From Acidovorax sp. (GTDB taxonomy: Bacteria; Pseudomonadota; Gammaproteobacteria; Burkholderiales; Burkholderiaceae_C), in assembly GCA_031277855.1 (NCBI GenBank), contig JAITLO010000008.1:248001-312000 (forward strand): a stretch of DNA of 64,000 nucleotides. The letters are read 5' to 3'. Both the position numbers and the translations under genes were made by a program. Below, one piece after another: positions 1-64,000 of this stretch. The notes beneath the pieces were generated by a model that was given only the letters and a program-made list of their open reading frames with translations, made no database searches and had not been told where the DNA came from. Positions within the stretch are counted from its first letter, which is position 1; each line of letters starts with the position of its first letter.

Positions 1-366
1 CTGGGTGTGTATGAAATGGGCCGGGTGGAGCTGCTGCGCGATCTGTTCATCTGGGCCTATGAGCGCAGCACGCAGGAGTACACCGCGATTCGCCAGACCC
101 TGGCCGAGCCCGATCCACTGCGCCTGGGCTATCGGGCGCTGATCAAGGAAACAGTGCGCGCCGTCGTCCAGCAGCCGGGCACTGACGCCATCGCCCTGGT
201 GGAGCAGGCCGTGGAACAACAGGCGCCGCCGGCCCAGCGCGCCGAGCTCAAGGCCCTGATATTGGATGAGCTGCGCCGCCTGCACGAGGGCGTGCTGGCG
301 CGCTATGGCCTGCGGCCCAGCGAATGGCAGGCCTGGAAGCTCTGGCAGAACGGGCTGCGGCGATAA
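1..366 (+). CDS. Fic family protein, C-terminal fragment (cut by window start)
   Basis: The reading frame is open from base 1 to the TAA at 364-366, so only the last 121 residues are present. The fragment contains the stretch YEMGRVELLRDLF followed by WAYERS, which I recognise from the helical C-terminal region of Fic/DOC AMPylation proteins. The catalytic HPFxxGNG motif would lie upstream of the window and cannot be checked. No membrane segment or signal is visible. Family assignment rests on recalled similarity of the tail only, so another helical protein remains possible. Confidence 0.5.
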   Translation: MGVYEMGRVELLRDLFIWAYERSTQEYTAIRQTLAEPDPLRLGYRALIKETVRAVVQQPGTDAIALVEQAVEQQAPPAQRAELKALILDELRRLHEGVLARYGLRPSEWQAWKLWQNGLRR

Positions 367-515
367 CCAAGCGCTTGCGGAGCGCATCTGCGGTTTGCAT
401 CTGAGCTCATGCGTAAATCTTTGTTGGTCTGCCGGTGCTTTGCACCTAGAGTCGCGCTCCTTGACCGAGTGCACTCCCCGCGCTCGGCAGCGACAGGAAT
501 GTGAGAGTGAGTCAG

Positions 516-2162
516 ATGAACAAGCGTGAGTTTTTGCTGTCCGGCCTCAAGGCCGGTGCCGTGGTCAGCCTGCCCGGAGGTCTGTTGGCCTGCGCCAGCA
601 CGGTGTCCAGCCAGGATCCGGTGGTGGAAACCGCTGCGGGCAAGCTGCGCGGGCTGCGCAGCGCCCAGGGCTTTGCCTTCAAGGGCGTGCCCTATGGCGA
701 GAGTACGGGCGGAGCGAACCGCTTCCGCGCCCCGGCGGCCAAGCAGGCCTGGGCCGGCGTGCGGGACGCCACCCAGCACGGCGCCAGCGCGCCGCAGCCC
801 AAGGGCGCATCGGTGCCGGAATTTACCTGGTACTGGTCGGATGCGGCCACCAGCGAAGACTGCCTGTCCCTGGCGGTCTACACCCCGGCCCTGGATGGCA
901 AAAAGCGCCCCGTGTTGCTGTGGCTGCATGGCGGCGGCTTTGCCACCGGCGCCGGCACCTCGCCTGGCTTTGATGGCAGCTATCTGGCCCGCGCGCAGGA
1001 TGTGGTGGTGGTCTCCATCAACCACCGCCTGAATGTGTTTGGGTCGCTGCTGATCGAGGCCCCGGGTTTTGCGGCCGAGTCGGCCAATCTGGGCGTACTG
1101 GACCAGGTGCTGGCGCTGCGCTGGGTGCGCGAGAATATTGAGCGCTTTGGTGGTGATGCCGGCAATGTGACCATCTTTGGCCAGTCCGGCGGCGCGGCCA
1201 AGGTCACGGCGCTGCTGGGGGCGCCGGCCGCCAAGGGCCTGTTCCACAAGGCCGTGGTGCAAAGCGGCTCGGGCCTGTGGCGCCTGGCCAGCCGCGACAA
1301 GGTGGCCCAGGCCAGCCACGGCCTGCTGCAGGAGCTGGGGCTGGACCGCGCCAGCGCTGCGCGCATACAGCAGTTGCCGGTCGAGCAGATTGTGGCGGCC
1401 TATAGCAAGCTGCTGGCCAAGACCGGGGGCGTCAGCGAATTTCGCCCCACGCTCGATGGCGTGGTGTTCCAGCAGGAACCCTATGACCCGGTGGCCACGC
1501 CGCTGGCGGCCCAGGTGCCGGTGTTGGTGGGCTATGCCCAGCACGAGGCCACGTTTTTTCTGGCGGGCAATCCGGCCAATTTCTCCATCAGCGAGGCCCA
1601 GCTGCAGGCGCGGGTGCAGAAGTTTCTGCGCCTGTCCGGTCCGGCTACGAACGAGCTGCTGCAAAGCTACGAGGCCCATTACCCGGGCAGCACGCCGTCG
1701 CAGCGCCTGATCGCCCTGGCCAGCGACTACAACTACAAGCTGCCCACGCTGGCCTTTGCCGATCGCCAGGCCGACCTGGGTGCGGCGCCGGTGCACGCCT
1801 ATGCCTTCGACTGGACCTCGCCGGCGCGCGCCGGGGCCCTGGGTGCGGCCCACACCGCCGAAGTGCCTTTTATCTTTGGCACGCTGGACGCTGCCCGCGC
1901 CCTGGTACAGGACAGCCCGGACCAGCTGCAGGTGCGCGATCGCCTGGGCGCCATCTGGGGCCAGTTCGCCCGCAACGGCAATCCCAACTCCGCCGCCAGT
2001 GGCGTACAGAACTGGGGCCGCTACGAGCGCGGTCAGCGCAACACCGCCCGCATCGGCAAGAGTTGGAGCGTGGCCGCCAACCCCGAGGCCCATGCCCGCC
2101 AGGCCCTGGCCCAGGTGCCGTTGTATGAGTACAGCTTCCCGGTGTCTTTTGTGCGGGATTGA
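516..2162 (+). CDS. Carboxylesterase type B (para-nitrobenzyl esterase-like)
   Basis: A 548-residue alpha/beta-hydrolase that should hydrolyse carboxylic esters. The family landmarks are present in order: the SEDCLSLAVYTP block, the oxyanion-hole HGGGF, and the nucleophile elbow FGQSGGA with Ser224. Length fits the type B family (about 500-560). The N-terminus MNKREFLLSGLKAGAV followed by LLACAS looks like an export signal with a lipobox Cys, so the enzyme is probably a periplasmic or membrane-anchored lipoprotein. A GTG at 501 is in frame, but the ATG at 516 starts exactly at the signal peptide and is preferred. It is transcribed alone and is followed by a hairpin at 2249. Natural substrate unknown. 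Confidence 0.85.
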   Translation: MNKREFLLSGLKAGAVVSLPGGLLACASTVSSQDPVVETAAGKLRGLRSAQGFAFKGVPYGESTGGANRFRAPAAKQAWAGVRDATQHGASAPQPKGASVPEFTWYWSDAATSEDCLSLAVYTPALDGKKRPVLLWLHGGGFATGAGTSPGFDGSYLARAQDVVVVSINHRLNVFGSLLIEAPGFAAESANLGVLDQVLALRWVRENIERFGGDAGNVTIFGQSGGAAKVTALLGAPAAKGLFHKAVVQSGSGLWRLASRDKVAQASHGLLQELGLDRASAARIQQLPVEQIVAAYSKLLAKTGGVSEFRPTLDGVVFQQEPYDPVATPLAAQVPVLVGYAQHEATFFLAGNPANFSISEAQLQARVQKFLRLSGPATNELLQSYEAHYPGSTPSQRLIALASDYNYKLPTLAFADRQADLGAAPVHAYAFDWTSPARAGALGAAHTAEVPFIFGTLDAARALVQDSPDQLQVRDRLGAIWGQFARNGNPNSAASGVQNWGRYERGQRNTARIGKSWSVAANPEAHARQALAQVPLYEYSFPVSFVRD

Positions 2163-2248
2163 GTTTTGGCGGGGCATGGCCGCTTCTGAAAACAGGAGCA
2201 GCCAGCACAGATAGATTCAGTGTTTCAGGTCTGAAACCATGTAAAAAA

Positions 2249-2280
2249 AGCCACCCGATTGCGGTGGCTGCTTTGATTTT
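2249..2280 (+). terminator. Probable rho-independent terminator after the carboxylesterase
   Basis: AGCCACC (2249-2255) pairs with GGTGGCT (2263-2269) around a 7-nt loop, followed by a T-rich but interrupted tail. The rest of the 368-base gap (2163-2530) holds no other gene or element I can support, although the last 60 bases become AT-rich ahead of the carbonic anhydrase. Confidence 0.6.
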
Positions 2281-2530
2281 GGGAGTGCGCTGTGGCTGAG
2301 CCCGGTTATCCAGAATGCCATTGCCCGGTCTGGCTGCGTGGTGTGCCAGCAGCCTACTGTCACTGCTAGGCTTTGCCCGCTCCACCGCGATCCAAGCCAG
2401 GAATGCAGCTTGTGCTCCGTGTTGGTCGCTCCAGGTACTCCAAAGCGGAATGGTGCATTGGCACATTGGCATTACCGGCGGATTTTGGTGCGGTGCAAAG
2501 CAATCTCTTCTTGGTTCTGAAAGGAATTTT

Positions 2531-3268
2531 ATGCAGTGCAAATTGCTGACAGGATTGATGGTGCTGGCATTCGGTTTTTCGGTGCATGCCAATGAGCTCT
2601 GGAGCTATGAAGGCAGTGGCGCCCCTGAAAACTGGGGAAAGCTGAGCCAGGAGTTTCAAATCTGTGAAAAGGGGTTCAATCAATCCCCTATAGATATCCA
2701 AAGAACAGTGAATGGAAAATTACCAGCGCTGGATATCAATATTCATGTGAAAAATCAGGAGATTATCAACAACGGCCACTCCATACAGATCAATGTGGCC
2801 AATGATGATGATTTTTCAATTGATGGCAAAGACTATAATTTAAAGCAATTCCACTTTCACAGTCCCAGCGAGAACAAGATAAAGGGAAAAGAGTTTCCAC
2901 TGGAGATTCACCTTGTCCATGCAATGGAAGAAGATGGCAACCGCCTTGCGGTGCTGGCCGTGATGGTGGAAGAAGGCAAGCCCAATCCCGCCATTGCGGA
3001 GATTTTGAAATCCCTGCCCAAAGAGAAAAACAAGGCAGAGGCTTTGAATACCACCATCAATATTTCATCGCTCTATCCCAAAAGCCGGCATTACTACCGT
3101 TTCAGCGGTTCGCTGACCACGCCGCCGTGCACCGAAGGGGTGGTGTGGCTGGTGATGAAGCAGTCCATCAAGGCATCCAAAGCGCAGATTGAGGCCTTTG
3201 AAGAAGCCTTGGAGCATGCCAACAACCGGCCGCCGCAGCCGCTCAATGGGCGCGTGGTGGTGGAGTAA
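2531..3268 (+). CDS. Alpha-class carbonic anhydrase, periplasmic
   Basis: A 245-residue alpha-carbonic anhydrase interconverting CO2 and bicarbonate, probably in the periplasm. The zinc ligands are visible as His108 and His110 in FHFHSPSEN and His127 in EIHLVHA. The family blocks QSPIDI and GSLTTPPCTEGV are also intact. Residues 1-20 form a cleavable signal peptide. The ATG at 2531 follows AAGGAA by about 7 bases, which decides the start against a longer frame from 2315. The gene is clearly more AT-rich than its neighbours in its first 500 bases, with codons such as AAT, ATT and AAA, suggesting recent acquisition. It stands alone, with no partner gene nearby. Confidence 0.93.
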   Translation: MQCKLLTGLMVLAFGFSVHANELWSYEGSGAPENWGKLSQEFQICEKGFNQSPIDIQRTVNGKLPALDINIHVKNQEIINNGHSIQINVANDDDFSIDGKDYNLKQFHFHSPSENKIKGKEFPLEIHLVHAMEEDGNRLAVLAVMVEEGKPNPAIAEILKSLPKEKNKAEALNTTINISSLYPKSRHYYRFSGSLTTPPCTEGVVWLVMKQSIKASKAQIEAFEEALEHANNRPPQPLNGRVVVE

Positions 3269-3319
3269 GGCGGACGTGCTTAGAGGGTTGTTCAGACAGA
3301 CTGCAAACCAGGTGACAGA

Positions 3320-4543
3320 TTAGCCCTCTGTAGCCAAAACCTTGGCCGCTGCATCCGGTTCGGTTCCTGGCAACTCCAGCTGCTCCGGCTGGGCCAGTTC
3401 CACCCGGTTACGCCCACCGGCCTTGCCGCGGTAAAGGGCCGCATCGGCCTGCTGCAGGGCCTGGTCCAGCGCGCTGGCATGGTCAAAGCATTCGGATATG
3501 CCAATGGTGGCGGTGCAGCGTATGGGCCCGTGCAGCGCGGGGCCCGGCACCTGGGCCTGGGCAATGGCCATGCGCAGGCGCTCGGCCAGTTGCAGTGCGC
3601 CTGCGTCGTCGGTGTGCAAACAGGCCAGTACAAACTCCTCGCCGCCCAGCCTGCAGGCCAGATCGCCCTGGCGTGCTGTGCTGTGGAGTACCTCGGCCAC
3701 GCGGCACAGCACCAGGTCGCCCACCTTGTGGCCGTAGCTGTCGTTGATGTGCTTGAAATGGTCTATGTCCACCAGCAGCACATGGGCCGGGCCGGCGCCA
3801 CGCGAGCGGAAGTAGGTCTCCAGCCCTTGCTGCAGGCCGCGCCGGTTCAGCAGCTTGGTCAGCGGGTCTTGCGAGGCCATGGCTTGCAGCTCATCCGTGA
3901 GGCGACGCAGCACCAGCCACACGGCGCAGGGCGGCAGCACCGTGCCCAGAAACGACATATAGATGTAGAACACCGTCTGAAAACGGCTGCTCATATTCAG
4001 AGCCTGCATGCCGCCGGAAAGAATGATCACCAGCTTGGCTGCATTGAGCCCGCAAATACCGGCAATCAGCAGCGCAAACACCAGCATTTCGATGCGCAAA
4101 TCCTTGGCAAAGCTGCGCATACCATGCAAAGCGGCCAGCGTCATGGCCAGAAACAACAGGCTGCAGCTGCCCGACAGCAGCGCAAAACGGGCGGCAGAGC
4201 CCAGCGTCCACTGCACCAGCAACTGGGCCGCGGTATAGCCCGCAGCCAAGCTCAGCAGCGGCCACATCACTGGGGTGGGCCGATTGAAAAAGCGCATGGC
4301 GCCCAGCACATATCCCACGGGCGCACACAGGGTGAGCGTATGGCTGATGACGCTGGCTGGGCCCCAGCCAGGTGGGCCCGCCAGCAGTTGCAGGATATAG
4401 GCGCAGCCCAGCATCAGATTGCCCAGTGCAAACACCTCCATGCCCATGGTTTTGCCATGCAGCCGGGTGCTGATCAGCCAGAACATCAGGCAAAAGCACA
4501 GCAGGTGCACGCAAAGCATGCCGAGGATGACGATGGCAACCAT
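3320..4543 (-). CDS. Membrane-bound diguanylate cyclase (GGDEF)
   Basis: A 407-residue protein predicted to make cyclic di-GMP from two GTP. The N-terminal half, about residues 1-210, is a string of hydrophobic helices beginning MVAIVILGMLCVHLLCFC, so it is an integral membrane sensor of unknown ligand. The C-terminal half is a GGDEF domain with DPLTKLLNRRG, DIDHFKHIND and the active-site variant GGEEF, which is catalytically competent in known enzymes. The frame extends upstream to 4786, but that extension has no membrane or domain character, and the ATG at 4543 begins directly at the first helix. No neighbouring effector gene is apparent. Confidence 0.85.
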   Translation of the reverse strand: MVAIVILGMLCVHLLCFCLMFWLISTRLHGKTMGMEVFALGNLMLGCAYILQLLAGPPGWGPASVISHTLTLCAPVGYVLGAMRFFNRPTPVMWPLLSLAAGYTAAQLLVQWTLGSAARFALLSGSCSLLFLAMTLAALHGMRSFAKDLRIEMLVFALLIAGICGLNAAKLVIILSGGMQALNMSSRFQTVFYIYMSFLGTVLPPCAVWLVLRRLTDELQAMASQDPLTKLLNRRGLQQGLETYFRSRGAGPAHVLLVDIDHFKHINDSYGHKVGDLVLCRVAEVLHSTARQGDLACRLGGEEFVLACLHTDDAGALQLAERLRMAIAQAQVPGPALHGPIRCTATIGISECFDHASALDQALQQADAALYRGKAGGRNRVELAQPEQLELPGTEPDAAAKVLATEG

Positions 4544-4812
4544 GGGGAATCGGTGGGCGCTGGCCAGAGAGTGGGCAGGGCAGGTGGATATGCACCGTGC
4601 AGATGCGAGGCACGGGCGCGGGCTGGGGCGCAAAAATGCCGCTGATCGTAAGTGGTTGTAATCTTTTCCGTCAAGAGAGCGGTAGGTCATCAGCCACAGA
4701 GCTGCTGCACATGCCATGACAGCCTGGCCAGCCAGGGTCGACGGCGCCGCAAAGCTGCGCTGTACAGCCGCTACACTCGTCAGCACTTTTTACTCCACGA
4801 GGCCTATTTCCC

Positions 4813-5211
4813 ATGAAGTCTTCTTCGCTCTTGCTGTCCGGTGCTTTGGTGGTTGGTGGTCTGGCGCTGCCCAGCATGGCAGGGGCGGCCAGCCTGTCCT
4901 TTCTGAACCACACCATCACCAACCGCATTCCGGCCAAGGATGTACCGGCGTTTCAGGCCACGGTGGCCGAGGTGCTGAACCAGTCGGCCGATGGCCAGAC
5001 CACGCAGTGGAGCAGCTCCGAGGGCGTGCCGCGCCGGGCGCCGGTGCAGGCCGCGCTGACGCCGCTGCAGACCACGGAGACCAAGACCTTCAGCGCCTGC
5101 CGCCTGCTGAATGCCGATATCCGCCAGCACAAGTCGCAAGAGACCTGGAAGTTCTGGTTCTGCAAGCAGGAAGATGGCAGCTGGAAGGCCAGCGGCGGGA
5201 TACCCAAGTAA
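4813..5211 (+). CDS. Small secreted protein with surface-antigen-like C-terminus
   Basis: A 132-residue protein with a signal peptide (MKSSSLLLSGALVVGGLALPSMAGA). The mature part ends with a Cys-containing block, ACRLLNADI then FWFCKQEDGSWKAS. This resembles the C-terminal segment of rickettsial 17-kDa-type surface antigens, where a CxxxDGSWK pattern closes the domain; two Cys could form a disulfide. The glycine-zipper part of that family is missing, so this is an outlier or only a local resemblance. The stop codon is followed immediately by a GC-rich dispersed repeat. Function unknown; export is the firm prediction. Confidence 0.65.
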   Translation: MKSSSLLLSGALVVGGLALPSMAGAASLSFLNHTITNRIPAKDVPAFQATVAEVLNQSADGQTTQWSSSEGVPRRAPVQAALTPLQTTETKTFSACRLLNADIRQHKSQETWKFWFCKQEDGSWKASGGIPK

Positions 5212-5308
5212 CTCCCCCTGAGCGGCTACGCCGCTTCACCTCTTTCTGGCGCTACGCGCCGGAGGGGATGGCACCGGCACTGCGGGGCGGCGCGGCTTCC
5301 CTGCGGGC
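5212..5308 (+). repeat. GC-rich post-stop repeat, copy A
   Basis: This begins CTCCCCCTGAGCGGC directly after the stop codon of the upstream gene and runs through two hairpins (AGCGGCTACGCCGCT and GGCGCTACGCGCC) into a block ending GGGGCGGCGCGGC. Closely related sequences occur after fdx (about 53121-53230) and after the PLP dehydratase (55257-55361, minus orientation). All three copies are in the sense orientation of the gene they follow. Confidence 0.75.
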
Positions 5309-5310
5309 AT

Positions 5311-5335
5311 TAAAAAATCCCGCCAAAGGCGGGAT
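5311..5335 (-). terminator. Rho-independent terminator of the chemoreceptor gene
   Basis: ATCCCGCC (5317-5324) pairs with GGCGGGAT (5328-5335) across an AAA loop. Read on the minus strand the stem is followed by a run of six T (5312-5317). It lies 53 bases past the stop codon of the minus-strand chemoreceptor. Confidence 0.85.
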
Positions 5336-5387
5336 GTGAAGATGTCTTGAAGCGGCCCGTCATGGGCCGTTGATGTTTGGGGTTGCA

Positions 5388-6935
5388 TCAAACCTGCTTC
5401 AGGCGGAACACGCTGACCATCTGCGACAGCTCCGTCGTTTGCTGCTGCATGGACTGGGCGGCGGCGGTGGACTCTTCCACCAGGGCTGCGTTTTGCTGGG
5501 TGACCAGATCGATCTCCACCACGGCGCGGTTGATCTGCTCGATGCCCGAGGTCTGCTCGTGGCTGGCGGCGGTGATCTCGCCCATGATGTCGGTCACGCG
5601 CTGGATGCTGCGCACGATTTCCTGCATGGTCTGGCCGGCCTCGTTGACCTGCTGGCTGCCTTCCTGGACCTTGTCCACGGAGTTGCCTATCAAGGCCTTG
5701 ATCTCCTTGGCCGCTTCCGCGCTGCGCCCGGCCAGGGTGCGTACCTCGCCGGCCACCACGGCAAAGCCACGGCCTTGCTCGCCGGCGCGGGCGGCTTCCA
5801 CGGCGGCGTTGAGTGCCAGGATGTTGGTCTGGAAGGCGATGGAGTCGATCACGCCAATGATGTCGGCGATTTTCTTGGACGAATCGGTGATGGCGCCCAT
5901 GGTCTCCACCACCTGCGACACCACCTGGCCGCCCTTGGTGGCTACATCCGAGGCGGACAGCGCCAACTGATTGGCCTGATGGGCGTTGTCGGCGTTTTGC
6001 TTGACGGTGGAGGTCAGCTCCTCCATGGAGGCAGCGGTTTGCTGCAGCGAGCTGGCCTGCTCTTCGGTCCGGGCCGACAGGTCATGGTTGCCTGCAGCGA
6101 TCTGGCTGGAAGCGGTGGCAATGCTGTCGGTTCCCAGGCGCACCTGGCCCACCAGCCGGCCCAGGCCGACGTTCATATCGTGCAGTGCCTGCAGCAGCTG
6201 GCCGGTTTCGTCGGTGCTGTGGCTTTGGATGTCGGCGCTCAAGTCGCCATCGGCCACGCGGCGGGCCACGGCCACGGCGTTTTGCAGCGGGCGGGTGATG
6301 CCCACCGTGAGGCGCCAGGCCGCGAACAGGCCCATGGCCAGCGCCAGGGCGGCCAGGGTCAGCAAATAGGCCTGGCTGTTCTTCTCGATTTGCTGCACCT
6401 CTGCGGCCCGGGCATCCAGGCTGCTGCGCTGCAGGCGAACCAGATCGGCCACATGCTGCATGTAATTGCGGGCCGAAGGCAGATAGGACTGCATCAGCTG
6501 CGCCTCGGCCTCGCTGGCCATGCCGCTGCCCTTGAGCTGGCTGACCTTGTCACGGGCAGCCAGGTAGTCCTTGCGAATGACCATGATCTTGTCCATGACC
6601 TCGCGCTCCGGCGGTGTCAGCAGGGGCTCAATCTGCTTCAGCAAATCGGCTGTGCTTTGGCTGGTGGCGGCAATATCGTCGGCAAAGAAAGGCACCAGGC
6701 TGGCATCGCTGCTTTTGGCAATGGCCGTGGTGCGTGCTACCGCCACGGCGATGTTGCTGTTCCAGTCGCTGATGAGGCGCTCCTTGGTCAACGGCTCTTG
6801 CATCATGGCCTGCGTGGCCAGTCCCACGGCACGCAGCTGCCACATGCCGATGGCAGTGGTAAAGACCGTGAATGCAAGCATGACGGCAAAGCCCAGGCCC
6901 AAGCGCGAGCCGATGTTTAGCTGGGAAAATTTCAT
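5388..6935 (-). CDS. Methyl-accepting chemotaxis protein
   Basis: A 515-residue transmembrane chemoreceptor. TM1 is about residues 10-32 ([19 protein letters not shown]), a periplasmic four-helix-type ligand domain follows, and TM2 is about 190-210. A HAMP domain ([14 protein letters not shown]) then leads into the cytoplasmic signalling coiled coil with the conserved hairpin tip [41 protein letters not shown] split over about residues 355-395. It would couple to CheW/CheA. No C-terminal NWETF-like CheR-tether pentapeptide is present; the chain ends FRLKQV. Ligand unknown. It is transcribed alone and ends at a strong terminator. Confidence 0.95.
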
Positions 6936-7303
6936 GAAATGACTTGTTTAGCGTGCAAAACGGGTCCCCGGAATAGCGGCGGGAGCCCAGGTCTTGCCTG
7001 GCGAAATGGGTAAAAATAGGTAGAAACACTAGTGTCCAAGGCTTGGACATGTCTTGCTGGGGGCGGGCAAGAGGGGGCAGAAAAACACCGTTTTTAGGGC
7101 GGCCCTTGCATGGTGTGCGCCAAAACCTGCTAGGCAAGGGTTTTCTTCGCTGATGCGCCAAGGCGTGGCAGCACGTCAGCGGCGGCGCGTCGCCATCACA
7201 GGTGGGTGGCGACGCGCTGCGTCAAGGTAGGCCACACGGCCCACCGTCAGGCAAGGCGGCTGGGCTGTGTGGAGCGGATGCCCGTAGTGTCAGGCGCCGC
7301 GCT
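6936..7303. other. 368-base intergenic region upstream of the chemoreceptor
   Basis: No gene is supported here. It contains two overlapping palindromes (7026-7049, listed separately) about 95 bases upstream of the chemoreceptor start. It also holds a strong hairpin, GCGCGTCGCCA (7185-7195) pairing with TGGCGACGCGC (7207-7217), about 85 bases past the crotonase stop. That hairpin lacks a T tract on either strand. Confidence 0.6.
7026..7049. promoter_or_regulatory. Overlapping palindromes, candidate operator
   Basis: ACACTAGTGT (7026-7035) is a perfect 10-bp palindrome. It overlaps TGTCCAAG-G-CTTGGACA (7033-7049), a perfect 8+8 palindrome with a one-base centre. The pair sits in the upstream region of the minus-strand chemoreceptor. 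Dimeric repressors bind such sites, but no regulator can be named. Confidence 0.35.
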
Positions 7304-8194
7304 TCAGGTTGCATCCAGCTGCCCAAAGCGCGGATAGCCCCCGGTGTCCGGAAAGCTGGCCTCGCGTTTTTGCTGGCCGGCTTGCACGGCCTCCATCACA
7401 TGGCGGTTGCTCCAGATGCCGGACTGCAGCCAGCCCATTTGGCGCAGGCTGTCTTCCACGCTGTGGTCGCGTGCGTAGTGCAGGGCCTGCTTGCTGCCCC
7501 AGATGGCCACGGGTGGGTGCTGGGCAATCTCGCGGGCGCAGTCCATGGCGGCTTGCAGCGCGGCTTCGGGGCTGTCCAGCACGGCATTCACAAAGCCGTG
7601 TTGCAGGGCCTGGGCCGCAGGCCAGCGGCGGCCGGTATAGGCCAGCTCCTTCACCAGGCCCATGGGCAGCAGCTTGGGTAGGCGCTGCAGGCTGCCAATG
7701 TCGGCCACCATGCCGATATTGATTTCCTGCACACAGAAAAAAGCGTCTTGCGTGGCATAGCGTATGCAGGCGCAGGCCACCAGGTCCAGCGCGCCGCCCA
7801 CGCAGCCGCCTTGTATAGCGGCAATCACCGGCATGCGCAGCTGTTCGATGCGGGTCAGCGTGGCCTGCATGTCCCACAGCATTTCGGCCAGCGCGGAGCG
7901 GCCTTCGGGGCTGCGGTCATCGGGGGCAAAGCCGGGGTTGGCAAAGGTCTCCAGTGCCATGCCGGCGCAAAAATGCTTGCCGCTGCTGCTGATGACCAGG
8001 GCGCGGGCCGGGCGGGCATCGGGGTGGTGCTGCAGGTGCTGGAGCACGGCGTCCAGCTCGCGCCAGAAGCCGGGGCTCATGGCGTTCATGCGCTCGGGCT
8101 GGACCAGCTGCAGATGGGCGATAGGGCCCTGCAGCGTGAAGCGGAAATGGCTGAGAGCGGGGAGGGCGGCAGTGGCAGAGGTGGATGCAGTCAT
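7304..8194 (-). CDS. Crotonase family protein, dienoyl-CoA isomerase-like
   Basis: A 296-residue enoyl-CoA hydratase/isomerase superfamily member. The oxyanion-hole blocks SSGKHFCAGMAL and IQGGCVGGALDL are present. The segment CVQEINIGMVADIGSLQRLPK matches delta(3,5)-delta(2,4)-dienoyl-CoA isomerase (ECH1). By that alignment all three catalytic acids are kept: Asp in GGALDL, Glu in VQEIN and Asp in VADIG. This points to a role in beta-oxidation of unsaturated acyl-CoA with odd-position double bonds, rather than simple hydration. It lies alone on the minus strand, without fad partners nearby, so its substrate is inferred only from residues. Confidence 0.85.
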   Translation of the reverse strand: MTASTSATAALPALSHFRFTLQGPIAHLQLVQPERMNAMSPGFWRELDAVLQHLQHHPDARPARALVISSSGKHFCAGMALETFANPGFAPDDRSPEGRSALAEMLWDMQATLTRIEQLRMPVIAAIQGGCVGGALDLVACACIRYATQDAFFCVQEINIGMVADIGSLQRLPKLLPMGLVKELAYTGRRWPAAQALQHGFVNAVLDSPEAALQAAMDCAREIAQHPPVAIWGSKQALHYARDHSVEDSLRQMGWLQSGIWSNRHVMEAVQAGQQKREASFPDTGGYPRFGQLDAT

Positions 8195-8331
8195 GCCTGC
8201 ACTCTAGGTGCTGTGGCGCTGCCCTGTCACTGGCACAAGCGCCAGGTGTTGCACCAGGGTGTCAGCAGAGCGGGGCTGGCACACAGGTGACTGACCGAAA
8301 GAGAGGAAGGCCGGCGGCAATCGGGCCGCAT

Positions 8332-8646
8332 TCAGGCCGGAACGATTTGCACCCCATAGCCCTTGCCGCTGGCGATCACTTCCAGCAGGCGGTCGATATT
8401 GGGGTGGGCGCCGGGGCGGGCCTTGGCGTCTTCGGTGTGCTCGGCGAACAGTTGCAAGCCTTCTTCGGCCGCTGGGGCATCAATGCGGCCATGCTTGAGC
8501 GCCAGCGCGTGGTAGATGGTGAGCGAGCCTGTTTTGCCCGGTGCGTTGGGAATCTCGGCCACCACGCTGCCGTTTTCATCCAGCAGGTGCAGGGCAGCGA
8601 TTTCGGTGATGGCGGGCAGCAGGCGCAGATTGTCGGCAAAGGCCAT
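8332..8646 (-). CDS. DUF2322 family protein
   Basis: A 104-residue soluble protein that I recognise as the DUF2322 family of beta- and gammaproteobacteria. Typical blocks are LLDENGSVVAEIPNAPGK, SLTIYHAL, IDAPAAEEGLQLFAEHT and HPNIDRLLEVIASGKGY. The function of this family is not known. An in-frame codon extends the frame to 8670, but the ATG at 8646 (MAFADNLRLLP) matches the usual family start and length of about 100 residues. It sits 85 bases downstream of the membrane protein at 8731 on the same strand and may share its transcript. Confidence 0.8.
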   Translation of the reverse strand: MAFADNLRLLPAITEIAALHLLDENGSVVAEIPNAPGKTGSLTIYHALALKHGRIDAPAAEEGLQLFAEHTEDAKARPGAHPNIDRLLEVIASGKGYGVQIVPA

Positions 8647-8730
8647 GGTAGGTGGTGCAGGGTGGATCAAAAATGCAGATTGTGGGCCAGCTTGCAGGGG
8701 CTTGTGGCAAAAGCAAGGCCTTGATGGCCC

Positions 8731-9453
8731 TCAGTTGCTGGGGAGGCTCGCCTTGAGCGCCTGCAGCGCGGCCTGCATCTGTGCATGCTGCTGGGCATAT
8801 TCGGGCAGATCGGCAATCTCATTCAACTCTTGCTGCATTACGGCTTGCACGCGCCCGGCGAATGCCGACCACTGTGCTGGCGCCATGAGTTGCTGGGCGC
8901 TTTGCAGCAGATCGCTGTCCACGCCATGGGCCAGCGACAACTTACGCACGGCATTGAGGGCAAAGGGCGGGCACAGCATGAGCTGCAGCGCGGTCGAGCA
9001 CGCCAGGCGCCGCTCGCTATGGCCCTGGCGGCCGTGGCGCAGCGTCAGCAGGGCGATCCACAGCGTACACAGATAGATCAGCGCGAGCATGACAAGCAAG
9101 ATGGCTTCCGAATGCAGTGCAAACAAGGCAATGGGCAGGGCCATGAACAATGCTGCCGCCAGCAGATACAGCGGCAGCGCAAAGCCCTTGAAACTGGCCG
9201 CATGTGCGGCAAGGGCCTGGGCGGGAGCCGGCGCGCCAGGCAGGGCGATGTGCGCAGGGTCCCAGCGCAGCCGGTACAAGGGCTGGTGCAGCAGCCACAG
9301 CGGCGGCCACAGCAGCCATTGGCGGCGCAGCGCAAACCCTTCGGTGGCCAGCCGCGCCAGCCACTGTCCACGCCCTCGGCGCAGCAGGCCTTGCTCGGGC
9401 TGCAGTGCCAGGGCAGCGTCATACAGATAGAACAGGGCGATGGCCAAAACCAT
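8731..9453 (-). CDS. Hypothetical membrane protein
   Basis: A 240-residue protein I do not recognise. The ATG at 9453 starts directly at a hydrophobic helix (MVLAIALFYLYDAALAL); the upstream TTG at 9507 lies across a terminator and is less likely. After a basic soluble stretch with WLLWPPLWLLHQPLY there are two adjacent strongly hydrophobic helices at about residues 100-150 (LPLYLLAAALFMALPIALFAL and ILLVMLALIYLCTLWIALL). A Gln/Ala-rich helical tail follows. It is probably an inner-membrane protein with three helices. Its codon use resembles that of its neighbours. Confidence 0.7.
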   Translation of the reverse strand: MVLAIALFYLYDAALALQPEQGLLRRGRGQWLARLATEGFALRRQWLLWPPLWLLHQPLYRLRWDPAHIALPGAPAPAQALAAHAASFKGFALPLYLLAAALFMALPIALFALHSEAILLVMLALIYLCTLWIALLTLRHGRQGHSERRLACSTALQLMLCPPFALNAVRKLSLAHGVDSDLLQSAQQLMAPAQWSAFAGRVQAVMQQELNEIADLPEYAQQHAQMQAALQALKASLPSN

Positions 9454-9504
9454 CTGCACTTCTGCGGAAATTGTGAAATACAAGGCGCGGCGCTTTCGTG
9501 GCGG

Positions 9505-9541
9505 CAAAAAACAAACCCCGCGATCTTAGCGATACGCGGGG
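9505..9541 (-). terminator. Rho-independent terminator of the DUF2167 gene
   Basis: CCCCGCG (9516-9522) pairs with CGCGGGG (9535-9541) around a 12-nt loop. The minus-strand transcript continues into TTTGTTTTTT. It lies 21 bases beyond the DUF2167 stop codon and just upstream of the next minus-strand gene. Confidence 0.75.
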
Positions 9542-9562
9542 CCGGCGTGGAAGCAAGAACAA

Positions 9563-10414
9563 TCAGTCGTTCTTCTTGCGCTTGAAGAAGCGGCCAATGC
9601 CGGCGAACAAGGCCACCACGGCAGCGGCAATGAACTTCCAGCCAGCGGCCAGGAAGCCGCCAATCACGCCCCACAGGCCTTTTTTGGTGGCCACGGCAGC
9701 GGCGCCGCCCAGCACCAGGGCGCCCAGGCTGAAGGCGGCCAGCTTGTCACCGTTTTTGAACTCGGCGTAGCTCAGACCGCTGTTGTACTGAAAGCCTGTG
9801 AGCAGCTTTTTGAATTCCTGGGTGTCTTGGCCCAGCGTGTCGACATCGGACACCAGGGTGGCGCTCATCACACCGGTACGGCCCAGAATGCGCGAGGTGT
9901 AGTTCACATTGCGCTGACCCGATTCATCACGCAGGCGCAGGCCCCATTCCAGGCGGCGTGTGCTTTCGTCATAGTGGGGCGGGACTTCCCAGCCCTCGGT
10001 ATAGACCGCTTCCAGGCCCAGTCGCTGGCGCTCCTTGTTGCTCTCCTTGTCGTCGGCCTGCATGGACTTGAGCAGCTCGGCCGCGTCGATTTTCTCGTCG
10101 TCCTTCACATAGCCGGTCTCATCGAAGGAGAACACCACAAACCAGTCCAGGGACTTGGGCGCGATCAGATAACGGTCGCTGCTGGGCGGGTTGCCCATGG
10201 CCTGCAGCAGCGTGGAGGTATCGGCCGGGTCCAGAAAGGCAAAGCCTTCCGGAATGGCGATGCTGGCTTTGCCGGCAATATGGCCCTGGCCTTTTTCCAC
10301 CCAGTGCAGCTGCTGAATTTCCGGAGGCAGCTCGTTGGCAGGCTCGGCATTCTTGGCCCAGGCGCCCAAAGACAGTGACAGGCCGAGCACAGCTGCGGCG
10401 ACGGACTTGAACAT
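9563..10414 (-). CDS. DUF2167 family membrane protein
   Basis: A 283-residue protein matching DUF2167. A signal peptide (residues 1-20, ending GAWA) is followed by an exported domain with IPEGFAFLDPADTSTLLQAMGNP and the conserved FSFDETGYVKDDEKIDA. Near the C-terminus are two hydrophobic glycine/alanine-rich helices (about residues 225-272) and a basic tail, FFKRKKND. Most of the protein should therefore face the periplasm, anchored at the C-terminus. The biochemical role of the family is not established. It carries its own terminator and stands apart from the transporter upstream. Confidence 0.85.
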   Translation of the reverse strand: MFKSVAAAVLGLSLSLGAWAKNAEPANELPPEIQQLHWVEKGQGHIAGKASIAIPEGFAFLDPADTSTLLQAMGNPPSSDRYLIAPKSLDWFVVFSFDETGYVKDDEKIDAAELLKSMQADDKESNKERQRLGLEAVYTEGWEVPPHYDESTRRLEWGLRLRDESGQRNVNYTSRILGRTGVMSATLVSDVDTLGQDTQEFKKLLTGFQYNSGLSYAEFKNGDKLAAFSLGALVLGGAAAVATKKGLWGVIGGFLAAGWKFIAAAVVALFAGIGRFFKRKKND

Positions 10415-10560
10415 ACAACTCTTCCCTTTGTTATGAATCTAGTGGCGCGCATTGTAGGAGGGCCGTCTGTGTCGTCTTGTAGGTCCCGGGGAGATCAATT
10501 GCAAAACATCCAAAACAGGGTGACTGTTTGGGGCCAGGCGCGTGGCGTTAGCGCATGTTC

Positions 10561-11796
10561 TTAGCCCAGGGCCACGCCGGCTATGGCGCCCAGCAGCACC
10601 ACGGCCACCGGTGGCAGGCGGCCCACGGTGAGCAGCGCCAGATAAAGCAGGGCAAGGGCACAGTCCTGCCGGCCCAGGATGGCGCTGGTCCATACCGGGT
10701 CATACAGCGCGGCCAGCAGCAGGCCGACCACGGCCGCGTTCACGCCAGCCAACACGCGCTGGGCAGCTTGGGCTGTGCGCAGCCAGGCCCAAAAAGGCAG
10801 AGCGCCCAGCACCAGCAAGGCCGCAGGCAGAAAAATGGCAAACAAGGCCAGCAGGCCGCCAGCCCACCCCGTCCAGGCACCCAATGGCAGCAAGGCGCCC
10901 AGGTAGGCCGCCAGCGTGAACAGCGGGCCGGGCACGGCCTGGGCGGCGGCGTAGCCGGTCAGAAACTGCGCGTTGTCCAGCCAACCGGGTTGCACCACGC
11001 CGTTTTGTAGCAGCGGCAGCACCACATGGCCGCCGCCAAACACCAGCGCACCCGCCTGGTAGAACACGCTGCCGGCCTGCCATAACGGCGACTGCGTGGC
11101 ATAGGCCAGCAGCGGCAATGCCAGGCCCAGTGCCAGGCACAGCAGCAAAAGGGCTGCTCCGGTGCGGCGCGAAATATTCACCTGCAGTGTGGGCTCATTG
11201 CTGGACGCAGCCGATGCCGCAGGCAAGGCCGGGCGCACCCAGCGCCAGCCTACGAGGGCTCCCAGGGCAATCACCAGCAACTGCACGCCCGTGCCGGGCA
11301 ATGCCACGGCCAGCACGGCCGCACCCAGGGCCATGGCCGCACGTAACCGGTCAGGGCATAGGCTGCGGCCCATGCCCCAGACTGCCTGGGCCACCACGGC
11401 CACAGCCACCAGTTTGAGTCCGTGCAGCAGACCGGAGTGAGCCCACTGCACGCTATGCGGGGCCTGCGAAAGGCCCACGGCCAGGGCCATCAGCAGCAAG
11501 GCCGAAGGCAGCGTAAAACCCAGCCATGCGGCCAGCGCTCCCCAGCTACCTGCACGCAGCTGGCCCAGGGCCATGCCGACCTGGCTGCTGGCCGGGCCGG
11601 GTAGAAATTGGCACAGCGCCACCAGATCGGCGTATTGCGCATCGCTCAACCATTGCCGGCGCTGCACAAAAGCCGTGCGGAAATAGCCCAGGTGGGCGAC
11701 GGGACCACCAAACGAGGTCAGGCCCAGCTGCAGAAACACGGTAAAGACCTGTAGCACCCGCCGCCAATGTGGGTGTGGGGCGGTCACAGAAGTCAT
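10561..11796 (-). CDS. chrA: Chromate transporter family protein (ChrA, two-domain)
   Basis: A 411-residue CHR-superfamily membrane protein with two homologous halves. The first carries FLQLGLTSFGGPVAHLGYFR and LVALCQFLPGPASSQVG. The second carries ALVFGGGHVVLPLLQ and FLTGYAAAQAVPGPLFTLAAYLG. These FGGP/FGGG and PGP motifs define the family, and about 10-12 helices are visible. Known members export chromate, some with sulfate antagonism, but many paralogs have no proven substrate. The ATG at 11796 (MTSVTAPHPHW) is preferred over an upstream frame to 11958 that overlaps the EVE gene. There is no ChrB regulator nearby. Confidence 0.9.
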   Translation of the reverse strand: MTSVTAPHPHWRRVLQVFTVFLQLGLTSFGGPVAHLGYFRTAFVQRRQWLSDAQYADLVALCQFLPGPASSQVGMALGQLRAGSWGALAAWLGFTLPSALLLMALAVGLSQAPHSVQWAHSGLLHGLKLVAVAVVAQAVWGMGRSLCPDRLRAAMALGAAVLAVALPGTGVQLLVIALGALVGWRWVRPALPAASAASSNEPTLQVNISRRTGAALLLLCLALGLALPLLAYATQSPLWQAGSVFYQAGALVFGGGHVVLPLLQNGVVQPGWLDNAQFLTGYAAAQAVPGPLFTLAAYLGALLPLGAWTGWAGGLLALFAIFLPAALLVLGALPFWAWLRTAQAAQRVLAGVNAAVVGLLLAALYDPVWTSAILGRQDCALALLYLALLTVGRLPPVAVVLLGAIAGVALG

Positions 11797-11827
11797 GGAG
11801 CAAGAGGCAAGAGAGGCAAAAGGGGCA

Positions 11828-11859
11828 AGAAAGCGCTGCGTGCAGGAGACACGCAGCGC
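11828..11859 (-). terminator. Hairpin terminator after the EVE-domain gene
   Basis: GCGCTGCGTG (11833-11842) pairs perfectly with CACGCAGCGC (11850-11859) across a 7-nt loop. It starts four bases after the EVE gene stop on the minus strand. The minus-strand tail (TTCTTGCCCCTTTT) is only partly T-rich, whereas the plus-strand side carries TTTTT, so it could act in both directions. Confidence 0.6.
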
Positions 11860-11863
11860 GTTT

Positions 11864-12352
11864 TTACATGGCGTTTTGCAGCAGCACGCGGTGAATGTAG
11901 TCCCACTCCTCAGGCGTGACCTCGGTGATGGACAGACGATTGCCCCGCTGCAGCACACGCATCTCCTGCAGTGCTGCGTGTTCGCGCAGCTCGGGAATCA
12001 GGATGGGGCGGGTCTTGTACAGGGCCTGCACATCCAGCAGCAGCCAGCGCGGTTTGTCGCGCGGGCTCTTGGGGTCGTAATAAGGGGAGGCGGGGTCGAA
12101 CTGGCTGTCGTCTACCCGCAGATGGCCTGCAATGCGGGCCAGGCCGTAGATGCCGGGCTCGGCGCAGCTGGAGTGCCAGTACAGCACACCATCACCCACA
12201 CGCATTTGGTCGCGCATGTAGTTGCGAGCCTGGTAGTTGCGCACCCCATCCCAGGCAATGGTCTGCCCGGGGGCGGCCAGGGCATGGTCTATGGAATAAG
12301 CGTCTGGCTCGTTTTTCATCAGCCAGTAGCGGGCGGTGGAGGCATCGGTCAT
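11864..12352 (-). CDS. EVE domain-containing protein
   Basis: A 162-residue single-domain EVE (PUA-like) protein, related to thymocyte nuclear protein 1. Hallmarks are YWLMKNEPDAYSIDHAL, the WDGVRNYQARNYMRDQM block and VGDGVLYWHSS. EVE domains are thought to bind modified bases in DNA or RNA. Free-standing bacterial versions have no settled function. The usual length is about 150-165 residues, so the gene is complete. It is followed at once by a strong hairpin, and the chrA gene starts 68 bases beyond its stop. Confidence 0.9.
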   Translation of the reverse strand: MTDASTARYWLMKNEPDAYSIDHALAAPGQTIAWDGVRNYQARNYMRDQMRVGDGVLYWHSSCAEPGIYGLARIAGHLRVDDSQFDPASPYYDPKSPRDKPRWLLLDVQALYKTRPILIPELREHAALQEMRVLQRGNRLSITEVTPEEWDYIHRVLLQNAM

Positions 12353-12411
12353 GGCCGCAATGATCGCCGATTTGCGCCATGCCCTGCATCGAGAGCCTCG
12401 GGGGTGCGCTC

Positions 12412-12438
12412 AAAAAAACAGGTGCCTTGTGGCACCTG
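12412..12438 (-). terminator. Rho-independent terminator of the GlsB-like gene
   Basis: CAGGTGCC (12419-12426) pairs with GGCACCTG (12431-12438) over a TTGT loop. On the minus strand the stem runs into seven T (12412-12418). It lies 65 bases past the stop of the gene at 12504. Confidence 0.85.
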
Positions 12439-12503
12439 AAACACGAGCGAGCGATGAGGAAACAGGAAAGCGTTGGGAGTGAAGATTGAGGTGGTGTCGG
12501 TGT

Positions 12504-12755
12504 TCAAGGGCCTTTGCTGCGCACCAATTGGTAAAGCGCCAGCAGGGCAATGGCGCCTGCGATCGAGGCAATCCAGCCCGCAGGCTGACCAGGCAGATAC
12601 AGACCCAGGGCCGCGCCCAGGTAGCTGGCCAGAAATGCACCAACGATACCCAGCAGCATGGTCATGATCCAGCCCATGCTGTCGTCCCCGGGTTTCAGCG
12701 CGCGAGCGATCAATCCGATGACCAGACCCACAGCCAAAGTGCCTAACAACGACAT
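12504..12755 (-). CDS. GlsB/YeaQ/YmgE family stress-response membrane protein
   Basis: An 83-residue small membrane protein with three hydrophobic helices: LLGTLAVGLVIGLIARAL, a Gly-rich middle helix (WIMTMLLGIVGAFLASYLGAAL) and a C-terminal one. The GWIMTMLLGIVGAFL block typifies the transglycosylase-associated/GlsB family. Members are induced by stress in several bacteria, without a proven activity. The start at 12755 is set by an excellent ribosome binding site (AGGAGGT) nine bases upstream. The longer frame to 13007 is an overlap with the DsbA-like gene and is rejected. Confidence 0.9.
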   Translation of the reverse strand: MSLLGTLAVGLVIGLIARALKPGDDSMGWIMTMLLGIVGAFLASYLGAALGLYLPGQPAGWIASIAGAIALLALYQLVRSKGP

Positions 12756-12886
12756 CACGTACAACCTCCTATGCAATGCACAAATTGTAGAAACTGTGCA
12801 GGGGGCGGGTTGTCGGACAGAGGCTTTTTGGAATGCTTCCCGCAAGCGCGCCGACAGTGGGCGTAGCTGCCGTGCGCTTGTGGGTG

Positions 12887-13591
12887 CTATGCCTGCAGCG
12901 CAGCCAGCCAGCGCTGCAGGCCTTCTTGCCAGGCCTTGGGTTGGCCCAGAAAGGCCGAGGCATCCACGGGCTGCAGCTGCGGTGCCGGGTCGGCTGCGGT
13001 TTGCCACGACAGCGCCCAGGTGGGAAAACCCTGGCCACCCACTTGCTGCAGCATGCGGCGGCTGTCTTGGATATGGGCCAGCGTGGGGTCGCCCAGCTGG
13101 CCCACATAGGTCGCTGCAAATGCCTGAGGGTCCAGGCCTGCCTCGGCGGCGATTTGTTGCAAGGTGTCGGCGTCGCTGATGGTGCGGCCTTGCACATAGT
13201 GGGCTTGCTGGATGCGGTGCAGCAAATCCAGGGCGTGCACGGCCGGGCGGTCTGCGGGCTGGGCCATGGTCTGCACGGCCAGCAGGGCGGTGATGGGCGG
13301 GGCGGAGTCCAGCAAGGTGCCCACCTGGTTCAGCAGGCCATCGGTATAGGCTTCGCCAAAGGGCTGTCCGGTGAGCTGGTGAATGCGCTGGTCATGGGGG
13401 AGCACATGGGCGCGCCAGTCGGCGGTGATGCGCTTGGCCTGTGGCCCGGCCAGCATGCCGCCGGCATGCCACTGCAGCTGCAGTCCGGGAATATGCCGGG
13501 CCGCATCCACCAGGGGCGCGGCGGCATAGCACCAGCCGCACAGAGGGTCAAAGATGTAATGCAAGGTGGCGCTGGGCTGGGCTTGGGGCAT
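12887..13591 (-). CDS. DsbA family oxidoreductase (thioredoxin-like)
   Basis: A 234-residue cytoplasmic-type DsbA-fold protein. The redox motif CGWC sits at the start of the first helix in YIFDPLCGWCYAAAPLV. The C-terminal cis-Pro region is seen as GGQGFPTWAL. Similar proteins are annotated as DsbA-family or FrnE-like and may act as disulfide isomerases or glutathione-dependent enzymes. No signal peptide is present, arguing against a role in periplasmic folding. The ATG at 13591 is preferred to a TTG at 13636 that adds a Pro-rich extension. Confidence 0.85.
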   Translation of the reverse strand: MPQAQPSATLHYIFDPLCGWCYAAAPLVDAARHIPGLQLQWHAGGMLAGPQAKRITADWRAHVLPHDQRIHQLTGQPFGEAYTDGLLNQVGTLLDSAPPITALLAVQTMAQPADRPAVHALDLLHRIQQAHYVQGRTISDADTLQQIAAEAGLDPQAFAATYVGQLGDPTLAHIQDSRRMLQQVGGQGFPTWALSWQTAADPAPQLQPVDASAFLGQPKAWQEGLQRWLAALQA

Positions 13592-13758
13592 AGGGAATGT
13601 GATGGGGCAGGGAGTCGGGTGGACAGGTCTTTGCAAGGGTTTTGTGCCGCTTGCATGTCAAAAAATGTTTCTGCAGGGGCACAATCTGCGGCTGGTTACC
13701 GGTGTGTGGATGTCGGCTTCAGGGGGAAGCGCAGGCGCTGCGCGCCTTCAGGATTTCC

Positions 13759-15123
13759 ATGCAAGCTTTCACCGAATGGCTCAAGGCGGTCAATGACATC
13801 GTCTGGGGCCTGCCCATTATCGTGCTCATTCTGGGTACGGGCTTTTATCTGCAACTGCGCCTGCGCTTCATGCCGCTGCGCAATATTGCCTACGGCTTTC
13901 GCATGATCTGGCGCAGCCGCCATGCCAATGACAAGGCCCATGGCGATATCTCGCCCTATGCCGCGCTGATGACGGCGCTGTCGGCCACCGTGGGCACGGG
14001 CAATATTGCCGGCGTGGCCACGGCGATTGCCGTGGGCGGCCCGGGCGCACTGTTCTGGATGTGGATGACGGCCCTGGTCGGCATGGCCACCAAGTACGCC
14101 GAGGTGCTGCTGGCTGTGCACTACCGCGAAAAAGACGCCAAGGGCCAGTGGGTGGGCGGCCCCATGTATGCCATCAAAAACGGCCTGGGCCGCAAGTGGA
14201 AATGGCTGGGCACGCTGTTTGCCATCTTCGGCGGCCTGGCAGGCTTTGGCATTGGCTGCATGGTGCAGTCCAACGGGGTGTCCAGCGCCATGCATGATGC
14301 CTTTGGCATTCCGTTGTGGGTCACGGGCCTGGTTTGCGCGGTGTTGACGGCGGCCGTGATTCTGGGCGGCATTCAGCGTATTGGCGCCGTGGCGGAGAAG
14401 CTGATTCCCGCCATGTGCATTGCCTATGTGCTGTGTGTCGGCGTGGTGCTGGCGGTGTTTGCCGGCCAGATTCCGCAGGCCCTGGCCACCATCTTCGAGC
14501 AGGCGTTCAGCCCCACGGCGGCCACGGGCGGCTTTATAGGCTCCACCGTGCTGATGGCGATCCGCATGGGCGTTGCGCGTGGCATCTTCTCCAACGAGGC
14601 TGGCCTGGGTACGGCCGGCATTGCCCAGGCTGCGGGCGCCAGCAAGGACCCGGTGTTCTCCGGCATCGTGGGCATGATGGGCACCTTCATCGACACCATC
14701 GTGGTCTGCACCATGACCGGTCTGGCGATTGTGGTCACCGGCGTGTGGCAGGGCGGCGCCAATGGCGCGGTGCTGAGCGCGCAAAGCTTTGAGGCCGCAC
14801 TGCCCGGCGTGGGCAAATATGTGCTGGCCATTTGCCTGGCGGTGTTTGCCTTCACCACCATCCTGGGCTGGGCCTATTACGGCGAGAAATGCTGGACCTA
14901 TCTGGTGGGCCCCATCTGCGAGAAGCCTTTTCGCATTCTGTGGGTGATCGGCACCTACTTTGGCGCTGTGGCCACGCTGGACCTGGCCTGGCTGATTGCC
15001 GACACGCTGAACGCGCTGATGGCCATTCCCAATCTGATTGCGCTGCTGTTGCTGTCCCCCGTGGTGGCCAGGCTGACGCGCGACTACTTTGCACGCAAGC
15101 AAAGCGGTCAGCTGGAGCACTGA
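13759..15123 (+). CDS. Alanine/glycine:sodium symporter (AGCS family)
   Basis: A 454-residue sodium-coupled amino acid importer of the inner membrane. Family blocks are intact: the N-terminal VNDIVWGLPIIVLILGTGFY, the signature ATVGTGNIAGVATAIAVGGPGALFWMW, EVLLAVHYR, and ARGIFSNEAGLGTAGIAQAA. About ten or eleven helices are visible and the length is typical. The ATG at 13759 begins at the conserved N-terminus; an in-frame extension to 13642 contains no transporter sequence. I looked for a glycine riboswitch upstream and did not see one. A terminator follows at 15191. Confidence 0.93.
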   Translation: MQAFTEWLKAVNDIVWGLPIIVLILGTGFYLQLRLRFMPLRNIAYGFRMIWRSRHANDKAHGDISPYAALMTALSATVGTGNIAGVATAIAVGGPGALFWMWMTALVGMATKYAEVLLAVHYREKDAKGQWVGGPMYAIKNGLGRKWKWLGTLFAIFGGLAGFGIGCMVQSNGVSSAMHDAFGIPLWVTGLVCAVLTAAVILGGIQRIGAVAEKLIPAMCIAYVLCVGVVLAVFAGQIPQALATIFEQAFSPTAATGGFIGSTVLMAIRMGVARGIFSNEAGLGTAGIAQAAGASKDPVFSGIVGMMGTFIDTIVVCTMTGLAIVVTGVWQGGANGAVLSAQSFEAALPGVGKYVLAICLAVFAFTTILGWAYYGEKCWTYLVGPICEKPFRILWVIGTYFGAVATLDLAWLIADTLNALMAIPNLIALLLLSPVVARLTRDYFARKQSGQLEH

Positions 15124-15190
15124 TTCAAAACCATAGCTACCCTTGCTGGTAGATGGCGGTTTTCAGCATGAAACATGGCTGAAAACTATA

Positions 15191-15219
15191 AAAGGGGCGC
15201 ATCAAGCGCTCCTTTTTTT
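15191..15219 (+). terminator. Rho-independent terminator of the symporter gene
   Basis: AAAGGGGCGC (15191-15200) pairs with GCGCTCCTTT (15206-15215), with one G-T wobble, followed by a run of T to 15219. A second inverted pair, GTTTTCAGC (15159-15167) and GCTGAAAAC (15178-15186), lies directly upstream. Confidence 0.75.
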
Positions 15220-15234
15220 GTGATCTCTCCAGGC

Positions 15235-16209
15235 TCAACGGGCAGGCGTAATCACAATCTTTCGGAACTCAATCGCGCTATGGTCCCCTTGTAAATAAAT
15301 GGGGCCGGCTGCCGCTTCTTGGCTGTCCAGGGCGCCGCCTGTGATGCCAGGGATCTCTTGGTTGGAGATGATGGTTTTTCCGTTGGCGGTAATGCTGACC
15401 ATGCGGCCGATCAAGCTGATGTCGAATACCTGCCATTCACCAGGCCCCGTGCTGCTCCATTCGCTGGGAGTCAGAAAACCATAAATGGCGCCGAATGAAG
15501 TTCTCCCCAGAGGGGCTTCTTTTTTGTTGTCTTCAATCTGTATCTCATGCCGGCCACGCAAGTAAATGCCGCTGTTCCCACCCGGGGGATATCGGAATTC
15601 GATATGTAATTGAAAGTCGTTGAATACTTTCTCGCTGATGAGGTTCGCGCCTTGCCGTGCATTGGTCAGAATGCCGTTGCGTACCTGCCAGTGACTGTTT
15701 GCACCGGAAGGGCGCCACCCCTCCAGGTCGCTGCCATTGAACAAGTCCATGGGCTGGCCCCAGTTTGGGGCTTTCTCCCGCTTGAGTGCAGGGGCCCGCG
15801 TGCCGCGAAACGGCTGTGGCTGCCCTTCATGGTTGGTGAGCTTGCCTTCGATCTGATCGCCCACCAGCTTGCCCGTCAGCCGTATCTCCTCGGTGTTGCG
15901 CTCCCACTGGGAAGGGATGGAAAACGAGAAATTTCCGTTGTCAAAAGTGATTGTTGAAATGGGCCTGGCACTGCCGAATGCGCCGACGTAACGGCCAACC
16001 AGGGCTTTGAAGCCTGAGTGCTCGACTTCCAGCCATGAAGGCGTTGGCTGGGGTGTATCAAGCAATTCGAGATCCCAGCGACCTATAAGCTGGCTGGAAT
16101 CTGAAGAGGACCCAGGCTTTGCAGTCTTGGAGTTTGACTGTGCATAAAGCATGGGCGATGAAAAAATCAAAATACCGAGAATGCAGTAATTGAAGGTTTT
16201 TTTCAGCAT
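15235..16209 (-). CDS. DUF1080 (3-keto-disaccharide hydrolase-like) secreted protein
   Basis: A 324-residue protein with a signal peptide (ending SSPMLYAQS). An N-terminal beta-rich segment is followed by a concanavalin-like DUF1080 domain from about residue 150. That domain shows PMDLFNGSDLEGW, HWQVRNGILTN, FQLHIEFRYPPGGNSGIYLRG, EIQIED and the C-terminal GPIYLQGDHSAIEFRKIVI. Members bind or cleave modified sugars outside the cytoplasm. The gene and the 285 bases upstream are distinctly AT-rich compared with the neighbours, which suggests lateral acquisition. No other sugar-degradation gene adjoins it; a GH105 lipoprotein lies 15 kb away. Confidence 0.85.
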   Translation of the reverse strand: MLKKTFNYCILGILIFSSPMLYAQSNSKTAKPGSSSDSSQLIGRWDLELLDTPQPTPSWLEVEHSGFKALVGRYVGAFGSARPISTITFDNGNFSFSIPSQWERNTEEIRLTGKLVGDQIEGKLTNHEGQPQPFRGTRAPALKREKAPNWGQPMDLFNGSDLEGWRPSGANSHWQVRNGILTNARQGANLISEKVFNDFQLHIEFRYPPGGNSGIYLRGRHEIQIEDNKKEAPLGRTSFGAIYGFLTPSEWSSTGPGEWQVFDISLIGRMVSITANGKTIISNQEIPGITGGALDSQEAAAGPIYLQGDHSAIEFRKIVITPAR

Positions 16210-16494
16210 AAAGGATGATAGGCATCCAGGCGGAAAATGGGAAGAAATGAATTGTTATTGTTTTGTGGTTTGAATTTTGATAAAAAGATTTAATTTTGAA
16301 AATTAAAAGACAAAAAATATTTGTATGAAAAATGACAAATAAAATCAAGGAGCAGCAGAAGTAAAAAATGCGCTTTGCAAATAAGAAAACAGAGCTTCTT
16401 TGGCCTGCTGCAGGCCTATTTTTGATTTGCAAGCAATGGATTGCGGGGATGGGGCCGGAGCCCCAGCCTGGTTTGCCGTGATTTTTGATAAGGT

Positions 16495-17664
16495 TTACAG
16501 CTTGTGCAGCCGTTCCAAGGCCGCCAGCAAGGTCTCGTCCTGCTTGGCAAAGCAAAAGCGCACCACCTTTTGGTCAAAGCCGTCGCCATAAAAGGCCGAC
16601 AGCGGAATGGCGGCCACGCCGACTTCCTTGACCAGCCATTGGCAGAACTCGGCTTCGTTCAAGTCACTGATGGCCGAGATGTCGGCACACTGGAAATAGG
16701 TGCCCGCCGTGGGCAGCAGCTTGAAGCGGGTTTGCGCCAGGCCTTGGGCAAACAGATCGCGCTTGCGCTGGTAGAAGGCGGGCAGCTCCAGATAGGGCGC
16801 CGGGTCTTGCATATAGCTGGCCAGGCCCACCTGCATGGGTGTGTTGACGGTGAACACATTGAACTGGTGCACCTTGCGGAACTCGGCCATCAGCGCGGCC
16901 GGGGCGGCCACGGTGCCGACTTTCCAGCCGGTGACGTGGTAGGTCTTGCCGAAGCTGGAGACGATGAAGGCGCGCGCGGCCAGGCCGGGAAAGCGCGCCG
17001 CGCTCTCATGCTGGCCACCGTCGAACACCATGTGCTCGTAGACCTCATCGCTGATCAGCAGCACATTGGTGGGTGCCAGCAGGTCTTCGAGCTGCTGCAT
17101 CTCGGCCGCAGTCCATACCGTGGCGCTGGGGTTGTGCGGGGTGTTGATGATCAGCAGCCGGGTCTTGGGCGTGATGGCTGCTGCGATCTTAGCAAAGTCG
17201 GGGCGGAAGCTGCCCGGGGTCAGCGGCACACGCACCACGCTGCCGCCAGCCAGTGCGATATTGGGCGCGTAGCTGTCGTAGCAGGGGTCGAGCACGATGA
17301 CCTCGTCGCCCGCCTGCACCGTGGCCAGAATGGCCGTCAGAATCGCTTGCGTGGCACCGGCGGTGATGGTGATTTCGCTGGCAGCGCTATATGTACGGCC
17401 ATGCAGTGCTTCTATTTTTGCAGCAACCGCCTCGCGCAGCTGGGGCATGCCAGGCATGGGCGGGTACTGGTTGTGGCCGGCGCGCATGGCGTCGTTCACG
17501 GCATCCAGCAAGCTGGGGTCGCAACCAAAGTCCGGAAAGCCCTGGCCCAGGTTGACGGCCTGGTGCTCGGCTGCCAGGGCCGACATCACGCTGAAGATGG
17601 TGGTGCCGACCTGGGGCAGGCGGCTGGGAAATGTGGGCGTGGAGGGGGTGTGTGCGGTGCTCAT
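16495..17664 (-). CDS. PLP-dependent aminotransferase, YbdL/methionine aminotransferase-like
   Basis: A 389-residue class I/II fold-type I aminotransferase. It shows the substrate-entry block NLGQGFPDF, the GATQAILTAI cofactor turn, NTPHNPSATVW, the DEVYEH aspartate and the Schiff-base lysine in SSFGKTYHVTGWKVG. These are closest to E. coli YbdL, which prefers methionine, aromatic amino acids and kynurenine-like donors. It lies directly downstream of cysB, though separated from it by a terminator. A link to sulfur amino acid metabolism is therefore plausible but inferred. Confidence 0.9.
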   Translation of the reverse strand: MSTAHTPSTPTFPSRLPQVGTTIFSVMSALAAEHQAVNLGQGFPDFGCDPSLLDAVNDAMRAGHNQYPPMPGMPQLREAVAAKIEALHGRTYSAASEITITAGATQAILTAILATVQAGDEVIVLDPCYDSYAPNIALAGGSVVRVPLTPGSFRPDFAKIAAAITPKTRLLIINTPHNPSATVWTAAEMQQLEDLLAPTNVLLISDEVYEHMVFDGGQHESAARFPGLAARAFIVSSFGKTYHVTGWKVGTVAAPAALMAEFRKVHQFNVFTVNTPMQVGLASYMQDPAPYLELPAFYQRKRDLFAQGLAQTRFKLLPTAGTYFQCADISAISDLNEAEFCQWLVKEVGVAAIPLSAFYGDGFDQKVVRFCFAKQDETLLAALERLHKL

Positions 17665-17680
17665 CGCTCAATCACGGCAA

Positions 17681-17705
17681 AGGAAAAAGCCCGGAAGGCC
17701 GGGCT
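17681..17705 (-). terminator. Rho-independent terminator of cysB
   Basis: AGCCCGG (17688-17694) pairs with CCGGGCT (17699-17705) around AAGG. Minus-strand transcripts continue into a T5 run. It lies 34 bases past the cysB stop and just ahead of the aminotransferase start. Confidence 0.85.
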
Positions 17706-17738
17706 GAGAAGGGGGAAGGAGGGAAGGGCGGTGCCAGT

Positions 17739-18680
17739 TCACAGCTCGTAGTCATTGACCTGGCCGGTCATGGCGCGGGCAATGAGGTCACGGCTGAGGC
17801 GGTCGCTCAGCGTTTCGGCAAACTTGTAGACAAAGTTGCGCAGATAGGCGCCGCGCTTGAAGGCCACGCGGGCCACGCTCTGGCCGAACAAATGGCCCAC
17901 GGGGCGGGAGACCAGGTCCAGACCCGGGTCCTCGCGCATGGCCATTTCGGCCACGATGCCAATGCCCAGGCCCAGGCGCACATAGGTCTTGATCACGTCG
18001 GAGTCAATGGCCTCCAGCACGATGCGGGGCGTGATCTTGCGCGTGGCAAAGGCCGCGTCGATCTTGTTGCGGCCGGTGAACGAGGGGTGGTAGGTGATCA
18101 GCGCTTCCTGACCTATGTCCTCCAGGCCGATACGCTCTTTGGTGGCCAGGGGGTGGCCCTTGGGTACCACCAGCACGTGCTCCCATTCATAACAGGGCAG
18201 GGTCACCAGGTCGGGGTAGTCGGCCAGGGACTCGGTGGCCATGCCGATCTCGGCCACCTCGTCCAGCACCATGCGTGCCACCTCGTGCGGCGTGGCCTGG
18301 TGCAGGCTGATATTGACCTTGGGATAGGTGTCGCGCAGCTTGGCCACGGCATTGGGCAGCACATAGCGCGCCTGGGTGTGGGTGGTGGCAATGCTCAGCG
18401 TGCCGCTGTCCTGGGCGCTGAACTGCTCGCCAATGCGCTTCAGGTTGCCCACCTCGCGCATGATGAGTTCAATGCTTTTGAGCACATGCTGGCCGGGCTC
18501 GGTGATGCGCTTGAGGCGCTTGCCGTGGCGGGCGAAGATGTCCACGCCCAGCTCTTCTTCCAGCTCGATGATGGCCTTGGATACACCGGGCTGCGAGGTA
18601 TGCAGGGCCTTGGCGGCCTCGGTGAGGTTAAGGCCGCGGCGGGCGGCTTCCTGGACGAAGCGGAATTGGTGCAGATTCAT
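17739..18680 (-). CDS. cysB: LysR-type regulator CysB
   Basis: A 313-residue LysR-family regulator. The N-terminal winged helix-turn-helix MNLHQFRFVQEAARRGLNL continues into LTEAAKALHTSQPGVSKAI, the CysB/Cbl signature. The effector domain shows TTHTQARYVLP and the TESLADYPDLV and PCYEWEHVLVVP blocks. CysB activates sulfate uptake and assimilation and senses N-acetylserine or sulfide status. The sirohydrochlorin chelatase gene upstream on the same strand supports a sulfur-assimilation role, since siroheme is the sulfite reductase cofactor. A strong terminator follows. Confidence 0.93.
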   Translation of the reverse strand: MNLHQFRFVQEAARRGLNLTEAAKALHTSQPGVSKAIIELEEELGVDIFARHGKRLKRITEPGQHVLKSIELIMREVGNLKRIGEQFSAQDSGTLSIATTHTQARYVLPNAVAKLRDTYPKVNISLHQATPHEVARMVLDEVAEIGMATESLADYPDLVTLPCYEWEHVLVVPKGHPLATKERIGLEDIGQEALITYHPSFTGRNKIDAAFATRKITPRIVLEAIDSDVIKTYVRLGLGIGIVAEMAMREDPGLDLVSRPVGHLFGQSVARVAFKRGAYLRNFVYKFAETLSDRLSRDLIARAMTGQVNDYEL

Positions 18681-18723
18681 AAGCGGATGTCAGCTGGTGT
18701 GGACATCATTATGAATGATTTAT

Positions 18724-19143
18724 CTAAGATTTTGGTTTTTTATATATTTCTCCCTGTGCGATCTGGGCCAGCAAGGCGATCACACGGGGGTCTTCGCCCA
18801 CGGGCGTGGCGCTTTCCAGTAGCAGGCCGGGGTGGGCGGCGCGGGCGGCCTCCAGCAGCAGTGGCAGGTCTTCGCGCGCATGGCGGCCGGTGCCGAGGAA
18901 CAAGGGCAACACCGTGATGCGCGTGCAGCCTTGCTGCACCAACTGCTCGACAGCACTGGACAGGTCGGGGCTGCTGATTTCCAGATAGGCGCAGACGCAG
19001 GGCAGATCGGGTTGCAGGCGCTGCAGCTCGGCCTGCACGGCCTGTATGGGGGCATGCCACAGCGGGTCGCGCGAGCCATGGGCAAACAGCAGCACGCCGG
19101 CCTTGGGCGGGCACGGTGTGCTGCCGCTGTGGGGGCCGCTCAC
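18724..19143 (-). CDS. cbiX: Sirohydrochlorin chelatase, CbiX/SirB type
   Basis: A 139-residue single-domain class II chelatase that inserts Co or Fe into sirohydrochlorin. The conserved start LLFAHGSRDPLWHAP carries the metal-binding His. VLPLFLGTGRHAREDLP carries the second His pair. Length matches short CbiX/SirB enzymes, which work as dimers. The ATG overlaps the lptG stop by four bases (ATGA), so the two are translationally coupled, and cysB follows 43 bases later. The context favours siroheme (Fe) rather than cobalamin, but this is inference. Confidence 0.88.
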   Translation of the reverse strand: MSGPHSGSTPCPPKAGVLLFAHGSRDPLWHAPIQAVQAELQRLQPDLPCVCAYLEISSPDLSSAVEQLVQQGCTRITVLPLFLGTGRHAREDLPLLLEAARAAHPGLLLESATPVGEDPRVIALLAQIAQGEIYKKPKS

Positions 19144-20240
19144 CGCCGCAGCACCAGCCAGGCAAAAGCGCCCAGCGACAGCAGCGAGTAGATCACCCCA
19201 GGCGCTGCCGCCGTGAGCATGGGCTGCCAGTTGTTGAGGTTGCCGGCGTAGCCGAAGACGTTGTTCAGCAGGAAGAAGCTGATGCCCGCCATCACACCGC
19301 CAAACACATAGCCGGCAATGCCGCCGGAGCGGAAGTGCAAATAGGCAAAGGGCAGGGCCAGCACCACCATCACCAGGCAGCTGAGCGGGTAGAACACCTT
19401 GCGCCAGAACTCGATCTCGTACTTCTGGGCCGACTGGTCGTTGTTCTCCAGGTGCTGGATGAACTGGAACAACTCGATGGTGGGCATGCGGTCGGGCTTG
19501 TGCACAGCCGCGGCCACCATATCGGGCGTCAGCTCGGTGGCGAAGTTGTAGCTGGGCTCGTTAAAGCGCTCCACCTTGGCTTCGGTCGCATCGGGGTAGT
19601 GAAACTCCGAGCGCTGCACCTGTTCCAGCTGCCAGTGGGTGCCATCCACGGCCAGGCCTTTGGCAGCGTGAATCTGGCGCCGCATGCGGCCCTCGCGGTC
19701 GAACTCGAAGATGCGCAGATTCAGCAGTTCATCGCCGCGTATGTTGCGCACATTGATGGCCAGGGTGTTGCCGTTCTGGCGCTCCTTGAGCCAGGCGCCG
19801 GTAGAGCCCGTGGTGACGGTCTTGCCCATGAATTTGGCCTGGGCAGCGGTGGCGGCCCGCTCGGACATGGGGGCAATATAGTCGCCCACCACAAAGGTCA
19901 GCAGCACAAAGCCGGCGCCCACGGTGAGCAGGGTGCGCAGCGCCAGCCAGGGGCCCAGGCCGCTGGTGCGCATGATGGTGAATTCCGAGCTCTCGGCCAG
20001 CCGCGCCATCACATAGATGGTGCCGATCAGCACCGTGATGGGCAGCAGCTCGTAGAGGTGGTTGGGCACTTCCAGCAGCACCACCAGCATGGCGTAGCCG
20101 GTGGTGTAGCTTTCGGAGCGGCCCACATAGCGCATTTCGTCGAGCAGGTCGAAGAAAAAGAACAGCGCCAGAAACGCCAGGGTCACGAAGGCCACCGTGG
20201 TGATGACGTCGCGGAAGATCATGCGGCGCAGCGTCTTCAT
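19140..20240 (-). CDS. lptG: LPS export ABC transporter permease LptG
   Basis: A 366-residue permease subunit of the LptB2FG complex, which extracts lipopolysaccharide from the inner membrane. It begins MKTLRRMIFRDVITTVAFV and has FLALFFFFDLLDEM, the coupling-helix region MARLAESSEFTIMRTSGL, a central periplasmic beta-jellyroll and three C-terminal helices (CLVMVVLALPFAYLHFRSGG). Six membrane segments are expected. The start codon overlaps the lptF stop by four bases, and its stop overlaps the chelatase start. Confidence 0.95.
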   Translation of the reverse strand: MKTLRRMIFRDVITTVAFVTLAFLALFFFFDLLDEMRYVGRSESYTTGYAMLVVLLEVPNHLYELLPITVLIGTIYVMARLAESSEFTIMRTSGLGPWLALRTLLTVGAGFVLLTFVVGDYIAPMSERAATAAQAKFMGKTVTTGSTGAWLKERQNGNTLAINVRNIRGDELLNLRIFEFDREGRMRRQIHAAKGLAVDGTHWQLEQVQRSEFHYPDATEAKVERFNEPSYNFATELTPDMVAAAVHKPDRMPTIELFQFIQHLENNDQSAQKYEIEFWRKVFYPLSCLVMVVLALPFAYLHFRSGGIAGYVFGGVMAGISFFLLNNVFGYAGNLNNWQPMLTAAAPGVIYSLLSLGAFAWLVLRR

Positions 20241-21340
20241 GCGGCGGCTCCTTGGTTGCGGCGTGGCAGCAGCTGGGCTGGCGTCCAGCGATAGTGGCGG
20301 GCCATCAATGCCAGGCCACCTATGAGCAGCACCGTGCCATGCAGGCCCAGCACAAAGGCGGGCATGCTCATCTTGCCCGAGCCCACCCAGCTCTGGCCCA
20401 GGGTCATTAGGTTGTAGTAGAGGACAAAAGCCAGCAGGGCCACGGCCAGGCTGGTGCTTTTGCCCGCGCGCGGGTTGGCACTGGTCACGGCCAGGGCCAG
20501 CAGCACAAAGTTGAGGGCCGCCAGCGGCAGTCCCATGCGCCAGCCCAGCTCGGCTTGCTCCGGAATGTCGTTGGAGCCCAGCAACTCCAGCGTGGGTTTG
20601 GCCTTGGTCAGCTGGGCGGCCGCGCTGGCGCTGTTGCCCTCGGACAGGCGCACGGCGTATTCCTGAAACTGGCTGATGCGCAGGCCGGCGTCGTCGGGCT
20701 TGGTTTCCACCCGTTGGCCGTCGACCAAAACGGCCATTTTGTCGCCATTTTGTATCTGCAGCCGTGCGCTCTTGGAAGAGGTCACCACCTGCTTGCCCTG
20801 GGTGTTGTCGACGATGAAGACATTGCTGGCCGAGTCTGCCGACAAGGATTCCTTATCAATAAAGAACACCCGCAGGCCATTCGCAGATTCCTGGAATTCG
20901 CCAGGGGCAATGCGGTCCACATCGCTGCGTTGCTCGAACTGCTCGCGCATTTGCTGCACCTGCTGGTTGCTCCAGGGCCAGACCCACAGCGATAGTAGGC
21001 CTATGATCAGCACCACGGGCCAGGCAAAGCGCAGCAGCGGCCGGCACAGGCTGGCAAGCCCGCGACCGCTGGCGAACCAAATCACCATTTCGCTGTCTCT
21101 GTACATGCGCGTGAGCGTGCCCACGATGGCCACGAACAGGCTCAGCATGAGAATGGTGGAGAGCTGACTGAGCACGGTAAAACCCATGACCAGCAGAACG
21201 TCGGAGGGGCTGACGGAGCCCTTGGCGGCTTGGCCCAGGGTGCGGATGAGCATCATGGTCATGACCACGGTGACCAACACCACCAGGGTGGCACCAAAGC
21301 TGCGAGCCAGCTCTTTGCGTATGGATGAATCGAATAACAT
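20237..21340 (-). CDS. lptF: LPS export ABC transporter permease LptF
   Basis: A 367-residue partner permease of LptG. It starts MLFDSSIRKELARSFGATL, has the conserved MYRDSEMVIWFASGRG coupling segment, a large periplasmic domain and the C-terminal LGWRMGLPLAALNFVLLALAV helices. The ATG at 21340 matches the usual LptF start; the in-frame GTG at 21358 only adds six residues. It is the first gene of a coupled run lptF-lptG-chelatase. Only 23 bases separate it from the divergent pepA, so its promoter must lie partly within pepA or in that short gap. Confidence 0.95.
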   Translation of the reverse strand: MLFDSSIRKELARSFGATLVVLVTVVMTMMLIRTLGQAAKGSVSPSDVLLVMGFTVLSQLSTILMLSLFVAIVGTLTRMYRDSEMVIWFASGRGLASLCRPLLRFAWPVVLIIGLLSLWVWPWSNQQVQQMREQFEQRSDVDRIAPGEFQESANGLRVFFIDKESLSADSASNVFIVDNTQGKQVVTSSKSARLQIQNGDKMAVLVDGQRVETKPDDAGLRISQFQEYAVRLSEGNSASAAAQLTKAKPTLELLGSNDIPEQAELGWRMGLPLAALNFVLLALAVTSANPRAGKSTSLAVALLAFVLYYNLMTLGQSWVGSGKMSMPAFVLGLHGTVLLIGGLALMARHYRWTPAQLLPRRNQGAAA

Positions 21341-21363
21341 CGGCTTAAAGGAAAACACCGATT

Positions 21364-23022
21364 ATGAACTTTGATCTCAAGGCCTTGGACCTGGCGGGTG
21401 CTGCCGCCGAAAAATGTGATGCTTTGTTGCTGCTGGTGCCCGAGGGCTTCAAGCCCGGCAAGGACCCGCTGTCCCAGTGCATTGCCCAGGCGCGCAAGGC
21501 TGGGGATCTGGAGCTGGCCGCAGGCAAGCAGCTGGCCCTGTACCAGCCGGCAGGCGTGGCGGCGCGCCGCGTGCTGCTGCTGGGCGCAGGCAATGGCGAT
21601 GCGAAGGCAGTGCGTAGCGCATTGACGGCAGCAGCTGCCACACTGAAAGCACCGGCCTGCAAGCGTGCCGTGGTCTGCCTGGCTGCGCTGGACGCCCCTG
21701 CCGTGGTGGCGGCTGCCGTGCAGACGGTGGCCGAGGTCAGCTATGTCTACACCGCCACCAAGCCTGAGGCCAAGACCCCGGCCCTGGCCCGCGTGACCGT
21801 AGCCGTGACCGATAAGGCCGCTGCCGCAGAAGCCTTTGCTCTGGGGGAGGCCGTGGCTGCCGGCGTGGGCCTGGCGCGTGAATGGGCCAACCGTCCCGCC
21901 AACCACGCCACCCCCACGCTGCTGGCAGGCGCTGCCAAGACGCTGGCCAAGCAGCGTGGTATCCAGTGCAAGGTGCATGGCCCCAAGGAAGTGGCCAAGC
22001 TGGGCATGGGCGCTTTCATGGCCGTGGCCCAGGGCTCGCGCGAGCCGCTGCAGTTCATCGAGCTGCACTACCAGGGTGCTACCAAGTCGCAGGCCCCTGT
22101 GGTGCTGGTGGGCAAGGGCATTACCTTTGACACCGGTGGCATTTCGCTCAAACCCGCTGCCGGCATGGACGAGATGAAGTTCGACATGGGCGGTGCGGCC
22201 TCGGTGCTGGGCGTGTTCCGCGCACTGGCTGAGCTGCGCCCCGCCATCAATGTGGTGGGCCTGATCCCTGCTTGCGAGAACATGCCTGACGGCCAGGCCG
22301 TGAAGCCGGGCGATGTGGTCACCAGCATGAGCGGCCAGACCATCGAGATTTTGAACACCGATGCCGAAGGCCGCCTGGTGCTGTGCGATGCGCTGACTTA
22401 TGCCGCACGCTTCAAGCCTGCTGCCCTGGTGGACGTGGCGACCTTGACCGGCGCCTGCGTGATCGCCCTGGGTGGACTGCGCAGCGGCATGTATGCCAGC
22501 ACAGACAATTTGGCCGATGCCTTGCAAAAGGCCGGTGAAGCCGCGCAAGACCTGTGCTGGCGCATGCCGCTGGATGATGACTATGCCGAAGGCCTGAAGA
22601 GCACGTTTGCCGATGTGGCCAATGTGGCCGGTCGCGCCGCAGGCTCGGTGACGGCGGCCAAGTTTCTGCAGCGCTTTGTGGGTGATATCCCATGGGCCCA
22701 CCTGGATATCGCAGGCACAGCCTGGAAGGAAGGTGCTGCCAAGGGCGGTACGGGCCGTCCCGTGGGCTTGCTGGTGCATTACCTGCTGGGCCAGGCCGCA
22801 GCCGCCAAGAGTGGCAAGCCGGCCAAGGCTGTCAAGGTGGTGAAGGCGGTCAAGACCGCGCCAGCCAAGGTCGTCAAAGCCGTTAAGGTGGTCAAGGCAG
22901 TCCAGACTGTGGCTGCAGCCAAGCCCAAGGCGCCACGCACGCCCAAGCGTGTGGTGGCGGCGCAGCCGATGGTCACGGCTGCTGCATCGCCTGAAGCCCC
23001 CAGCGCGGGCCCTGCAGTGTGA
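21364..23022 (+). CDS. pepA: Leucyl aminopeptidase PepA with a Lys/Ala/Val-rich C-terminal tail
   Basis: A 552-residue M17 cytosolic aminopeptidase with two metal ions. The catalytic domain shows VGKGITFDTGGISLKP, FDMGGAASVLG and the bicarbonate/arginine signature NTDAEGRLVL. The usual length is about 480-505, and the extra residues, roughly 478-552, form an unusual tail. That tail has repeated KAVKVVKAV units and then PKAPRTPKR, resembling histone H1-like bacterial tails. Enteric PepA also binds DNA in site-specific recombination and carAB control, so nucleic acid contact is a possible role. AAAGGAAA precedes the ATG. holC overlaps downstream. Confidence 0.95.
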   Translation: MNFDLKALDLAGAAAEKCDALLLLVPEGFKPGKDPLSQCIAQARKAGDLELAAGKQLALYQPAGVAARRVLLLGAGNGDAKAVRSALTAAAATLKAPACKRAVVCLAALDAPAVVAAAVQTVAEVSYVYTATKPEAKTPALARVTVAVTDKAAAAEAFALGEAVAAGVGLAREWANRPANHATPTLLAGAAKTLAKQRGIQCKVHGPKEVAKLGMGAFMAVAQGSREPLQFIELHYQGATKSQAPVVLVGKGITFDTGGISLKPAAGMDEMKFDMGGAASVLGVFRALAELRPAINVVGLIPACENMPDGQAVKPGDVVTSMSGQTIEILNTDAEGRLVLCDALTYAARFKPAALVDVATLTGACVIALGGLRSGMYASTDNLADALQKAGEAAQDLCWRMPLDDDYAEGLKSTFADVANVAGRAAGSVTAAKFLQRFVGDIPWAHLDIAGTAWKEGAAKGGTGRPVGLLVHYLLGQAAAAKSGKPAKAVKVVKAVKTAPAKVVKAVKVVKAVQTVAAAKPKAPRTPKRVVAAQPMVTAAASPEAPSAGPAV

Positions 23023-23030
23023 CGGCAGCC

Positions 23031-23462
23031 ATGACCGAGGTGGCTTTTCACTTCAACGCCCCGGACAAGCTGGGCTATGTGTGCCGCTTTGTACGCAAGG
23101 CGTTGCGCCACGACGCCCGGGTGACCGTGGCAGCGCCGGCGCAGGTGCTGGCACATTTGTCGGCACGCCTGTGGAAAAGCGCACCCAGCGACTTTCTGGC
23201 CCATGCCACCCCGGGCTGCGATGCTGCACTGGCAGCCCTGTCGCCCGTGGTGCTGGTGGAAGACGCGGCCCAGTCACCCCACCACCAGATTTTGCTGAAT
23301 CTGCACGATGAGCTGCCCGCAGCGGCCCAGGCTTTTGAGCGGGTGGTGGAGGTGGTGTCGCTCGACGACATGGACCGTGCGCTGGCGCGCCAGCGCTGGA
23401 AGGGCTATGCCGCCCAGGGCTATGCCATCCAGCGCCATGACCTGGTGCTGAAAGGAATGTGA
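23031..23462 (+). CDS. holC: DNA polymerase III subunit chi (HolC)
   Basis: A 143-residue chi subunit linking the clamp loader to single-strand-binding protein. Typical features are FHFNAPDKLGYVCRFVRKAL at the N-terminus, LWKSAPSDFLAHA in the middle and the closing QRWKGYAAQGYAIQRHDL. The ATG at 23031 is eight bases past the pepA stop; a GTG at 23019 would overlap pepA by four bases and remains possible. pepA-holC is a conserved pair in proteobacteria, and valS usually follows. Here valS is absent and a small helical protein follows instead. Confidence 0.92.
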   Translation: MTEVAFHFNAPDKLGYVCRFVRKALRHDARVTVAAPAQVLAHLSARLWKSAPSDFLAHATPGCDAALAALSPVVLVEDAAQSPHHQILLNLHDELPAAAQAFERVVEVVSLDDMDRALARQRWKGYAAQGYAIQRHDLVLKGM

Positions 23463-23872
23463 TGGATGCATTCGGACGCCAGCCTCCGCGCTATGTCCCG
23501 ACCCTGACCGATGTGGTGGCCGAAGGCCTGCCCATTCACCGGCCTGCCGAGACTGGCGCAGGTGCTGCCCTCTACACGCGGGAAAAAGCGCAGATGCTCC
23601 CCCAGGCATTGTCAGAGGCCACGCCGCTGCAGGCTGGGGTGGCGGCACCTGCGGACATGCCGGATGCCGCGCAGCTGCATGAAGAGGTGGTGGCGCGCCT
23701 GCTGGCGCGTGTGCAACCCATGCTGGAAACCCAGTTGCGCAATACCGTGGCGGAAGTGGTGCAATCCCATGTAGAACTGCTGGCGCGCAGCCTGTGTGCG
23801 GCGGCAGAGGATGTGGTGCGTGCGGCAGTGGCCGATGCCGTGGTCCAGGAGATGCAGCAAGCACCGCGCTGA
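23462..23872 (+). CDS. Hypothetical helical protein downstream of holC
   Basis: A 136-residue protein whose ATG overlaps the holC TGA by one base, so it is translationally coupled. The N-terminal half is Pro-rich (PPRYVPTLTDVV then GLPIHRP). The C-terminal half is a long amphipathic helix (LHEEVVARLLARVQPMLETQ onwards to VADAVVQEMQQ) with heptad-like spacing, suggesting a coiled coil. No signal, membrane segment or catalytic motif is visible. I do not recognise the family. The coupling to holC suggests, without proof, a link to the replisome. Confidence 0.75.
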   Translation: MDAFGRQPPRYVPTLTDVVAEGLPIHRPAETGAGAALYTREKAQMLPQALSEATPLQAGVAAPADMPDAAQLHEEVVARLLARVQPMLETQLRNTVAEVVQSHVELLARSLCAAAEDVVRAAVADAVVQEMQQAPR

Positions 23873-23990
23873 GGCTGTGGGTGCTCCGGGCCTTTCCCGC
23901 TCACGCTTTCTTGGCCCCGGAAAGAAGGTGGGGCTGCTCGCAAGCTTTCTTGCCAACCAGCGGCCGGAGTGCGTGGGCTGGAGCGAGAGG

Positions 23991-25004
23991 CTAGCGCGCT
24001 GCCAGCACCTCGGGGTTGATGATGTTGCTGGGCTGGCCGTTGACGAAGTTCACGATGTTCTCGAAAGCGGCACCAAAGTACAGCTCGTAGTTGTCCTGCT
24101 CCACATAGCCGATGTGGGGGGTGCAAATGCAGTTTTCCATGCGCAGCAGCGCATGCCCTTGCAAGATGGGTTCGGTCTCAAACACATCGATGGCGGCCAT
24201 ACCGGGGCGCCCCTGGTGCAGGGCCGTGGCCAGGGCGTCGGGCTCCACCAGCTCGGCGCGGGAGGTGTTCACGAACAGGGCCGTAGGCTTCATCAGCGAC
24301 AGATCATGGCGCGTGATGCAGTGCAAGGTATCTGGCGTGAGCCGCAGATGCACCGAGACGATATCGCTGCTGGCAAAAAAGTCTTCGCGGGAATAGGCCA
24401 CCTGGTAGCCATCTGCCAGGGCCTGGGCGCGCGATGCCTCGCGGCCCCAGACCTTGACGCCCATGCCAAAGGCGCGCGCATAGCTGGCCACCAGTTGGCC
24501 GATACGGCCATAGCCCCATATGCCCAGCGTGCGGCCGCGCAGCACTGTGCCCAAGCCGAAGTTGGCGGGCATGGATGCGGCCTTGAAGCCTGACTGCTGC
24601 CAGGCGCCATGCTTGAGGTTGGCAATGTACTGGGGCAGACGGCGGGAGGCCGCCATAATCAGCGCCCAGGTCAGCTCGGCGGGGGCCACGGGAGAGCCTA
24701 CGCCTTCGGCAACGGCAACGCCGTAATGGGTGCAGGCCTGCAGGTCAATGTGCGGGCCTACGCGGCTGGTCTGCGAAATCATCTTCAGGCGCGGCAGCTT
24801 TTCTAGCAGCTGGCGCGTGATGTGGGTGCGCTCGCGGATCAGCACAATGATGTCGGCGTCGCGCAGACGCACGGCCAACTGGCCTTGGCCCTTGACGGTA
24901 TTGGTATAGACCTTGGCGTTGAAGGCATCCAGGCGGCCGGCGCAGTGGAGTTTGCGAACTGCGTCTTGGTAGTCGTCCAGAATCACGATGTTCATCGGCT
25001 GCAT
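23991..25004 (-). CDS. D-2-hydroxyacid dehydrogenase family protein
   Basis: A 337-residue NAD(P)-dependent D-isomer-specific 2-hydroxyacid dehydrogenase. The Rossmann motif GIWGYGRIG is followed by the catalytic triad region: Arg in NTSRAEL, Glu in DVFETEP and His in TPHIGYVE. The chain resembles phosphoglycerate dehydrogenase-like proteins without the regulatory ACT domain. Substrate cannot be set from sequence. It stands alone. Its upstream region carries a 12-mer shared with the region upstream of the PLP dehydratase at 55362, plus three related GCGTA-type repeats, both listed separately. Confidence 0.9.
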   Translation of the reverse strand: MQPMNIVILDDYQDAVRKLHCAGRLDAFNAKVYTNTVKGQGQLAVRLRDADIIVLIRERTHITRQLLEKLPRLKMISQTSRVGPHIDLQACTHYGVAVAEGVGSPVAPAELTWALIMAASRRLPQYIANLKHGAWQQSGFKAASMPANFGLGTVLRGRTLGIWGYGRIGQLVASYARAFGMGVKVWGREASRAQALADGYQVAYSREDFFASSDIVSVHLRLTPDTLHCITRHDLSLMKPTALFVNTSRAELVEPDALATALHQGRPGMAAIDVFETEPILQGHALLRMENCICTPHIGYVEQDNYELYFGAAFENIVNFVNGQPSNIINPEVLAAR

Positions 25005-25024
25005 TGATTCTCTAAGCTATTGAT

Positions 25025-25036
25025 CTATTCGAATAA
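25025..25036. promoter_or_regulatory. Shared motif CTATTCGAATAA upstream of the hydroxyacid dehydrogenase
   Basis: The 12-mer contains the perfect palindrome TATTCGAATA and lies 21 bases upstream of the minus-strand start at 25004. The identical 12-mer occurs at 56495-56506 upstream of the PLP dehydratase. AT-rich 12-mers are rare by chance in this GC-rich sequence, so a common regulator is possible. Confidence 0.35.
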
Positions 25037-25082
25037 ATCTAGATATGCGGACCGTTTGGGCGTAGCCGTTCAGTCTTCGAAG

Positions 25083-25182
25083 GCGTAGGTTTTTGCCAGT
25101 GTGCAGTCAGCGCGCGGGCATCACACTTCACCCTATAGCGTAACTTTTGGCGTCATTTTTGTGTGTACGCCAAAACCTACGC
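25083..25182. repeat. Three related GCGTA-type repeats, two of them inverted
   Basis: GCGTAGGTTTTTGCC (25083-25097) and GCGTAACTTTTGGCG (25138-25152) are direct copies. CGCCAAAACCTACGC (25168-25182) is an inverted copy. The outer pair shares an 11-bp perfect inverted repeat, GCGTAGGTTTT. They could be operator copies for the dehydrogenase gene or the ends of a small degraded element. Confidence 0.45.
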
Positions 25183-25378
25183 TGATCTGGAGCGGTCATG
25201 CACTTTGGCGCGCGATAAGCCAGAGCGCCGCAGGCTAGTCTGAGTATTGTCGTTCAAGGCTGCCAAGGCTTGCGGCTTGAAGCCAGTAAAGCTGGAAAAA
25301 ATTGGCTTTATCGTGATCAGTCACCGGATGACTCACGCATGCGGCAGGTCAGGGGCGCTTGGCCTGTGCACTGGGGCA

Positions 25379-25404
25379 AGAAAAAACCGCCTCGATGGGC
25401 GGTT
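25379..25404 (-). terminator. Rho-independent terminator of the 47-residue gene
   Basis: AACCGCC (25385-25391) pairs with GGCGGTT (25398-25404) over a 6-nt loop. The minus-strand side continues into TTTTTT. It lies 22 bases beyond the small gene's stop codon, which supports that gene being real. Confidence 0.8.
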
Positions 25405-25426
25405 GCGCGTTGGGGCAGTGGAGCGC

Positions 25427-25570
25427 TCAGAAGGCGTCTACGCTGTACTCGCCTTGCGGCGGCTCTTGGGCCAGCAGGCGAAGCACTTCCTCTGGGGAGC
25501 GAGGATCAGGCATAGGCGTGGTGTCTTGCTGGGGAGCCTGGTATTGGATGGCGGCGGAAAGAAAAGTCAT
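25427..25570 (-). CDS. Small hypothetical protein (47 residues)
   Basis: This 47-residue reading frame begins MTFLSAAIQYQAPQQDTTP and ends PPQGEYSVDAF. The ATG at 25570 has AAGGAA seven bases upstream, and the gene ends just before a strong terminator, so it looks like an independent small gene. The protein is soluble and acidic, with no membrane helix and a predicted short helix SPEEVLRLLAQE. I do not recognise a family. The frame is open further upstream to 25855 but would cross the tRNA-like RNA, so the short start is used. Confidence 0.65.
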   Translation of the reverse strand: MTFLSAAIQYQAPQQDTTPMPDPRSPEEVLRLLAQEPPQGEYSVDAF

Positions 25571-25689
25571 GGCTGATTCCTTTGAGTCGCGCGGCACGGA
25601 TTGCCGTTGTGCTGTTTTTGTATAACGTTTGTAGAGCCCAAAGCGTTGACAAGATGAGCCGGCCAAAACGCCTTGGATACACTGCATGC

Positions 25690-25782
25690 AGAAACGTGCC
25701 AGAGCGGCTGAATGGGCGCAGCGCCCGCAAGGGACTGCGCGGGTCCATGATGACCTCGCAGGTTCGAATCCTGCCGTTTCTT
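25690..25782 (+). ncRNA. tRNA-Ser-shaped RNA with a GCAA-capped helix in place of the anticodon loop
   Basis: A 7-bp acceptor stem (AGAAACG 25690-25696 with CGTTTCT 25775-25781) is followed by TG, then a serine-type D arm (CCA 25699-25701, loop GAGCGGCTGAA, TGG 25713-25715). A class II variable arm (GGTC 25742-25745 with GACC 25752-25755) and a perfect T arm (GCAGG-TTCGAAT-CCTGC, 25758-25774) follow. The anticodon stem CGCAG/CTGCG (25717-25721, 25735-25739) encloses 13 nt, not 7. These can fold as CCC-GCAA-GGG, a GNRA tetraloop hairpin. No CCA is encoded. It therefore looks like a tRNA body without a usable anticodon: either a decayed tRNA-Ser or a purposeful tRNA mimic. Confidence 0.7.
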
Positions 25783-25830
25783 GTGTGCACCGTGAGGTAG
25801 GCAGCTGTGCTGGATGGGCATGAAGGGAGC

Positions 25831-26580
25831 ATGGTGAGCAGAGAAAACCAGGCAATACGCAGGGGCGCAGCGCGCATGGTGGCGCTGGGGCTGCTGGTGG
25901 CTGTGATGGGCTGTGCCAGTCCTGGAGGGCCGCATGGCACGGTGCAGGGAGAGGGCTTTTCTTCCGGGGAGATGTGGCAGTCGGACAGCAACCGCATGGC
26001 CACCCTGGCCATGCGCGACAACCTAGACAGCCTGTGGCGCATGGCGGACAAGCTCTACCAGCGCAATCCGGCCGAATGGAAGAAAAGCGCTCAGAGCCGC
26101 CAGGAGGCGCTGACCTATCTGCGCATTGCCGTGCTGGAGCGCCAGGACTGGGCCGATCTGCAAGGCCAGCGCGATGTGGCCGCGCTGTCGCTGGCCCTGC
26201 AGCCGCATTTTGTGGGGGACCGAGTCGCAGCCTTTGTCTATGCTGCGGCCGATACCATTATTGCGGCCCATGCCGGCAAGATTCGCTTTACGCTGGTGGA
26301 CAGCCTGGAGCCCCAGCACCTCTACAACGCAGCGCGCAATATGGAGATCGCTAACTGGATTTTGAACAGCCGCCAGGGCGCGGATGGCAAACCGCTGCTG
26401 CTGTCCAACCAGTTGGATGGCCAGGGGCAGAACCTCAGCTTTGAGCGGGAGATGGGCAAGATCATCGGTCGGCTGGACCTGCTGGCCAGCTATGCCACGG
26501 AGCGCTATCGCCGCTCCGTCATTGGTTATGGGCAAAGCTTGGTGGCAGGGCCTTTTCTGCAGTTTTTGCCGGTGCGCTGA
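25831..26580 (+). CDS. Putative lipoprotein of unknown function
   Basis: A 249-residue protein with a lipoprotein signal: basic N-terminus, a hydrophobic core MVALGLLVAVMG and lipobox Cys in MGCAS. It is probably anchored to a membrane leaflet facing the periplasm. The mature part is helical, with RMATLAMRDNLDSLWRMADKLYQRNPAEWKKS and ALEHLRIAVL-like segments, and no recognised catalytic motif. The start is uncertain: AAGGGAG lies directly upstream of ATG 25831 and is better spaced for the GTG at 25834. No operon partner. I do not know the family, although similar single lipoproteins are common in Comamonadaceae. Confidence 0.75.
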   Translation: MVSRENQAIRRGAARMVALGLLVAVMGCASPGGPHGTVQGEGFSSGEMWQSDSNRMATLAMRDNLDSLWRMADKLYQRNPAEWKKSAQSRQEALTYLRIAVLERQDWADLQGQRDVAALSLALQPHFVGDRVAAFVYAAADTIIAAHAGKIRFTLVDSLEPQHLYNAARNMEIANWILNSRQGADGKPLLLSNQLDGQGQNLSFEREMGKIIGRLDLLASYATERYRRSVIGYGQSLVAGPFLQFLPVR

Positions 26581-26831
26581 AAGAGGCTGTACCGAGGAAT
26601 GCCTTGCGCATGTGGCGCAGTCGGGCACAAGGGTATGGCATGCAGCTTGGAGGCAGAAGCAGGCAGGCATGCCACAATTTCCGTTTTGACAAGGCGGCAG
26701 CAATAGGCTGCTGGCGTTGTATCGAGGCTCGATCGACTCCTTGTGCCGTACCGGTAGGGCGGGCACTGTGGTGAATGTCGCGGGCCTGTCGTGCCGGGTA
26801 CTTGTGATTGATTTGATCGTTCCCTCACACC

Positions 26832-27875
26832 GTGTCCCATCGCCAACCCGTCCGCGTGAACGATATCGCGCAATTCACCACCCTGATCGATGCCCGCACG
26901 CCGGCGGAATTTGCGCTGGACCATATTCCCGGGGCCATCAACTGCCCGGTGCTGAGCAACGAAGAGCGGGTGGAAATAGGCACCATTTACAAACAGGTCA
27001 GTCCTTTTGAAGCCAAGCGCTTGGGCGCGGCCATGGTGGCAGCGAATCTGGCGCGCCATCTGCATGACACCTTCAGCGACAAGCCTGCGAACTGGAAACC
27101 GCTGGTGTACTGCTGGCGCGGCGGCCTGCGCAGCGGCTCCATGGTCACCTGGCTGCGTTTGGTAGGCTGGGACGCGCAGCAACTGGCCGGCGGTTACAAG
27201 GCTTTTCGCAGCCATGTGATGGCGCAGTTGGAGGCCTTGGTGCCCCAGCTGCAGCTGCGTGTGCTGTGTGGCGCTACTGGTAGCGCCAAGACCCGGGTGC
27301 TGCATGCCCTGCAGCAGCAAGGGGCGCAGGTGCTGGATCTGGAAGGGCTGGCCCGGCACAAGGGCTCGCTGCTGGGCGGTTTGCCCGGCGTGGAGCAACC
27401 CAGCCAAAAGCATTTCGACACCTTGCTCCATGCCCAGCTGGCGCAGCTGGACCTGTCGCGACCGGTGTATGTGGAGGGTGAAAGCCCCAAAATAGGCCGC
27501 GTCGCGCTGCCGCTGGGCCTGGTGGAGCATATGCGCCAGTCGCCGGTGGTAGAGCTGCGTGCCACGCATGCAGCGCGGCTGGCCTTTTTGCTGCAGGACT
27601 ATGCCTATCTGGGCGATGACGCCGAAGGCCTGGCGCACAAGCTGGGCTATCTCAAGGAGCTGCAGGGCCGAGAGCGCGTGACGCGCTGGCAGCAGTGGGC
27701 ACAGGAGGGTGCATTGCCGCTGCTGTTTGACGAGCTGATGCAGCTGCACTACGACCCGCAGTACGCCCGCTCGCAAGCCAAGCATTTCAGCCACTGGGGG
27801 CAGCGCCAGGTGGTGGAAAGCGATGATTTGACCGAGCACGGCATTGCTGCGGTGGCAGCGCAGATGCTGGCATAG
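26832..27875 (+). CDS. mnmH: tRNA 2-selenouridine synthase MnmH
   Basis: A 347-residue enzyme that converts 2-thiouridine to 2-selenouridine at tRNA position 34, via a geranylated intermediate. The N-terminal rhodanese domain has LIDARTPAEFALDHIPGAIN and the catalytic Cys in VYCWRGGLRSGSM. The C-terminal P-loop domain has GATGSAKT, PVYVEGESPKIG and the closing substrate-binding block. It starts with GTG at 26832; no better ATG is available. selD is not in this window. Without selenophosphate the enzyme can still geranylate, so Se use is not proven here. Confidence 0.93.
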   Translation: MSHRQPVRVNDIAQFTTLIDARTPAEFALDHIPGAINCPVLSNEERVEIGTIYKQVSPFEAKRLGAAMVAANLARHLHDTFSDKPANWKPLVYCWRGGLRSGSMVTWLRLVGWDAQQLAGGYKAFRSHVMAQLEALVPQLQLRVLCGATGSAKTRVLHALQQQGAQVLDLEGLARHKGSLLGGLPGVEQPSQKHFDTLLHAQLAQLDLSRPVYVEGESPKIGRVALPLGLVEHMRQSPVVELRATHAARLAFLLQDYAYLGDDAEGLAHKLGYLKELQGRERVTRWQQWAQEGALPLLFDELMQLHYDPQYARSQAKHFSHWGQRQVVESDDLTEHGIAAVAAQMLA

Positions 27876-28003
27876 CCCTCCCATTTGGGGGATTTGTGCC
27901 CCAGTGTCATGTTCAGCAAGACTCTGCAAGTGCAGGCTGCTCTTGATAGAGGAGCCCGACTCCTGCAAGCGAGGCCTTGGGCAGCGCTGGGACGGTGCGG
28001 GGC

Positions 28004-28528
28004 TTAATCGCGCTTGCTGCGCAGCACCTGGGCATTGGCGGCGTTGACCTTTACCTCCATCAGCTGGCCGTCGGCCTGCAGCACGTTCACCTGGTAGCTG
28101 ATCGTGCCCCAGTGCTGGTCCAGCTCGGCCGCAATGGCGGTGCCCGGTGTGTGGGCCGTGGCCGCCTCAATGGCTTGCTGCAGGCCGATCTTGGCCGCCT
28201 TCAGACGCTCCATGTCCTTGCTCTTTGCCTTGCCATCGGGTTGCTGCACTGTCAGACCGCTGACCGCATCGACCTGGACTTCGATGCGGTTTCCAGTGGC
28301 GGTGATGATTTCCAGTTCATAGCGTGGAGCCTGGTGCTCATCGTCGTCGAGCGCCGCATCAATCACCGTGCCAGGCACGGCCTGGGTGGCTTGTTCCACG
28401 GCCTGGCTCAAGCTCAGCTTGGACTGCGCCACCAGCAACTGCCATTCGGAAGAGGACTTGGCCATGGCCAGCTGACCCGTGGCGGCCAGCGTCAGCGACA
28501 GGGCAGTCAGGCGAAGAGAAAAGCGCAT
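28004..28528 (-). CDS. Periplasmic protein with two PepSY-like repeats
   Basis: A 174-residue exported protein with a signal peptide (to about residue 24, QLAMA). Two repeats follow, each with a helix ending in PGT and then a beta hairpin. The first reads SLSQAVEQATQAVPGTVIDAAL then YELEIITATGNRIEVQVDA; the second reads GLQQAIEAATAHTPGTAIAAEL then YQVNVLQADGQLMEVKVNA. This is the PepSY arrangement, often found in protease inhibitors or sensor ectodomains. The ATG at 28528 has AAGGAG well spaced upstream. It is a single gene. Role unknown beyond periplasmic binding. Confidence 0.85.
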   Translation of the reverse strand: MRFSLRLTALSLTLAATGQLAMAKSSSEWQLLVAQSKLSLSQAVEQATQAVPGTVIDAALDDDEHQAPRYELEIITATGNRIEVQVDAVSGLTVQQPDGKAKSKDMERLKAAKIGLQQAIEAATAHTPGTAIAAELDQHWGTISYQVNVLQADGQLMEVKVNAANAQVLRSKRD

Positions 28529-28731
28529 CAAAGACTCCTTGGGGCGTGCAATACACAGGCCATTGTGGGCTGCGGCAGGGCCAGCCTTTTGTCAGTCCAG
28601 GCCGCGAGCCCGCATGGATTCCGTGTTTTCCTTGGGCGACAGGGCGTGGCGGGCTGTTAGGCTGCGCCGAGCTGGGGTGTCCGGGAGGAGGCACAAAGCG
28701 GATGCCTCAGCGCCACACCAGGAGGTGCGCA

Positions 28732-29577
28732 ATGCCGGACACAGCGGACACACCATCACCACACAACGCAGCAAGGCCCGAAATACCTGTGGGCGCGCAA
28801 CTGCAGGCATTGCACTGGAATGATCCCTGGCATTGGCTGGCCCGGGGCGCACAGGATGTGGCCAAGGCCTGGAGCGTCGCCCTGTTCTACGGCCTGTGTT
28901 TCTGGGGCATGGCGCTGATGGTGGCCTGGGTGTTCAGGGCCAGCCCGGAGTATGTGATGTCCATGGCCAGCGGTTGTCTGCTGCTGGGGCCTTTTCTGGC
29001 CATGGGCTTGTATGACACCAGCCGCAGGCTGGAGCGGGGAGAGCCTGCTGCCCTGGGGCACTCCATCACTGCCTGGGACCGCAACCTGGGCGGCATGGGC
29101 ATGTTGCTGCTGGTGTTGATGGTGCTGGAGCTGCTGTGGGGGCGGGCTTCGCTGGTGGTGTTTGCCGTGTTCTTTGATACGGGAATGCCTTCCACCACCG
29201 GTGTGCTGCAGGCCATCTTCCGGCCCGAGAACTGGGAATTCATTGCGGTCTATCTGGCCGTGGGCGGGGTGTTTGCGCTGTTGGTCTATGGCTGCATGGC
29301 TGTTTCCATGCCCATGATGCTGGACCAGGGTACGGACGCGTTGACCGCGACCCTCACCAGCTTGCGTGTGGTGCTGGGGCAGCCCGGAGTGATGCTGTTG
29401 TGGGGCGCGCTGATTGCCTTGCTGGTGGCGCTGAGCTTTTTGCTGCTGTGGGGGTTGCCCCTGGTGGTGCTGGGGCCGTTGCTGGGTTGTGCCAGCTGGC
29501 ATGCCTACCGCAGTGCGGTACGGGGCCCAGTTTTGTCACCTTCTATAACAGCACCGCAAGCTGCGGATTCGCCGTGA
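28732..29577 (+). CDS. DUF2189 domain-containing membrane protein
   Basis: A 281-residue integral membrane protein. The block WLARGAQDVAKAWSVALFYGLCFWG, then SGCLLLGPFLAMGLYDTSRRLERGE, typifies DUF2189, and about six helices are visible. The domain is common in proteobacteria, often near cytochrome oxidase genes, but its function is not established. The start is decided by a strong GGAGGTG ribosome binding site at 28721-28727. A longer frame back to 28324 overlaps the PepSY gene and is discarded. A short Lys/Glu-rich protein follows 30 bases later on the same strand. Confidence 0.87.
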   Translation: MPDTADTPSPHNAARPEIPVGAQLQALHWNDPWHWLARGAQDVAKAWSVALFYGLCFWGMALMVAWVFRASPEYVMSMASGCLLLGPFLAMGLYDTSRRLERGEPAALGHSITAWDRNLGGMGMLLLVLMVLELLWGRASLVVFAVFFDTGMPSTTGVLQAIFRPENWEFIAVYLAVGGVFALLVYGCMAVSMPMMLDQGTDALTATLTSLRVVLGQPGVMLLWGALIALLVALSFLLLWGLPLVVLGPLLGCASWHAYRSAVRGPVLSPSITAPQAADSP

Positions 29578-29607
29578 AATGCGCATTTCGAGGGGATTTG
29601 GAGGAAG

Positions 29608-29841
29608 ATGGTGCTTTCCTCACTTTTATGGAGCTTGAACACATTGGCAACCCCTAACTACGGATACGAAAAACGTCAACGCGAACTGGCCAAGAAAAAG
29701 AAAAAGGAGGAGAAGGCCCGTGAGCGTGAGCTGCGCAAGCAGCAGCCTGGATCTGCCTCTGCTGCAGAGCCGATGCCGCATGCAGCGATGCCAGACGCTG
29801 ACCCTGCCAGCGTGCAGGGCGACGGGATCCATCCGCAGTAA
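29608..29841 (+). CDS. Small Lys/Glu-rich protein
   Basis: A 77-residue protein whose core, PNYGYEKRQRELAKKKKKEE continuing into KARERELRKQQ, is a highly charged helix, typical of a small conserved betaproteobacterial family that I know only as hypothetical. GGAGGAAG sits directly before ATG 29608. A later start near PNYGYEKR (about 29644, TTG) would drop a hydrophobic lead MVLSSLLWSLN that looks unlike the family, so the N-terminus is uncertain. Such charged helices may bind nucleic acid or ribosomes, which is inference. It lies tail to tail with the arylesterase. Confidence 0.65.
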   Translation: MVLSSLLWSLNTLATPNYGYEKRQRELAKKKKKEEKARERELRKQQPGSASAAEPMPHAAMPDADPASVQGDGIHPQ

Positions 29842-29865
29842 AGCTTCCGCCCCGGAGGAAAGGCT

Positions 29866-30540
29866 CTAGGCCTTTCCCGGGCGGGTGCCCAGCAGCTTGG
29901 CCAGCGCAGGCCAGACGTTGTCCAGCATCAGCGGCTGGGCTTGGGCATTGGGGTGCAGGCGGTCGGCCTGAAACAGCTGAGCGGAATGCGGCGTATCGGC
30001 CACCTCCTTGAGCAAAAAAGGCACCAACGGCGTGCCGCTATCCTTGGCGACGGAGGCAAACATCTGCGCAAAGTCGCGGGTGTAGGCAGTCCCATAGTTG
30101 GGTGGCATTTGCATGCCAACCAGCAGGCGCTGGGCCCCGCTTTCCTGGCTGGTCTGCAGCATCAGCCGCAGATTCTCGGCCGTGCTGGACAACGACAGAC
30201 CCCGCAGCGCATCGTTGCTGCCCAGCGCAATCAGCACATAGTGCGGCTGGTGGCGCTTGAGTAACGAGGGCAGGCGTGAACGCCCGCCTGCCGTGGTTTC
30301 TCCGCTGACGCTGGCATTGACCACGCGCACCGGCAACTGGCGCTGCGCCAGCCGCTGCTCCAGCAGGGCCACCCAGCCTGTTCCACGCGCCAGGCCGTAC
30401 TCGGCGCTCAGAGAATCCCCCAGAACCAAGAGCGTGCTGCCCGTGGCCTGGCTTTGGGCGCGCAGCGGCCAAGCCTGGGCCGCTGCCATGGCAGCCGCCA
30501 GCGCGATAAAGTGGCGGCGATTTCCCTGCATGATGTGCAT
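29866..30540 (-). CDS. tesA: SGNH-hydrolase arylesterase / thioesterase, TesA-like
   Basis: A 224-residue periplasmic GDSL esterase like E. coli TesA. A signal peptide (MAAAQAWPLRAQ) precedes LLVLGDSLSAEYG with the nucleophile Ser. Then come VNASVSGETT with the oxyanion Gly, LIALGSNDALRG with the oxyanion Asn, and the catalytic Asp/His in ADRLHPN. It hydrolyses acyl esters or acyl-CoA in vitro. It is divergent from the ABC ATPase next door, with 21 bases between the starts, the same tesA/ybbA arrangement as in E. coli. ATGs at 30540 and 30531 are both possible. Confidence 0.9.
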   Translation of the reverse strand: MHIMQGNRRHFIALAAAMAAAQAWPLRAQSQATGSTLLVLGDSLSAEYGLARGTGWVALLEQRLAQRQLPVRVVNASVSGETTAGGRSRLPSLLKRHQPHYVLIALGSNDALRGLSLSSTAENLRLMLQTSQESGAQRLLVGMQMPPNYGTAYTRDFAQMFASVAKDSGTPLVPFLLKEVADTPHSAQLFQADRLHPNAQAQPLMLDNVWPALAKLLGTRPGKA

Positions 30541-30561
30541 TGCGTTCACAGAAAGCCTTTC

Positions 30562-31275
30562 ATGACTGAGACCCAGGCACCCACCCCCTTGATCGAGGTG
30601 CAGCATTTGTACAAATCCGTCAGCGATTCCACCGGGACGCTGGATATTTTGCGCGACATCCATTGCAGTTTGCAGCCAGGGGAGACGGTGGCCATTGTCG
30701 GTGCATCCGGATCGGGCAAAAGCACCTTGCTGTCGATTCTGGCGGGGCTGGATACGCCCACGCGTGGCACGGTGTGCCTGCAGGGGCAGGATATGTTCGC
30801 GCTGGACGAAGATGCCCGGGCCGCGCTGCGCGCGCAGCAAATCGGCTTTGTGTTCCAGAGCTTTCAGCTCATGGGCAATCTCACCGCGCTGGAGAACGTG
30901 ATGCTGCCGCTGGAGCTGGCGGGCGCGGCGGGCGCACGCCAGCAGGCCGCGGAGATGCTGCAGCGCGTGGGCCTGGGCCAGCGGCTGCAGCACTACCCCA
31001 AGCTGCTCTCGGGTGGTGAGCAGCAGCGTGTGGCGCTGGCGCGGGCCTTTGTGGTGCGCCCGGCCTTGTTGCTGGCCGACGAGCCCACGGGCAGCCTGGA
31101 CTTCGCCACTGGCGAGGCCGTGATGGAGCTGATGCTGCAGCTGCACCGCGAGCAGGGTACGACCCTGGTGCTGGTCACCCATGACCGCGGCCTGGCTGCG
31201 CGCTGCCAGCGCGTGCTGACCATTGCCGCAGGTGCCTTGGTGGGGGATGACCGTAGCATTGCTGCCACGGCATAA
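30562..31275 (+). CDS. ybbA: ABC transporter ATP-binding protein, YbbA/LolD-like
   Basis: A 237-residue ABC ATPase. Walker A is GASGSGKST, the signature is LSGGEQQR, Walker B is LLLADEPTGSLD and the switch His is in VTHDRG. The subfamily is that of MacB/LolD/YbbA, which power permeases handling lipids or peptides at the periplasmic face. In E. coli ybbA is followed by the permease ybbP. Here the downstream 185 bases hold no permease, so the membrane partner is encoded elsewhere or has been lost. Divergence from tesA supports the YbbA assignment. Confidence 0.9.
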   Translation: MTETQAPTPLIEVQHLYKSVSDSTGTLDILRDIHCSLQPGETVAIVGASGSGKSTLLSILAGLDTPTRGTVCLQGQDMFALDEDARAALRAQQIGFVFQSFQLMGNLTALENVMLPLELAGAAGARQQAAEMLQRVGLGQRLQHYPKLLSGGEQQRVALARAFVVRPALLLADEPTGSLDFATGEAVMELMLQLHREQGTTLVLVTHDRGLAARCQRVLTIAAGALVGDDRSIAATA

Positions 31276-31460
31276 GTATTTGGGGTGAAAATGCCTAAAA
31301 CGTAGTCTTTATAAGCATATAAAGCTATGATATTAATAGTATTTTCCGTTGCTTCACGGGCTGGCATGGGCTGGAGCGTCTGGCTTTGAACTGGAGGAGT
31401 GCCGCAACAGGGAGTCGAGGCGTATGCGCACCTCGTTGACGGAACGCCTGCGCGAGGCAC

Positions 31461-32615
31461 TCACTGTGCTGGAGTGAGCAGGCGCAGCATTTCTGCGCCG
31501 GCCAGCAAAAAAGCGCCCACGCCAAAGTCTGCGGTGGAGTCCTGGTCCAGGATCTGGCCAGGAATGGCTTTGTGGCCAATGGGCTGGACATAGCCCAGCC
31601 TGCCATCGGGCTGCAGGGCGAAGGTGCTCAGATACATCCAGCCCCGCTGGGCTGCCGGCAGATACTGCGCGCGCGGCAGCAGGCCGTGGTTGATGCCCCA
31701 CAGCAGCCCATAGGTGAAAAAGGCGGTGCCACTGGTTTCCGGGCCTGGGGCGTGGGCCGGGTCGAGCAGGCTGCGCGTCCAGTAGCCACCGGCCTGTTGG
31801 GCTGGCAGCAATGCCGCAGCCATGGATTGCAGGCGCTCGGCATATTCGGCGCGGTGGGCAGCGTCTGGCGGCAGCGCATCCAGCACCCTGGCCAGTGCAG
31901 CAAAGGCCCAGCCATCGCCCCGGGCCCAGAAGTCTTTTTTGCCATTGCTGCTTTGGTGCTGGGGATAGACATAGCGCGCATCACGGTAATACAGCCGCGC
32001 TTCAGCGTCATACATGACGCTGTTGGTGTGGCTGTAATACGCATGCATTTTTTCCAGATACAGGCTATTGCCGGTGATTTGGTACATTTTGGCCATCACG
32101 GGCATGCCCATATACAAGCCGTCTACCCACCACCAATAATCTTCTGGTGCGGTGCTGATTTGATAATCCATGACTTCCAGCGCGCGGGCAATTTTGCGTG
32201 GGTCTTTGTCCAGTTGATAAAGCTCTGCATAGACTTGAAAACAGGTTTGCCAGTCTGCGAACAGCACGTAATCGTATTTTTTGCTGGCGGTCTGGTATTT
32301 CCAATTGGCTTTGTCGGTGGATTTGGCACCCATCCACTGATTGTGTTCGGCCCATGCTTCTGAATAACGCAGGTAGTGGCGTTTACCTGTGGTGCGATAG
32401 GCTTCCAGATTGCCTGTGTGATAGGCGGCCACATCCCAGTAGGCATCTTGCTGGGCCGGTGTGCGGGTTTGCCAGTAGGTGTTGGCCTTGTCAATGGCCG
32501 CAACCACCTCGCTGCGACGGACTGTAATAGGGGAAGGACTGCTGGCGCAGCCGACCAATGCCAGACCAATGGCGCAAATGCATGCGGCCACATAGGGTTT
32601 TACTCTCATCTTCAT
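31461..32615 (-). CDS. Glycoside hydrolase family 105 lipoprotein
   Basis: A 384-residue GH88/GH105-type (alpha/alpha)6-barrel enzyme that would remove unsaturated uronyl residues from oligosaccharides by hydration. The lipobox is ALVGCAS, so it is membrane-anchored. Motifs include WDVAAYHTGN, VDGLYMGMPVMAKMY, FWARGDGWAFAALARVL and GTAFFTYGLLWGI, with candidate catalytic Asp residues in DVAAY and WWWVDG. An ATG at 32615 with AAGGG upstream is chosen over nearby alternatives. Codon use is more AT-rich in the 5' part. No polysaccharide lyase or transporter adjoins it, unlike typical pectin loci. Confidence 0.87.
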   Translation of the reverse strand: MKMRVKPYVAACICAIGLALVGCASSPSPITVRRSEVVAAIDKANTYWQTRTPAQQDAYWDVAAYHTGNLEAYRTTGKRHYLRYSEAWAEHNQWMGAKSTDKANWKYQTASKKYDYVLFADWQTCFQVYAELYQLDKDPRKIARALEVMDYQISTAPEDYWWWVDGLYMGMPVMAKMYQITGNSLYLEKMHAYYSHTNSVMYDAEARLYYRDARYVYPQHQSSNGKKDFWARGDGWAFAALARVLDALPPDAAHRAEYAERLQSMAAALLPAQQAGGYWTRSLLDPAHAPGPETSGTAFFTYGLLWGINHGLLPRAQYLPAAQRGWMYLSTFALQPDGRLGYVQPIGHKAIPGQILDQDSTADFGVGAFLLAGAEMLRLLTPAQ

Positions 32616-32941
32616 GAAACCCTTCACAAAAGATGTAGACCATCAGCACGCGTTAATCGATGCTCGGGAATCAGGCTGAATTCACCGATTCTGACGCTCT
32701 GAAGCATGCAGCGGCCTCATGGAATATATCAATGGGTGCGATTATTTTTATTATGGGATGGTGCCTGGATTTGCACGCTGAATCCAGGCGGTTAATAAGG
32801 TATCGTATTTGTTTTGAAAATGAAAAACTTGCAAAGCAGGCACTGCGCGGTGCCGGTGTTTCGCAAGCAATTCAATGATCGGCAAGCAGACGAGGGAAGG
32901 GCGGGCCGCTGGGCTACGGGCCCGCCCTGGGTTGGGCAATC
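32616..32941. other. 326-base intergenic region, AT-rich
   Basis: I see no gene, tRNA or repeat here. Bases 32720-32830 are markedly AT-rich for this chromosome and would contain the promoter of the minus-strand GH105 gene. The right end near sstT is GC-rich, with a GGGCGGGCC/GGGCCCGCCC inverted pair at about 32899-32928 that may act as a weak sstT terminator. Confidence 0.45.
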
Positions 32942-34171
32942 TCAGGCCTGCGCCGTCTGGGTTTGGCGCTGTTCTTCCGCCATGCAGACGGCAGCGGTGA
33001 AGATCACATCGGTGGAGGAGTTCAGCGCGGTCTCGGTCGAATCCTGCAGCACGCTGATGATGTAGCCAATGCCCACCACCTGCATGGCAATGTCGTTGGA
33101 GATGCCAAACAGGCTGCAGGCCAGGGGAATCAGCAGCAGCGAGCCGCCGGCCACGCCCGAGGCGCCGCAGGCACACAGGGCTGCCACCACGGACAGCAGC
33201 AGGGCGGTGGGCAAGTCCACGGCAATGTGCAGCGTATGGGCGGCGGCCAGGGTCAGCACACTGATGGTGATGGCCGCACCCGCCATATTGATGGTGGCGC
33301 CCAGCGGAATCGCCACGCTGTAGGTGCTCTCGTCCAGGTCCAGGCGCTTGGCAATCGCCATATTGATGGGGATATTGGCGGCCGAGCTACGGGTAAAAAA
33401 GGCCGTGACGCCGCTTTCGCGCAGGCACATCCACACCAACGGATAGGGGTTGCGGCGAATCTTGTACCAGACGATCAACGGGTTGACCACCAGAGCCACA
33501 AACAACATGGAGCCCAGCAGCACGAAGAGCACATGGACATAGCCGCCCAGGGCTTCCAGGCCGGTGCTGGCCACGGTAGAGGCCACCAGGCCAAAAATGC
33601 CCAGCGGGGCACAGCGGATCACGGCGCGGATGAGGAGGGTCACACCATTCGACAGGTCGGACACGGCGCGTAGCGTGGTCTCGCTGGCATGGCGCAAGGC
33701 CACGCCAAAGCCGATGGCCCACACCAAAATGCCGATGTAATTGGCCTTGAGCAAGGCGTTGACCGGGTTGTCCACGGCGCTCAACAGCACACCCATCAAC
33801 ACCTCGCGAATGCCGCCCGGAGCGGACACGCCGGTGGCGGCATCCTTGAAATGCAGCACCGAGGGAAACAACATGCTGGCGACCACGCCCACGGTCGACG
33901 CGGCCAGGGTGCCCAGCACATACAGCCAGAGCACGGGCTTGAGCCGCGTGGTCTGGCCCGGACGGTGGCTGCCGATGGCGGCCATCACCAACACCAGCAC
34001 CAGCACAGGTGCCACCGATTTCAGGGCGGAGATGAAAAGCGTGCCCAGCAGCTCCACATGCAGTGCGCCTTGCGGCCAGAGCAGGGCTAGCGCAATGCCC
34101 AGAACCAGGCCGATCATGATTTGCGTGACCAGACTGGTGCGGCGCAGGCGGTTCATCAGGGGGTGAGACAT
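32942..34171 (-). CDS. sstT: Serine/threonine:sodium symporter SstT
   Basis: A 409-residue member of the dicarboxylate/amino acid:cation symporter family, importing serine and threonine with Na+. Typical SstT blocks are [15 protein letters not shown], the re-entrant loop [38 protein letters not shown], and the C-terminal [24 protein letters not shown]. The start is uncertain. Two adjacent ATGs (about 34171-34174) fit the family N-terminus. The frame is also open to an ATG at 34219 that adds [15 protein letters not shown], and none of these has a clear ribosome binding site. A terminator-like hairpin overlaps the leader. Confidence 0.93.
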
Positions 34172-34182
34172 CATGGCGAAAC

Positions 34183-34263
34183 ACAAAAAAGCCGCAGCAC
34201 CAGCGATGCAGCAGCACATAAAAATGAAGCCGGCTCTGCAAGACCACTGCGGTGCAGCGGCTT
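34183..34263 (-). promoter_or_regulatory. Terminator-like leader hairpin upstream of sstT
   Basis: In the minus-strand transcript AAGCCGCTGCACC (34263-34251) can pair with GGTGCTGCGGCTT (34201-34189), 12 of 13 positions, and is followed by a T run a few bases before the SstT start. The 49-nt loop contains an ATG and three Cys codons in a row. The layout resembles an attenuator, possibly with a short leader peptide. The long loop makes it less certain than a standard terminator. Confidence 0.45.
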
Positions 34264-34467
34264 TGCATGACCGGCGAAAGCGTGGGGTTGGTCAACTCCA
34301 TCCTGAAGCGACCAACCGATGGCGGCAGTGTAGGCCTTTGCAGAGAAACCGAGTAGTTAATCAGTGCTTGTGCTGTGCTCTGGCGCACAGGAGCAGGGTG
34401 TAGACAGCGCGAGGCGGGCGGCCTGGCTTCTTCTCGGACATTGGCTTGGCCGGATAATGCCCCTCCT

Positions 34468-35217
34468 ATGTCGTCCCCCAAAGTGCTTTTCGGCTTTCAT
34501 GCCGTGGGCGTGCGCCTGAAGACCGCGCCGCAATCCATTATCGAAATTTATTACGAGGCCTCACGCCGCGACGCGCGCATGCGCCAGTTTCTGGAGCGTG
34601 CCAAGGAGGTGGGTGCCAGGCTGATCGAGGCTGATTCCCTGCGCATTGCCAAGCTGGCCGGCAGCCACGGCCATCAGGGCGTGGCCGCACGTGTGGAAGA
34701 GGTCAAGGACACGCGCACGCTGGATGAGCTGCTGGACGATCTGGAAGAGTCCGGCGTCAAGGCTCCGCTGCTGCTGGTGCTGGACGGCGTGACCGACCCC
34801 CATAACCTGGGCGCTTGCCTGCGCGTGGCCGATGGTGCCGGCGTGCATGCCGTGATTGCGCCCAAGGACCATGCGGCCGGCATCAATGCCACCGTCGCCA
34901 AGGTGGCCAGCGGCGCGGCCGAAACCGTGCCTTATTTTATGGTCACCAATCTGGCGCGGACGCTCAAGGAGCTCAAGGAGCGCGGCATCTGGGTGATTGG
35001 CACCAGTGGCGACGCCGACAAACACCTCTACCAGATGGACCTGACCGGCCCCACAGCTCTGGTGCTGGGTGCCGAGGGCGATGGCATGCGCCAGCTCACG
35101 CGCAAGACCTGCGATGCCCTGGTCAGCATCCCCATGCAGGGTGCGGTGGAAAGCCTGAACGTGTCCGTGGCCAGCGGTGTGTGCCTGTACGAGGCGCTGC
35201 GCCAGCGCTTGAAGTAA
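34468..35217 (+). CDS. rlmB: 23S rRNA (guanosine-2'-O)-methyltransferase RlmB
   Basis: A 249-residue SPOUT-class methyltransferase modifying G2251 in the P-loop of 23S rRNA. An N-terminal substrate-binding domain ([13 protein letters not shown]) precedes the knotted catalytic domain with [29 protein letters not shown]-type [11 protein letters not shown] and the final [15 protein letters not shown]. Length is typical. The ATG at 34468 is preferred over an upstream in-frame start at 34375 that adds no conserved residues. rnr, the usual neighbour in many genomes, is just outside or elsewhere. Confidence 0.95.
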
Positions 35218-35355
35218 TCCCTGAGGCACGCCGTGCCTCCCTCTGTGGCGGCTTTTACGGGCCGCGCCCTGCGCAGCGCCAGGGCGTGTGCAACAAAAGC
35301 CTCAGGCTTTGCAGTGGTGGTAAAAATACTGTTTTGATAGCTGCTACTGCACGCC

Positions 35356-36141
35356 ATGACTGCATCTCCGCCCGAAACAACCTTGGACACCGTACGCACC
35401 TGGGTGGCGCAGGCCGAGCGCTTGTGCGTGCTGACCGGGGCTGGGGTGAGTGCCGCCTCGGGTGTGCCCACGTTTCGTGATGCACAGACTGGCTATTGGG
35501 CGCAATTCCGTGCTGAAGACATGGCCAGCGCGGCTGGGTTCCGGGCCAATCCTGGGCGCGTATGGCAGTGGTACCAACATCGCAAGGCCTTGATTGCCGC
35601 CGTGCAGCCGAACGCTGCCCACCATGCTCTGGCCCAGTGGAGTCTGCAGCACCCCGGTGCTATGACGCTGGTGACACAGAATGTGGATGGTCTGCACCAG
35701 CGCGCAGGCAGCACCGATGTGCTGTGCCTGCACGGCGATTTATGGCAAGACCGCTGGCTGAACCCCACTTGCCCGCAGTGCAATGCGGATGTGTTGACCG
35801 ATGGCGAGCCGCCCGCCTGCCCTTGCTGCGGCAATCTGCGCCGGCCCGGTGTGGTGTGGTTTGGCGAAATGTTGCCAGGCCGTGTGCTGGCCAATGCGCA
35901 GGCTGCGGCGGAGGCTTGCGATGTGCTGTTAGTGGTGGGCACGGCAGGCGTGGTCTATCCGGCAGCTGGCTTGGCGCAACTGGCGCGCCGTTGTGGCCGG
36001 CGTGTGGTGGTGTTGAATACGGCCGCTACCGATCTGGATTCCGTGGCCGATGCCGTGTTGCGCGGCCCAGCCACCAGCAGCCTGCCTGCGGTGCTGTTGT
36101 CTGATGAAGGGGAAGGGCTGCAGCCAGCAGTCTGGTACTAG
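35356..36141 (+). CDS. SIR2-family NAD-dependent protein deacylase
   Basis: A 261-residue sirtuin. NAD-binding GAGVSAASGVPTFRD, TQNVDGLHQRAG and the catalytic His126 in CLHGDLW are present. Zinc ligands are Cys139/Cys142 (CPQC) and Cys155/Cys158. The class III pair Tyr73 and Arg76 (YQHR, equivalent to YxxR in E. coli CobB) is present, so desuccinylase or demalonylase activity is expected alongside deacetylation. The gene stands alone after rlmB, and its stop codon overlaps the stop of the convergent gene at 36138 by three bases. Confidence 0.92.
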   Translation: MTASPPETTLDTVRTWVAQAERLCVLTGAGVSAASGVPTFRDAQTGYWAQFRAEDMASAAGFRANPGRVWQWYQHRKALIAAVQPNAAHHALAQWSLQHPGAMTLVTQNVDGLHQRAGSTDVLCLHGDLWQDRWLNPTCPQCNADVLTDGEPPACPCCGNLRRPGVVWFGEMLPGRVLANAQAAAEACDVLLVVGTAGVVYPAAGLAQLARRCGRRVVVLNTAATDLDSVADAVLRGPATSSLPAVLLSDEGEGLQPAVWY

Positions 36142-36512
36142 TGCACGGATGCTGGTGTGGCGGCCAGCTCCATGCGTGGATGTCCCAGTTTGGCGCACAA
36201 AATGCTGCCGGAGGCGGGTGTCACGCGCTGGATGACAAGGCTGCCGTCAGGGTGCAAATAAATGCGGATGTTCGGCGATTCGTCAAAGTTCCGATAGCAA
36301 ACAGGGCTGTTCAGACCTTGCCAGCCATGCTCTGCACACAGGCGCTGCTGGCGCCAAGCGGTGAGCAATGCTTCGGGGCTGTTGTGCTCCTCGTTGGTGA
36401 GCAGCCAAGCCTGGTGAAACAGGGTGAATGCCTCTTCGGCGCTGTTGCAGATGGGGGCTGCCTCCAGTTTTTGCAGCAAGGTGACCAGTCGGGTCTCGAA
36501 AGTGGAACGCAT
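36138..36512 (-). CDS. Hypothetical protein, 124 residues
   Basis: I do not recognise this protein. It begins MRSTFETRLVTLLQKLEAAP, is soluble and mixed helical, and contains HGWQGLNSPVCYRNFDESP then IRIYLHPDGSLVIQRV, which reads like a small alpha/beta domain. No signal or membrane segment is seen. The C-terminal codons overlap the sirtuin stop tail to tail. The ATG at 36512 lacks a strong ribosome binding site, yet codon use is normal for this chromosome. A small XRE regulator lies upstream on the same strand, but the gap of over 200 bases contains a terminator. Confidence 0.65.
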   Translation of the reverse strand: MRSTFETRLVTLLQKLEAAPICNSAEEAFTLFHQAWLLTNEEHNSPEALLTAWRQQRLCAEHGWQGLNSPVCYRNFDESPNIRIYLHPDGSLVIQRVTPASGSILCAKLGHPRMELAATPASVH

Positions 36513-36678
36513 GGTTCGGTATCAAAAATGTCTTCTCTGCGACATTGTTCTGCGCTGTACCGCCATGGAATGTAATTAAAAGGTAAAAAAATTACAGGGA
36601 AGCTGCAGTTTGGTCCGTAGCTGATCCAGCGCAATGGCCTGTTTGGACGGCACCATAGCAGGCGCAGGCGGCAGATAC

Positions 36679-36711
36679 GAAAAAAAGCGCACTGTGTGGT
36701 GACAGTGCGCT
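36679..36711 (-). terminator. Rho-independent terminator of the XRE regulator
   Basis: AGCGCACTGT (36686-36695) pairs perfectly with ACAGTGCGCT (36702-36711) around GTGGTG. The minus-strand tail is a run of seven T. It lies 23 bases past the regulator's stop codon. Confidence 0.88.
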
Positions 36712-36734
36712 GGGTGTGGGGTGGGGCATGCTGG

Positions 36735-37037
36735 CTACAGCGGTGCGGTCTCGGCGGTGCGGTGCTGCTGCAGCGCTTGTTGAACCCGGTTTTCTGCGCC
36801 TTGGGGCACGGCAAGCAGCACATAGCCAAGCACCCGGGCCATTTCATGCAGCGTAGACAGGCGCGGGTCCAGTCCATTGCTTTCCAGGCGCTGCACCGTC
36901 ATGCGGGACAGGCCGGCCTGGCTTGCCAGCTCGGCCTGGGTCATTTGTTGTTGTTTGCGTGCCTGTGCCAGGGTGGCGATCAGGGGGGTGATGGACGTCA
37001 AAGCATCCGAAACCTGAGAGGAACTGCTGTCTGGCAT
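36735..37037 (-). CDS. XRE-family helix-turn-helix regulator (HipB-like)
   Basis: A 100-residue single-domain regulator. The helix-turn-helix is LAQARKQQQMTQAELASQAG then LSRMTVQRLESNG (about residues 22-55), followed by LDPRLSTLHEMARVLGYVLL, a layout seen in HipB-type antitoxins. No HipA-like kinase or other toxin gene is adjacent, and the gene has its own terminator, so it is an orphan regulator or an unpaired antitoxin. The ATG at 37037 is chosen; the frame extends to 37100 without conserved sequence. It could autoregulate. Confidence 0.85.
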   Translation of the reverse strand: MPDSSSSQVSDALTSITPLIATLAQARKQQQMTQAELASQAGLSRMTVQRLESNGLDPRLSTLHEMARVLGYVLLAVPQGAENRVQQALQQHRTAETAPL

Positions 37038-37112
37038 AGCTGTACGGTGGAGGAATAGGGTGGTCACTGTAGTGGCCAGCGTGAGGCGCTGGCGTGCCAT
37101 GCGTCGCAGAGC

Positions 37113-37331
37113 TCAGGCATAGAGATTGAGCTTGGTGCCCAGCTGGCCATAACGGGCCAGCTCGGGCTGCAGCACGGCCAGTTGCGTGGCTGTGGGTTGT
37201 CCGGCCAGTTGAGCAGGGGATTGATTCAGCTGGCGCTTGGTGAGTTCGGCCATGGTCATGGCATCCGTAGTACGGCCTTGCGCCCAGGCACTGCTGGCAT
37301 TGCGAACGGCGGTGGCGAATGAAATGTCCAT
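37113..37331 (-). CDS. Small hypothetical protein (72 residues)
   Basis: A 72-residue protein beginning MDISFATAVRNASSAWAQGR and ending YGQLGTKLNLYA. GGAGAAGG lies about six bases before the ATG at 37331, a good ribosome binding site, and codon use is normal. It is soluble, Gln/Ala/Leu-rich and probably helical. No family is recognised. The frame runs further upstream to 37517, but the ribosome binding site argues for the short start. It is 75 bases upstream of the XRE gene and could be co-transcribed with it. Confidence 0.65.
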   Translation of the reverse strand: MDISFATAVRNASSAWAQGRTTDAMTMAELTKRQLNQSPAQLAGQPTATQLAVLQPELARYGQLGTKLNLYA

Positions 37332-37614
37332 AACCTTCTCCCTGACAAACAAAAAACAGTGAAGGAAATGTAGAAGGAATGCTAAATGTCTAAAGCCGGG
37401 AAAAAAGGGGGATTCGCGTCGTTGATAGTTGGGCGCAGCCCACGCCGGTAAGTCAGCTGCGGTGGTGTGCCGCTGGCATTTGTATGGACTGGTATGCGCT
37501 GTGTAAGCACCTGGCACAGACGCTGCCCCAATGCATTGGATACACCCACATCAGCAATGGTGTGCATGCAAAAGTACACTGCCAGGTTCTTTGCCTTTTA
37601 GCAGCCATTCGCCC

Positions 37615-40074
37615 ATGAATGCCCCCATCGACGTCTCCTTTTTTGAACGTGCGGCCAAACCGCTGACCAGCTACAAACCGTACTGGGCCAAGCGCTTTGG
37701 CCCGGCGCCGTTCCTGCCTATGAGCCGGGCGGAGATGGACCAACTGGGTTGGGACAGCTGCGACATCATCCTGGTCACGGGCGATGCCTATGTGGACCAC
37801 CCCAGCTTTGGCATGGCCGTGATTGGCCGGGTGCTGGAGGCTCAGGGCTTTCGCGTGGGCATCATTGCCCAGCCAGACTGGCACAGCGCCGAGGCCTTCA
37901 AGGCCCTGGGCAAGCCCAATCTGTTTTGGGGTGTGACGGCGGGCAATATGGATTCCATGATCAACCGTTACACGGCCGATCGCAAAATCCGCTCCGACGA
38001 TGCCTATACCCCCGGTGATGTGGCGGGCAAGCGCCCGGACCGCGCCGCTATCGTCTACTGCCAGCGTTGCCGCGAGGCCTTCAAGGATGTGCCCATTGTG
38101 CTGGGTGGTATCGAAGGCTCGCTGCGCCGCATTGCCCACTATGACTATTGGAGCGACAAGGTGCGCCGCTCGGTGGTGGTGGACAGCAAGTGCGACATCT
38201 TGCTGTATGGCAATGCCGAGCGTGCCCTGGTGGAAGTGGCGCACCGCATTGCCGCACGCGAGCCGGTGGAGCAGATCACCGATGTGCGCGGCACGGCATT
38301 CTTCCGCCGCGCCTCGGAGGACGGCTGGTTCGAAGTGGACTCGACCACGGTGGATGAGCCCGGCGAAGTCGAGCCCCACATCAACCCCTATATGACCACC
38401 AGCGAGCAGGCCGAGGCCCAGGGCCAGAGCTGCTCCAAGGAAGATGCTTCAAAAACTGAAGCGCCTGCTGCAGGCAGTGCCTGTGCCAGCGGGCAAAACA
38501 ATGTGGAGGCCATGCCCCAGGTGCAGACGATTCAGTTTGTGCCCAATCTGTCGCTGCGCAGCAAGAGCAAGCTGCCGCCGCGCGAGCGCACGGTGCTGCG
38601 CCTGCCCAGCTACGAAGAGGTCAAGAGCGACCCGATTTTGTATGCACATGCCAATCGGGTGCTGCATCTGGAAACCAATCCCGGCAATGCCCGGGCCCTG
38701 GTCCAGGCCCATGGCGAGGGCGTGACGGCGCGTGATGTCTGGCTGAACCCGCCCCCGATTCCGCTGACCACGGCCGAGATGGACTGGGTGTTTGGCCTGC
38801 CTTATGCACGCAATCCGCATCCGGATTACGCGGACGAGCATGGCAGCCATGACGGTGCGACCAAGATCCCGGCCTGGGAGATGATTCGCACCTCGGTGAA
38901 CATCATGCGCGGCTGCTTTGGCGGCTGTACCTTTTGCTCCATCACCGAGCACGAAGGCCGCATCATCCAGAGCCGTTCGGAAGACTCCATCATCCAGGAG
39001 CTCGAAGAGATTCGCGACAAGGTCAAGGGCTTTACCGGCACCATTTCCGACCTGGGCGGCCCCACGGCCAATATGTACCGCCTGGGCTGCCGTGACCCCA
39101 AGATCGAGGCAGCCTGCCGCAAGCCCAGCTGTGTGTTCCCCGGCATTTGCCCGAATCTGCACACCGACCATGGCCCGCTGATCAAGATCTACCGCCGCGC
39201 CCGCAAGCTGCCCGGCATCAAAAAGATTCTGATTGGCTCCGGCCTGCGCTATGACCTGGCCGTCAAGTCGCCCGAATACATCAAGGAGCTGGTGCAGCAC
39301 CATGTGGGCGGCTATCTGAAGATTGCGCCCGAGCACACCGAGCAGGGGCCGCTGACCAAGATGATGAAGCCGGGCATCGGCACCTATGACAAGTTCAAGC
39401 AGCTGTTTGAGAAATTCAGCGAAGAGGCCGGCAAAAAGCAGTTTCTGATTCCCTATTTCATCGCCGCCCACCCGGGCACCAGTGATGAAGACATGATGAA
39501 TCTGGCCATCTGGCTGAAGAAGAATGGTTTCCGCGCCGACCAGGTGCAGACCTTCTACCCCAGCCCCATGGCTACGGCCACGGCCATGTACCACAGCGGC
39601 CGCAACACCCTGACCAAGGTGCGTCGCCAGATGCGTGACGAGGCCGAGGAGCGTGTGGACATTGTGCGTGGCGAAAAGCGCCGGCGTCTGCACAAGGCCT
39701 TCTTGCGCTACCACGACCCTAACAACTGGCCGCTGCTGCGCGAGGCGCTCAAAACCATGGGTAGGGCCGACCTGATCGGCAATGGCAAACACCATCTGAT
39801 ACCCACCTTCCAGCCTTTGGTGGATGGCAGCTACCAAAGTGCGCGCAAGAAGAACAGCACTTCGACCAAGGGCGGTACCGCCAGTGTGGGCTACACCGTC
39901 AACAAGGACGGCAAGGCCGTGGCCGTGCGTCGCCGCGTGCAAGAGGCTGCAGAGCCTCAAGGCGATGTGCGCTTTCGCAAGTCACAGCCGCAGCCGGGCA
40001 AGCTGCTGACCCAGCACACCGGCTTGCCGCCGCGTGCGGGTGTACGTGGCAAGCCGCAAGGTAAAAAGCGCTGA
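37615..40074 (+). CDS. YgiQ family radical SAM protein
   Basis: An 819-residue UPF0313/YgiQ radical SAM protein. The N-terminus has a B12-binding-like segment ([23 protein letters not shown]). The iron-sulfur motif is [10 protein letters not shown] at about residues 433-442, the CxxxCxxC pattern that binds the SAM-cleaving 4Fe-4S cluster. Downstream conserved blocks include [13 protein letters not shown] and IAPEHTEQG. Function of the family is not established. Two stretches are low in conservation: a Ser/Ala/Glu-rich insert at about residues 262-315, and a basic tail with [11 protein letters not shown]. The ATG at 37615 matches other members (MNAPID). Stand-alone gene. Confidence 0.92.
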
Positions 40075-40092
40075 TGGGAACGCTGCCGCTGG

Positions 40093-42567
40093 CTAGGCCT
40101 GGCGGCTGGCGGCGTGGAGCTCTGTTGGATTCTGGAGACCAAAGCGTTGGGCTGCCAAGGTGGTGGGTGCGCTGAAGTATTCCAGATTCAGGGGAATGGG
40201 CTTGGCAATGCAATAGCCTTGGCCATAGTCCACTCCCATTTTTTGCAGGGCGCAGATTGTGGCCTCGTCTTCCACAAACTCGGCCACGGTGCGCTTGCCC
40301 ATCATGTGGCCTATCTGGCTGATCATCTCCACCATGGCGTAGTTCGATGGGTTGCTCAGCATGTCGCAGACAAAGCCACCATCGATCTTCAGGTAGTCCA
40401 CTGGCAGGCGCTTGAGGTAGTTGAAGCTGGACATGCCAGCGCCAAAGTCGTCCAGTGAGAAGCGGCAGCCCTGTTTTTGCAGCTCGCTCATCAGGCGGAT
40501 GGCGTTGTCCAGATTGGCAATGGCGCTGGTCTCGGTGATTTCGAAGCACAGAATCTGTGCAGGGATATGGAACTCTGCGATCTGCTGCTGGATAAAGCCC
40601 AGCAAGCTGGTATCACCCAGACTGGTGCCAGAGAGGTTGATGGCGCATGAATGCACTTGCAGCATTTGCCTGGGGTTCTGTGCCAGCGTGCGCATGGCCT
40701 GGGTGATGACCCAGCGGTCTAGCGCAGGCATCAGGCCATAGCGTTCGGCTGCAGGAATGAAGTGGCCAGGTGGAACGATTTGCCCGAGTGGGTCTGTCAT
40801 GCGCAGCAACACCTCAAAGTGCGCACCAAGCTCTTCGCCGGTTTGCAGTGGCGCCAGTGTCTGGGCGAACAGGCAGAAACGGTTTTGCTCCAATGCGGTA
40901 CGCACCCGCTCTATCCAGTCCATGTCGCCCATGTAACGCTGGAAGGCATGGTCTTCATGTTCGTAGACAAAGACCTTGTTGCGGCCCATTTCCTTGGCGC
41001 GCAGGCAGGCCATATCCGCCATGCGCAGCAGATCCTGGGCGCAGGCTTCCGCCGCCGTGATATGCACCACACCAATGCTGACACCGGTGCGCAGCATGCG
41101 GCGACCCCACTGCAGTTGCAGCTGCTGTATGCCTTGGCGCAGTTTTTCTGCAATCCCCAGGCCTTGATCGGCATTGCAGTTGTGCAGCAAGACGCCGAAC
41201 TCATCGCCGCCCAGGCGGGCCACGGCATCGCCTTCCTGGATATGGCGGCTGATGCATTGGCAGACCTCGCGCAAGACTTCATCGCCAGCGGCATAGCCGT
41301 TGCCGTCATTGATGAGCTTGAACTGGTCGAGGTTCAGGTGCAGCAGAATGGCCGGGCGCATCAGATGGCGCGGGGTGTTGAGCAACTGCTCCAGGCGGGT
41401 GCGGAATTCGCCGCGGTTTTCCAGTCCTGTCAGAGCGTCATGGCTGGCCTGCCAGTTGAGCTGGTGCATGTAGTTTTGCTCGCGCGTGACGTCATGCAGC
41501 ACCAGTACGGCGCCTGTCAGGCGACCATCGTGGTGAATGGGAGAGCCCATCAGCTTGATGGCGAGTTTTTGCTGATCGCTGTCGCGATGTATCCAGCGTA
41601 TGGTTTCATCGCGGAAGGGGTGCGTTGACTCCTTCAGACGGGTCAAGAGGGTGTCATGCGCTTCTGGGTCAGAAGGCTCGAAGTTCAGCACTTCTTGCAG
41701 CAACTGGCCATAGAGTTGATCGCTGCGAACACCCAGCATGCTTTCGGCGGCAGGATTGGCATGCAGCACGGTTCCATCACTGTGCAAGGTCAGCACGCCA
41801 TCACCCAGCGCCACCAGGGTAGAGAGACCGCGCTCGCGCTCGGAATGCAACGCGCTTTCAGCGTTGTGGCGCAAGGCCTGCATTCTGGAAAGCGACAGCA
41901 TGACCAGAAGCACCAGCAGGGTGGCTGCGCTGAGGTGGATGCCCAGCAGCGCCTTGGTGATGGTGCGCGAATGGGTGCCCAGCGACTCGCTGAATGCCTT
42001 GGTCAAAGGGGCCGTGCTGCGGCTGATCTGGCTGATCTCCATCTGCCAGGCCTGTATCTGCAATGTGTCTATGGCGTGATGAGGTTGGGTGCGCGCGCTG
42101 CGGATTTCCGTGGCCAGGATGATCAACTGATCCAGGTAGCTGTCGGCCGAGCGCCACAAGGCAATGGTGGAGCGCATCCATTCCATCTCCCAGGTCAGGC
42201 GCAGCACAGTGACGGTGGTATCTATATCGCCTGGATGGTTGCCGCCGCGCAGAAATCCCTCCCTGGCCTGGGGAAGATCGGTGGGCGAGTGGTCCAGCGC
42301 CTGGCGCGCCTGACGGTCACCCAACGGTACCTCCAGCGCTTGGCGGAATTGCAAATAGGCCTCTTCAGTGCCCTGGCTGGCATAGCGATCCAGGTAGAAG
42401 ACGGCATCCATTTGCGCGCGTGACCAGATGCTTTCTCCGGCAACAATGGCGCGCATGCCTGACAACAGTTGAATGCTGACGGCAGCCAGCACCAGTTGCA
42501 CGCACACGACGAGCACAAAAGGCCAGGTGCGTGACAACAGGCGGTGAACATGGCTCCAGGGCGACAT
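40093..42567 (-). CDS. PAS-GGDEF-EAL cyclic di-GMP signalling protein
   Basis: An 824-residue membrane-anchored protein. TM1 (TWPFVLVVCVQLVLAAVSIQ) is followed by a periplasmic helical sensor, TM2 (LLGIHLSAATLLVLLVMLSL), and a PAS domain (GVLTLHSDGTVLHANPAAES). Then come a GGDEF domain with intact RLGGDEF and an EAL domain with the EVLLRM variant of EAL. The EAL metal/catalytic residues are kept: INLSG, EITET, LDDFGAG, KIDGGF and the terminal GYCIAKP. Both synthesis and hydrolysis are possible. ATGs at 42585 and 42567 compete; the second has better spacing to AAAGG. Confidence 0.9.
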   Translation of the reverse strand: MSPWSHVHRLLSRTWPFVLVVCVQLVLAAVSIQLLSGMRAIVAGESIWSRAQMDAVFYLDRYASQGTEEAYLQFRQALEVPLGDRQARQALDHSPTDLPQAREGFLRGGNHPGDIDTTVTVLRLTWEMEWMRSTIALWRSADSYLDQLIILATEIRSARTQPHHAIDTLQIQAWQMEISQISRSTAPLTKAFSESLGTHSRTITKALLGIHLSAATLLVLLVMLSLSRMQALRHNAESALHSERERGLSTLVALGDGVLTLHSDGTVLHANPAAESMLGVRSDQLYGQLLQEVLNFEPSDPEAHDTLLTRLKESTHPFRDETIRWIHRDSDQQKLAIKLMGSPIHHDGRLTGAVLVLHDVTREQNYMHQLNWQASHDALTGLENRGEFRTRLEQLLNTPRHLMRPAILLHLNLDQFKLINDGNGYAAGDEVLREVCQCISRHIQEGDAVARLGGDEFGVLLHNCNADQGLGIAEKLRQGIQQLQLQWGRRMLRTGVSIGVVHITAAEACAQDLLRMADMACLRAKEMGRNKVFVYEHEDHAFQRYMGDMDWIERVRTALEQNRFCLFAQTLAPLQTGEELGAHFEVLLRMTDPLGQIVPPGHFIPAAERYGLMPALDRWVITQAMRTLAQNPRQMLQVHSCAINLSGTSLGDTSLLGFIQQQIAEFHIPAQILCFEITETSAIANLDNAIRLMSELQKQGCRFSLDDFGAGMSSFNYLKRLPVDYLKIDGGFVCDMLSNPSNYAMVEMISQIGHMMGKRTVAEFVEDEATICALQKMGVDYGQGYCIAKPIPLNLEYFSAPTTLAAQRFGLQNPTELHAASRQA

Positions 42568-42729
42568 GGCGGCCTTTGTGGGCATTAACAGTGAACACTG
42601 CTGCACAAGTGCTGCGTAGAAGTCCTGCGACAGGACTATTGCAGTGTGCATAAGGTGCAAGCTCAGGCCGGCTCCGTAGAGCGGAAGGCTGGTACCAGCG
42701 GCATGCATGCTGCATGCCATCTATTAGTT

Positions 42730-43647
42730 TTAGGTTTGAAGCATGCCCATGGGGTGATGGCCTGGCAGCACATGCAGGGGGATATCGCGCTCTGCGGCGA
42801 TGCGTGCCAAGTCTGCACCGCTGGTCTGCTGCAAAAAAGCCTCCAGCTGCGTATGCAGGCCCGGGCTGCGCATATGGATTGCTTGTCCGTCGCAATCGAT
42901 ACCCGCTGCTGCGCACAGACGTTGGGCAAAATGCGGCTCCAAGGCTGCGATTGCGACATGGCCGTCGGCCGTGGCATAGACGCGGTAGCCGGCGTGGGCT
43001 CCGCCCACATCGCCCTGGGGGGTGGTCAGTCCCCAGCCCAGTGGCTGCGCCAGCCACTGGGCTGCTTGGGCCAGGCCCACATCGCGCAGATTGCCCAGGC
43101 CGTTGCGTGCTCGCTCCAGCAGAGTGTGCAGCAGGGCTTCGCTGGCGGACAGGGCGCCAGCCATATCGGCATGCAAGCTGGTGGGCATATGGCCGGAGCG
43201 GACCAGGCCTGCTTCGGCCTGGTAGGTCAGATCATGGCCAGGCAGGTCTGCGGCCTCGGGGCGGGCATCGCCCAGGATGCGCACCATGCACAGCCGTGGG
43301 TAGCGTGTGTGTAAAGCGGGCCAATCCAGCCCCAGTTTGTGCAGGGCTGCGGGTCGAAAAGAGGTCAGCAACACGTCGGATGTTTGCAACTCCTGCTGCA
43401 ACTGGTGCTGGCCTTCCGGTGTTTTGAGGTGGACTTGAAGCACGCGTATGCCTTGGTGCAGAGCGTGGTAAGCCTGTGGGCTGTAGAGGGCCATGGGGTC
43501 GCCGCTGCCGGTGCCATCGGCGGTGGGTGGCTCAATCTTGGTGCAGATGGCACCCATTGCATGGCAGCGCTGCAAGGCTGCAGGGCCGGGTAGGTTCAGC
43601 GCCAAGCTGAGTATGCGAATGCCTTGAAGGCTGTGTGGATGTCTCAT
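42730..43647 (-). CDS. CoA-transferase family III protein, short form
   Basis: A 305-residue CaiB/BaiF-type protein. It has LQGIRILSLALNLPGPAAL, GAICTKIEPP, the HLKTPEGQHQL stretch and LLTSFRPAALHKLGLDW. The family transfers CoA between organic acids or racemizes 2-methylacyl-CoA. At the catalytic-Asp position the sequence reads GHDLTYQAEAG, where Asp is present. Normal members are 360-410 residues, so this protein lacks roughly 60-100 residues, mostly at the C-terminus. Closest in size is alpha-methylacyl-CoA racemase. Activity is uncertain. Confidence 0.8.
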   Translation of the reverse strand: MRHPHSLQGIRILSLALNLPGPAALQRCHAMGAICTKIEPPTADGTGSGDPMALYSPQAYHALHQGIRVLQVHLKTPEGQHQLQQELQTSDVLLTSFRPAALHKLGLDWPALHTRYPRLCMVRILGDARPEAADLPGHDLTYQAEAGLVRSGHMPTSLHADMAGALSASEALLHTLLERARNGLGNLRDVGLAQAAQWLAQPLGWGLTTPQGDVGGAHAGYRVYATADGHVAIAALEPHFAQRLCAAAGIDCDGQAIHMRSPGLHTQLEAFLQQTSGADLARIAAERDIPLHVLPGHHPMGMLQT

Positions 43648-43740
43648 ATCTTTTTTTTGAATATTGTGGCGGGGCCGCAGCGAGGCTGCGACTGGGAGCT
43701 TGGTTTATACCCGGGCTCTCCATGGCCTGTGCATGGTCGC

Positions 43741-43764
43741 AAAAAAGCCGCCCGTAGGCGGCTT
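43741..43764 (-). terminator. Rho-independent terminator of the aspartate aminotransferase gene
   Basis: AAGCCGCC (43745-43752) pairs with GGCGGCTT (43757-43764) around CGTA, followed on the minus strand by T-rich sequence. It is 62 bases past the stop codon at 43827. Confidence 0.85.
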
Positions 43765-43826
43765 GCAAGGCACAGGTCTGAGCGAGCAGACCGTGCAGTT
43801 GTGCGCTGTGTGCGCTGGGCGCGTGC

Positions 43827-45023
43827 TTAGATTACGGCAGCGATAGCCTTGCAGACGTAATCGATGTTTTTGTTGTTCAGCGCGGCCACGCACATGCGAC
43901 CGGTGTCGGTGCCATAGACACCGAATTCGGAGCGCAGGCGCACCATCTGGTCCTTGGACAGGCCAGAGTACGAGAACATGCCGATCTGGGTGGTGATGAA
44001 GCTCATGTCCTGCTGCACGCCAGCGGCTTTGAGGCCGTCGACCAGCTTTTGGCGCATGGCCTTGATGCGCACGCGCATCTCGCCCAATTCGGTTTCCCAC
44101 TGGGTGCGCAGCTCTGGGTTGTTCAACACGGCAGCCACGACGGCACCACCATGGGTGGGCGGGTTGGAGTAGTTGGTGCGGATGGCAATCTTCAGCTGCG
44201 ACAGCACGCGGGCCGCTTCTTCCTTGTCGTTGGCCACCACGGACAGGGCGCCCACGCGCTCACCGTACAGGCTGAAGCTCTTGGAGAAGGAGGTGGAGAC
44301 AAAAATGTTCAGGCCGGCGGCCACGAACTTGGCGATCACGGCGCCGTCTTCGGCGATGCCATGACCAAAGCCTTGGTAGGCCATGTCCAGGAAGGCGACC
44401 AGGCCCTTGGCCTTGACCACGGCAATGACTTGCTCCCACTGGGCGGCGGTGATGTCGTAGCCGGTGGGGTTGTGGCAGCAGGCGTGCAGCACCACGATGG
44501 TGCCGGCAGCGGCGGCATTCAGGTCGGCCAGCATGCCTTCGAAGTTGACCTTGCGGTTGGCAGCGTCGTAGTAGGTATAGGTGCCCACTTCAAAACCGGC
44601 ATTGGTGAAGATGGCGCGGTGGTTTTCCCAGCTGGGATCGGAGATCAAGACCTTGGCTGTGGGGTTGATCTTTTTCAGGAAGTCGGCGCCAATCTTCAGG
44701 CCGCCGGTGCCGCCAATGGCTTGCACGGTAGAGACGCGGCCGGACTTGACCACATCAGACTCGGCACCGAACACCAGGGCCTTGACGCCGTTGTCGTAGG
44801 CGGCAATGCCGTCGATGGGTAGATAGCCACGGGGGCTTGGCTTGTCCATCATGGCCTTTTCAGCGGCCTGAACGCACTGCAAAAGGGGCAGCTTGCCGTT
44901 ATCGTCAAAATACACGCCCACGCCCAGATTCACTTTGTTGGGGTTGCTGTCGGCGGCAAATTGATCGTTCAGGCCCAGGATGGGGTCACGGGGGGCCATC
45001 TCGACGGCGGTAAACAGAGACAT
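43827..45023 (-). CDS. Aspartate/aromatic aminotransferase (AspC/TyrB type)
   Basis: A 398-residue class I aminotransferase of the AspC/TyrB group. It begins MSLFTAVEMAPRDPILGLND and contains KVNLGVGVYFDDNGKLPLL, the cofactor block HACCHNPTG, DMAYQGFG and the Schiff-base lysine in STSFSKSFSLYGERVG. It exchanges amino groups between aspartate or aromatic amino acids and 2-oxoglutarate. Sequence alone does not settle substrate preference, so no single symbol is given. The gene is divergent from uvrB, 114 bases apart, and ends at a strong terminator. Confidence 0.93.
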   Translation of the reverse strand: MSLFTAVEMAPRDPILGLNDQFAADSNPNKVNLGVGVYFDDNGKLPLLQCVQAAEKAMMDKPSPRGYLPIDGIAAYDNGVKALVFGAESDVVKSGRVSTVQAIGGTGGLKIGADFLKKINPTAKVLISDPSWENHRAIFTNAGFEVGTYTYYDAANRKVNFEGMLADLNAAAAGTIVVLHACCHNPTGYDITAAQWEQVIAVVKAKGLVAFLDMAYQGFGHGIAEDGAVIAKFVAAGLNIFVSTSFSKSFSLYGERVGALSVVANDKEEAARVLSQLKIAIRTNYSNPPTHGGAVVAAVLNNPELRTQWETELGEMRVRIKAMRQKLVDGLKAAGVQQDMSFITTQIGMFSYSGLSKDQMVRLRSEFGVYGTDTGRMCVAALNNKNIDYVCKAIAAVI

Positions 45024-45137
45024 GAAAAGTCCTCGATGGTGGAAATGAAGCAGTGCATCCCCAAGTACTGCGGTAGTCTTGAGAATTGCCCCGCTATTTT
45101 AGCCACGGGCGGCGTCATGCGTTGAAGACATAACACC

Positions 45138-47195
45138 ATGCAAGAAGCTATAGATTCCGCGCCGCAAGGCGCTTTTGTGCATTTTCCTGATTCGCCGTTT
45201 GAGCTGTTCCAGCCCTATCCCCCTGCGGGTGATCAACCTGCGGCCATTGCCAAGCTGGTGGAAGGTGTGGAGGACGGTGAAGCCTTCCAAACCCTGCTGG
45301 GGGTGACGGGTTCGGGCAAGACCTTCACCATGGCGAATGTGATTGCCCGTCTGGGCAGGCCGGCCATTGTTTTTGCGCCCAACAAGACGCTGGCCGCGCA
45401 GCTGTACAGCGAGTTCCGCGAGTTTTTCCCCAACAACGCGGTGGAATACTTCGTCAGCTACTACGACTACTACCAGCCCGAAGCCTATGTGCCGCAGCGT
45501 GACCTGTTCATTGAAAAAGACAGTGCCATCAACGAGCACATCGAGCAGATGCGCCTGTCCTGCACCAAAAGCCTGATGGAGCGGCGCGACGTGGTCATCG
45601 TGGCTACGGTCTCGGCCATCTACGGCATTGGTGAGCCCGAGAGCTACCACCGCATGATCATGACGCTGCGTACCGGCGACCGCATCAACCAGCGCGATGT
45701 GATTGCGCAGCTGATCCGCATGCAATACCAGCGCAACGACCAGGACTTCACGCGGGGCAAGTTCCGCGTGCGCGGCGACACCATTGATGTGTTCCCGGCA
45801 GAACATTCCGAGCTGGCCATCCGCATCGAGTTGTTTGACGACGAAGTGGACAGCCTGCAGCTGTTTGACCCGCTGACAGGGCGTGTCAAACAAAGCATTC
45901 CGCGTTTTACCGTCTACCCCAGCAGCCACTACGTCACGCCGCGCGACAAGGTGTTGGCGGCCGTGGAAACCATCAAGCTGGAGCTGGCGGAGCGCCTCAA
46001 GCAACTGGTGGCCGATGGCAAGTTGGTGGAGGCGCAGCGCCTGGAGCAGCGCACGCGCTTCGACCTGGAAATGCTCAGCGAAGTAGGGCATTGCAAGGGG
46101 ATTGAGAACTACACCCGCCATCTTTCCGGTGCGGCGCCAGGCGATCCCCCCAGCACGCTGACGGACTACATGCCCAAGGACTCCATCATGTTCCTGGACG
46201 AAAGCCACCAGATGATTGGCCAGCTCAATGCCATGTACAACGGTGACCGGGCGCGCAAGACCACGCTGGTGGAATATGGTTTCCGCCTGCCTTCGGCGCT
46301 GGACAACCGTCCGCTGAAGTTTGAGGAGTTCGAGCAGCGCATGCGCCAGGTGGTGTTTGTGTCAGCCACGCCTGCCGACTATGAGAAAACGCATTCGGGC
46401 CAGGTGGTGGACCAGGTGGTGCGCCCCACGGGCCTGGTGGACCCCGAGATCGAGGTGCGGCCCGCGACCCATCAGGTGGATGATGTGTTGCAGGAAATCC
46501 GCAAGCGGGTGGAGCAAGAAGAGCGTGTGCTGATCACCACGCTGACCAAGCGCATGGCAGAGCAGCTGACCGACTACCTAACCGACAACGGTGTCAAGGT
46601 GCGCTATCTCCACTCGGATGTGGATACCGTGGAGCGTGTGGAAATCATCCGAGACCTGCGCTTGGGCGCATTCGATGTGTTGGTCGGCATCAATTTGCTA
46701 CGTGAGGGCTTGGACATTCCCGAGGTCTCGCTGGTGGCCATTTTGGACGCCGACAAGGAGGGCTTCTTGCGCGCGGAGCGCAGCCTGATCCAGACCATTG
46801 GTCGTGCTGCGCGGAATCTGCATGGCAAAGCCATTTTGTATGCCGACCGTATCACCGACTCCATGCGTCGGGCCATGGACGAGACCGAGCGTCGCAGGGT
46901 CAAGCAAATTGCCTATAACGAAGAAAATGGGGTTGTTCCTCAGGCAATTGTCAAGAGGGTGAAAGACCTGATTGATGGGGTCTATAGCGAGAAAAGTGGC
47001 AAGGAGGCGAGGCAGCTGGAAGTGCGTCAGCGTCAAGTGGAAGAAGTTCAGGAACTTTCGGAAAAGGAAGTTGCCAAAGAAATCAAGCGTCTCGAGAAGG
47101 AGATGCTGGAGTTCGCGCGCAACCTGGAATTCGAACAGGCCGCCCGTGCGCGCGATCAGTTGGCTGCGTTGAAAGCGCGGATGTTGGGTGTCTAG
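45138..47195 (+). CDS. uvrB: Excinuclease ABC subunit UvrB
   Basis: A 685-residue DNA-damage recognition helicase of the UvrABC system. Walker A is GVTGSGKT (55-62). The beta-hairpin region [12 protein letters not shown], the motif FLDESH, the helicase motif [22 protein letters not shown] split at about residues 520-542, and the C-terminal UvrC-binding coiled coil ([21 protein letters not shown]) are all present. Length is typical. In many bacteria uvrB is LexA-controlled; I did not find a CTGT-N8-ACAG box in the 114-base divergent gap. No terminator was seen downstream. Confidence 0.97.
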
Positions 47196-47271
47196 AGTGA
47201 CCGTTTTTCGAGGAGGAACGGCGGGGGCTATTGGCTTTCGCTATGCCTGCAAGCGACAAAACTCATGGTAT

Positions 47272-47312
47272 CCGACAAATTTGATGGGGTTTATGTTATA
47301 CTCGGGTCAAAT
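47272..47312 (+). promoter_or_regulatory. Probable iscR promoter with an IscR-like half-site
   Basis: TATACT (47297-47302) is a good -10 hexamer in an AT-rich stretch. CCGACA (47272) is a weak -35 with 19-base spacing. ACTCGGGTCAA (47300-47310) resembles half of the type 1 IscR operator (E. coli iscR carries ACTCGGG at the same place). This would fit autorepression by holo-IscR. A 150-base leader follows before the start codon. Confidence 0.45.
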
Positions 47313-47451
47313 ACTCAACAACAAAACACTTCGAAACAAAGAAGGGCTCTGAACCTTTGTTAAGGCCGGAGTAAGGGCGGAGACGGTGTCGGACAAGCCT
47401 CTGCTGTGCCGACGTTTCTGTAACCAACAAGCCTGATAGAAGGAGCTCGCG

Positions 47452-47988
47452 ATGCGTCTCACCACCAAAGGCCGCTTTGCGGTCACCGCCATGATTGACC
47501 TGGCCCTGCGCCAGAACAACGGTCCCGTGACTCTGGCGGCCATCAGCCAGCGCCAGCAAATTTCGCTGTCCTACCTGGAGCAGCTGTTTGGCAAGCTGCG
47601 CCGCCATGAACTGGTGGAATCCACCCGTGGCCCCGGTGGCGGCTACACCCTGGCCCGCAAGGCCGCAGACATCACCGTGGCGGACATCATCGTCTCGGTG
47701 GATGAACCCATTGATGCCACCCAATGTGGTGGCAAGGAAAACTGCCTGGGCGAGGCGGGTCGCTGCATGACCCACGAGCTGTGGGCTGCTTTGAACCAAC
47801 GCATGGTCGAATTCCTCGACTCCGTCACGCTGCAAAAGCTGGTGGACGAGCAAATCGCCAAGGGCGTACAGATCGAAGACAAGCCTGTGGTGCGTCGCGC
47901 CATCTCGACAGCCCCTGTGGTCAAGCCCATCCGCGTGAACGCACCCAACTCGGTGTTCGCACTGGGTAACGCCTTCGCCAAATCCTGA
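47452..47988 (+). CDS. iscR: Iron-sulfur cluster regulator IscR
   Basis: A 178-residue Rrf2-family repressor of the isc operon. It starts MRLTTKGRFAVTAMIDLALR and has the winged helix ISLSYLEQLFGKLR. The [2Fe-2S] ligands align with Cys92, Cys98, Cys105 and His108 (E. coli 92/98/104/107, with one inserted residue). GAAGGAG lies eight bases before the ATG. It is the first gene of iscRSUA-hscBA-fdx. A C-terminal extension of about 20 residues carries VRRAISTAPVVKPIRV and is poorly conserved. Confidence 0.96.
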   Translation: MRLTTKGRFAVTAMIDLALRQNNGPVTLAAISQRQQISLSYLEQLFGKLRRHELVESTRGPGGGYTLARKAADITVADIIVSVDEPIDATQCGGKENCLGEAGRCMTHELWAALNQRMVEFLDSVTLQKLVDEQIAKGVQIEDKPVVRRAISTAPVVKPIRVNAPNSVFALGNAFAKS

Positions 47989-48094
47989 TGCCAGCAGCCT
48001 AGGCCGGTGATGTGCCGGCCGCTTCGTCTGCAAAGCAGTTTTTTTCGGCACTTCCGGCATTGTTATTTGCCAGCCTGATTTCATAGAGCCAGCC

Positions 48095-49315
48095 ATGGAC
48101 ATGACCCCGCATTTCCCCATCTATCTCGACTACGGCGCAACCACGCCCGTGGATCCGCGCGTTGTCGACGCGATGATCCCCTGGCTGCGTGAACATTTCG
48201 GCAACGCTGCCTCGCGCAGCCATGCCTGGGGTTGGGAAGCGGAAGAGGCGGTGGAAAATGCCCGCAAACAAGTGGCTGATCTGATTGGCGCTGACCCGCG
48301 TGAAATCGTCTGGACCAGCGGCGCGACCGAATCCATCAACCTGGCCATCAAGGGTGCCGCCCAGTTCTACAAGGGCAAGGGCAAACACCTGATCACCCTC
48401 AAGACCGAGCACAAGGCTGTGCTGGACACCATGCGCGAGCTGGAGCGTCAGGGCTTTGAGGTCACCTATATGGACGTCAAGGAAGACGGTCTGCTCGACC
48501 TCGAGGCCTTCAAGGCAGCCCTGCGTCCCGACACCATTTTGGTGAGCGTGCTGTTCGTGAACAACGAAATCGGTGTGATCCAGGACATTCCCGCCATTGG
48601 CGCCACCTGCCGCGAAAAAGGCATTTTGTTCCATGTGGATGCTGCGCAGGCCACGGGCCGCGTCGAGATCGACATGGCGAACATGCCCATCGACCTGATG
48701 AGCATGACCGCACACAAGACCTACGGCCCCAAGGGCGTGGGTGCCTTGTATGTGCGCCGTAAGCCCCGCGTGCGCCTGGAAGCGCAAATGCACGGTGGTG
48801 GCCACGAGCGCGGCATGCGTTCCGGCACGCTGCCTACCCACCAGATCGTTGGCATGGGTGAGGCATTCCGCATTGCCAAGGAAGACATGGTCAAGGACCT
48901 GGCCCATGCCAAGCGCCTGCAGCAGCGCCTGCTGGACGGCCTCAAGGACATCGAACAGGTGTTTGTGAACGGCAGCCTGGAGCGCCGCGTGCCCCAGAAC
49001 CTGAACATCAGCTTCAACTTCGTCGAAGGCGAGTCGCTGATCATGGGCATCAAGGGTCTGGCAGTTTCCTCGGGTTCGGCCTGCACTTCGGCCAGCCTGG
49101 AGCCCAGCTATGTGCTGCGTGCCCTGGGTCGCAGCGATGAGCTGGCACACAGCTCGCTGCGCATGACGATTGGCCGCTTCACCACCGAAGAAGAAATCGA
49201 TTACGCCATCAGCTCCATCCGCACCAATGTGGAGAAGCTGCGTGCGCTCAGTCCCCTGTGGGAAATGTACCAAGATGGTGTGGATCTGAGCACCATCCAA
49301 TGGGCCGCGCACTGA
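48095..49315 (+). CDS. iscS: Cysteine desulfurase IscS
   Basis: A 406-residue PLP enzyme that takes sulfur from cysteine and passes it to IscU and other acceptors such as tRNA-thiolation enzymes. It has [35 protein letters not shown], the Schiff-base lysine in [10 protein letters not shown] and the persulfide Cys330 in [14 protein letters not shown] flexible C-terminal tail ([18 protein letters not shown]) matches the IscU-binding end. It begins [13 protein letters not shown], 106 bases after iscR. Confidence 0.97.
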
Positions 49316-49377
49316 TGTGCATGCGTGCACAGCAACAACGGCGCAGCAAGCAATACGGAAAGTGAAGAGGTAGACAC

Positions 49378-49776
49378 ATGGCTTACTCTGAAAAAGTTAT
49401 CGACCACTATGAAAACCCCCGCAACGTCGGCTCTTTCGACAAGGGGGACGATTCTGTGGGCACCGGCATGGTGGGTGCTCCCGCCTGCGGCGACGTGATG
49501 AAGCTGCAGATCAAGGTCAACCCCAGCACGGGCGTGATCGAAGACGCACGCTTCAAGACCTATGGCTGTGGCTCGGCCATTGCTTCTTCGTCGCTGGTGA
49601 CGGAGTGGGTCAAAGGCAAGACGCTGGACGAAGCCGCTGCGCTGAAAAACAGCCAGATCGCCGAAGAGCTGGCCCTGCCTCCCGTCAAGGTGCATTGCTC
49701 CATCCTGGCGGAAGACGCCATCAAGGCGGCAGTCAACGACTACCGCACCAAGCACACCGCCGCTGCGGAAGCCTGA
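49378..49776 (+). CDS. iscU: Iron-sulfur scaffold protein IscU
   Basis: A 132-residue scaffold on which [2Fe-2S] and [4Fe-4S] clusters assemble. Cluster ligands Cys37, Cys64 and Cys107 and the dynamic Asp39 are all present. The HscA-recognition motif LPPVK is at residues 100-104. It starts [20 protein letters not shown], 62 bases after iscS, with AGAGG upstream. A complete, standard family member. Confidence 0.97.
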
Positions 49777-49781
49777 AGCAA

Positions 49782-50105
49782 ATGGCCATCACTCTGACTG
49801 AAGCCGCTGCCCGCCACGTCAGTCGCTATCTGACGCGACGCGGCAAGGGTGTTGGCGTGCGCCTGGGGGTCAAGACCACAGGGTGCTCGGGCCTGGCCTA
49901 CAAGCTGGAATATGTGGACGAGGTGGAGCCCGAAGACCAGGTGTTCGACAGCCATGGTGTGAAGGTCTTGATCGACCCCAAGAGCCTGGCCTATCTGGAT
50001 GGCACCGAACTGGACTTTGTGCGTGAAGGTCTGAACGAAGGCTTCAAGTTTCACAACCCCAACGAGCGTGACCGTTGTGGCTGTGGCGAAAGTTTTCGTA
50101 TCTAA
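49782..50105 (+). CDS. iscA: A-type iron-sulfur carrier IscA
   Basis: A 107-residue carrier that hands clusters, or iron, from IscU to target apoproteins. The three conserved cysteines are Cys35 (TTGCSG), Cys99 and Cys101 (RCGCGESF). The start ATG lies five bases after the iscU stop, so translation is coupled. Two hairpins and a terminator-like T run follow before hscB. Confidence 0.96.
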
Positions 50106-50110
50106 CGTCT

Positions 50111-50175
50111 GGCAGTTCCTTGCGGAACTGCCTTTAGCAAGAACCGCCATCGCACCCGTGCTGGCGGTTTTTTAT
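50111..50175 (+). terminator. Tandem hairpins between iscA and hscB
   Basis: The first hairpin is GGCAGTTCC (50111-50119) with GGAACTGCC (50124-50132) and a short T3. The second is AACCGCCA (50142-50149) with TGGCGGTT (50162-50169), followed by TTTTATT, a standard rho-independent layout that ends five bases before the hscB ATG. It probably lowers expression of hscBA-fdx relative to iscRSUA. Confidence 0.75.
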
Positions 50176-50179
50176 TGAC

Positions 50180-50698
50180 ATGAATCTGCAGTCTGACGAT
50201 TTCGAATTGATGGGTCTGCCGCGCCAGTTTGCGCTGGATAGGGCGCAGCTGGATGAGCGCTGGAAGGCAATGCAAAAACAGGCCCACCCAGACCGTTTTG
50301 CGGCCGAAGGCGGGGTGGCCCAGCGCGTGGCCATGCAATGGTCTGTGCGCATCAACGAGGCCTACCAGCGCCTGAAGCATCCACTCAAGCGTGCAGCCTA
50401 TCTGTGCGAGTTGTATGGCGCTCCGTTGCGGGCCGAAGACAACACCGCCATGCCGGCTGCCTTTTTGATGCAGCAGATGGAGTGGCGTGAGGCGTTAGAA
50501 GAAGCCGCCAGCGTGGCCGATGTGGATGCGTTGGAGCGCGAGGTCATGTCCGAGCGACGCGACATGCTGCAGCAATGCGAGCAACTGCTGGGTTCGGCAG
50601 AAGGTGCGCAAGCTGCGGCGCAAGTAGTGAGAGCCCTCATGTTTGTTGAGCGCTTTGTCCAGGACGTCGATCAGCGGCGCGAGCAACTGGGACAATAA
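50180..50698 (+). CDS. hscB: Co-chaperone HscB (Hsc20)
   Basis: A 172-residue J-type co-chaperone that delivers IscU to HscA and stimulates its ATPase. The HPD motif is His36-Pro37-Asp38 in KQAHPDRFA. The C-terminal three-helix IscU-binding domain carries PAAFLMQQMEWREALEEA. The ATG at 50180 sits directly behind a terminator T run and has no visible Shine-Dalgarno sequence, so translation may be weak or conditional. An 81-bp inverted-repeat element begins right after the stop. Confidence 0.94.
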   Translation: MNLQSDDFELMGLPRQFALDRAQLDERWKAMQKQAHPDRFAAEGGVAQRVAMQWSVRINEAYQRLKHPLKRAAYLCELYGAPLRAEDNTAMPAAFLMQQMEWREALEEAASVADVDALEREVMSERRDMLQQCEQLLGSAEGAQAAAQVVRALMFVERFVQDVDQRREQLGQ

Positions 50699-50787
50699 CT
50701 CACGACTTACGCAAATTCGGTTAAGGCAAGTGCTTCGCCTTAGGGCACAAGCCATGCTCCATCCTGGTTTGCGTAAGTCCTATAACT
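50695..50787. mobile_element. MITE-like element between hscB and hscA
   Basis: GACTTACGCAAA (50704-50715) and TTTGCGTAAGTC (50768-50779) are perfect 12-bp terminal inverted repeats. The unit is about 81 bp (50701-50781) and is flanked by identical 6-bp copies of ATAACT (50695-50700 and 50782-50787), as a target-site duplication would be. An inner hairpin AAGGC...GCCTT is also present. The left flank overlaps the hscB stop codon. No transposase is encoded, so mobilisation would need one in trans. Confidence 0.65.
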
Positions 50788-50901
50788 TTTTCCCGATGTC
50801 AATTTCAGAGGGCGCACACCACAGCTGCTTGCAGCAGCGTGCACAGCGCCTTCTTAACGGCCTGCATGCAAAAGCGGCAGGTCTTGTGAGTGCGAAAAGT
50901 C

Positions 50902-52770
50902 ATGGCCTTATTGCAAATTTCAGAGCCCGGTCAGTCCCCTGATCCCCACCAGCGCCGGATTGCCGTGGGTATCGATCTGGGGACCACCCACTCGCTGGTG
51001 GCCGCCGTGCGCAATGGCGTGGCCGAATGTCTGCCCGATGACCAAGGCCAGCTGTTGCTGCCCTCGGTGGTGCGTTATCTGCCCGATGGCAAACGCCAGA
51101 TCGGCTATGACGCGCGGGGTCACGAGGTGGAGGATGCCGCCAACACCATCGTCTCCGTCAAGCGTTTAATGGGCCGTGCACTGGCGGACATTGCCAATGC
51201 GGCGCAACTGCCCTATACGCTGACACAACCTGCAGAGCAGGGCATGGTGTCGCTGCTCACACGTGCTGGCGCCAAGAGTCCGGTGGAGATCAGCGCCGAA
51301 ATCCTGGCCACGCTGCGCTACCGTGCAGAAGACAGTTTTGACGACGACCTGTATGGCGCCGTCATCACCGTGCCCGCTTATTTCGACGATGCCCAGCGCC
51401 AGGCCACCAAGGATGCGGCCCAACTGGCTGGCATCCATTTGCTGCGCCTGATCAACGAGCCCACGGCCGCCGCGATTGCCTACGGCCTGGACAATGCCAG
51501 CGAAGGCGTTTATGCCGTCTACGACCTGGGTGGCGGCACGTTTGACATCTCCATCCTGCGCCTGACGCAAGGGGTGTTCGAGGTGATTGCCACCGGCGGT
51601 GATTCGGCTTTGGGTGGCGACGACTACGACGCCGCACTGGCGCAATGGGTGTTGCAGCAAGCCGGTGCAGAAGCTTCCACGGCAGAAGACCGTGCTGCTG
51701 TGCGCGTGGCTGCCAAGCAGTGCAAGCAGGCCTTGACCGACAGCGAGAGCGCCAGTTTCAGCGCCCAGCTGAGCAGTGGCGTTCCACTGCAGCAGACCGT
51801 GCGCCGTGCCGACTTTGAAGCCGCGACTGCAGCGCTGACCCAACGCTCGCTGGCCGCCGTGCGCCGCGCCTTGCGCGATGCTGACCTGTCGGTTGACGAG
51901 GTGCAGGGCGTGGTCATGGTGGGTGGCTCCACCCGCATGCCCCAGGTGCAGCGCGCCGTGGGCGACTACTTTGGCACCGCACCGCTGACCAATCTCAACC
52001 CCGATGAAGTGGTGGCCTTGGGCGCTGCCATCCAGGCCAACCAGCTGGCGGGCAATAGCGCTGCAGGCGATCTGCTGCTGCTGGATGTGATTCCGCTGTC
52101 GCTGGGTGTGGAAACCATGGGCGGTCTGGTGGAGCGCATCGTGGCGCGCAATGAAACCATTCCCTCGGCCCGGGCCCAGGACTTCACCACCTACAAGGAC
52201 GGGCAGACCGCCATGGCCATCCATGTGGTCCAGGGCGAGCGCGATCTGGTGGCGGACTGCCGCAGCCTGGCGCGCTTTGAGCTGCGTGGCATTCCCCCCA
52301 TGGCGGCCGGGGCGGCGCGTATTCGCGTCACCTTCACGGTCGACGCCGATGGCCTGCTGTCCGTGAGTGCCAAGGAGCAGGTCAGCGGCGTGGAGGCGCA
52401 CATCGACGTCAAGCCATCCTATGGCCTGTCGGATGCCCAGATTGCGCAAATGCTGCAAGACGGCTTTGACACTGCCGAGCAAGACATACAGGCCCGCGCT
52501 TTGGTGGAAGCCCGTGTGGACGCAGATCGCATGGTGCTGGCCACGCAAAGCGCGCTGGATGCCGATGGCGATTTGCTGCAGCCTGCGCAGCGTGCCGAGA
52601 TTGATGCCCTGATGCACAAGCTCAAGCAGATGCAGAGCGCGAGCAATGCTGCCGAAATCGAAGCGGCTACCCAAGCCTTGGCCAAGGGCACGGAGGCCTT
52701 TGCAGCCGAGCGCATGAACCGCGGCATCCGCGAGGCGCTGGCCGGCAAGAACGTGCAATCCATTTCCTGA
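50902..52770 (+). CDS. hscA: Fe-S cluster assembly chaperone HscA
   Basis: A 622-residue specialised Hsp70 that works with HscB on IscU. ATPase blocks are [28 protein letters not shown] and [12 protein letters not shown]. The substrate domain has [16 protein letters not shown]. The ATG at 50902 ([13 protein letters not shown]) is the usual HscA start; an in-frame GTG at 50890 adds four residues. The 203-base gap from hscB is unusually long and is occupied by the MITE-like element plus about 110 bases without a gene. Confidence 0.96.
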
Positions 52771-52781
52771 ACGATGAACCC

Positions 52782-53120
52782 ATGCCAGTAATCAAGATTC
52801 TTCCCCACCCCGAATACTGTCCCCAGGGCGCACAAGTGAAGGCGCCTGCAGGTACCTCCATCTGCGAAGCCTTGCTGGACAACGGCATCCACATTGAGCA
52901 TGCCTGCGATATGAGCCGTGCCTGCACCACCTGCCACGTCATCGTGCGCGAAGGCCTGAATTCGCTCAACGAAGCCGAGGAAGAAGAGGAAGACCTGCTG
53001 GACCGCGCCTGGGGCCTGGAGCCGCAATCGCGCCTGTCCTGCCAGGCTATATTGGCCCAGGAAGACGTGACGGTGGAGATTCCCAAATACTCCATCAACC
53101 ACGCAAAAGAAAACCATTGA
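52782..53120 (+). CDS. fdx: Isc-type [2Fe-2S] ferredoxin
   Basis: A 112-residue adrenodoxin-type ferredoxin that supplies electrons for cluster assembly. Cluster ligands are Cys42, Cys48, Cys51 and Cys87 (ACDMSRACTTC, SCQAI). A Glu-rich acidic stretch (NEAEEEEEDLLDRAW) is the partner-binding face. It follows hscA by 11 bases and is the last gene of the operon; iscX is not seen. The stop codon runs straight into copy B of the GC-rich post-stop repeat. Confidence 0.96.
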   Translation: MPVIKILPHPEYCPQGAQVKAPAGTSICEALLDNGIHIEHACDMSRACTTCHVIVREGLNSLNEAEEEEEDLLDRAWGLEPQSRLSCQAILAQEDVTVEIPKYSINHAKENH

Positions 53121-53230
53121 GACACCCCCCTGAGTCGCCTGCGGCGCCTTCCCCCCGCTCTTCGCGAGCTGCGCTCGCGGGCAGGGGGACGCTGCCAGCG
53201 CGGCGGGGCGGCCCTTGCGCGGCAGCCCTG
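53121..53230 (+). repeat. GC-rich post-stop repeat, copy B
   Basis: This starts right after the fdx stop with CCCCCCTGAGTCGCC, contains GGCGGCGCC-type hairpins and GCGAGCTGCGCTCGC, then GGGGGACGCTGCCAGCGCGG, GCGGGGCGGCCCTTGCGCGG. The second half matches copy C closely; the first half matches copies A and C in its CCCCCTGAG start. Confidence 0.7.
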
Positions 53231-53303
53231 GTATGAGGCGGTGCCGGTTTGATGCGCCGTCTAATGTGATACGGCTTGGCGCTAGGCGCCATGGAGGATT
53301 GCG

Positions 53304-54032
53304 ATGTCAAGGCTGATTGTTTTAGATACGGAAACCACAGGTTTGTCGGCGGTCGATGGTGACCGCATCGTGGAGCTGGGCTGTGTGGAGCTGGTGAACC
53401 GCAAGCTCACGGGCAACAATCTGCACCTGTATTTCAACCCCGAGCGTGACAGCCATGAAGAGGCTTTGCGGGTGCACGGTCTGACCACCGAGTTCCTCAG
53501 CGACAAGCCCAAGTTCGGCGAGAAGGCCCAGGACATCCTGGCGTATTTGCAGGGGGCGGATGAGCTCATCATCCACAACGCGCCGTTTGACGTGGGCTTT
53601 TTGAACAAGGAGTTCCAGCGCCTGGGGCTGTCGCCGCTCAAAACCTACGTCAATGCCATCACCGACTCCCTGGCCATGGCCAAGGAGCTGTTCCCGGGCA
53701 AGCGCAACTCGCTGGATGCGCTGTGCGATCGCCTGGAAGTGGACAACAGCGGCCGTACCTTGCACGGCGCTTTGCTGGATGCCGAGCTGCTGGCCGATGT
53801 CTACATCAATATGACGCGGGGTCAGGACGCGCTGTTGATGAGTGAAGACGATGGGGCGGCCGATGCCGGTGCGGCCACGATGCAGCAGCATGCCAAGGTG
53901 GATTTGCGCAGCATTCGCCTGCCGGTGTTGCAGGCCAGCGAGCATGAGCTGGCGGCGCATGAAAAAGTGCTGACCGAGCTCGACAAGTCCAGCGACGGCA
54001 AAACCATCTGGCGTACTGCACAGGCAGCCTAA
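53304..54032 (+). CDS. dnaQ: DNA polymerase III subunit epsilon DnaQ
   Basis: A 242-residue 3'-5' proofreading exonuclease. ExoI is DTETTG with Asp8 and Glu10. ExoII lies around HNAPFDVGF. ExoIII is LHGALLDAELLADVY, with the catalytic His and Asp. The C-terminal quarter (about 185-242) is the alpha-subunit-binding tail. The ATG at 53304 follows GGAGG by about 7 bases. rnhA, its usual divergent partner in E. coli, is absent. A long palindromic element lies 29 bases past the stop. Confidence 0.95.
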   Translation: MSRLIVLDTETTGLSAVDGDRIVELGCVELVNRKLTGNNLHLYFNPERDSHEEALRVHGLTTEFLSDKPKFGEKAQDILAYLQGADELIIHNAPFDVGFLNKEFQRLGLSPLKTYVNAITDSLAMAKELFPGKRNSLDALCDRLEVDNSGRTLHGALLDAELLADVYINMTRGQDALLMSEDDGAADAGAATMQQHAKVDLRSIRLPVLQASEHELAAHEKVLTELDKSSDGKTIWRTAQAA

Positions 54033-54060
54033 GGCTCTTTCAACGTCAATCGTTTGGAGG

Positions 54061-54154
54061 CGTCCAGACAGCGTCTCATGCTTTGTTGCTCACCCTTGCC
54101 GTACCGCAGTACTGTCAGCGGGTGAGGCGCCGCGCCTGAGACGCTGTCTGGGCG
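54061..54154. repeat. Nested palindromic element after dnaQ
   Basis: CGTCCAGACAGCGTCTCA (54061-54078) pairs with TGAGACGCTGTCTGGGCG (54137-54154) in 17 of 18 positions. Inside, CTCACCC (54090-54096) pairs with GGGTGAG (54120-54126), and GTAC/GTAC (about 54100-54111) can close an inner loop. The whole 94 bp could fold into one long interrupted hairpin or cruciform. No coding content. Confidence 0.65.
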
Positions 54155-54233
54155 TTGTGGATGTGATGCAAGGAATCACGAGGCTGCACAGGCCCGCTCC
54201 GGCGGCCCAAGGCTTTCAAACTGTGCCGCATCA

Positions 54234-54268
54234 AAAAAGCCCCGTGCTGTTGCCAGTCGGGGCTTTTT
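54234..54268. terminator. Bidirectional terminator between dnaQ and upp
   Basis: AAAAAGCCCCG (54234-54244) pairs with CGGGGCTTTTT (54258-54268) over a 13-nt loop. Both strands end in a T run, fitting convergent dnaQ and upp. Confidence 0.85.
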
Positions 54269-54297
54269 GTTGGCAGCCCCATATACGGGGCGCTGGC

Positions 54298-54930
54298 TTA
54301 CTTGGTGCCGAAGATGCGGTCGCCGGCATCACCCAGGCCGGGCAGGATGTAGCCATGATCGTCCAGCTGGCGGTCCACGGCGGCGGTGTAGATGTCCACG
54401 TCGGGATGGGCTTCTTGCATGGTCTTGATGCCTTCGGGGGCGGCCAGCAGGCACATGAATTTGATGGACTGGGGTGCGCTCTTGTCCTTGAGCTGCTGCA
54501 CCGCGGCGGCGGCGGAGTTGCCGGTGGCCAGCATGGGGTCCACCACGATCACATCGCGCTCGGCCATGTTGTCGGGCATCTTGTAGTAGTACTCCACGGG
54601 CTGCAGGGTTTGCGGGTCGCGGTACAGGCCGATATGGCCTATGCGGGCACCGGGCACCACGTTCAGCATGCCGTCCAGAAAGCCATTGCCGGCGCGCAAG
54701 ATGGACACCAGGGCCAGCTTTTTGCCGTCGATGACCTTGCCCACCATTTTTTCCATGGGGGTTTCGATTTCCAGATCCTGCAGCGGGAAGTCGCGGGTGA
54801 TTTCGTAGGCCATCAGCGTGGACAGCTCGCCCAGCATGCGGCGAAAGCTATTGGTCGAGGCTTCCTTGCGGCGCATCAGGGTCAGCTTGTGTTGAACCAG
54901 GGGGTGGTCGATGAGGTGCAGTTGGCTCAT
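54298..54930 (-). CDS. upp: Uracil phosphoribosyltransferase
   Basis: A 210-residue salvage enzyme making UMP from uracil and PRPP. It starts [20 protein letters not shown] and has [33 protein letters not shown] running into the PRPP loop [14 protein letters not shown], and the closing [17 protein letters not shown]. The uracil-binding Gly-Asp-Ala region is intact. The ATG at 54930 matches the family; the frame continues to 55116 without homology. Single gene, no uraA transporter next to it. Confidence 0.95.
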
Positions 54931-55256
54931 GGAGAGAGACTTGTTGTTGGTGGAGACAGGCAGACGCAATGCGGTACGGGCGCAGTGTACTGCGACCGTA
55001 CAGCCGGGCTGCGGGCTCGGATTTATCGTCCACGGCCACGTCAAGGCCGCAGAGCAGGGCGTTTGCCGGTCTGCCGCCTTCGGGTGGTATATGGGGCAAA
55101 TGGCTTGCAGACGCAACAGGGGTGTGTGCAGCTAGCTATGAATTTTATATTTTTCAGATATGGAATGGTGCGATCAGGGCTTTGCTGCGCCTCCGATGTC
55201 CATTCCGTGCTGCTACAAGCTATGGCATATAAAACTGGCGCAGCCCATGCCAGGGC

Positions 55257-55361
55257 ACCGCGCAAGGGCCTACGCCGGCCGCCCCGCCGCGCTGGTGCCG
55301 TCCCCCTCCGGCGCGTAGCGCCAGAGAGGGGGAAGATGCGAAGCGGCTCAGGGGGAGGGCT
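55257..55361 (-). repeat. GC-rich post-stop repeat, copy C
   Basis: Read on the minus strand, directly after the dehydratase stop, it begins CCCTCCCCCTGAGCCGC, then CCCCCTCTCTGGCGCTACGC and GCCGGAGGGGGACGGCACCA, ending with GCGCGGCGGGGCGGCC and CCCTTGCGCGGT. It matches copy A over most of its length and copy B in the second half. Confidence 0.75.
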
Positions 55362-56336
55362 TCAATCCGCCAGAAAACGGGCGTAGCGCTTCAGGTCCAC
55401 ATTGCCGCCGCTGACGATAATGCCCACGCGCTTGCCGCCCAGGGAAATATTGCTGTTGCAGGCCCCGGCAAAGGCCAGGGCGCCGGTGGGCTCCACCACA
55501 ATCTTCATGCGCTCGGCAAAAAAACGCATGCTCTGCATCAGCTGCAGATCGGAGACGGTGACGATCTCCTCAACCCCCTGGCGAATCAGGGGGAAGGTCA
55601 GCGGGCCCAGGGAGCAGGCCTGCGCGCCGTCGGCAATGGTGGTGGGGTAGGAGATCTCGACAATCTCGCCCTTGCGCAGCGATTGCTGGCCGTCGTTGGC
55701 GGCTTCGGGCTCCACGCCTATGACCTGGCAATGCGGTGCCAGTGCCTGTGCGGCCAGCACGCTGCCGGACAGCAGGCCTCCGCCGCCCAGGCAGACAAAC
55801 AAATAGTCCAGCTTGGGCACCTGCTCCAGAAACTCCTTGACCACCGTACCCTGGCCGGCGATCACGTCAGGGTGTTCGCTGGGTGGCACCAGCGTCATGC
55901 CGCGCTCCAGCGCCAGTTTGCGGCTGATGGCCAGGCGGTCTTCGGTGCGCGGGTTGTAGGTGACGACCTGGGCGCCGTATTCGCGTGTGGCTGCCATCTT
56001 GCTGGCGGCCGCATCCTCGGGCATCACGATCAAGGCCGGTATGTCCAGCAGGCGCGCCGACAGGGCAATGGCCTGGGCATGGTTGCCTGCGGAGAACGTC
56101 AGCACACCGGCCTTGCGCTGCTCGGGCGTGAAGCGTGCAAGGGTGTTGAACGCGCCGCGGAACTTGAAGGAGCCGGAGCGCTGCAGGTTCTCGCATTTGA
56201 AGAAAAACTGGGCGCGGTACATGCGGTCCGCAGTGCCACAGCGCAGCACAGGCGTGGTGTGGGCTGCGTTCTTCAGGCGCTCGGCCGCGGCCAGCACATC
56301 GTCGTATGTCGGCAGGGGGAAGGTCACCACGCTCAT
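55362..56336 (-). CDS. PLP-dependent threonine/serine (hydroxyaspartate) dehydratase
   Basis: A 324-residue fold-type II PLP enzyme. The Schiff-base lysine lies in SGSFKFRGAFN, the phosphate loop is CLGGGGLLSG, and the metal-site block EPEAANDGQQSL follows. That block resembles threo-3-hydroxyaspartate ammonia-lyase and serine racemase more than biosynthetic IlvA, and there is no regulatory ACT domain. Dehydration of hydroxy amino acids to oxo acids is the firm prediction. Its upstream region carries a 12-mer also found before the D-hydroxyacid dehydrogenase. Confidence 0.87.
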   Translation of the reverse strand: MSVVTFPLPTYDDVLAAAERLKNAAHTTPVLRCGTADRMYRAQFFFKCENLQRSGSFKFRGAFNTLARFTPEQRKAGVLTFSAGNHAQAIALSARLLDIPALIVMPEDAAASKMAATREYGAQVVTYNPRTEDRLAISRKLALERGMTLVPPSEHPDVIAGQGTVVKEFLEQVPKLDYLFVCLGGGGLLSGSVLAAQALAPHCQVIGVEPEAANDGQQSLRKGEIVEISYPTTIADGAQACSLGPLTFPLIRQGVEEIVTVSDLQLMQSMRFFAERMKIVVEPTGALAFAGACNSNISLGGKRVGIIVSGGNVDLKRYARFLAD

Positions 56337-56494
56337 GTCGGCCTTTCAGGTGTATCTGTCTGTTGCTGTTGCAGAGATGATAGATGCGAAAGCTGTTGTG
56401 CCGCGCACAAAGCCATGCAGGCTGCGGCGGTGGTGATGAAGTGTAGTTCTCGAAAAAGTGAGCAGCCTGTGCAGGCTGTATATGCCTTGAATGC

Positions 56495-56506
56495 CTATTC
56501 GAATAA
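56495..56506. promoter_or_regulatory. Shared motif CTATTCGAATAA upstream of the PLP dehydratase
   Basis: This is an identical copy of the 12-mer at 25025-25036, with the palindrome TATTCGAATA. It lies 159 bases upstream of the minus-strand start at 56336 and just past the HerA-like gene stop at 56555. Confidence 0.35.
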
Positions 56507-56554
56507 TGAAAGATAAAAATCGGAACGTGCCGGGCGGCCCGCTCCGGTGTGGCG

Positions 56555-58066
56555 TCAGCGTTTTTTGTTGCCGAAAATTCCGCCCAGCACACCGCGCAAA
56601 ATCTGGCGGCCCAGCTGGGTGCCCATGGTGCGGGCCGTGGATTTGACAACGGACTGCACAATGCCGTCGCGCTTGCCGCCGCGTGGGCCGGTGGAGCCGA
56701 AAAGCAAATCATTGAGCTCGCCCATCATGCCGCCGCCTTCGGCTGCAGCACCGGGCTTGGCTGTGCCGCCTGCCGCCGGGGCATTGCTTGCGGCGCGGTC
56801 GCGCAGCACTTCGTAGGCGGACTCGCGGTCCACGGCTTGCTCGTAGACGCCTGCCACCAGCGATTGCTGCATCAGTTGCTGGCGTTGGGCCGGGGTGATG
56901 GGGCCGATCTGGCTGCCCGGTGGAATCACATACACGCGCTGGGTGATGCCGGGGCGGCCTTTCTCGTCCAGCAGGCTGATCAGGGCCTCGCCGACGGCGA
57001 CCTCGGTGATGGCGGCTTCAATGTTCAAGCCGGGATTAGGGCGCATGGTGGTGGCCGTGGCCTTGACGGCTTTTTGGTCGCGCGGGGTGAAGGCGCGCAG
57101 TGCGTGCTGCACGCGGTTGCCCAGCTGGGCCAGCACGCTGTCGGGAATGTCCAGCGGGTTTTGGGTGACGAAATACACGCCCACGCCCTTGGAGCGCACC
57201 AGGCGCACCACCAGCTCTATGCGCTCCAGCAGCACCTTGGGGGCGTCGTTGAACAGCAAATGGGCCTCGTCAAAGAAGAACACCAGCTTGGGCTTGTCGG
57301 GGTCGCCAATTTCGGGCAATTGCTCGAACAATTGAGACAGCATCCACAGCAAAAAAGTGGAATACAGGCGCGGGGAGTTCATCAGCTTGTCGGCCGCCAG
57401 GATGTTGACCACGCCTTGGCCGGCAGCATCGGTCTGCATCAAGTCCTGGATGTTGAGCATGGGCTCGCCAAAGAACTTGCCACCGCCTTCGCTTTCGATC
57501 TGCACCAGGCCGCGCTGTATGGCGCCCACGCTGGCGGCGCTGATATTGCCGTATTCGGTGGTGTATTGCTTGGCGTTGTCGCCCACGTACTGGAGCATGG
57601 CGCGCAGGTCTTTGAGGTCCAGCAGCAGCAGGCCGCTGTCGTCAGCAATCTTGAACACCAGGTTGAGCACGCCCATTTGCGTGTCGTTCAGGTTCAGCAT
57701 GCGACCCAGCAGCAGCGGGCCCATGTCGGAGATGGTGGCGCGCACGGGGTGGCCTTGCTCGCCAAACACATCCCACAGCGTGGTGGGGCAGGCCACAGGG
57801 GTGGGCAGGGCAATACCTCGGTCTTTGAGCGAGGCGGCCAGCTTGTCGCCTACACTGCCTGGTTGGCTGATGCCGCCCAGGTCGCCCTTGATGTCGGCCA
57901 TGAAAACGGGCACCCCGATCTGCGAGAAGCCTTCGGCCATTTTTTGCAAGGTGACCGTCTTGCCTGTACCCGTGGCGCCGGTGATCAGGCCATGGCGGTT
58001 GGCCAGGCCGGGGAGCAGTTCGCAGTGGATGTCTCCATGCTGTGCAATCAGAAGGGGAGATGCCAT
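56555..58066 (-). CDS. HerA/YjgR-like P-loop ATPase (DUF853)
   Basis: A 503-residue ATPase related to E. coli YjgR and to HerA-type helicases. Walker A is GATGTGKT near residue 30-37, Walker B is [12 protein letters not shown] at about 260, and the motor continues with [32 protein letters not shown] split over about residues 296-327. The C-terminus is low in complexity (Ala/Gly-rich) and ends GGIFGNKKR. The cellular role is unproven; DNA translocation or ring ATPase activity is inferred. Divergent from yebC, with 78 bases between the starts. Confidence 0.88.
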
Positions 58067-58144
58067 TTCGGGTTTCCTCTTAGGGGTGAGGCGTCAAAAG
58101 TAAAATCAAGCCTGATAGATTAAATCAAGACCGAAGGATTTCTT

Positions 58145-58864
58145 GTGGCAGGACATAGCAAATGGGCCAATATCCAGCACCGGAAGGGGCGCCAGGATGA
58201 AAAACGCGGCAAGATCTGGACGCGTATCATCCGTGAAATCATGGTGGCAGCCCGCCAGGGCGGTGGGGACCTGAATGCCAATCCCCGACTGCGTCTGGCC
58301 GTGGACAAGGCCAAGGCAGCCAATATGCCGGCCGACAATATCAAGCGCAACATTGACAAGGCCACGGGCAACCTCGAAGGCGTGACCTATGAGGAAATCC
58401 GCTACGAAGGCTATGGCATCGGAGGTGCCGCCATCATTGTGGACACCATGACCGACAACCGGGTGCGTACTGTGGCGGAAGTGCGTCATGCTTTCAGCAA
58501 GCATGGTGGCAACATGGGCACCGAAGGGTCGGTGGCCTTTCAGTTCAAGCACTGCGGCCAGATCATTTTTGCCCCGGGTGCGGAAGAAGACAAAGTCATG
58601 GAAGTGGCGCTGGAAGCCGGCGCCGAAGATGTGATCACCGATGAAGACGGTGCTATCGAGGTGCTCACGGCGGCGGGCGATATGGAAGCCGTGCGCAATG
58701 CGCTGGAAGCCGCAGGGCTCAAACCCGAGGTGGCCGAAGTCACCATGCGCCCCGAGAACACGATTGCATTGAGCGGCGAAGACGCAGAGCGCATGCAAAA
58801 ACTGCTGGACATTATTGAAGACCTGGACGACGTGCAAGACGTCTACCACAACGCAGAACTATGA
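58145..58864 (+). CDS. YebC/PmpR family regulator
   Basis: A 239-residue YebC-family protein. The conserved start is [23 protein letters not shown], here translated from GTG at 58145; AAGGA lies nine bases upstream. The central [20 protein letters not shown] and [12 protein letters not shown] blocks follow. Members act as transcription regulators, and recent work links some to translation of proline-rich stretches. No ATG fits the conserved N-terminus. Its stop overlaps the purD start by four bases (ATGA). Confidence 0.95.
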
Positions 58865-60144
58865 AAATTCTTGTGATTGGCGGCGGTGGCCGTGAACACG
58901 CTCTGGCGTGGAAATTGGCCCATTCGCCCAAGGCGACCAAGGTGTTTGTAGCCCCCGGCAACGGCGGCACGGCCTTGAGCAACAAATACGAAAACGTGGC
59001 CATCACCGATGTGGTGCAGTTGCGTGAATGGGCCCAGGCCCAGAAGATTGCGCTGACCGTGGTCGGCCCCGAGGCGCCGCTGGCGGCCGGCGTGGTGGAC
59101 GAGTTCCGCGCCCACGGCCTCAAGGTCTTTGGCCCCACCAAGGCCGCGGCCCAGCTGGAGAGCTCCAAGGCTTTTTCCAAGGCATTCATGCGCCGCCATG
59201 GCATTCCCACGGCGGACTACGACACCTTCACCGATCCGGTAGCGGCCCACGCCTTTGTGGATCGCCTGGGCGCGCCCATCGTCATCAAGGCCGACGGCCT
59301 GGCTGCCGGCAAGGGCGTGGTCGTGGCCATGACGCTGCAAGAGGCACATGACGCCGTGGACTTCATGCTGGTGGACAACAAATACGGCGTGCAGCACAAC
59401 GATGGTGGTGCTCGCGTGGTGATCGAGGAGTTCCTCTCCGGCGAGGAGGCCAGCTTCATCGTGCTGTGTGATGGCAAGAACGTGGTGGCCATGGCCACCA
59501 GCCAGGACCACAAACGCCTCAAGGACGGAGACGAAGGCCCCAACACCGGCGGTATGGGTGCTTATTCGCCCGCCCCCGTGGTCACGGCCGATGTGCATGC
59601 CCGCGCCATGCGCGAAATCATCCTGCCCACTATCCGTGGCATGGAAAAAGATGGCATTCCCTTCACCGGCTTTCTGTATGCCGGCCTGATGATAGACAGC
59701 AACGGCCATACCAAGACCTTGGAGTTCAACACCCGCATGGGTGACCCTGAAACCCAGCCCATCATGATGCGCCTCAAGAGCGATCTGGCCGAGGTGCTGC
59801 TGGCGGCTGTGGACGGCAAGCTGGACCAGGTGGAGCTGGAGTGGGACCGCCGCACCGCGCTGGGCGTGGTCATGGCCGCTGCAGGCTACCCCGAAGCACC
59901 ACGCAAGGGCGATGCCATCACCGGTCTGCCTGCGGATGCTGACGACGCCATGGTTTTCCATGCCGGCACCCAGCTGGACGAAGCCGGCGTGCCCCGCACC
60001 AGCGGCGGCCGTGTGCTGTGCGTGACGGTGCTGGCCGACAGCGTCAAGCAGGCCCAGCAAAAAGTGTATGACGTGGCGCGTGGCATCCATTTCGATGGTG
60101 CCCAGTACCGCCGCGACATTGGCTATCGCGCGATCAAGAGCTAA
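58861..60144 (+). CDS. purD: Phosphoribosylamine-glycine ligase PurD
   Basis: A 427-residue ATP-grasp enzyme, step two of purine synthesis. It begins [20 protein letters not shown] and contains [52 protein letters not shown] and [12 protein letters not shown], all diagnostic. Translationally coupled to yebC through ATGA, with hemF 12 bases downstream. Confidence 0.97.
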
Positions 60145-60156
60145 GGGGCGGCGCGG

Positions 60157-61095
60157 ATGAGTGATGCGAGCATGGTGGCCACACCGGAAAAAGTGCGGGC
60201 CTATCTGCAAGATCTGCAGGCGCGAATCACGGGAGCGCTGGAGCAGGTGGAGGGGGAGGGCGGAGCCCGCTTTCTGGCCGACGCCTGGCACAAAGGCCCC
60301 GAAGAACGCCTGCAAGGCGATGGCCTGACCAAAATTCTGGAAGGCGGCCGCGTGTTTGAGCGCGCGGGCTGTGGCTTCTCGCATGTGCGCGGGCCGCAGC
60401 TGCCGCCATCGGCCACCGAGCACCGCCCGGAATTGGCAGGCGCACCATTCGAGGCCATGGGGGTGTCGCTGGTCTTTCATCCGCGCAACCCTTATGTGCC
60501 CACGGTGCATATGAATGTGCGCATGATTGCGGCTGGACACGCAGGCCAACCCAAGACCTGCTGGTTTGGCGGCGGTATGGACCTCACGCCCTGCTATGGC
60601 TTTGAGGAAGATGCGGTGCATTTCCACCGCGCCTGCCGCGATGCGCTGCAGCCTTTTGGTTCCCCGCTCTATCCGCGTTTCAAGACCTGGTGCGACGAGT
60701 ATTTCTACCTCAAGCACCGCGATGAGCAGCGCGGTATTGGCGGCATCTTCTTTGACGACTTTGCCGAGCTGGGCCAGGACCAGAGCTTTGCCATGTTGCG
60801 CGCGGTAGGTGATGCCTTTTTGGGTGCCTATCTGCCCATCGTGGAGCGTCGCCAGCAGATGGCCTATGGCGAGCAGCAGGTGGATTTCCAGCGCTACCGC
60901 CGTGGCCGTTATGTGGAGTTCAACCTGGTCTGGGACCGGGGGACGCATTTCGGTCTGCAGTCAGGCGGGCGCACGGAGTCCATTTTGTTGTCCATGCCGT
61001 CCCATGCCAGCTGGAGCTACCAGCGCGAAGCTGCAGAAGGCTCGCCCGAGAGGGCGCTGACAGATCAATTCCTGGTGCGCCGGGACTGGCTTTGA
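60157..61095 (+). CDS. hemF: Oxygen-dependent coproporphyrinogen III oxidase HemF
   Basis: A 312-residue aerobic heme-pathway enzyme. Diagnostic blocks are [50 protein letters not shown] split over residues 140-162, and [21 protein letters not shown] with the metal-linked His/Asp set. [28 protein letters not shown] is near the end, at residues 248-275. The purD-hemF order is standard in the group; nadD usually follows but is absent here. Confidence 0.96.
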
Positions 61096-61275
61096 TCTGC
61101 GTGCAACACTGGTATTGCCAGAAAACTATAATTTCGATAGCTGCCGGTCCATTGCGGACTGGCGGGCGCCTCTAAAAAACCTTTGAGTCCGGATGGTGGG
61201 CGAGGCATGACCTGCCCCATGGCACGCACGGCGCTGCCGCGCTATATTGACCGGAACGCAACCATACACTGCCTG
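61096..61275. other. 180-base gap where nadD is expected
   Basis: No coding sequence is seen. It contains a degenerate intergenic motif (AAAACTATAATTTCGATAGC at about 61121-61140), also found in related form near 15.1, 31.3, 35.3 and 55.2 kb. A likely promoter for rsfS may lie in the TATATTGACC stretch near 61245. Confidence 0.5.
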
Positions 61276-61947
61276 ATGAGCACCACCACCCAATCGGAAT
61301 CCACCGCCAAAAAGGACGTGACCAAACTCCAGCGCGCCATCGTCGATGGCCTGGAGGACGTCAAGGCGCAAGACATTCAGGTCTTCAACACAGAACATCT
61401 CTCGCCCCTGTTTGAGCGGGTGATCGTGGCATCGGGTACCTCGAACCGCCAGACCAAGGCCCTGGCCTCCAGCGTGCGCGAAGCCGTCAAGAAAGCCGGC
61501 TTTGCCGTGCCGCGCCAGGAAGGCGAGGAAAACGGTGAATGGATCATCGTGGACTGCGGCGCAGCCGTGGCCCACATCATGCAACCCGCCATCCGCCAGT
61601 ACTATCGCCTGGAAGAGATCTGGGGTGACAAGCCTGTGCGCCTGAAGCTGGGCGGAGCCAAGCCTGCTGCCCGCGCCAAGCCGGAAGCCGAGGCCAAGCC
61701 CGCCAAGAAGGCTGCTGCCAAAAAGCCCACAGCGGCCAAGGACAGCAAACCTGCGGCAAAGAAGCCTGCTACCAAGAAGCAGGCTGCAACTGCTGCCAGC
61801 GCCAAGCCTGCTGCCAAAAAGCCGGCCGCCAAAAAGGCCGTGGCAGCCAAGACCCCGGTCAAGACCGTGGTGGTCAAGCCCAGCGTGCCGCGCACCAAGG
61901 CTGCAGCCAAGCCCGCTGCCAAGCGTGCTCCCCGCGCCAAGGCATGA
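61276..61947 (+). CDS. rsfS: Ribosomal silencing factor RsfS with a histone-H1-like Lys/Ala tail
   Basis: A 223-residue protein whose first 128 residues are a normal RsfS/iojap domain. It has [55 protein letters not shown] and [12 protein letters not shown]. RsfS binds ribosomal protein L14 and blocks subunit joining. Residues 129-223 are an Ala/Lys/Pro-rich tail with repeated AAKKPAAKK units, which would roughly double the usual length of about 110-130. The start ATG 61276 is preferred; an upstream in-frame ATG exists at 61219. The ATGA overlap couples it to rlmH. Confidence 0.92.
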
Positions 61948-62411
61948 AGCTGCAGATCGTGGCCGTAGGCCAGCATGTGCCCGATTGGGCGCAGACGGCC
62001 TACGACGACTACGCCAAGCGCTTCCCGCCCGAGCTCAAGGTTGAGCTCAAAACCGTCAAGACCGAGCCTCGTGGCTCCAAGACGGTGGAGACCCTGTATG
62101 CGGCGGAGCGCAAGCGCATCGAAGCCGCCATTGCGCGCGGCACCCGCATCGTGGTGCTCGATGAGCGCGGAACCAATCTCACCACCAAGGCCCTGGCCCA
62201 GCGCCTGCGACATTGGCAGCTGGAGGGTGACGATGTGGCCCTCATCATTGGCGGCCCCGATGGCTTGGACCCGGCCTTCAAACAGGCAGCGCACGAGAAG
62301 ATTCGGCTGTCCGACCTCACACTGCCCCATGCCATGGTGCGCGTGCTGCTGATTGAGCAGCTCTACCGTGCCTGGTCGGTGAATGCCGGCCACCCTTATC
62401 ACCGCGAATAA
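61944..62411 (+). CDS. rlmH: 23S rRNA pseudouridine(1915) N3-methyltransferase RlmH
   Basis: A 155-residue SPOUT methyltransferase acting on pseudouridine 1915 of 23S rRNA in assembled 70S ribosomes. It begins [20 protein letters not shown] and has [17 protein letters not shown], the SAM-binding IIGGPDGLD and the C-terminal [29 protein letters not shown], with the last 20 residues typical. The start overlaps the rsfS stop (ATGA). A terminator follows at 62437. Confidence 0.97.
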
Positions 62412-62436
62412 GCCTTCACACGCCGAGGCATTAGAG

Positions 62437-62470
62437 AACCCTGCCGCAGTGCTCTGCCGCAGGGTTTTTT
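62437..62470 (+). terminator. Rho-independent terminator after rlmH
   Basis: AACCCTGC (62437-62444) pairs with GCAGGGTT (62459-62466) around a 14-nt loop and runs into TTTTTT. It closes the yebC-to-rlmH run. Confidence 0.88.
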
Positions 62471-62593
62471 GTTTGTCCATGGGAGTCTCGGCATGCGGGC
62501 AAGCACCAAAGGCCGGGCTGGCCTGCATGTTGCTTAATTACGCCCAACCGCCTGTACCCCAGGCGCTTGCAAGCAACGAGGGAGAACCCATAC

Positions 62594-64000
62594 ATGCAGT
62601 GGCTCAACAAGCTGTCTATCCGCACGCGCCTGTACCTGGGCACTTTGTTCTCGCTGGTCATGCTGCTGCTGGTGGGTGGTGTGGGTTATGGGGCACTGGC
62701 CAGCACGCACAGCCAGGTGCAGGACATGTTCAGCAGCAAGGTGCAGGTGCTCAGCCAGATGGAAGAGGTGCGCAACCGCCTGGCCGAGCTGAGACTGCTG
62801 GAAAAAAGCATCATCATCAGCGCCAACAACGCCACCCAGGTGCAGGAGTTGCGCGAGCGCTGGTCCACCGGCATGAAGGCCTTGCGGGCCAGGTTGCAGG
62901 AGTTGCAACAGGCACCGAGCACGCCGTCCGATATGAGCTTGAACCTGGAGTCCGGCATCACCTACCTGGAAGACTATGCCAAGGCCATGGATGAGGTGTT
63001 TGCCAAGGTCGAGGCAGCCTTGATGGACAGCATGGCGGCCGCAGCCTATGCCGACAACCAACGCAGCACCATGGAAGGTATGGACTCGGTGCTGACCACC
63101 ACGGCCGAAAACGCACGCACCGATATGGAGTTCACCCGCCGCGCTGTGGAGGATGCGGGCCGCAAGATGGGTTTGTGGCTGGGCGTGCTGCTGGTGGTGG
63201 CGGTGGCCGTGTTACTGCCCACTACCTACCTGGGCGTGCGCGCCATTACCCAGGCCCTGGCCGATGCCCAAGCCCTGGCGCAGCGCATTGCCGAAGGTGA
63301 CTTGAGCCAGGATGTGCATGTGCGCCAGAGCGACGAGCTGGGCCAGCTGATGCGCTCCATGGACCGCATGCAGCAGTCGCTGCGCACCCTGGTGCAGCAG
63401 GTGCAACAGGCGTCGGGACAGGTGTCGGTGGCCAGCAGCGAGATCGCCGGGGGGAACGCCAATCTGAGTGAGCGCACCGAGCAAACCGCCAGCCATTTGG
63501 AGCAAACCGCACGTGCCATGGACAGCCTGGGCCAGGAGGTGCGCCACAGCGCCCAGGCCAGTGCCCAGGCACGCGAGCAGGCCGACAGCGCGGCCACGGT
63601 GGCCGTGCAGGGCGGCGAAGCCGTGAACAGCGTGGTGCAGACCATGAGTGAAATCTCCGCCAGTGCCCACCGCATTGGCGAGATCACCAGCGTCATCGAT
63701 GCCATTGCCTTTCAGACCAATATCCTGGCGCTGAATGCGGCAGTAGAGGCGGCGAGGGCGGGCGAGCAGGGACGGGGGTTTGCCGTGGTGGCGGGCGAGG
63801 TCCGTACCCTGGCCCAGCGCAGCGCCGAGGCGGCCAAGCAAATCCGGCAGCTCACCAGCGACTCCGTGCGCTGCGCGGACAGCGGCAGCGCCCAGGTGGC
63901 GCGGGCCGGCCAGACCATGCAGGCCATTGTGCACAGCGTGGAGCGCGTGGCCACCACGATTGCCGAGGTCTCGCGCGCCTGCGAGGTGCAAGACCGGCAA
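62594..64000 (+). CDS. Methyl-accepting chemotaxis protein (cut by window end)
   Basis: The frame from ATG 62594 is open for 469 codons to the last base, so the C-terminus is missing. GGGAG lies about ten bases upstream of the ATG. TM1 is [20 protein letters not shown] (about residues 14-33). A helical periplasmic ligand domain follows (about 35-195), then TM2 ([20 protein letters not shown]), a HAMP segment ([13 protein letters not shown]) and the signalling coiled coil with the hairpin tip [20 protein letters not shown] (near residues 370-390). The cut removes the end of the methylation helix. Resembles the four-helix-bundle receptors; ligand unknown. Confidence 0.93.

Follow-up and report, generated by a model that had tools for sequence, protein, structure and literature searches.

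We propose that the RNA encoded at 25690..25782 on the plus strand of the window (the whole 64,000-nucleotide stretch of DNA analysed here) belongs to a small RNA family, found mainly in Comamonas, that would derive from a duplicated tRNA-Ser gene that abandoned decoding. Judging from sequences and predicted folds, the family RNA probably does a job other than reading the genetic code. The reading that we put forward, tentatively and at somewhat less than an even chance, is a retained non-decoding tRNA-Ser mimic that would work through its acceptor, T and variable-arm body, perhaps as a decoy; pseudogene decay, an RNA-processing element and mobile cargo jointly hold over half of the weight. 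Should the family prove to be a true non-decoding derivative, a tRNA gene would have been repurposed within one genus, where intact, worn and dying copies stand side by side.

The RNA is 93 nt long and ends with U at the discriminator position, 73. All of its parts lie on the plus strand. The acceptor stem found by folding (5' strand 25690..25696, starting with A1; 3' strand 25775..25781, with no CCA downstream) is paired at 7 of 7 positions, and the T arm (25758..25774, GCAGG-UUCGAAU-CCUGC) at 5 of 5 around the T loop TTCGAAT, in a class II (Ser/Leu-type) cloverleaf. The long class II variable arm (25741..25757, by folding) differs in length among members. In the covariance-model alignments the D arm (25699..25715) has a 3-bp CCA/UGG stem and the loop GAGCGGCUGAA, whereas the minimum-energy fold of 25690..25782 pairs GCC/GGC inside the D arm instead. 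The 6-bp anticodon stem, again from the fold, consists of GCGCAG (25716..25721) and CUGCGC (25735..25740). It closes 13 nt, CGCCCGCAAGGGA (25722..25734), that replace the anticodon loop and fold as CCC-GCAA-GGG: a 2x1 internal loop (C-G opposite A) leads into a capped 3-bp hairpin. An intron-containing tRNA was rejected as an identity, since removal of this hairpin yields no anticodon when read from the sequence. The fold energy of the RNA alone is modest (z of -1.8 against shuffles, 9 of 200 shuffles being equally good), and the minimum-energy D arm is non-canonical; the case for the RNA is therefore carried by tRNA models and homologs.

Against the Rfam tRNA model (RF00005) the RNA scores 33.6 bits (gathering threshold 29), and it is the weakest of the 65 tRNA matches of its own genome, the next weakest scoring 48.7 bits. 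The first-pass annotation had described a tRNA-Ser-shaped, CCA-less RNA with intact arms, its decoding loop replaced by CCC-GCAA-GGG; sequence and fold agree with this description. Another Rfam family can be set aside: at E≤1 in 4 kb there were two matches, RF00005 at this RNA and an unrelated sub-threshold miRNA match at 24398-24475. ARAGORN mislabels or misses genes of the family. It calls the window RNA tRNA-Cys with an anticodon 'gca' forced from the tetraloop, labels a prophage-side relative tRNA-Tyr, detects 2 of the 8 Comamonas copies described below, and misses the copy in G139, a genome of another genus.

We compared the RNA with the tRNAs of its own genome. All 28 distinct tRNAs from 38 fetched loci end in an encoded CCA, which the window RNA does not have, although CCA could still be added to it enzymatically; A as the first base occurs in 1 of these 28. 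The genome has tRNA-Ser genes with GCU, UGA, GGA and CGA anticodons, a set that we take to cover the serine codons under the usual wobble rules. In a comparison with eight Ser and Leu tRNAs of its own genome, the window copy best matches tRNA-Ser-GCU, with 66 identical positions. The G003 and G139 copies are also nearest to Ser-GCU (the G003 copy has the D arm of Ser-GCU letter for letter), and the G032a and G463 copies match Ser-GGA slightly better. The tip, CCC...GGGA, resembles the Ser-GCU anticodon stem, CUCCC...GGGAG, and we infer that the anticodon arm may have been lengthened below the former stem-loop. A T stem of the CAGG...CCUG type is common to all nine members of the family and absent from the four own tRNA-Ser, hinting at a single origin of the nine. 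In a tree of 52 columns, a weak one from a short alignment, native Ser tRNAs cluster apart from the family, but Leu falls on the G139 copy. The window RNA resembles canonical tRNA-Ser (RF00005; GCU) in its class II cloverleaf, D and T arms, 7/5 branch and long variable arm; it differs in having a 13-nt hairpin-forming loop on a lengthened anticodon helix where the canonical molecule has a 7-nt loop with a serine anticodon, in its A1 and U73 in place of G1 and G73, and in having no encoded CCA.

A DNA search of 61 genomes found good copies only in one relative, G032 (88% identity over 120 query bases and 83% over 113); G022 gave merely a short T-arm match. We refer to the window copy and the two G032 copies as group A. 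One G032 copy (L073:9367-9461, minus strand) precedes the same lipoprotein gene as the window RNA, and the other (L074:10793-10886) adjoins a broken tyrosine integrase, with endolysin and Rz-like spanin genes about 1 kb away. Compensated changes distinguish the three in their acceptor and T stems and in the tip hairpin, where CCC-GGG becomes CCU-AGG; the prophage-side copy has a single A-C mismatch at pair 1-72, and its minimum-energy fold with flanks is not the full cloverleaf. A GNRA tetraloop is present in two of the three (GCAA and GUAA), the third having AUAC. Between the window copy and the syntenic G032 copy, 10 of 95 columns differ, including one compensated A-U/G-C change, and no pair is lost save for a 2-nt length change in the variable arm. 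The two loci can be aligned over the upstream gene end with about 300 nt (to 25326), a 120-nt island around the RNA (25672..25791; 123 BLASTN columns at 88%) and the lipoprotein gene; the remaining intergenic DNA gives no good match, whereas the RNA is 88% identical.

TACACT, a -10-like hexamer read directly at 25678..25683, stands 6 nt before A1 at all three group A copies, and none of the three has a sigma-70 promoter by consensus scan. By reading and folding, both G032 copies are followed by a GC hairpin and T run, of which the scan flags that of the prophage copy only; the window copy has no hairpin of this type. Among 27 lipoprotein loci examined (30 fetched), two carry the RNA, and G004 has the same three neighbours as the window RNA, yet the RNA is absent. 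The L073 copy is flanked by about 4.2 kb that is absent from the window and that shares two blocks (562 bp at 80% and 186 bp at 76%) with DNA beyond the broken integrase. Elsewhere in G032, at L005 ~1501-1600, a fragment comprising a T arm and acceptor 3' strand, with a strong hairpin and T run behind it, is possibly a truncated third copy; it lies about 5 kb from a third stretch, which shares 469 bp with the lysis region.

A covariance model built from the three group A copies, R1, was searched against 53 genus genomes and yielded five further odd members (in G463, G003, G459, G002 and G016) of 105 to 147 nt. The distribution is patchy, with members in 7 of the 53 genomes by model and length; the remaining R1 matches are of normal tRNA length, as checked with ARAGORN where loci were returned. 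R1 and a further model, R2, score the window copy at 109.3 and 96.2 bits, respectively, this copy being part of the training set of both. The five further members, group B, share one locus: they follow a thioesterase/GNAT gene and a 26-aa mini-ORF, starting about 20 nt after the latter, and face an hbpS-like gene in convergent orientation. Beyond the anticodon stem, every one of them has a C-N / A internal loop and then a CC(C)-(G)GG step, and the tips extend from four nt up to a hairpin of about 18 bp, the long ones without a GNRA tetraloop. At minimum energy, the G459 and G016 cores do not fold into full cloverleafs. A pattern scan of genome contigs returned 20 stretches, two of them from Comamonas testosteroni with already-known copies.

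Thirteen genomes have an hbpS ortholog (at least 76% identity), and at this locus four carry an intact copy, one a worn copy (G016, with a changed T loop) and four a decayed copy, while in four the RNA is undetectable at E 1. Of the seven acceptor pairs, the decayed copies in G029, G020, G012 and G464 retain 3, 3, 3 and 4, respectively, and their T loops are broken, yet they keep the lower arm (5 or 6 of 6 pairs) and the variable arm (6/6). Where the RNA is undetectable, G034 and G015 retain the GNAT gene and the mini-ORF, G466 retains just the GNAT gene, and both are missing from the G021 locus as read. Since the mini-ORF persists in G034 and G015 without detectable RNA, it is not dependent on the RNA. 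This conserved, hydrophobic reading frame of 26 residues (MGRIMTVLCVIGVLAAGYAAYRYGVF and close variants) directly precedes the group B RNA (L107 ~9640-9720; L108-L111) and was found by tblastn at 11 of the 13 hbpS loci, two of them RNA-less.

Our alignment of the eight Comamonas copies (one worn, G016) was fitted to the R1 structure, itself built from three of the eight, so that pair counts are biased; in it, 98.3% of 232 stem cells are paired and both-sided change is seen in 15 of 30 pairs. Four of five measures, including pairing, both-sided change and covariation score, are reached by none of 500 shuffles, and the fifth, further pair types, by 36 of 500. Sliding the registers lowers pairing to 44-54%. 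All three group A copies and the four intact ones of group B keep 28 to 30 of the 30 pairs; the window copy has 28, the missing two resulting from its difference in variable-arm length. Across the nine intact or worn members (eight Comamonas copies and that of G139), position 1 is always A, pair 1-72 is A-U in eight, and the lower anticodon stem is always paired 6/6, while the tip ranges from 3 to about 18 bp. As both the length and the sequence of the tip vary, the GNRA loop is not the conserved part of the molecule.

These comparisons bear differently on what had been claimed from the single sequence. The suggestion that selection retains the shape is supported by compensatory changes among relatives, the CCC-GGG to CCU-AGG tip change included. 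The GNRA loop is not supported as the point of the design, since the tip varies in length and sequence, and the idea of a conserved receptor-binding GNRA loop was rejected for want of conservation: the tetraloop is found in two of three group A copies and not in the long group B tips. Decayed homologs, which had been named as a sign against the proposal, do occur at 4 of the 13 group B hbpS-ortholog loci, with four more having no detectable copy, but not among the closest copies of the window RNA: pairing loss across arms, as in a pseudogene, is seen in G029, G020, G012 and G464 and not in the window copy.

The ninth member comes from G139, which belongs to another genus of the same family and is the one genome searched of that genus, and lies between fusA and tuf, the genes of EF-G and EF-Tu. 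It has A1, a 7/7 acceptor, a 6-bp anticodon stem, a closed loop of 27 nt and no CCA, and it pairs at 26 of 30 model positions (tip step 1/3, D stem 2/3, variable arm 5/6). Upstream of it, a palindrome-like stretch (L161 ~5110-5165) recurs at five other G139 sites with 78-81% identity. We searched R2 against 399 family genomes (141 genera) and 399 order genomes with nine candidates scored per genome, so that member counts are lower bounds. In the family, beyond normal-length matches, only G000, G002 and G139 appeared among the matches listed, and the other family loci fetched were tRNA-Ser by ARAGORN in 28 of 28 cases. In the order, matches at E≤3e-12 comprised two from Comamonas and six others, all six normal tRNA-Ser. 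A DNA search of 399 family genomes matched 128 at E≤0.01, mostly through short tRNA-arm or chance matches. A blastn search with 25670-25800 against phage and plasmid collections gave no match at E≤0.01. A 21-nt pattern matched in 17 of 80 genomes, with no excess over the reversed control, and among 18 loci of this pattern only the known G139 locus scores E≤0.001.

In the mimic reading, the family RNA would be transcribed and would fold like a tRNA. Its anticodon stem would have been lengthened and then capped by a hairpin, while the L-shaped body (acceptor, D/T elbow and long variable arm) was retained. The 1-72 pair and the discriminator belong to the rules of tRNA identity; with both changed and no CCA, the RNA would be a poor substrate or no substrate for charging. 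It may act by binding a protein that recognises the tRNA-Ser body. A tRNA-Ser mimic that is read through the body would suit a gene unfit for decoding whose body is under selection in several species while its tip varies freely. The free tip, of 3 to about 18 bp, also indicates which part of the molecule matters, and a protein partner could be searched for with body and tip mutants.

Among known tRNA-like RNAs, tmRNA is without an anticodon and has a helix in place of the anticodon arm. The window RNA differs from it in having a D arm and a long variable arm and neither a tag reading frame nor an encoded CCA; ARAGORN and Rfam made no tmRNA call on it, both calling tRNA. The bacterial Y RNA YrlA is a tRNA mimic, as we suppose the window RNA to be. 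The ends of YrlA do not lie at the acceptor stem, whereas the window RNA ends there. Identity with YrlA or another Y RNA was rejected: the Rsr/Ro60 partner (TROVE, PF05731) was found in 0 of 7 genomes searched, and the control search matched 1 of 14 named genomes, Deinobacterium chartae. According to the review PMC7609411, which describes Mukai 2017, allo-tRNA-like RNAs are Ser-like with odd arms, and some irregular ones are unusable in translation in E. coli; allo-tRNAs have a 12-bp acceptor branch, 8/4 or 9/3, and anticodons, whereas the window RNA has a 7/5 branch and no anticodon. Phage-encoded tRNAs required for lysogeny and tied to tyrosine-integrase phages have also been described (PMC10865867); they replace a disrupted host tRNA and hence decode, unlike an RNA without an anticodon loop. 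Among the matches listed from open-licence PMC text, no paper describes an anticodon-less tRNA-Ser-like RNA in Comamonas.

Within the mimic reading, the RNA would most likely act as a decoy or competitor, directed at a protein that binds or cuts tRNA and that could not cut this RNA at a loop that is absent. SerRS, RNase P and RNase E, named in the first-pass annotation, would be candidate targets. We favour this mechanism because of the phage-side copy and because the tRNA-like domain of YrlA was proposed to be a competitive inhibitor of an anticodon nuclease (PMC7790460). Members lie at several unrelated loci, one beside phage genes, and in the loci examined no binding partner or common neighbour gene points to a target, the lysis and integrase genes occurring at one copy only. 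A bolder version, which we regard as improbable, would make the family a new class of tRNA-Ser mimic, partly moved by phages, in which the missing loop is the point: an uncuttable and probably uncharged decoy with a free tip, of which only the body is read, directed at anticodon-loop ribonucleases of defence or toxin-antitoxin systems, or at SerRS.

The family could instead be a relic: a tRNA-Ser duplicate, perhaps from phage or mobile DNA, in which the anticodon was lost and decay is under way, the stable GC-rich helices lasting longest. This is fairly unlikely. In its favour, the four decayed group B copies combine broken acceptors and T loops with largely intact lower- and variable-arm helices, and four more hbpS-ortholog genomes have no detectable copy; three of these keep the thioesterase/GNAT neighbour and two of the three the mini-ORF as well. 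The RNA-less lipoprotein neighbourhood of G004 and the lack at the window copy of the hairpin with T run seen at the G032 copies point the same way. Simple decay would not be expected to leave compensatory changes in the acceptor, T stem and tip among the three group A copies, nor 28 to 30 of 30 pairs in seven copies, nor an RNA that can be aligned where its flanks cannot.

We rate somewhat lower the idea that the RNA is a tRNA-shaped punctuation mark in mRNA, cut by RNase P or RNase Z or shielding an end, for which the anticodon arm would be irrelevant. Copies do lie within or at the edge of transcription units, such as fusA-tuf in G139, the interval between the mini-ORF and the convergent hbpS gene in group B, and, in the window, a position some 50 nt ahead of the lipoprotein start; on the other hand, a GC hairpin with a T run follows both G032 copies, and the downstream genes are not the same between loci. 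Still more doubtful is that the RNA gene belongs to a mobile element, either as an attachment-site relic or as phage cargo, and persists because tRNA-like DNA serves integrases. The G032 copy between phage lysis genes and the broken integrase, the blocks shared between the 4.2 kb beside the other G032 copy and the DNA beyond that integrase, and the T-arm fragment near the stretch shared with the lysis region all speak for it. However, reading 10-20 kb by eye around the fusA-tuf copy and those of group B turned up no phage genes, we established no direct repeats at the borders of an element, and base-pair compensation is expected of RNA function and not of a DNA attachment site.

In the window, the RNA lies between a divergent 47-residue ORF and the lipoprotein gene. 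Since the ORF is without a Pfam match and its surrounding DNA does not align with G032, we regard it as unproven. The lipoprotein product has no Pfam or NCBIfam match, its name resting on the N-terminal signal as read. The gene that follows (26832-27875, plus strand) encodes tRNA 2-selenouridine(34) synthase MnmH (NCBIfam); the lipoprotein-MnmH gene order is the same in G032 and in the RNA-less G004 and so does not tie MnmH to the RNA. Four pattern scans of viral contigs gave 15 loci, with other odd tRNA-like RNAs, which we do not assign to the family, at L187, L190, L191, L193, L195 and L197. That at L187:1902-2019 resembles tRNA-Ser but has an anticodon arm that is long and closed, and it directly precedes tRNA-Thr and tRNA-Ile genes. 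At L197:6972-7123 an apparent tRNA is nested in another tRNA-like RNA, and L190 and L191 have the same outer shell with other inserts.
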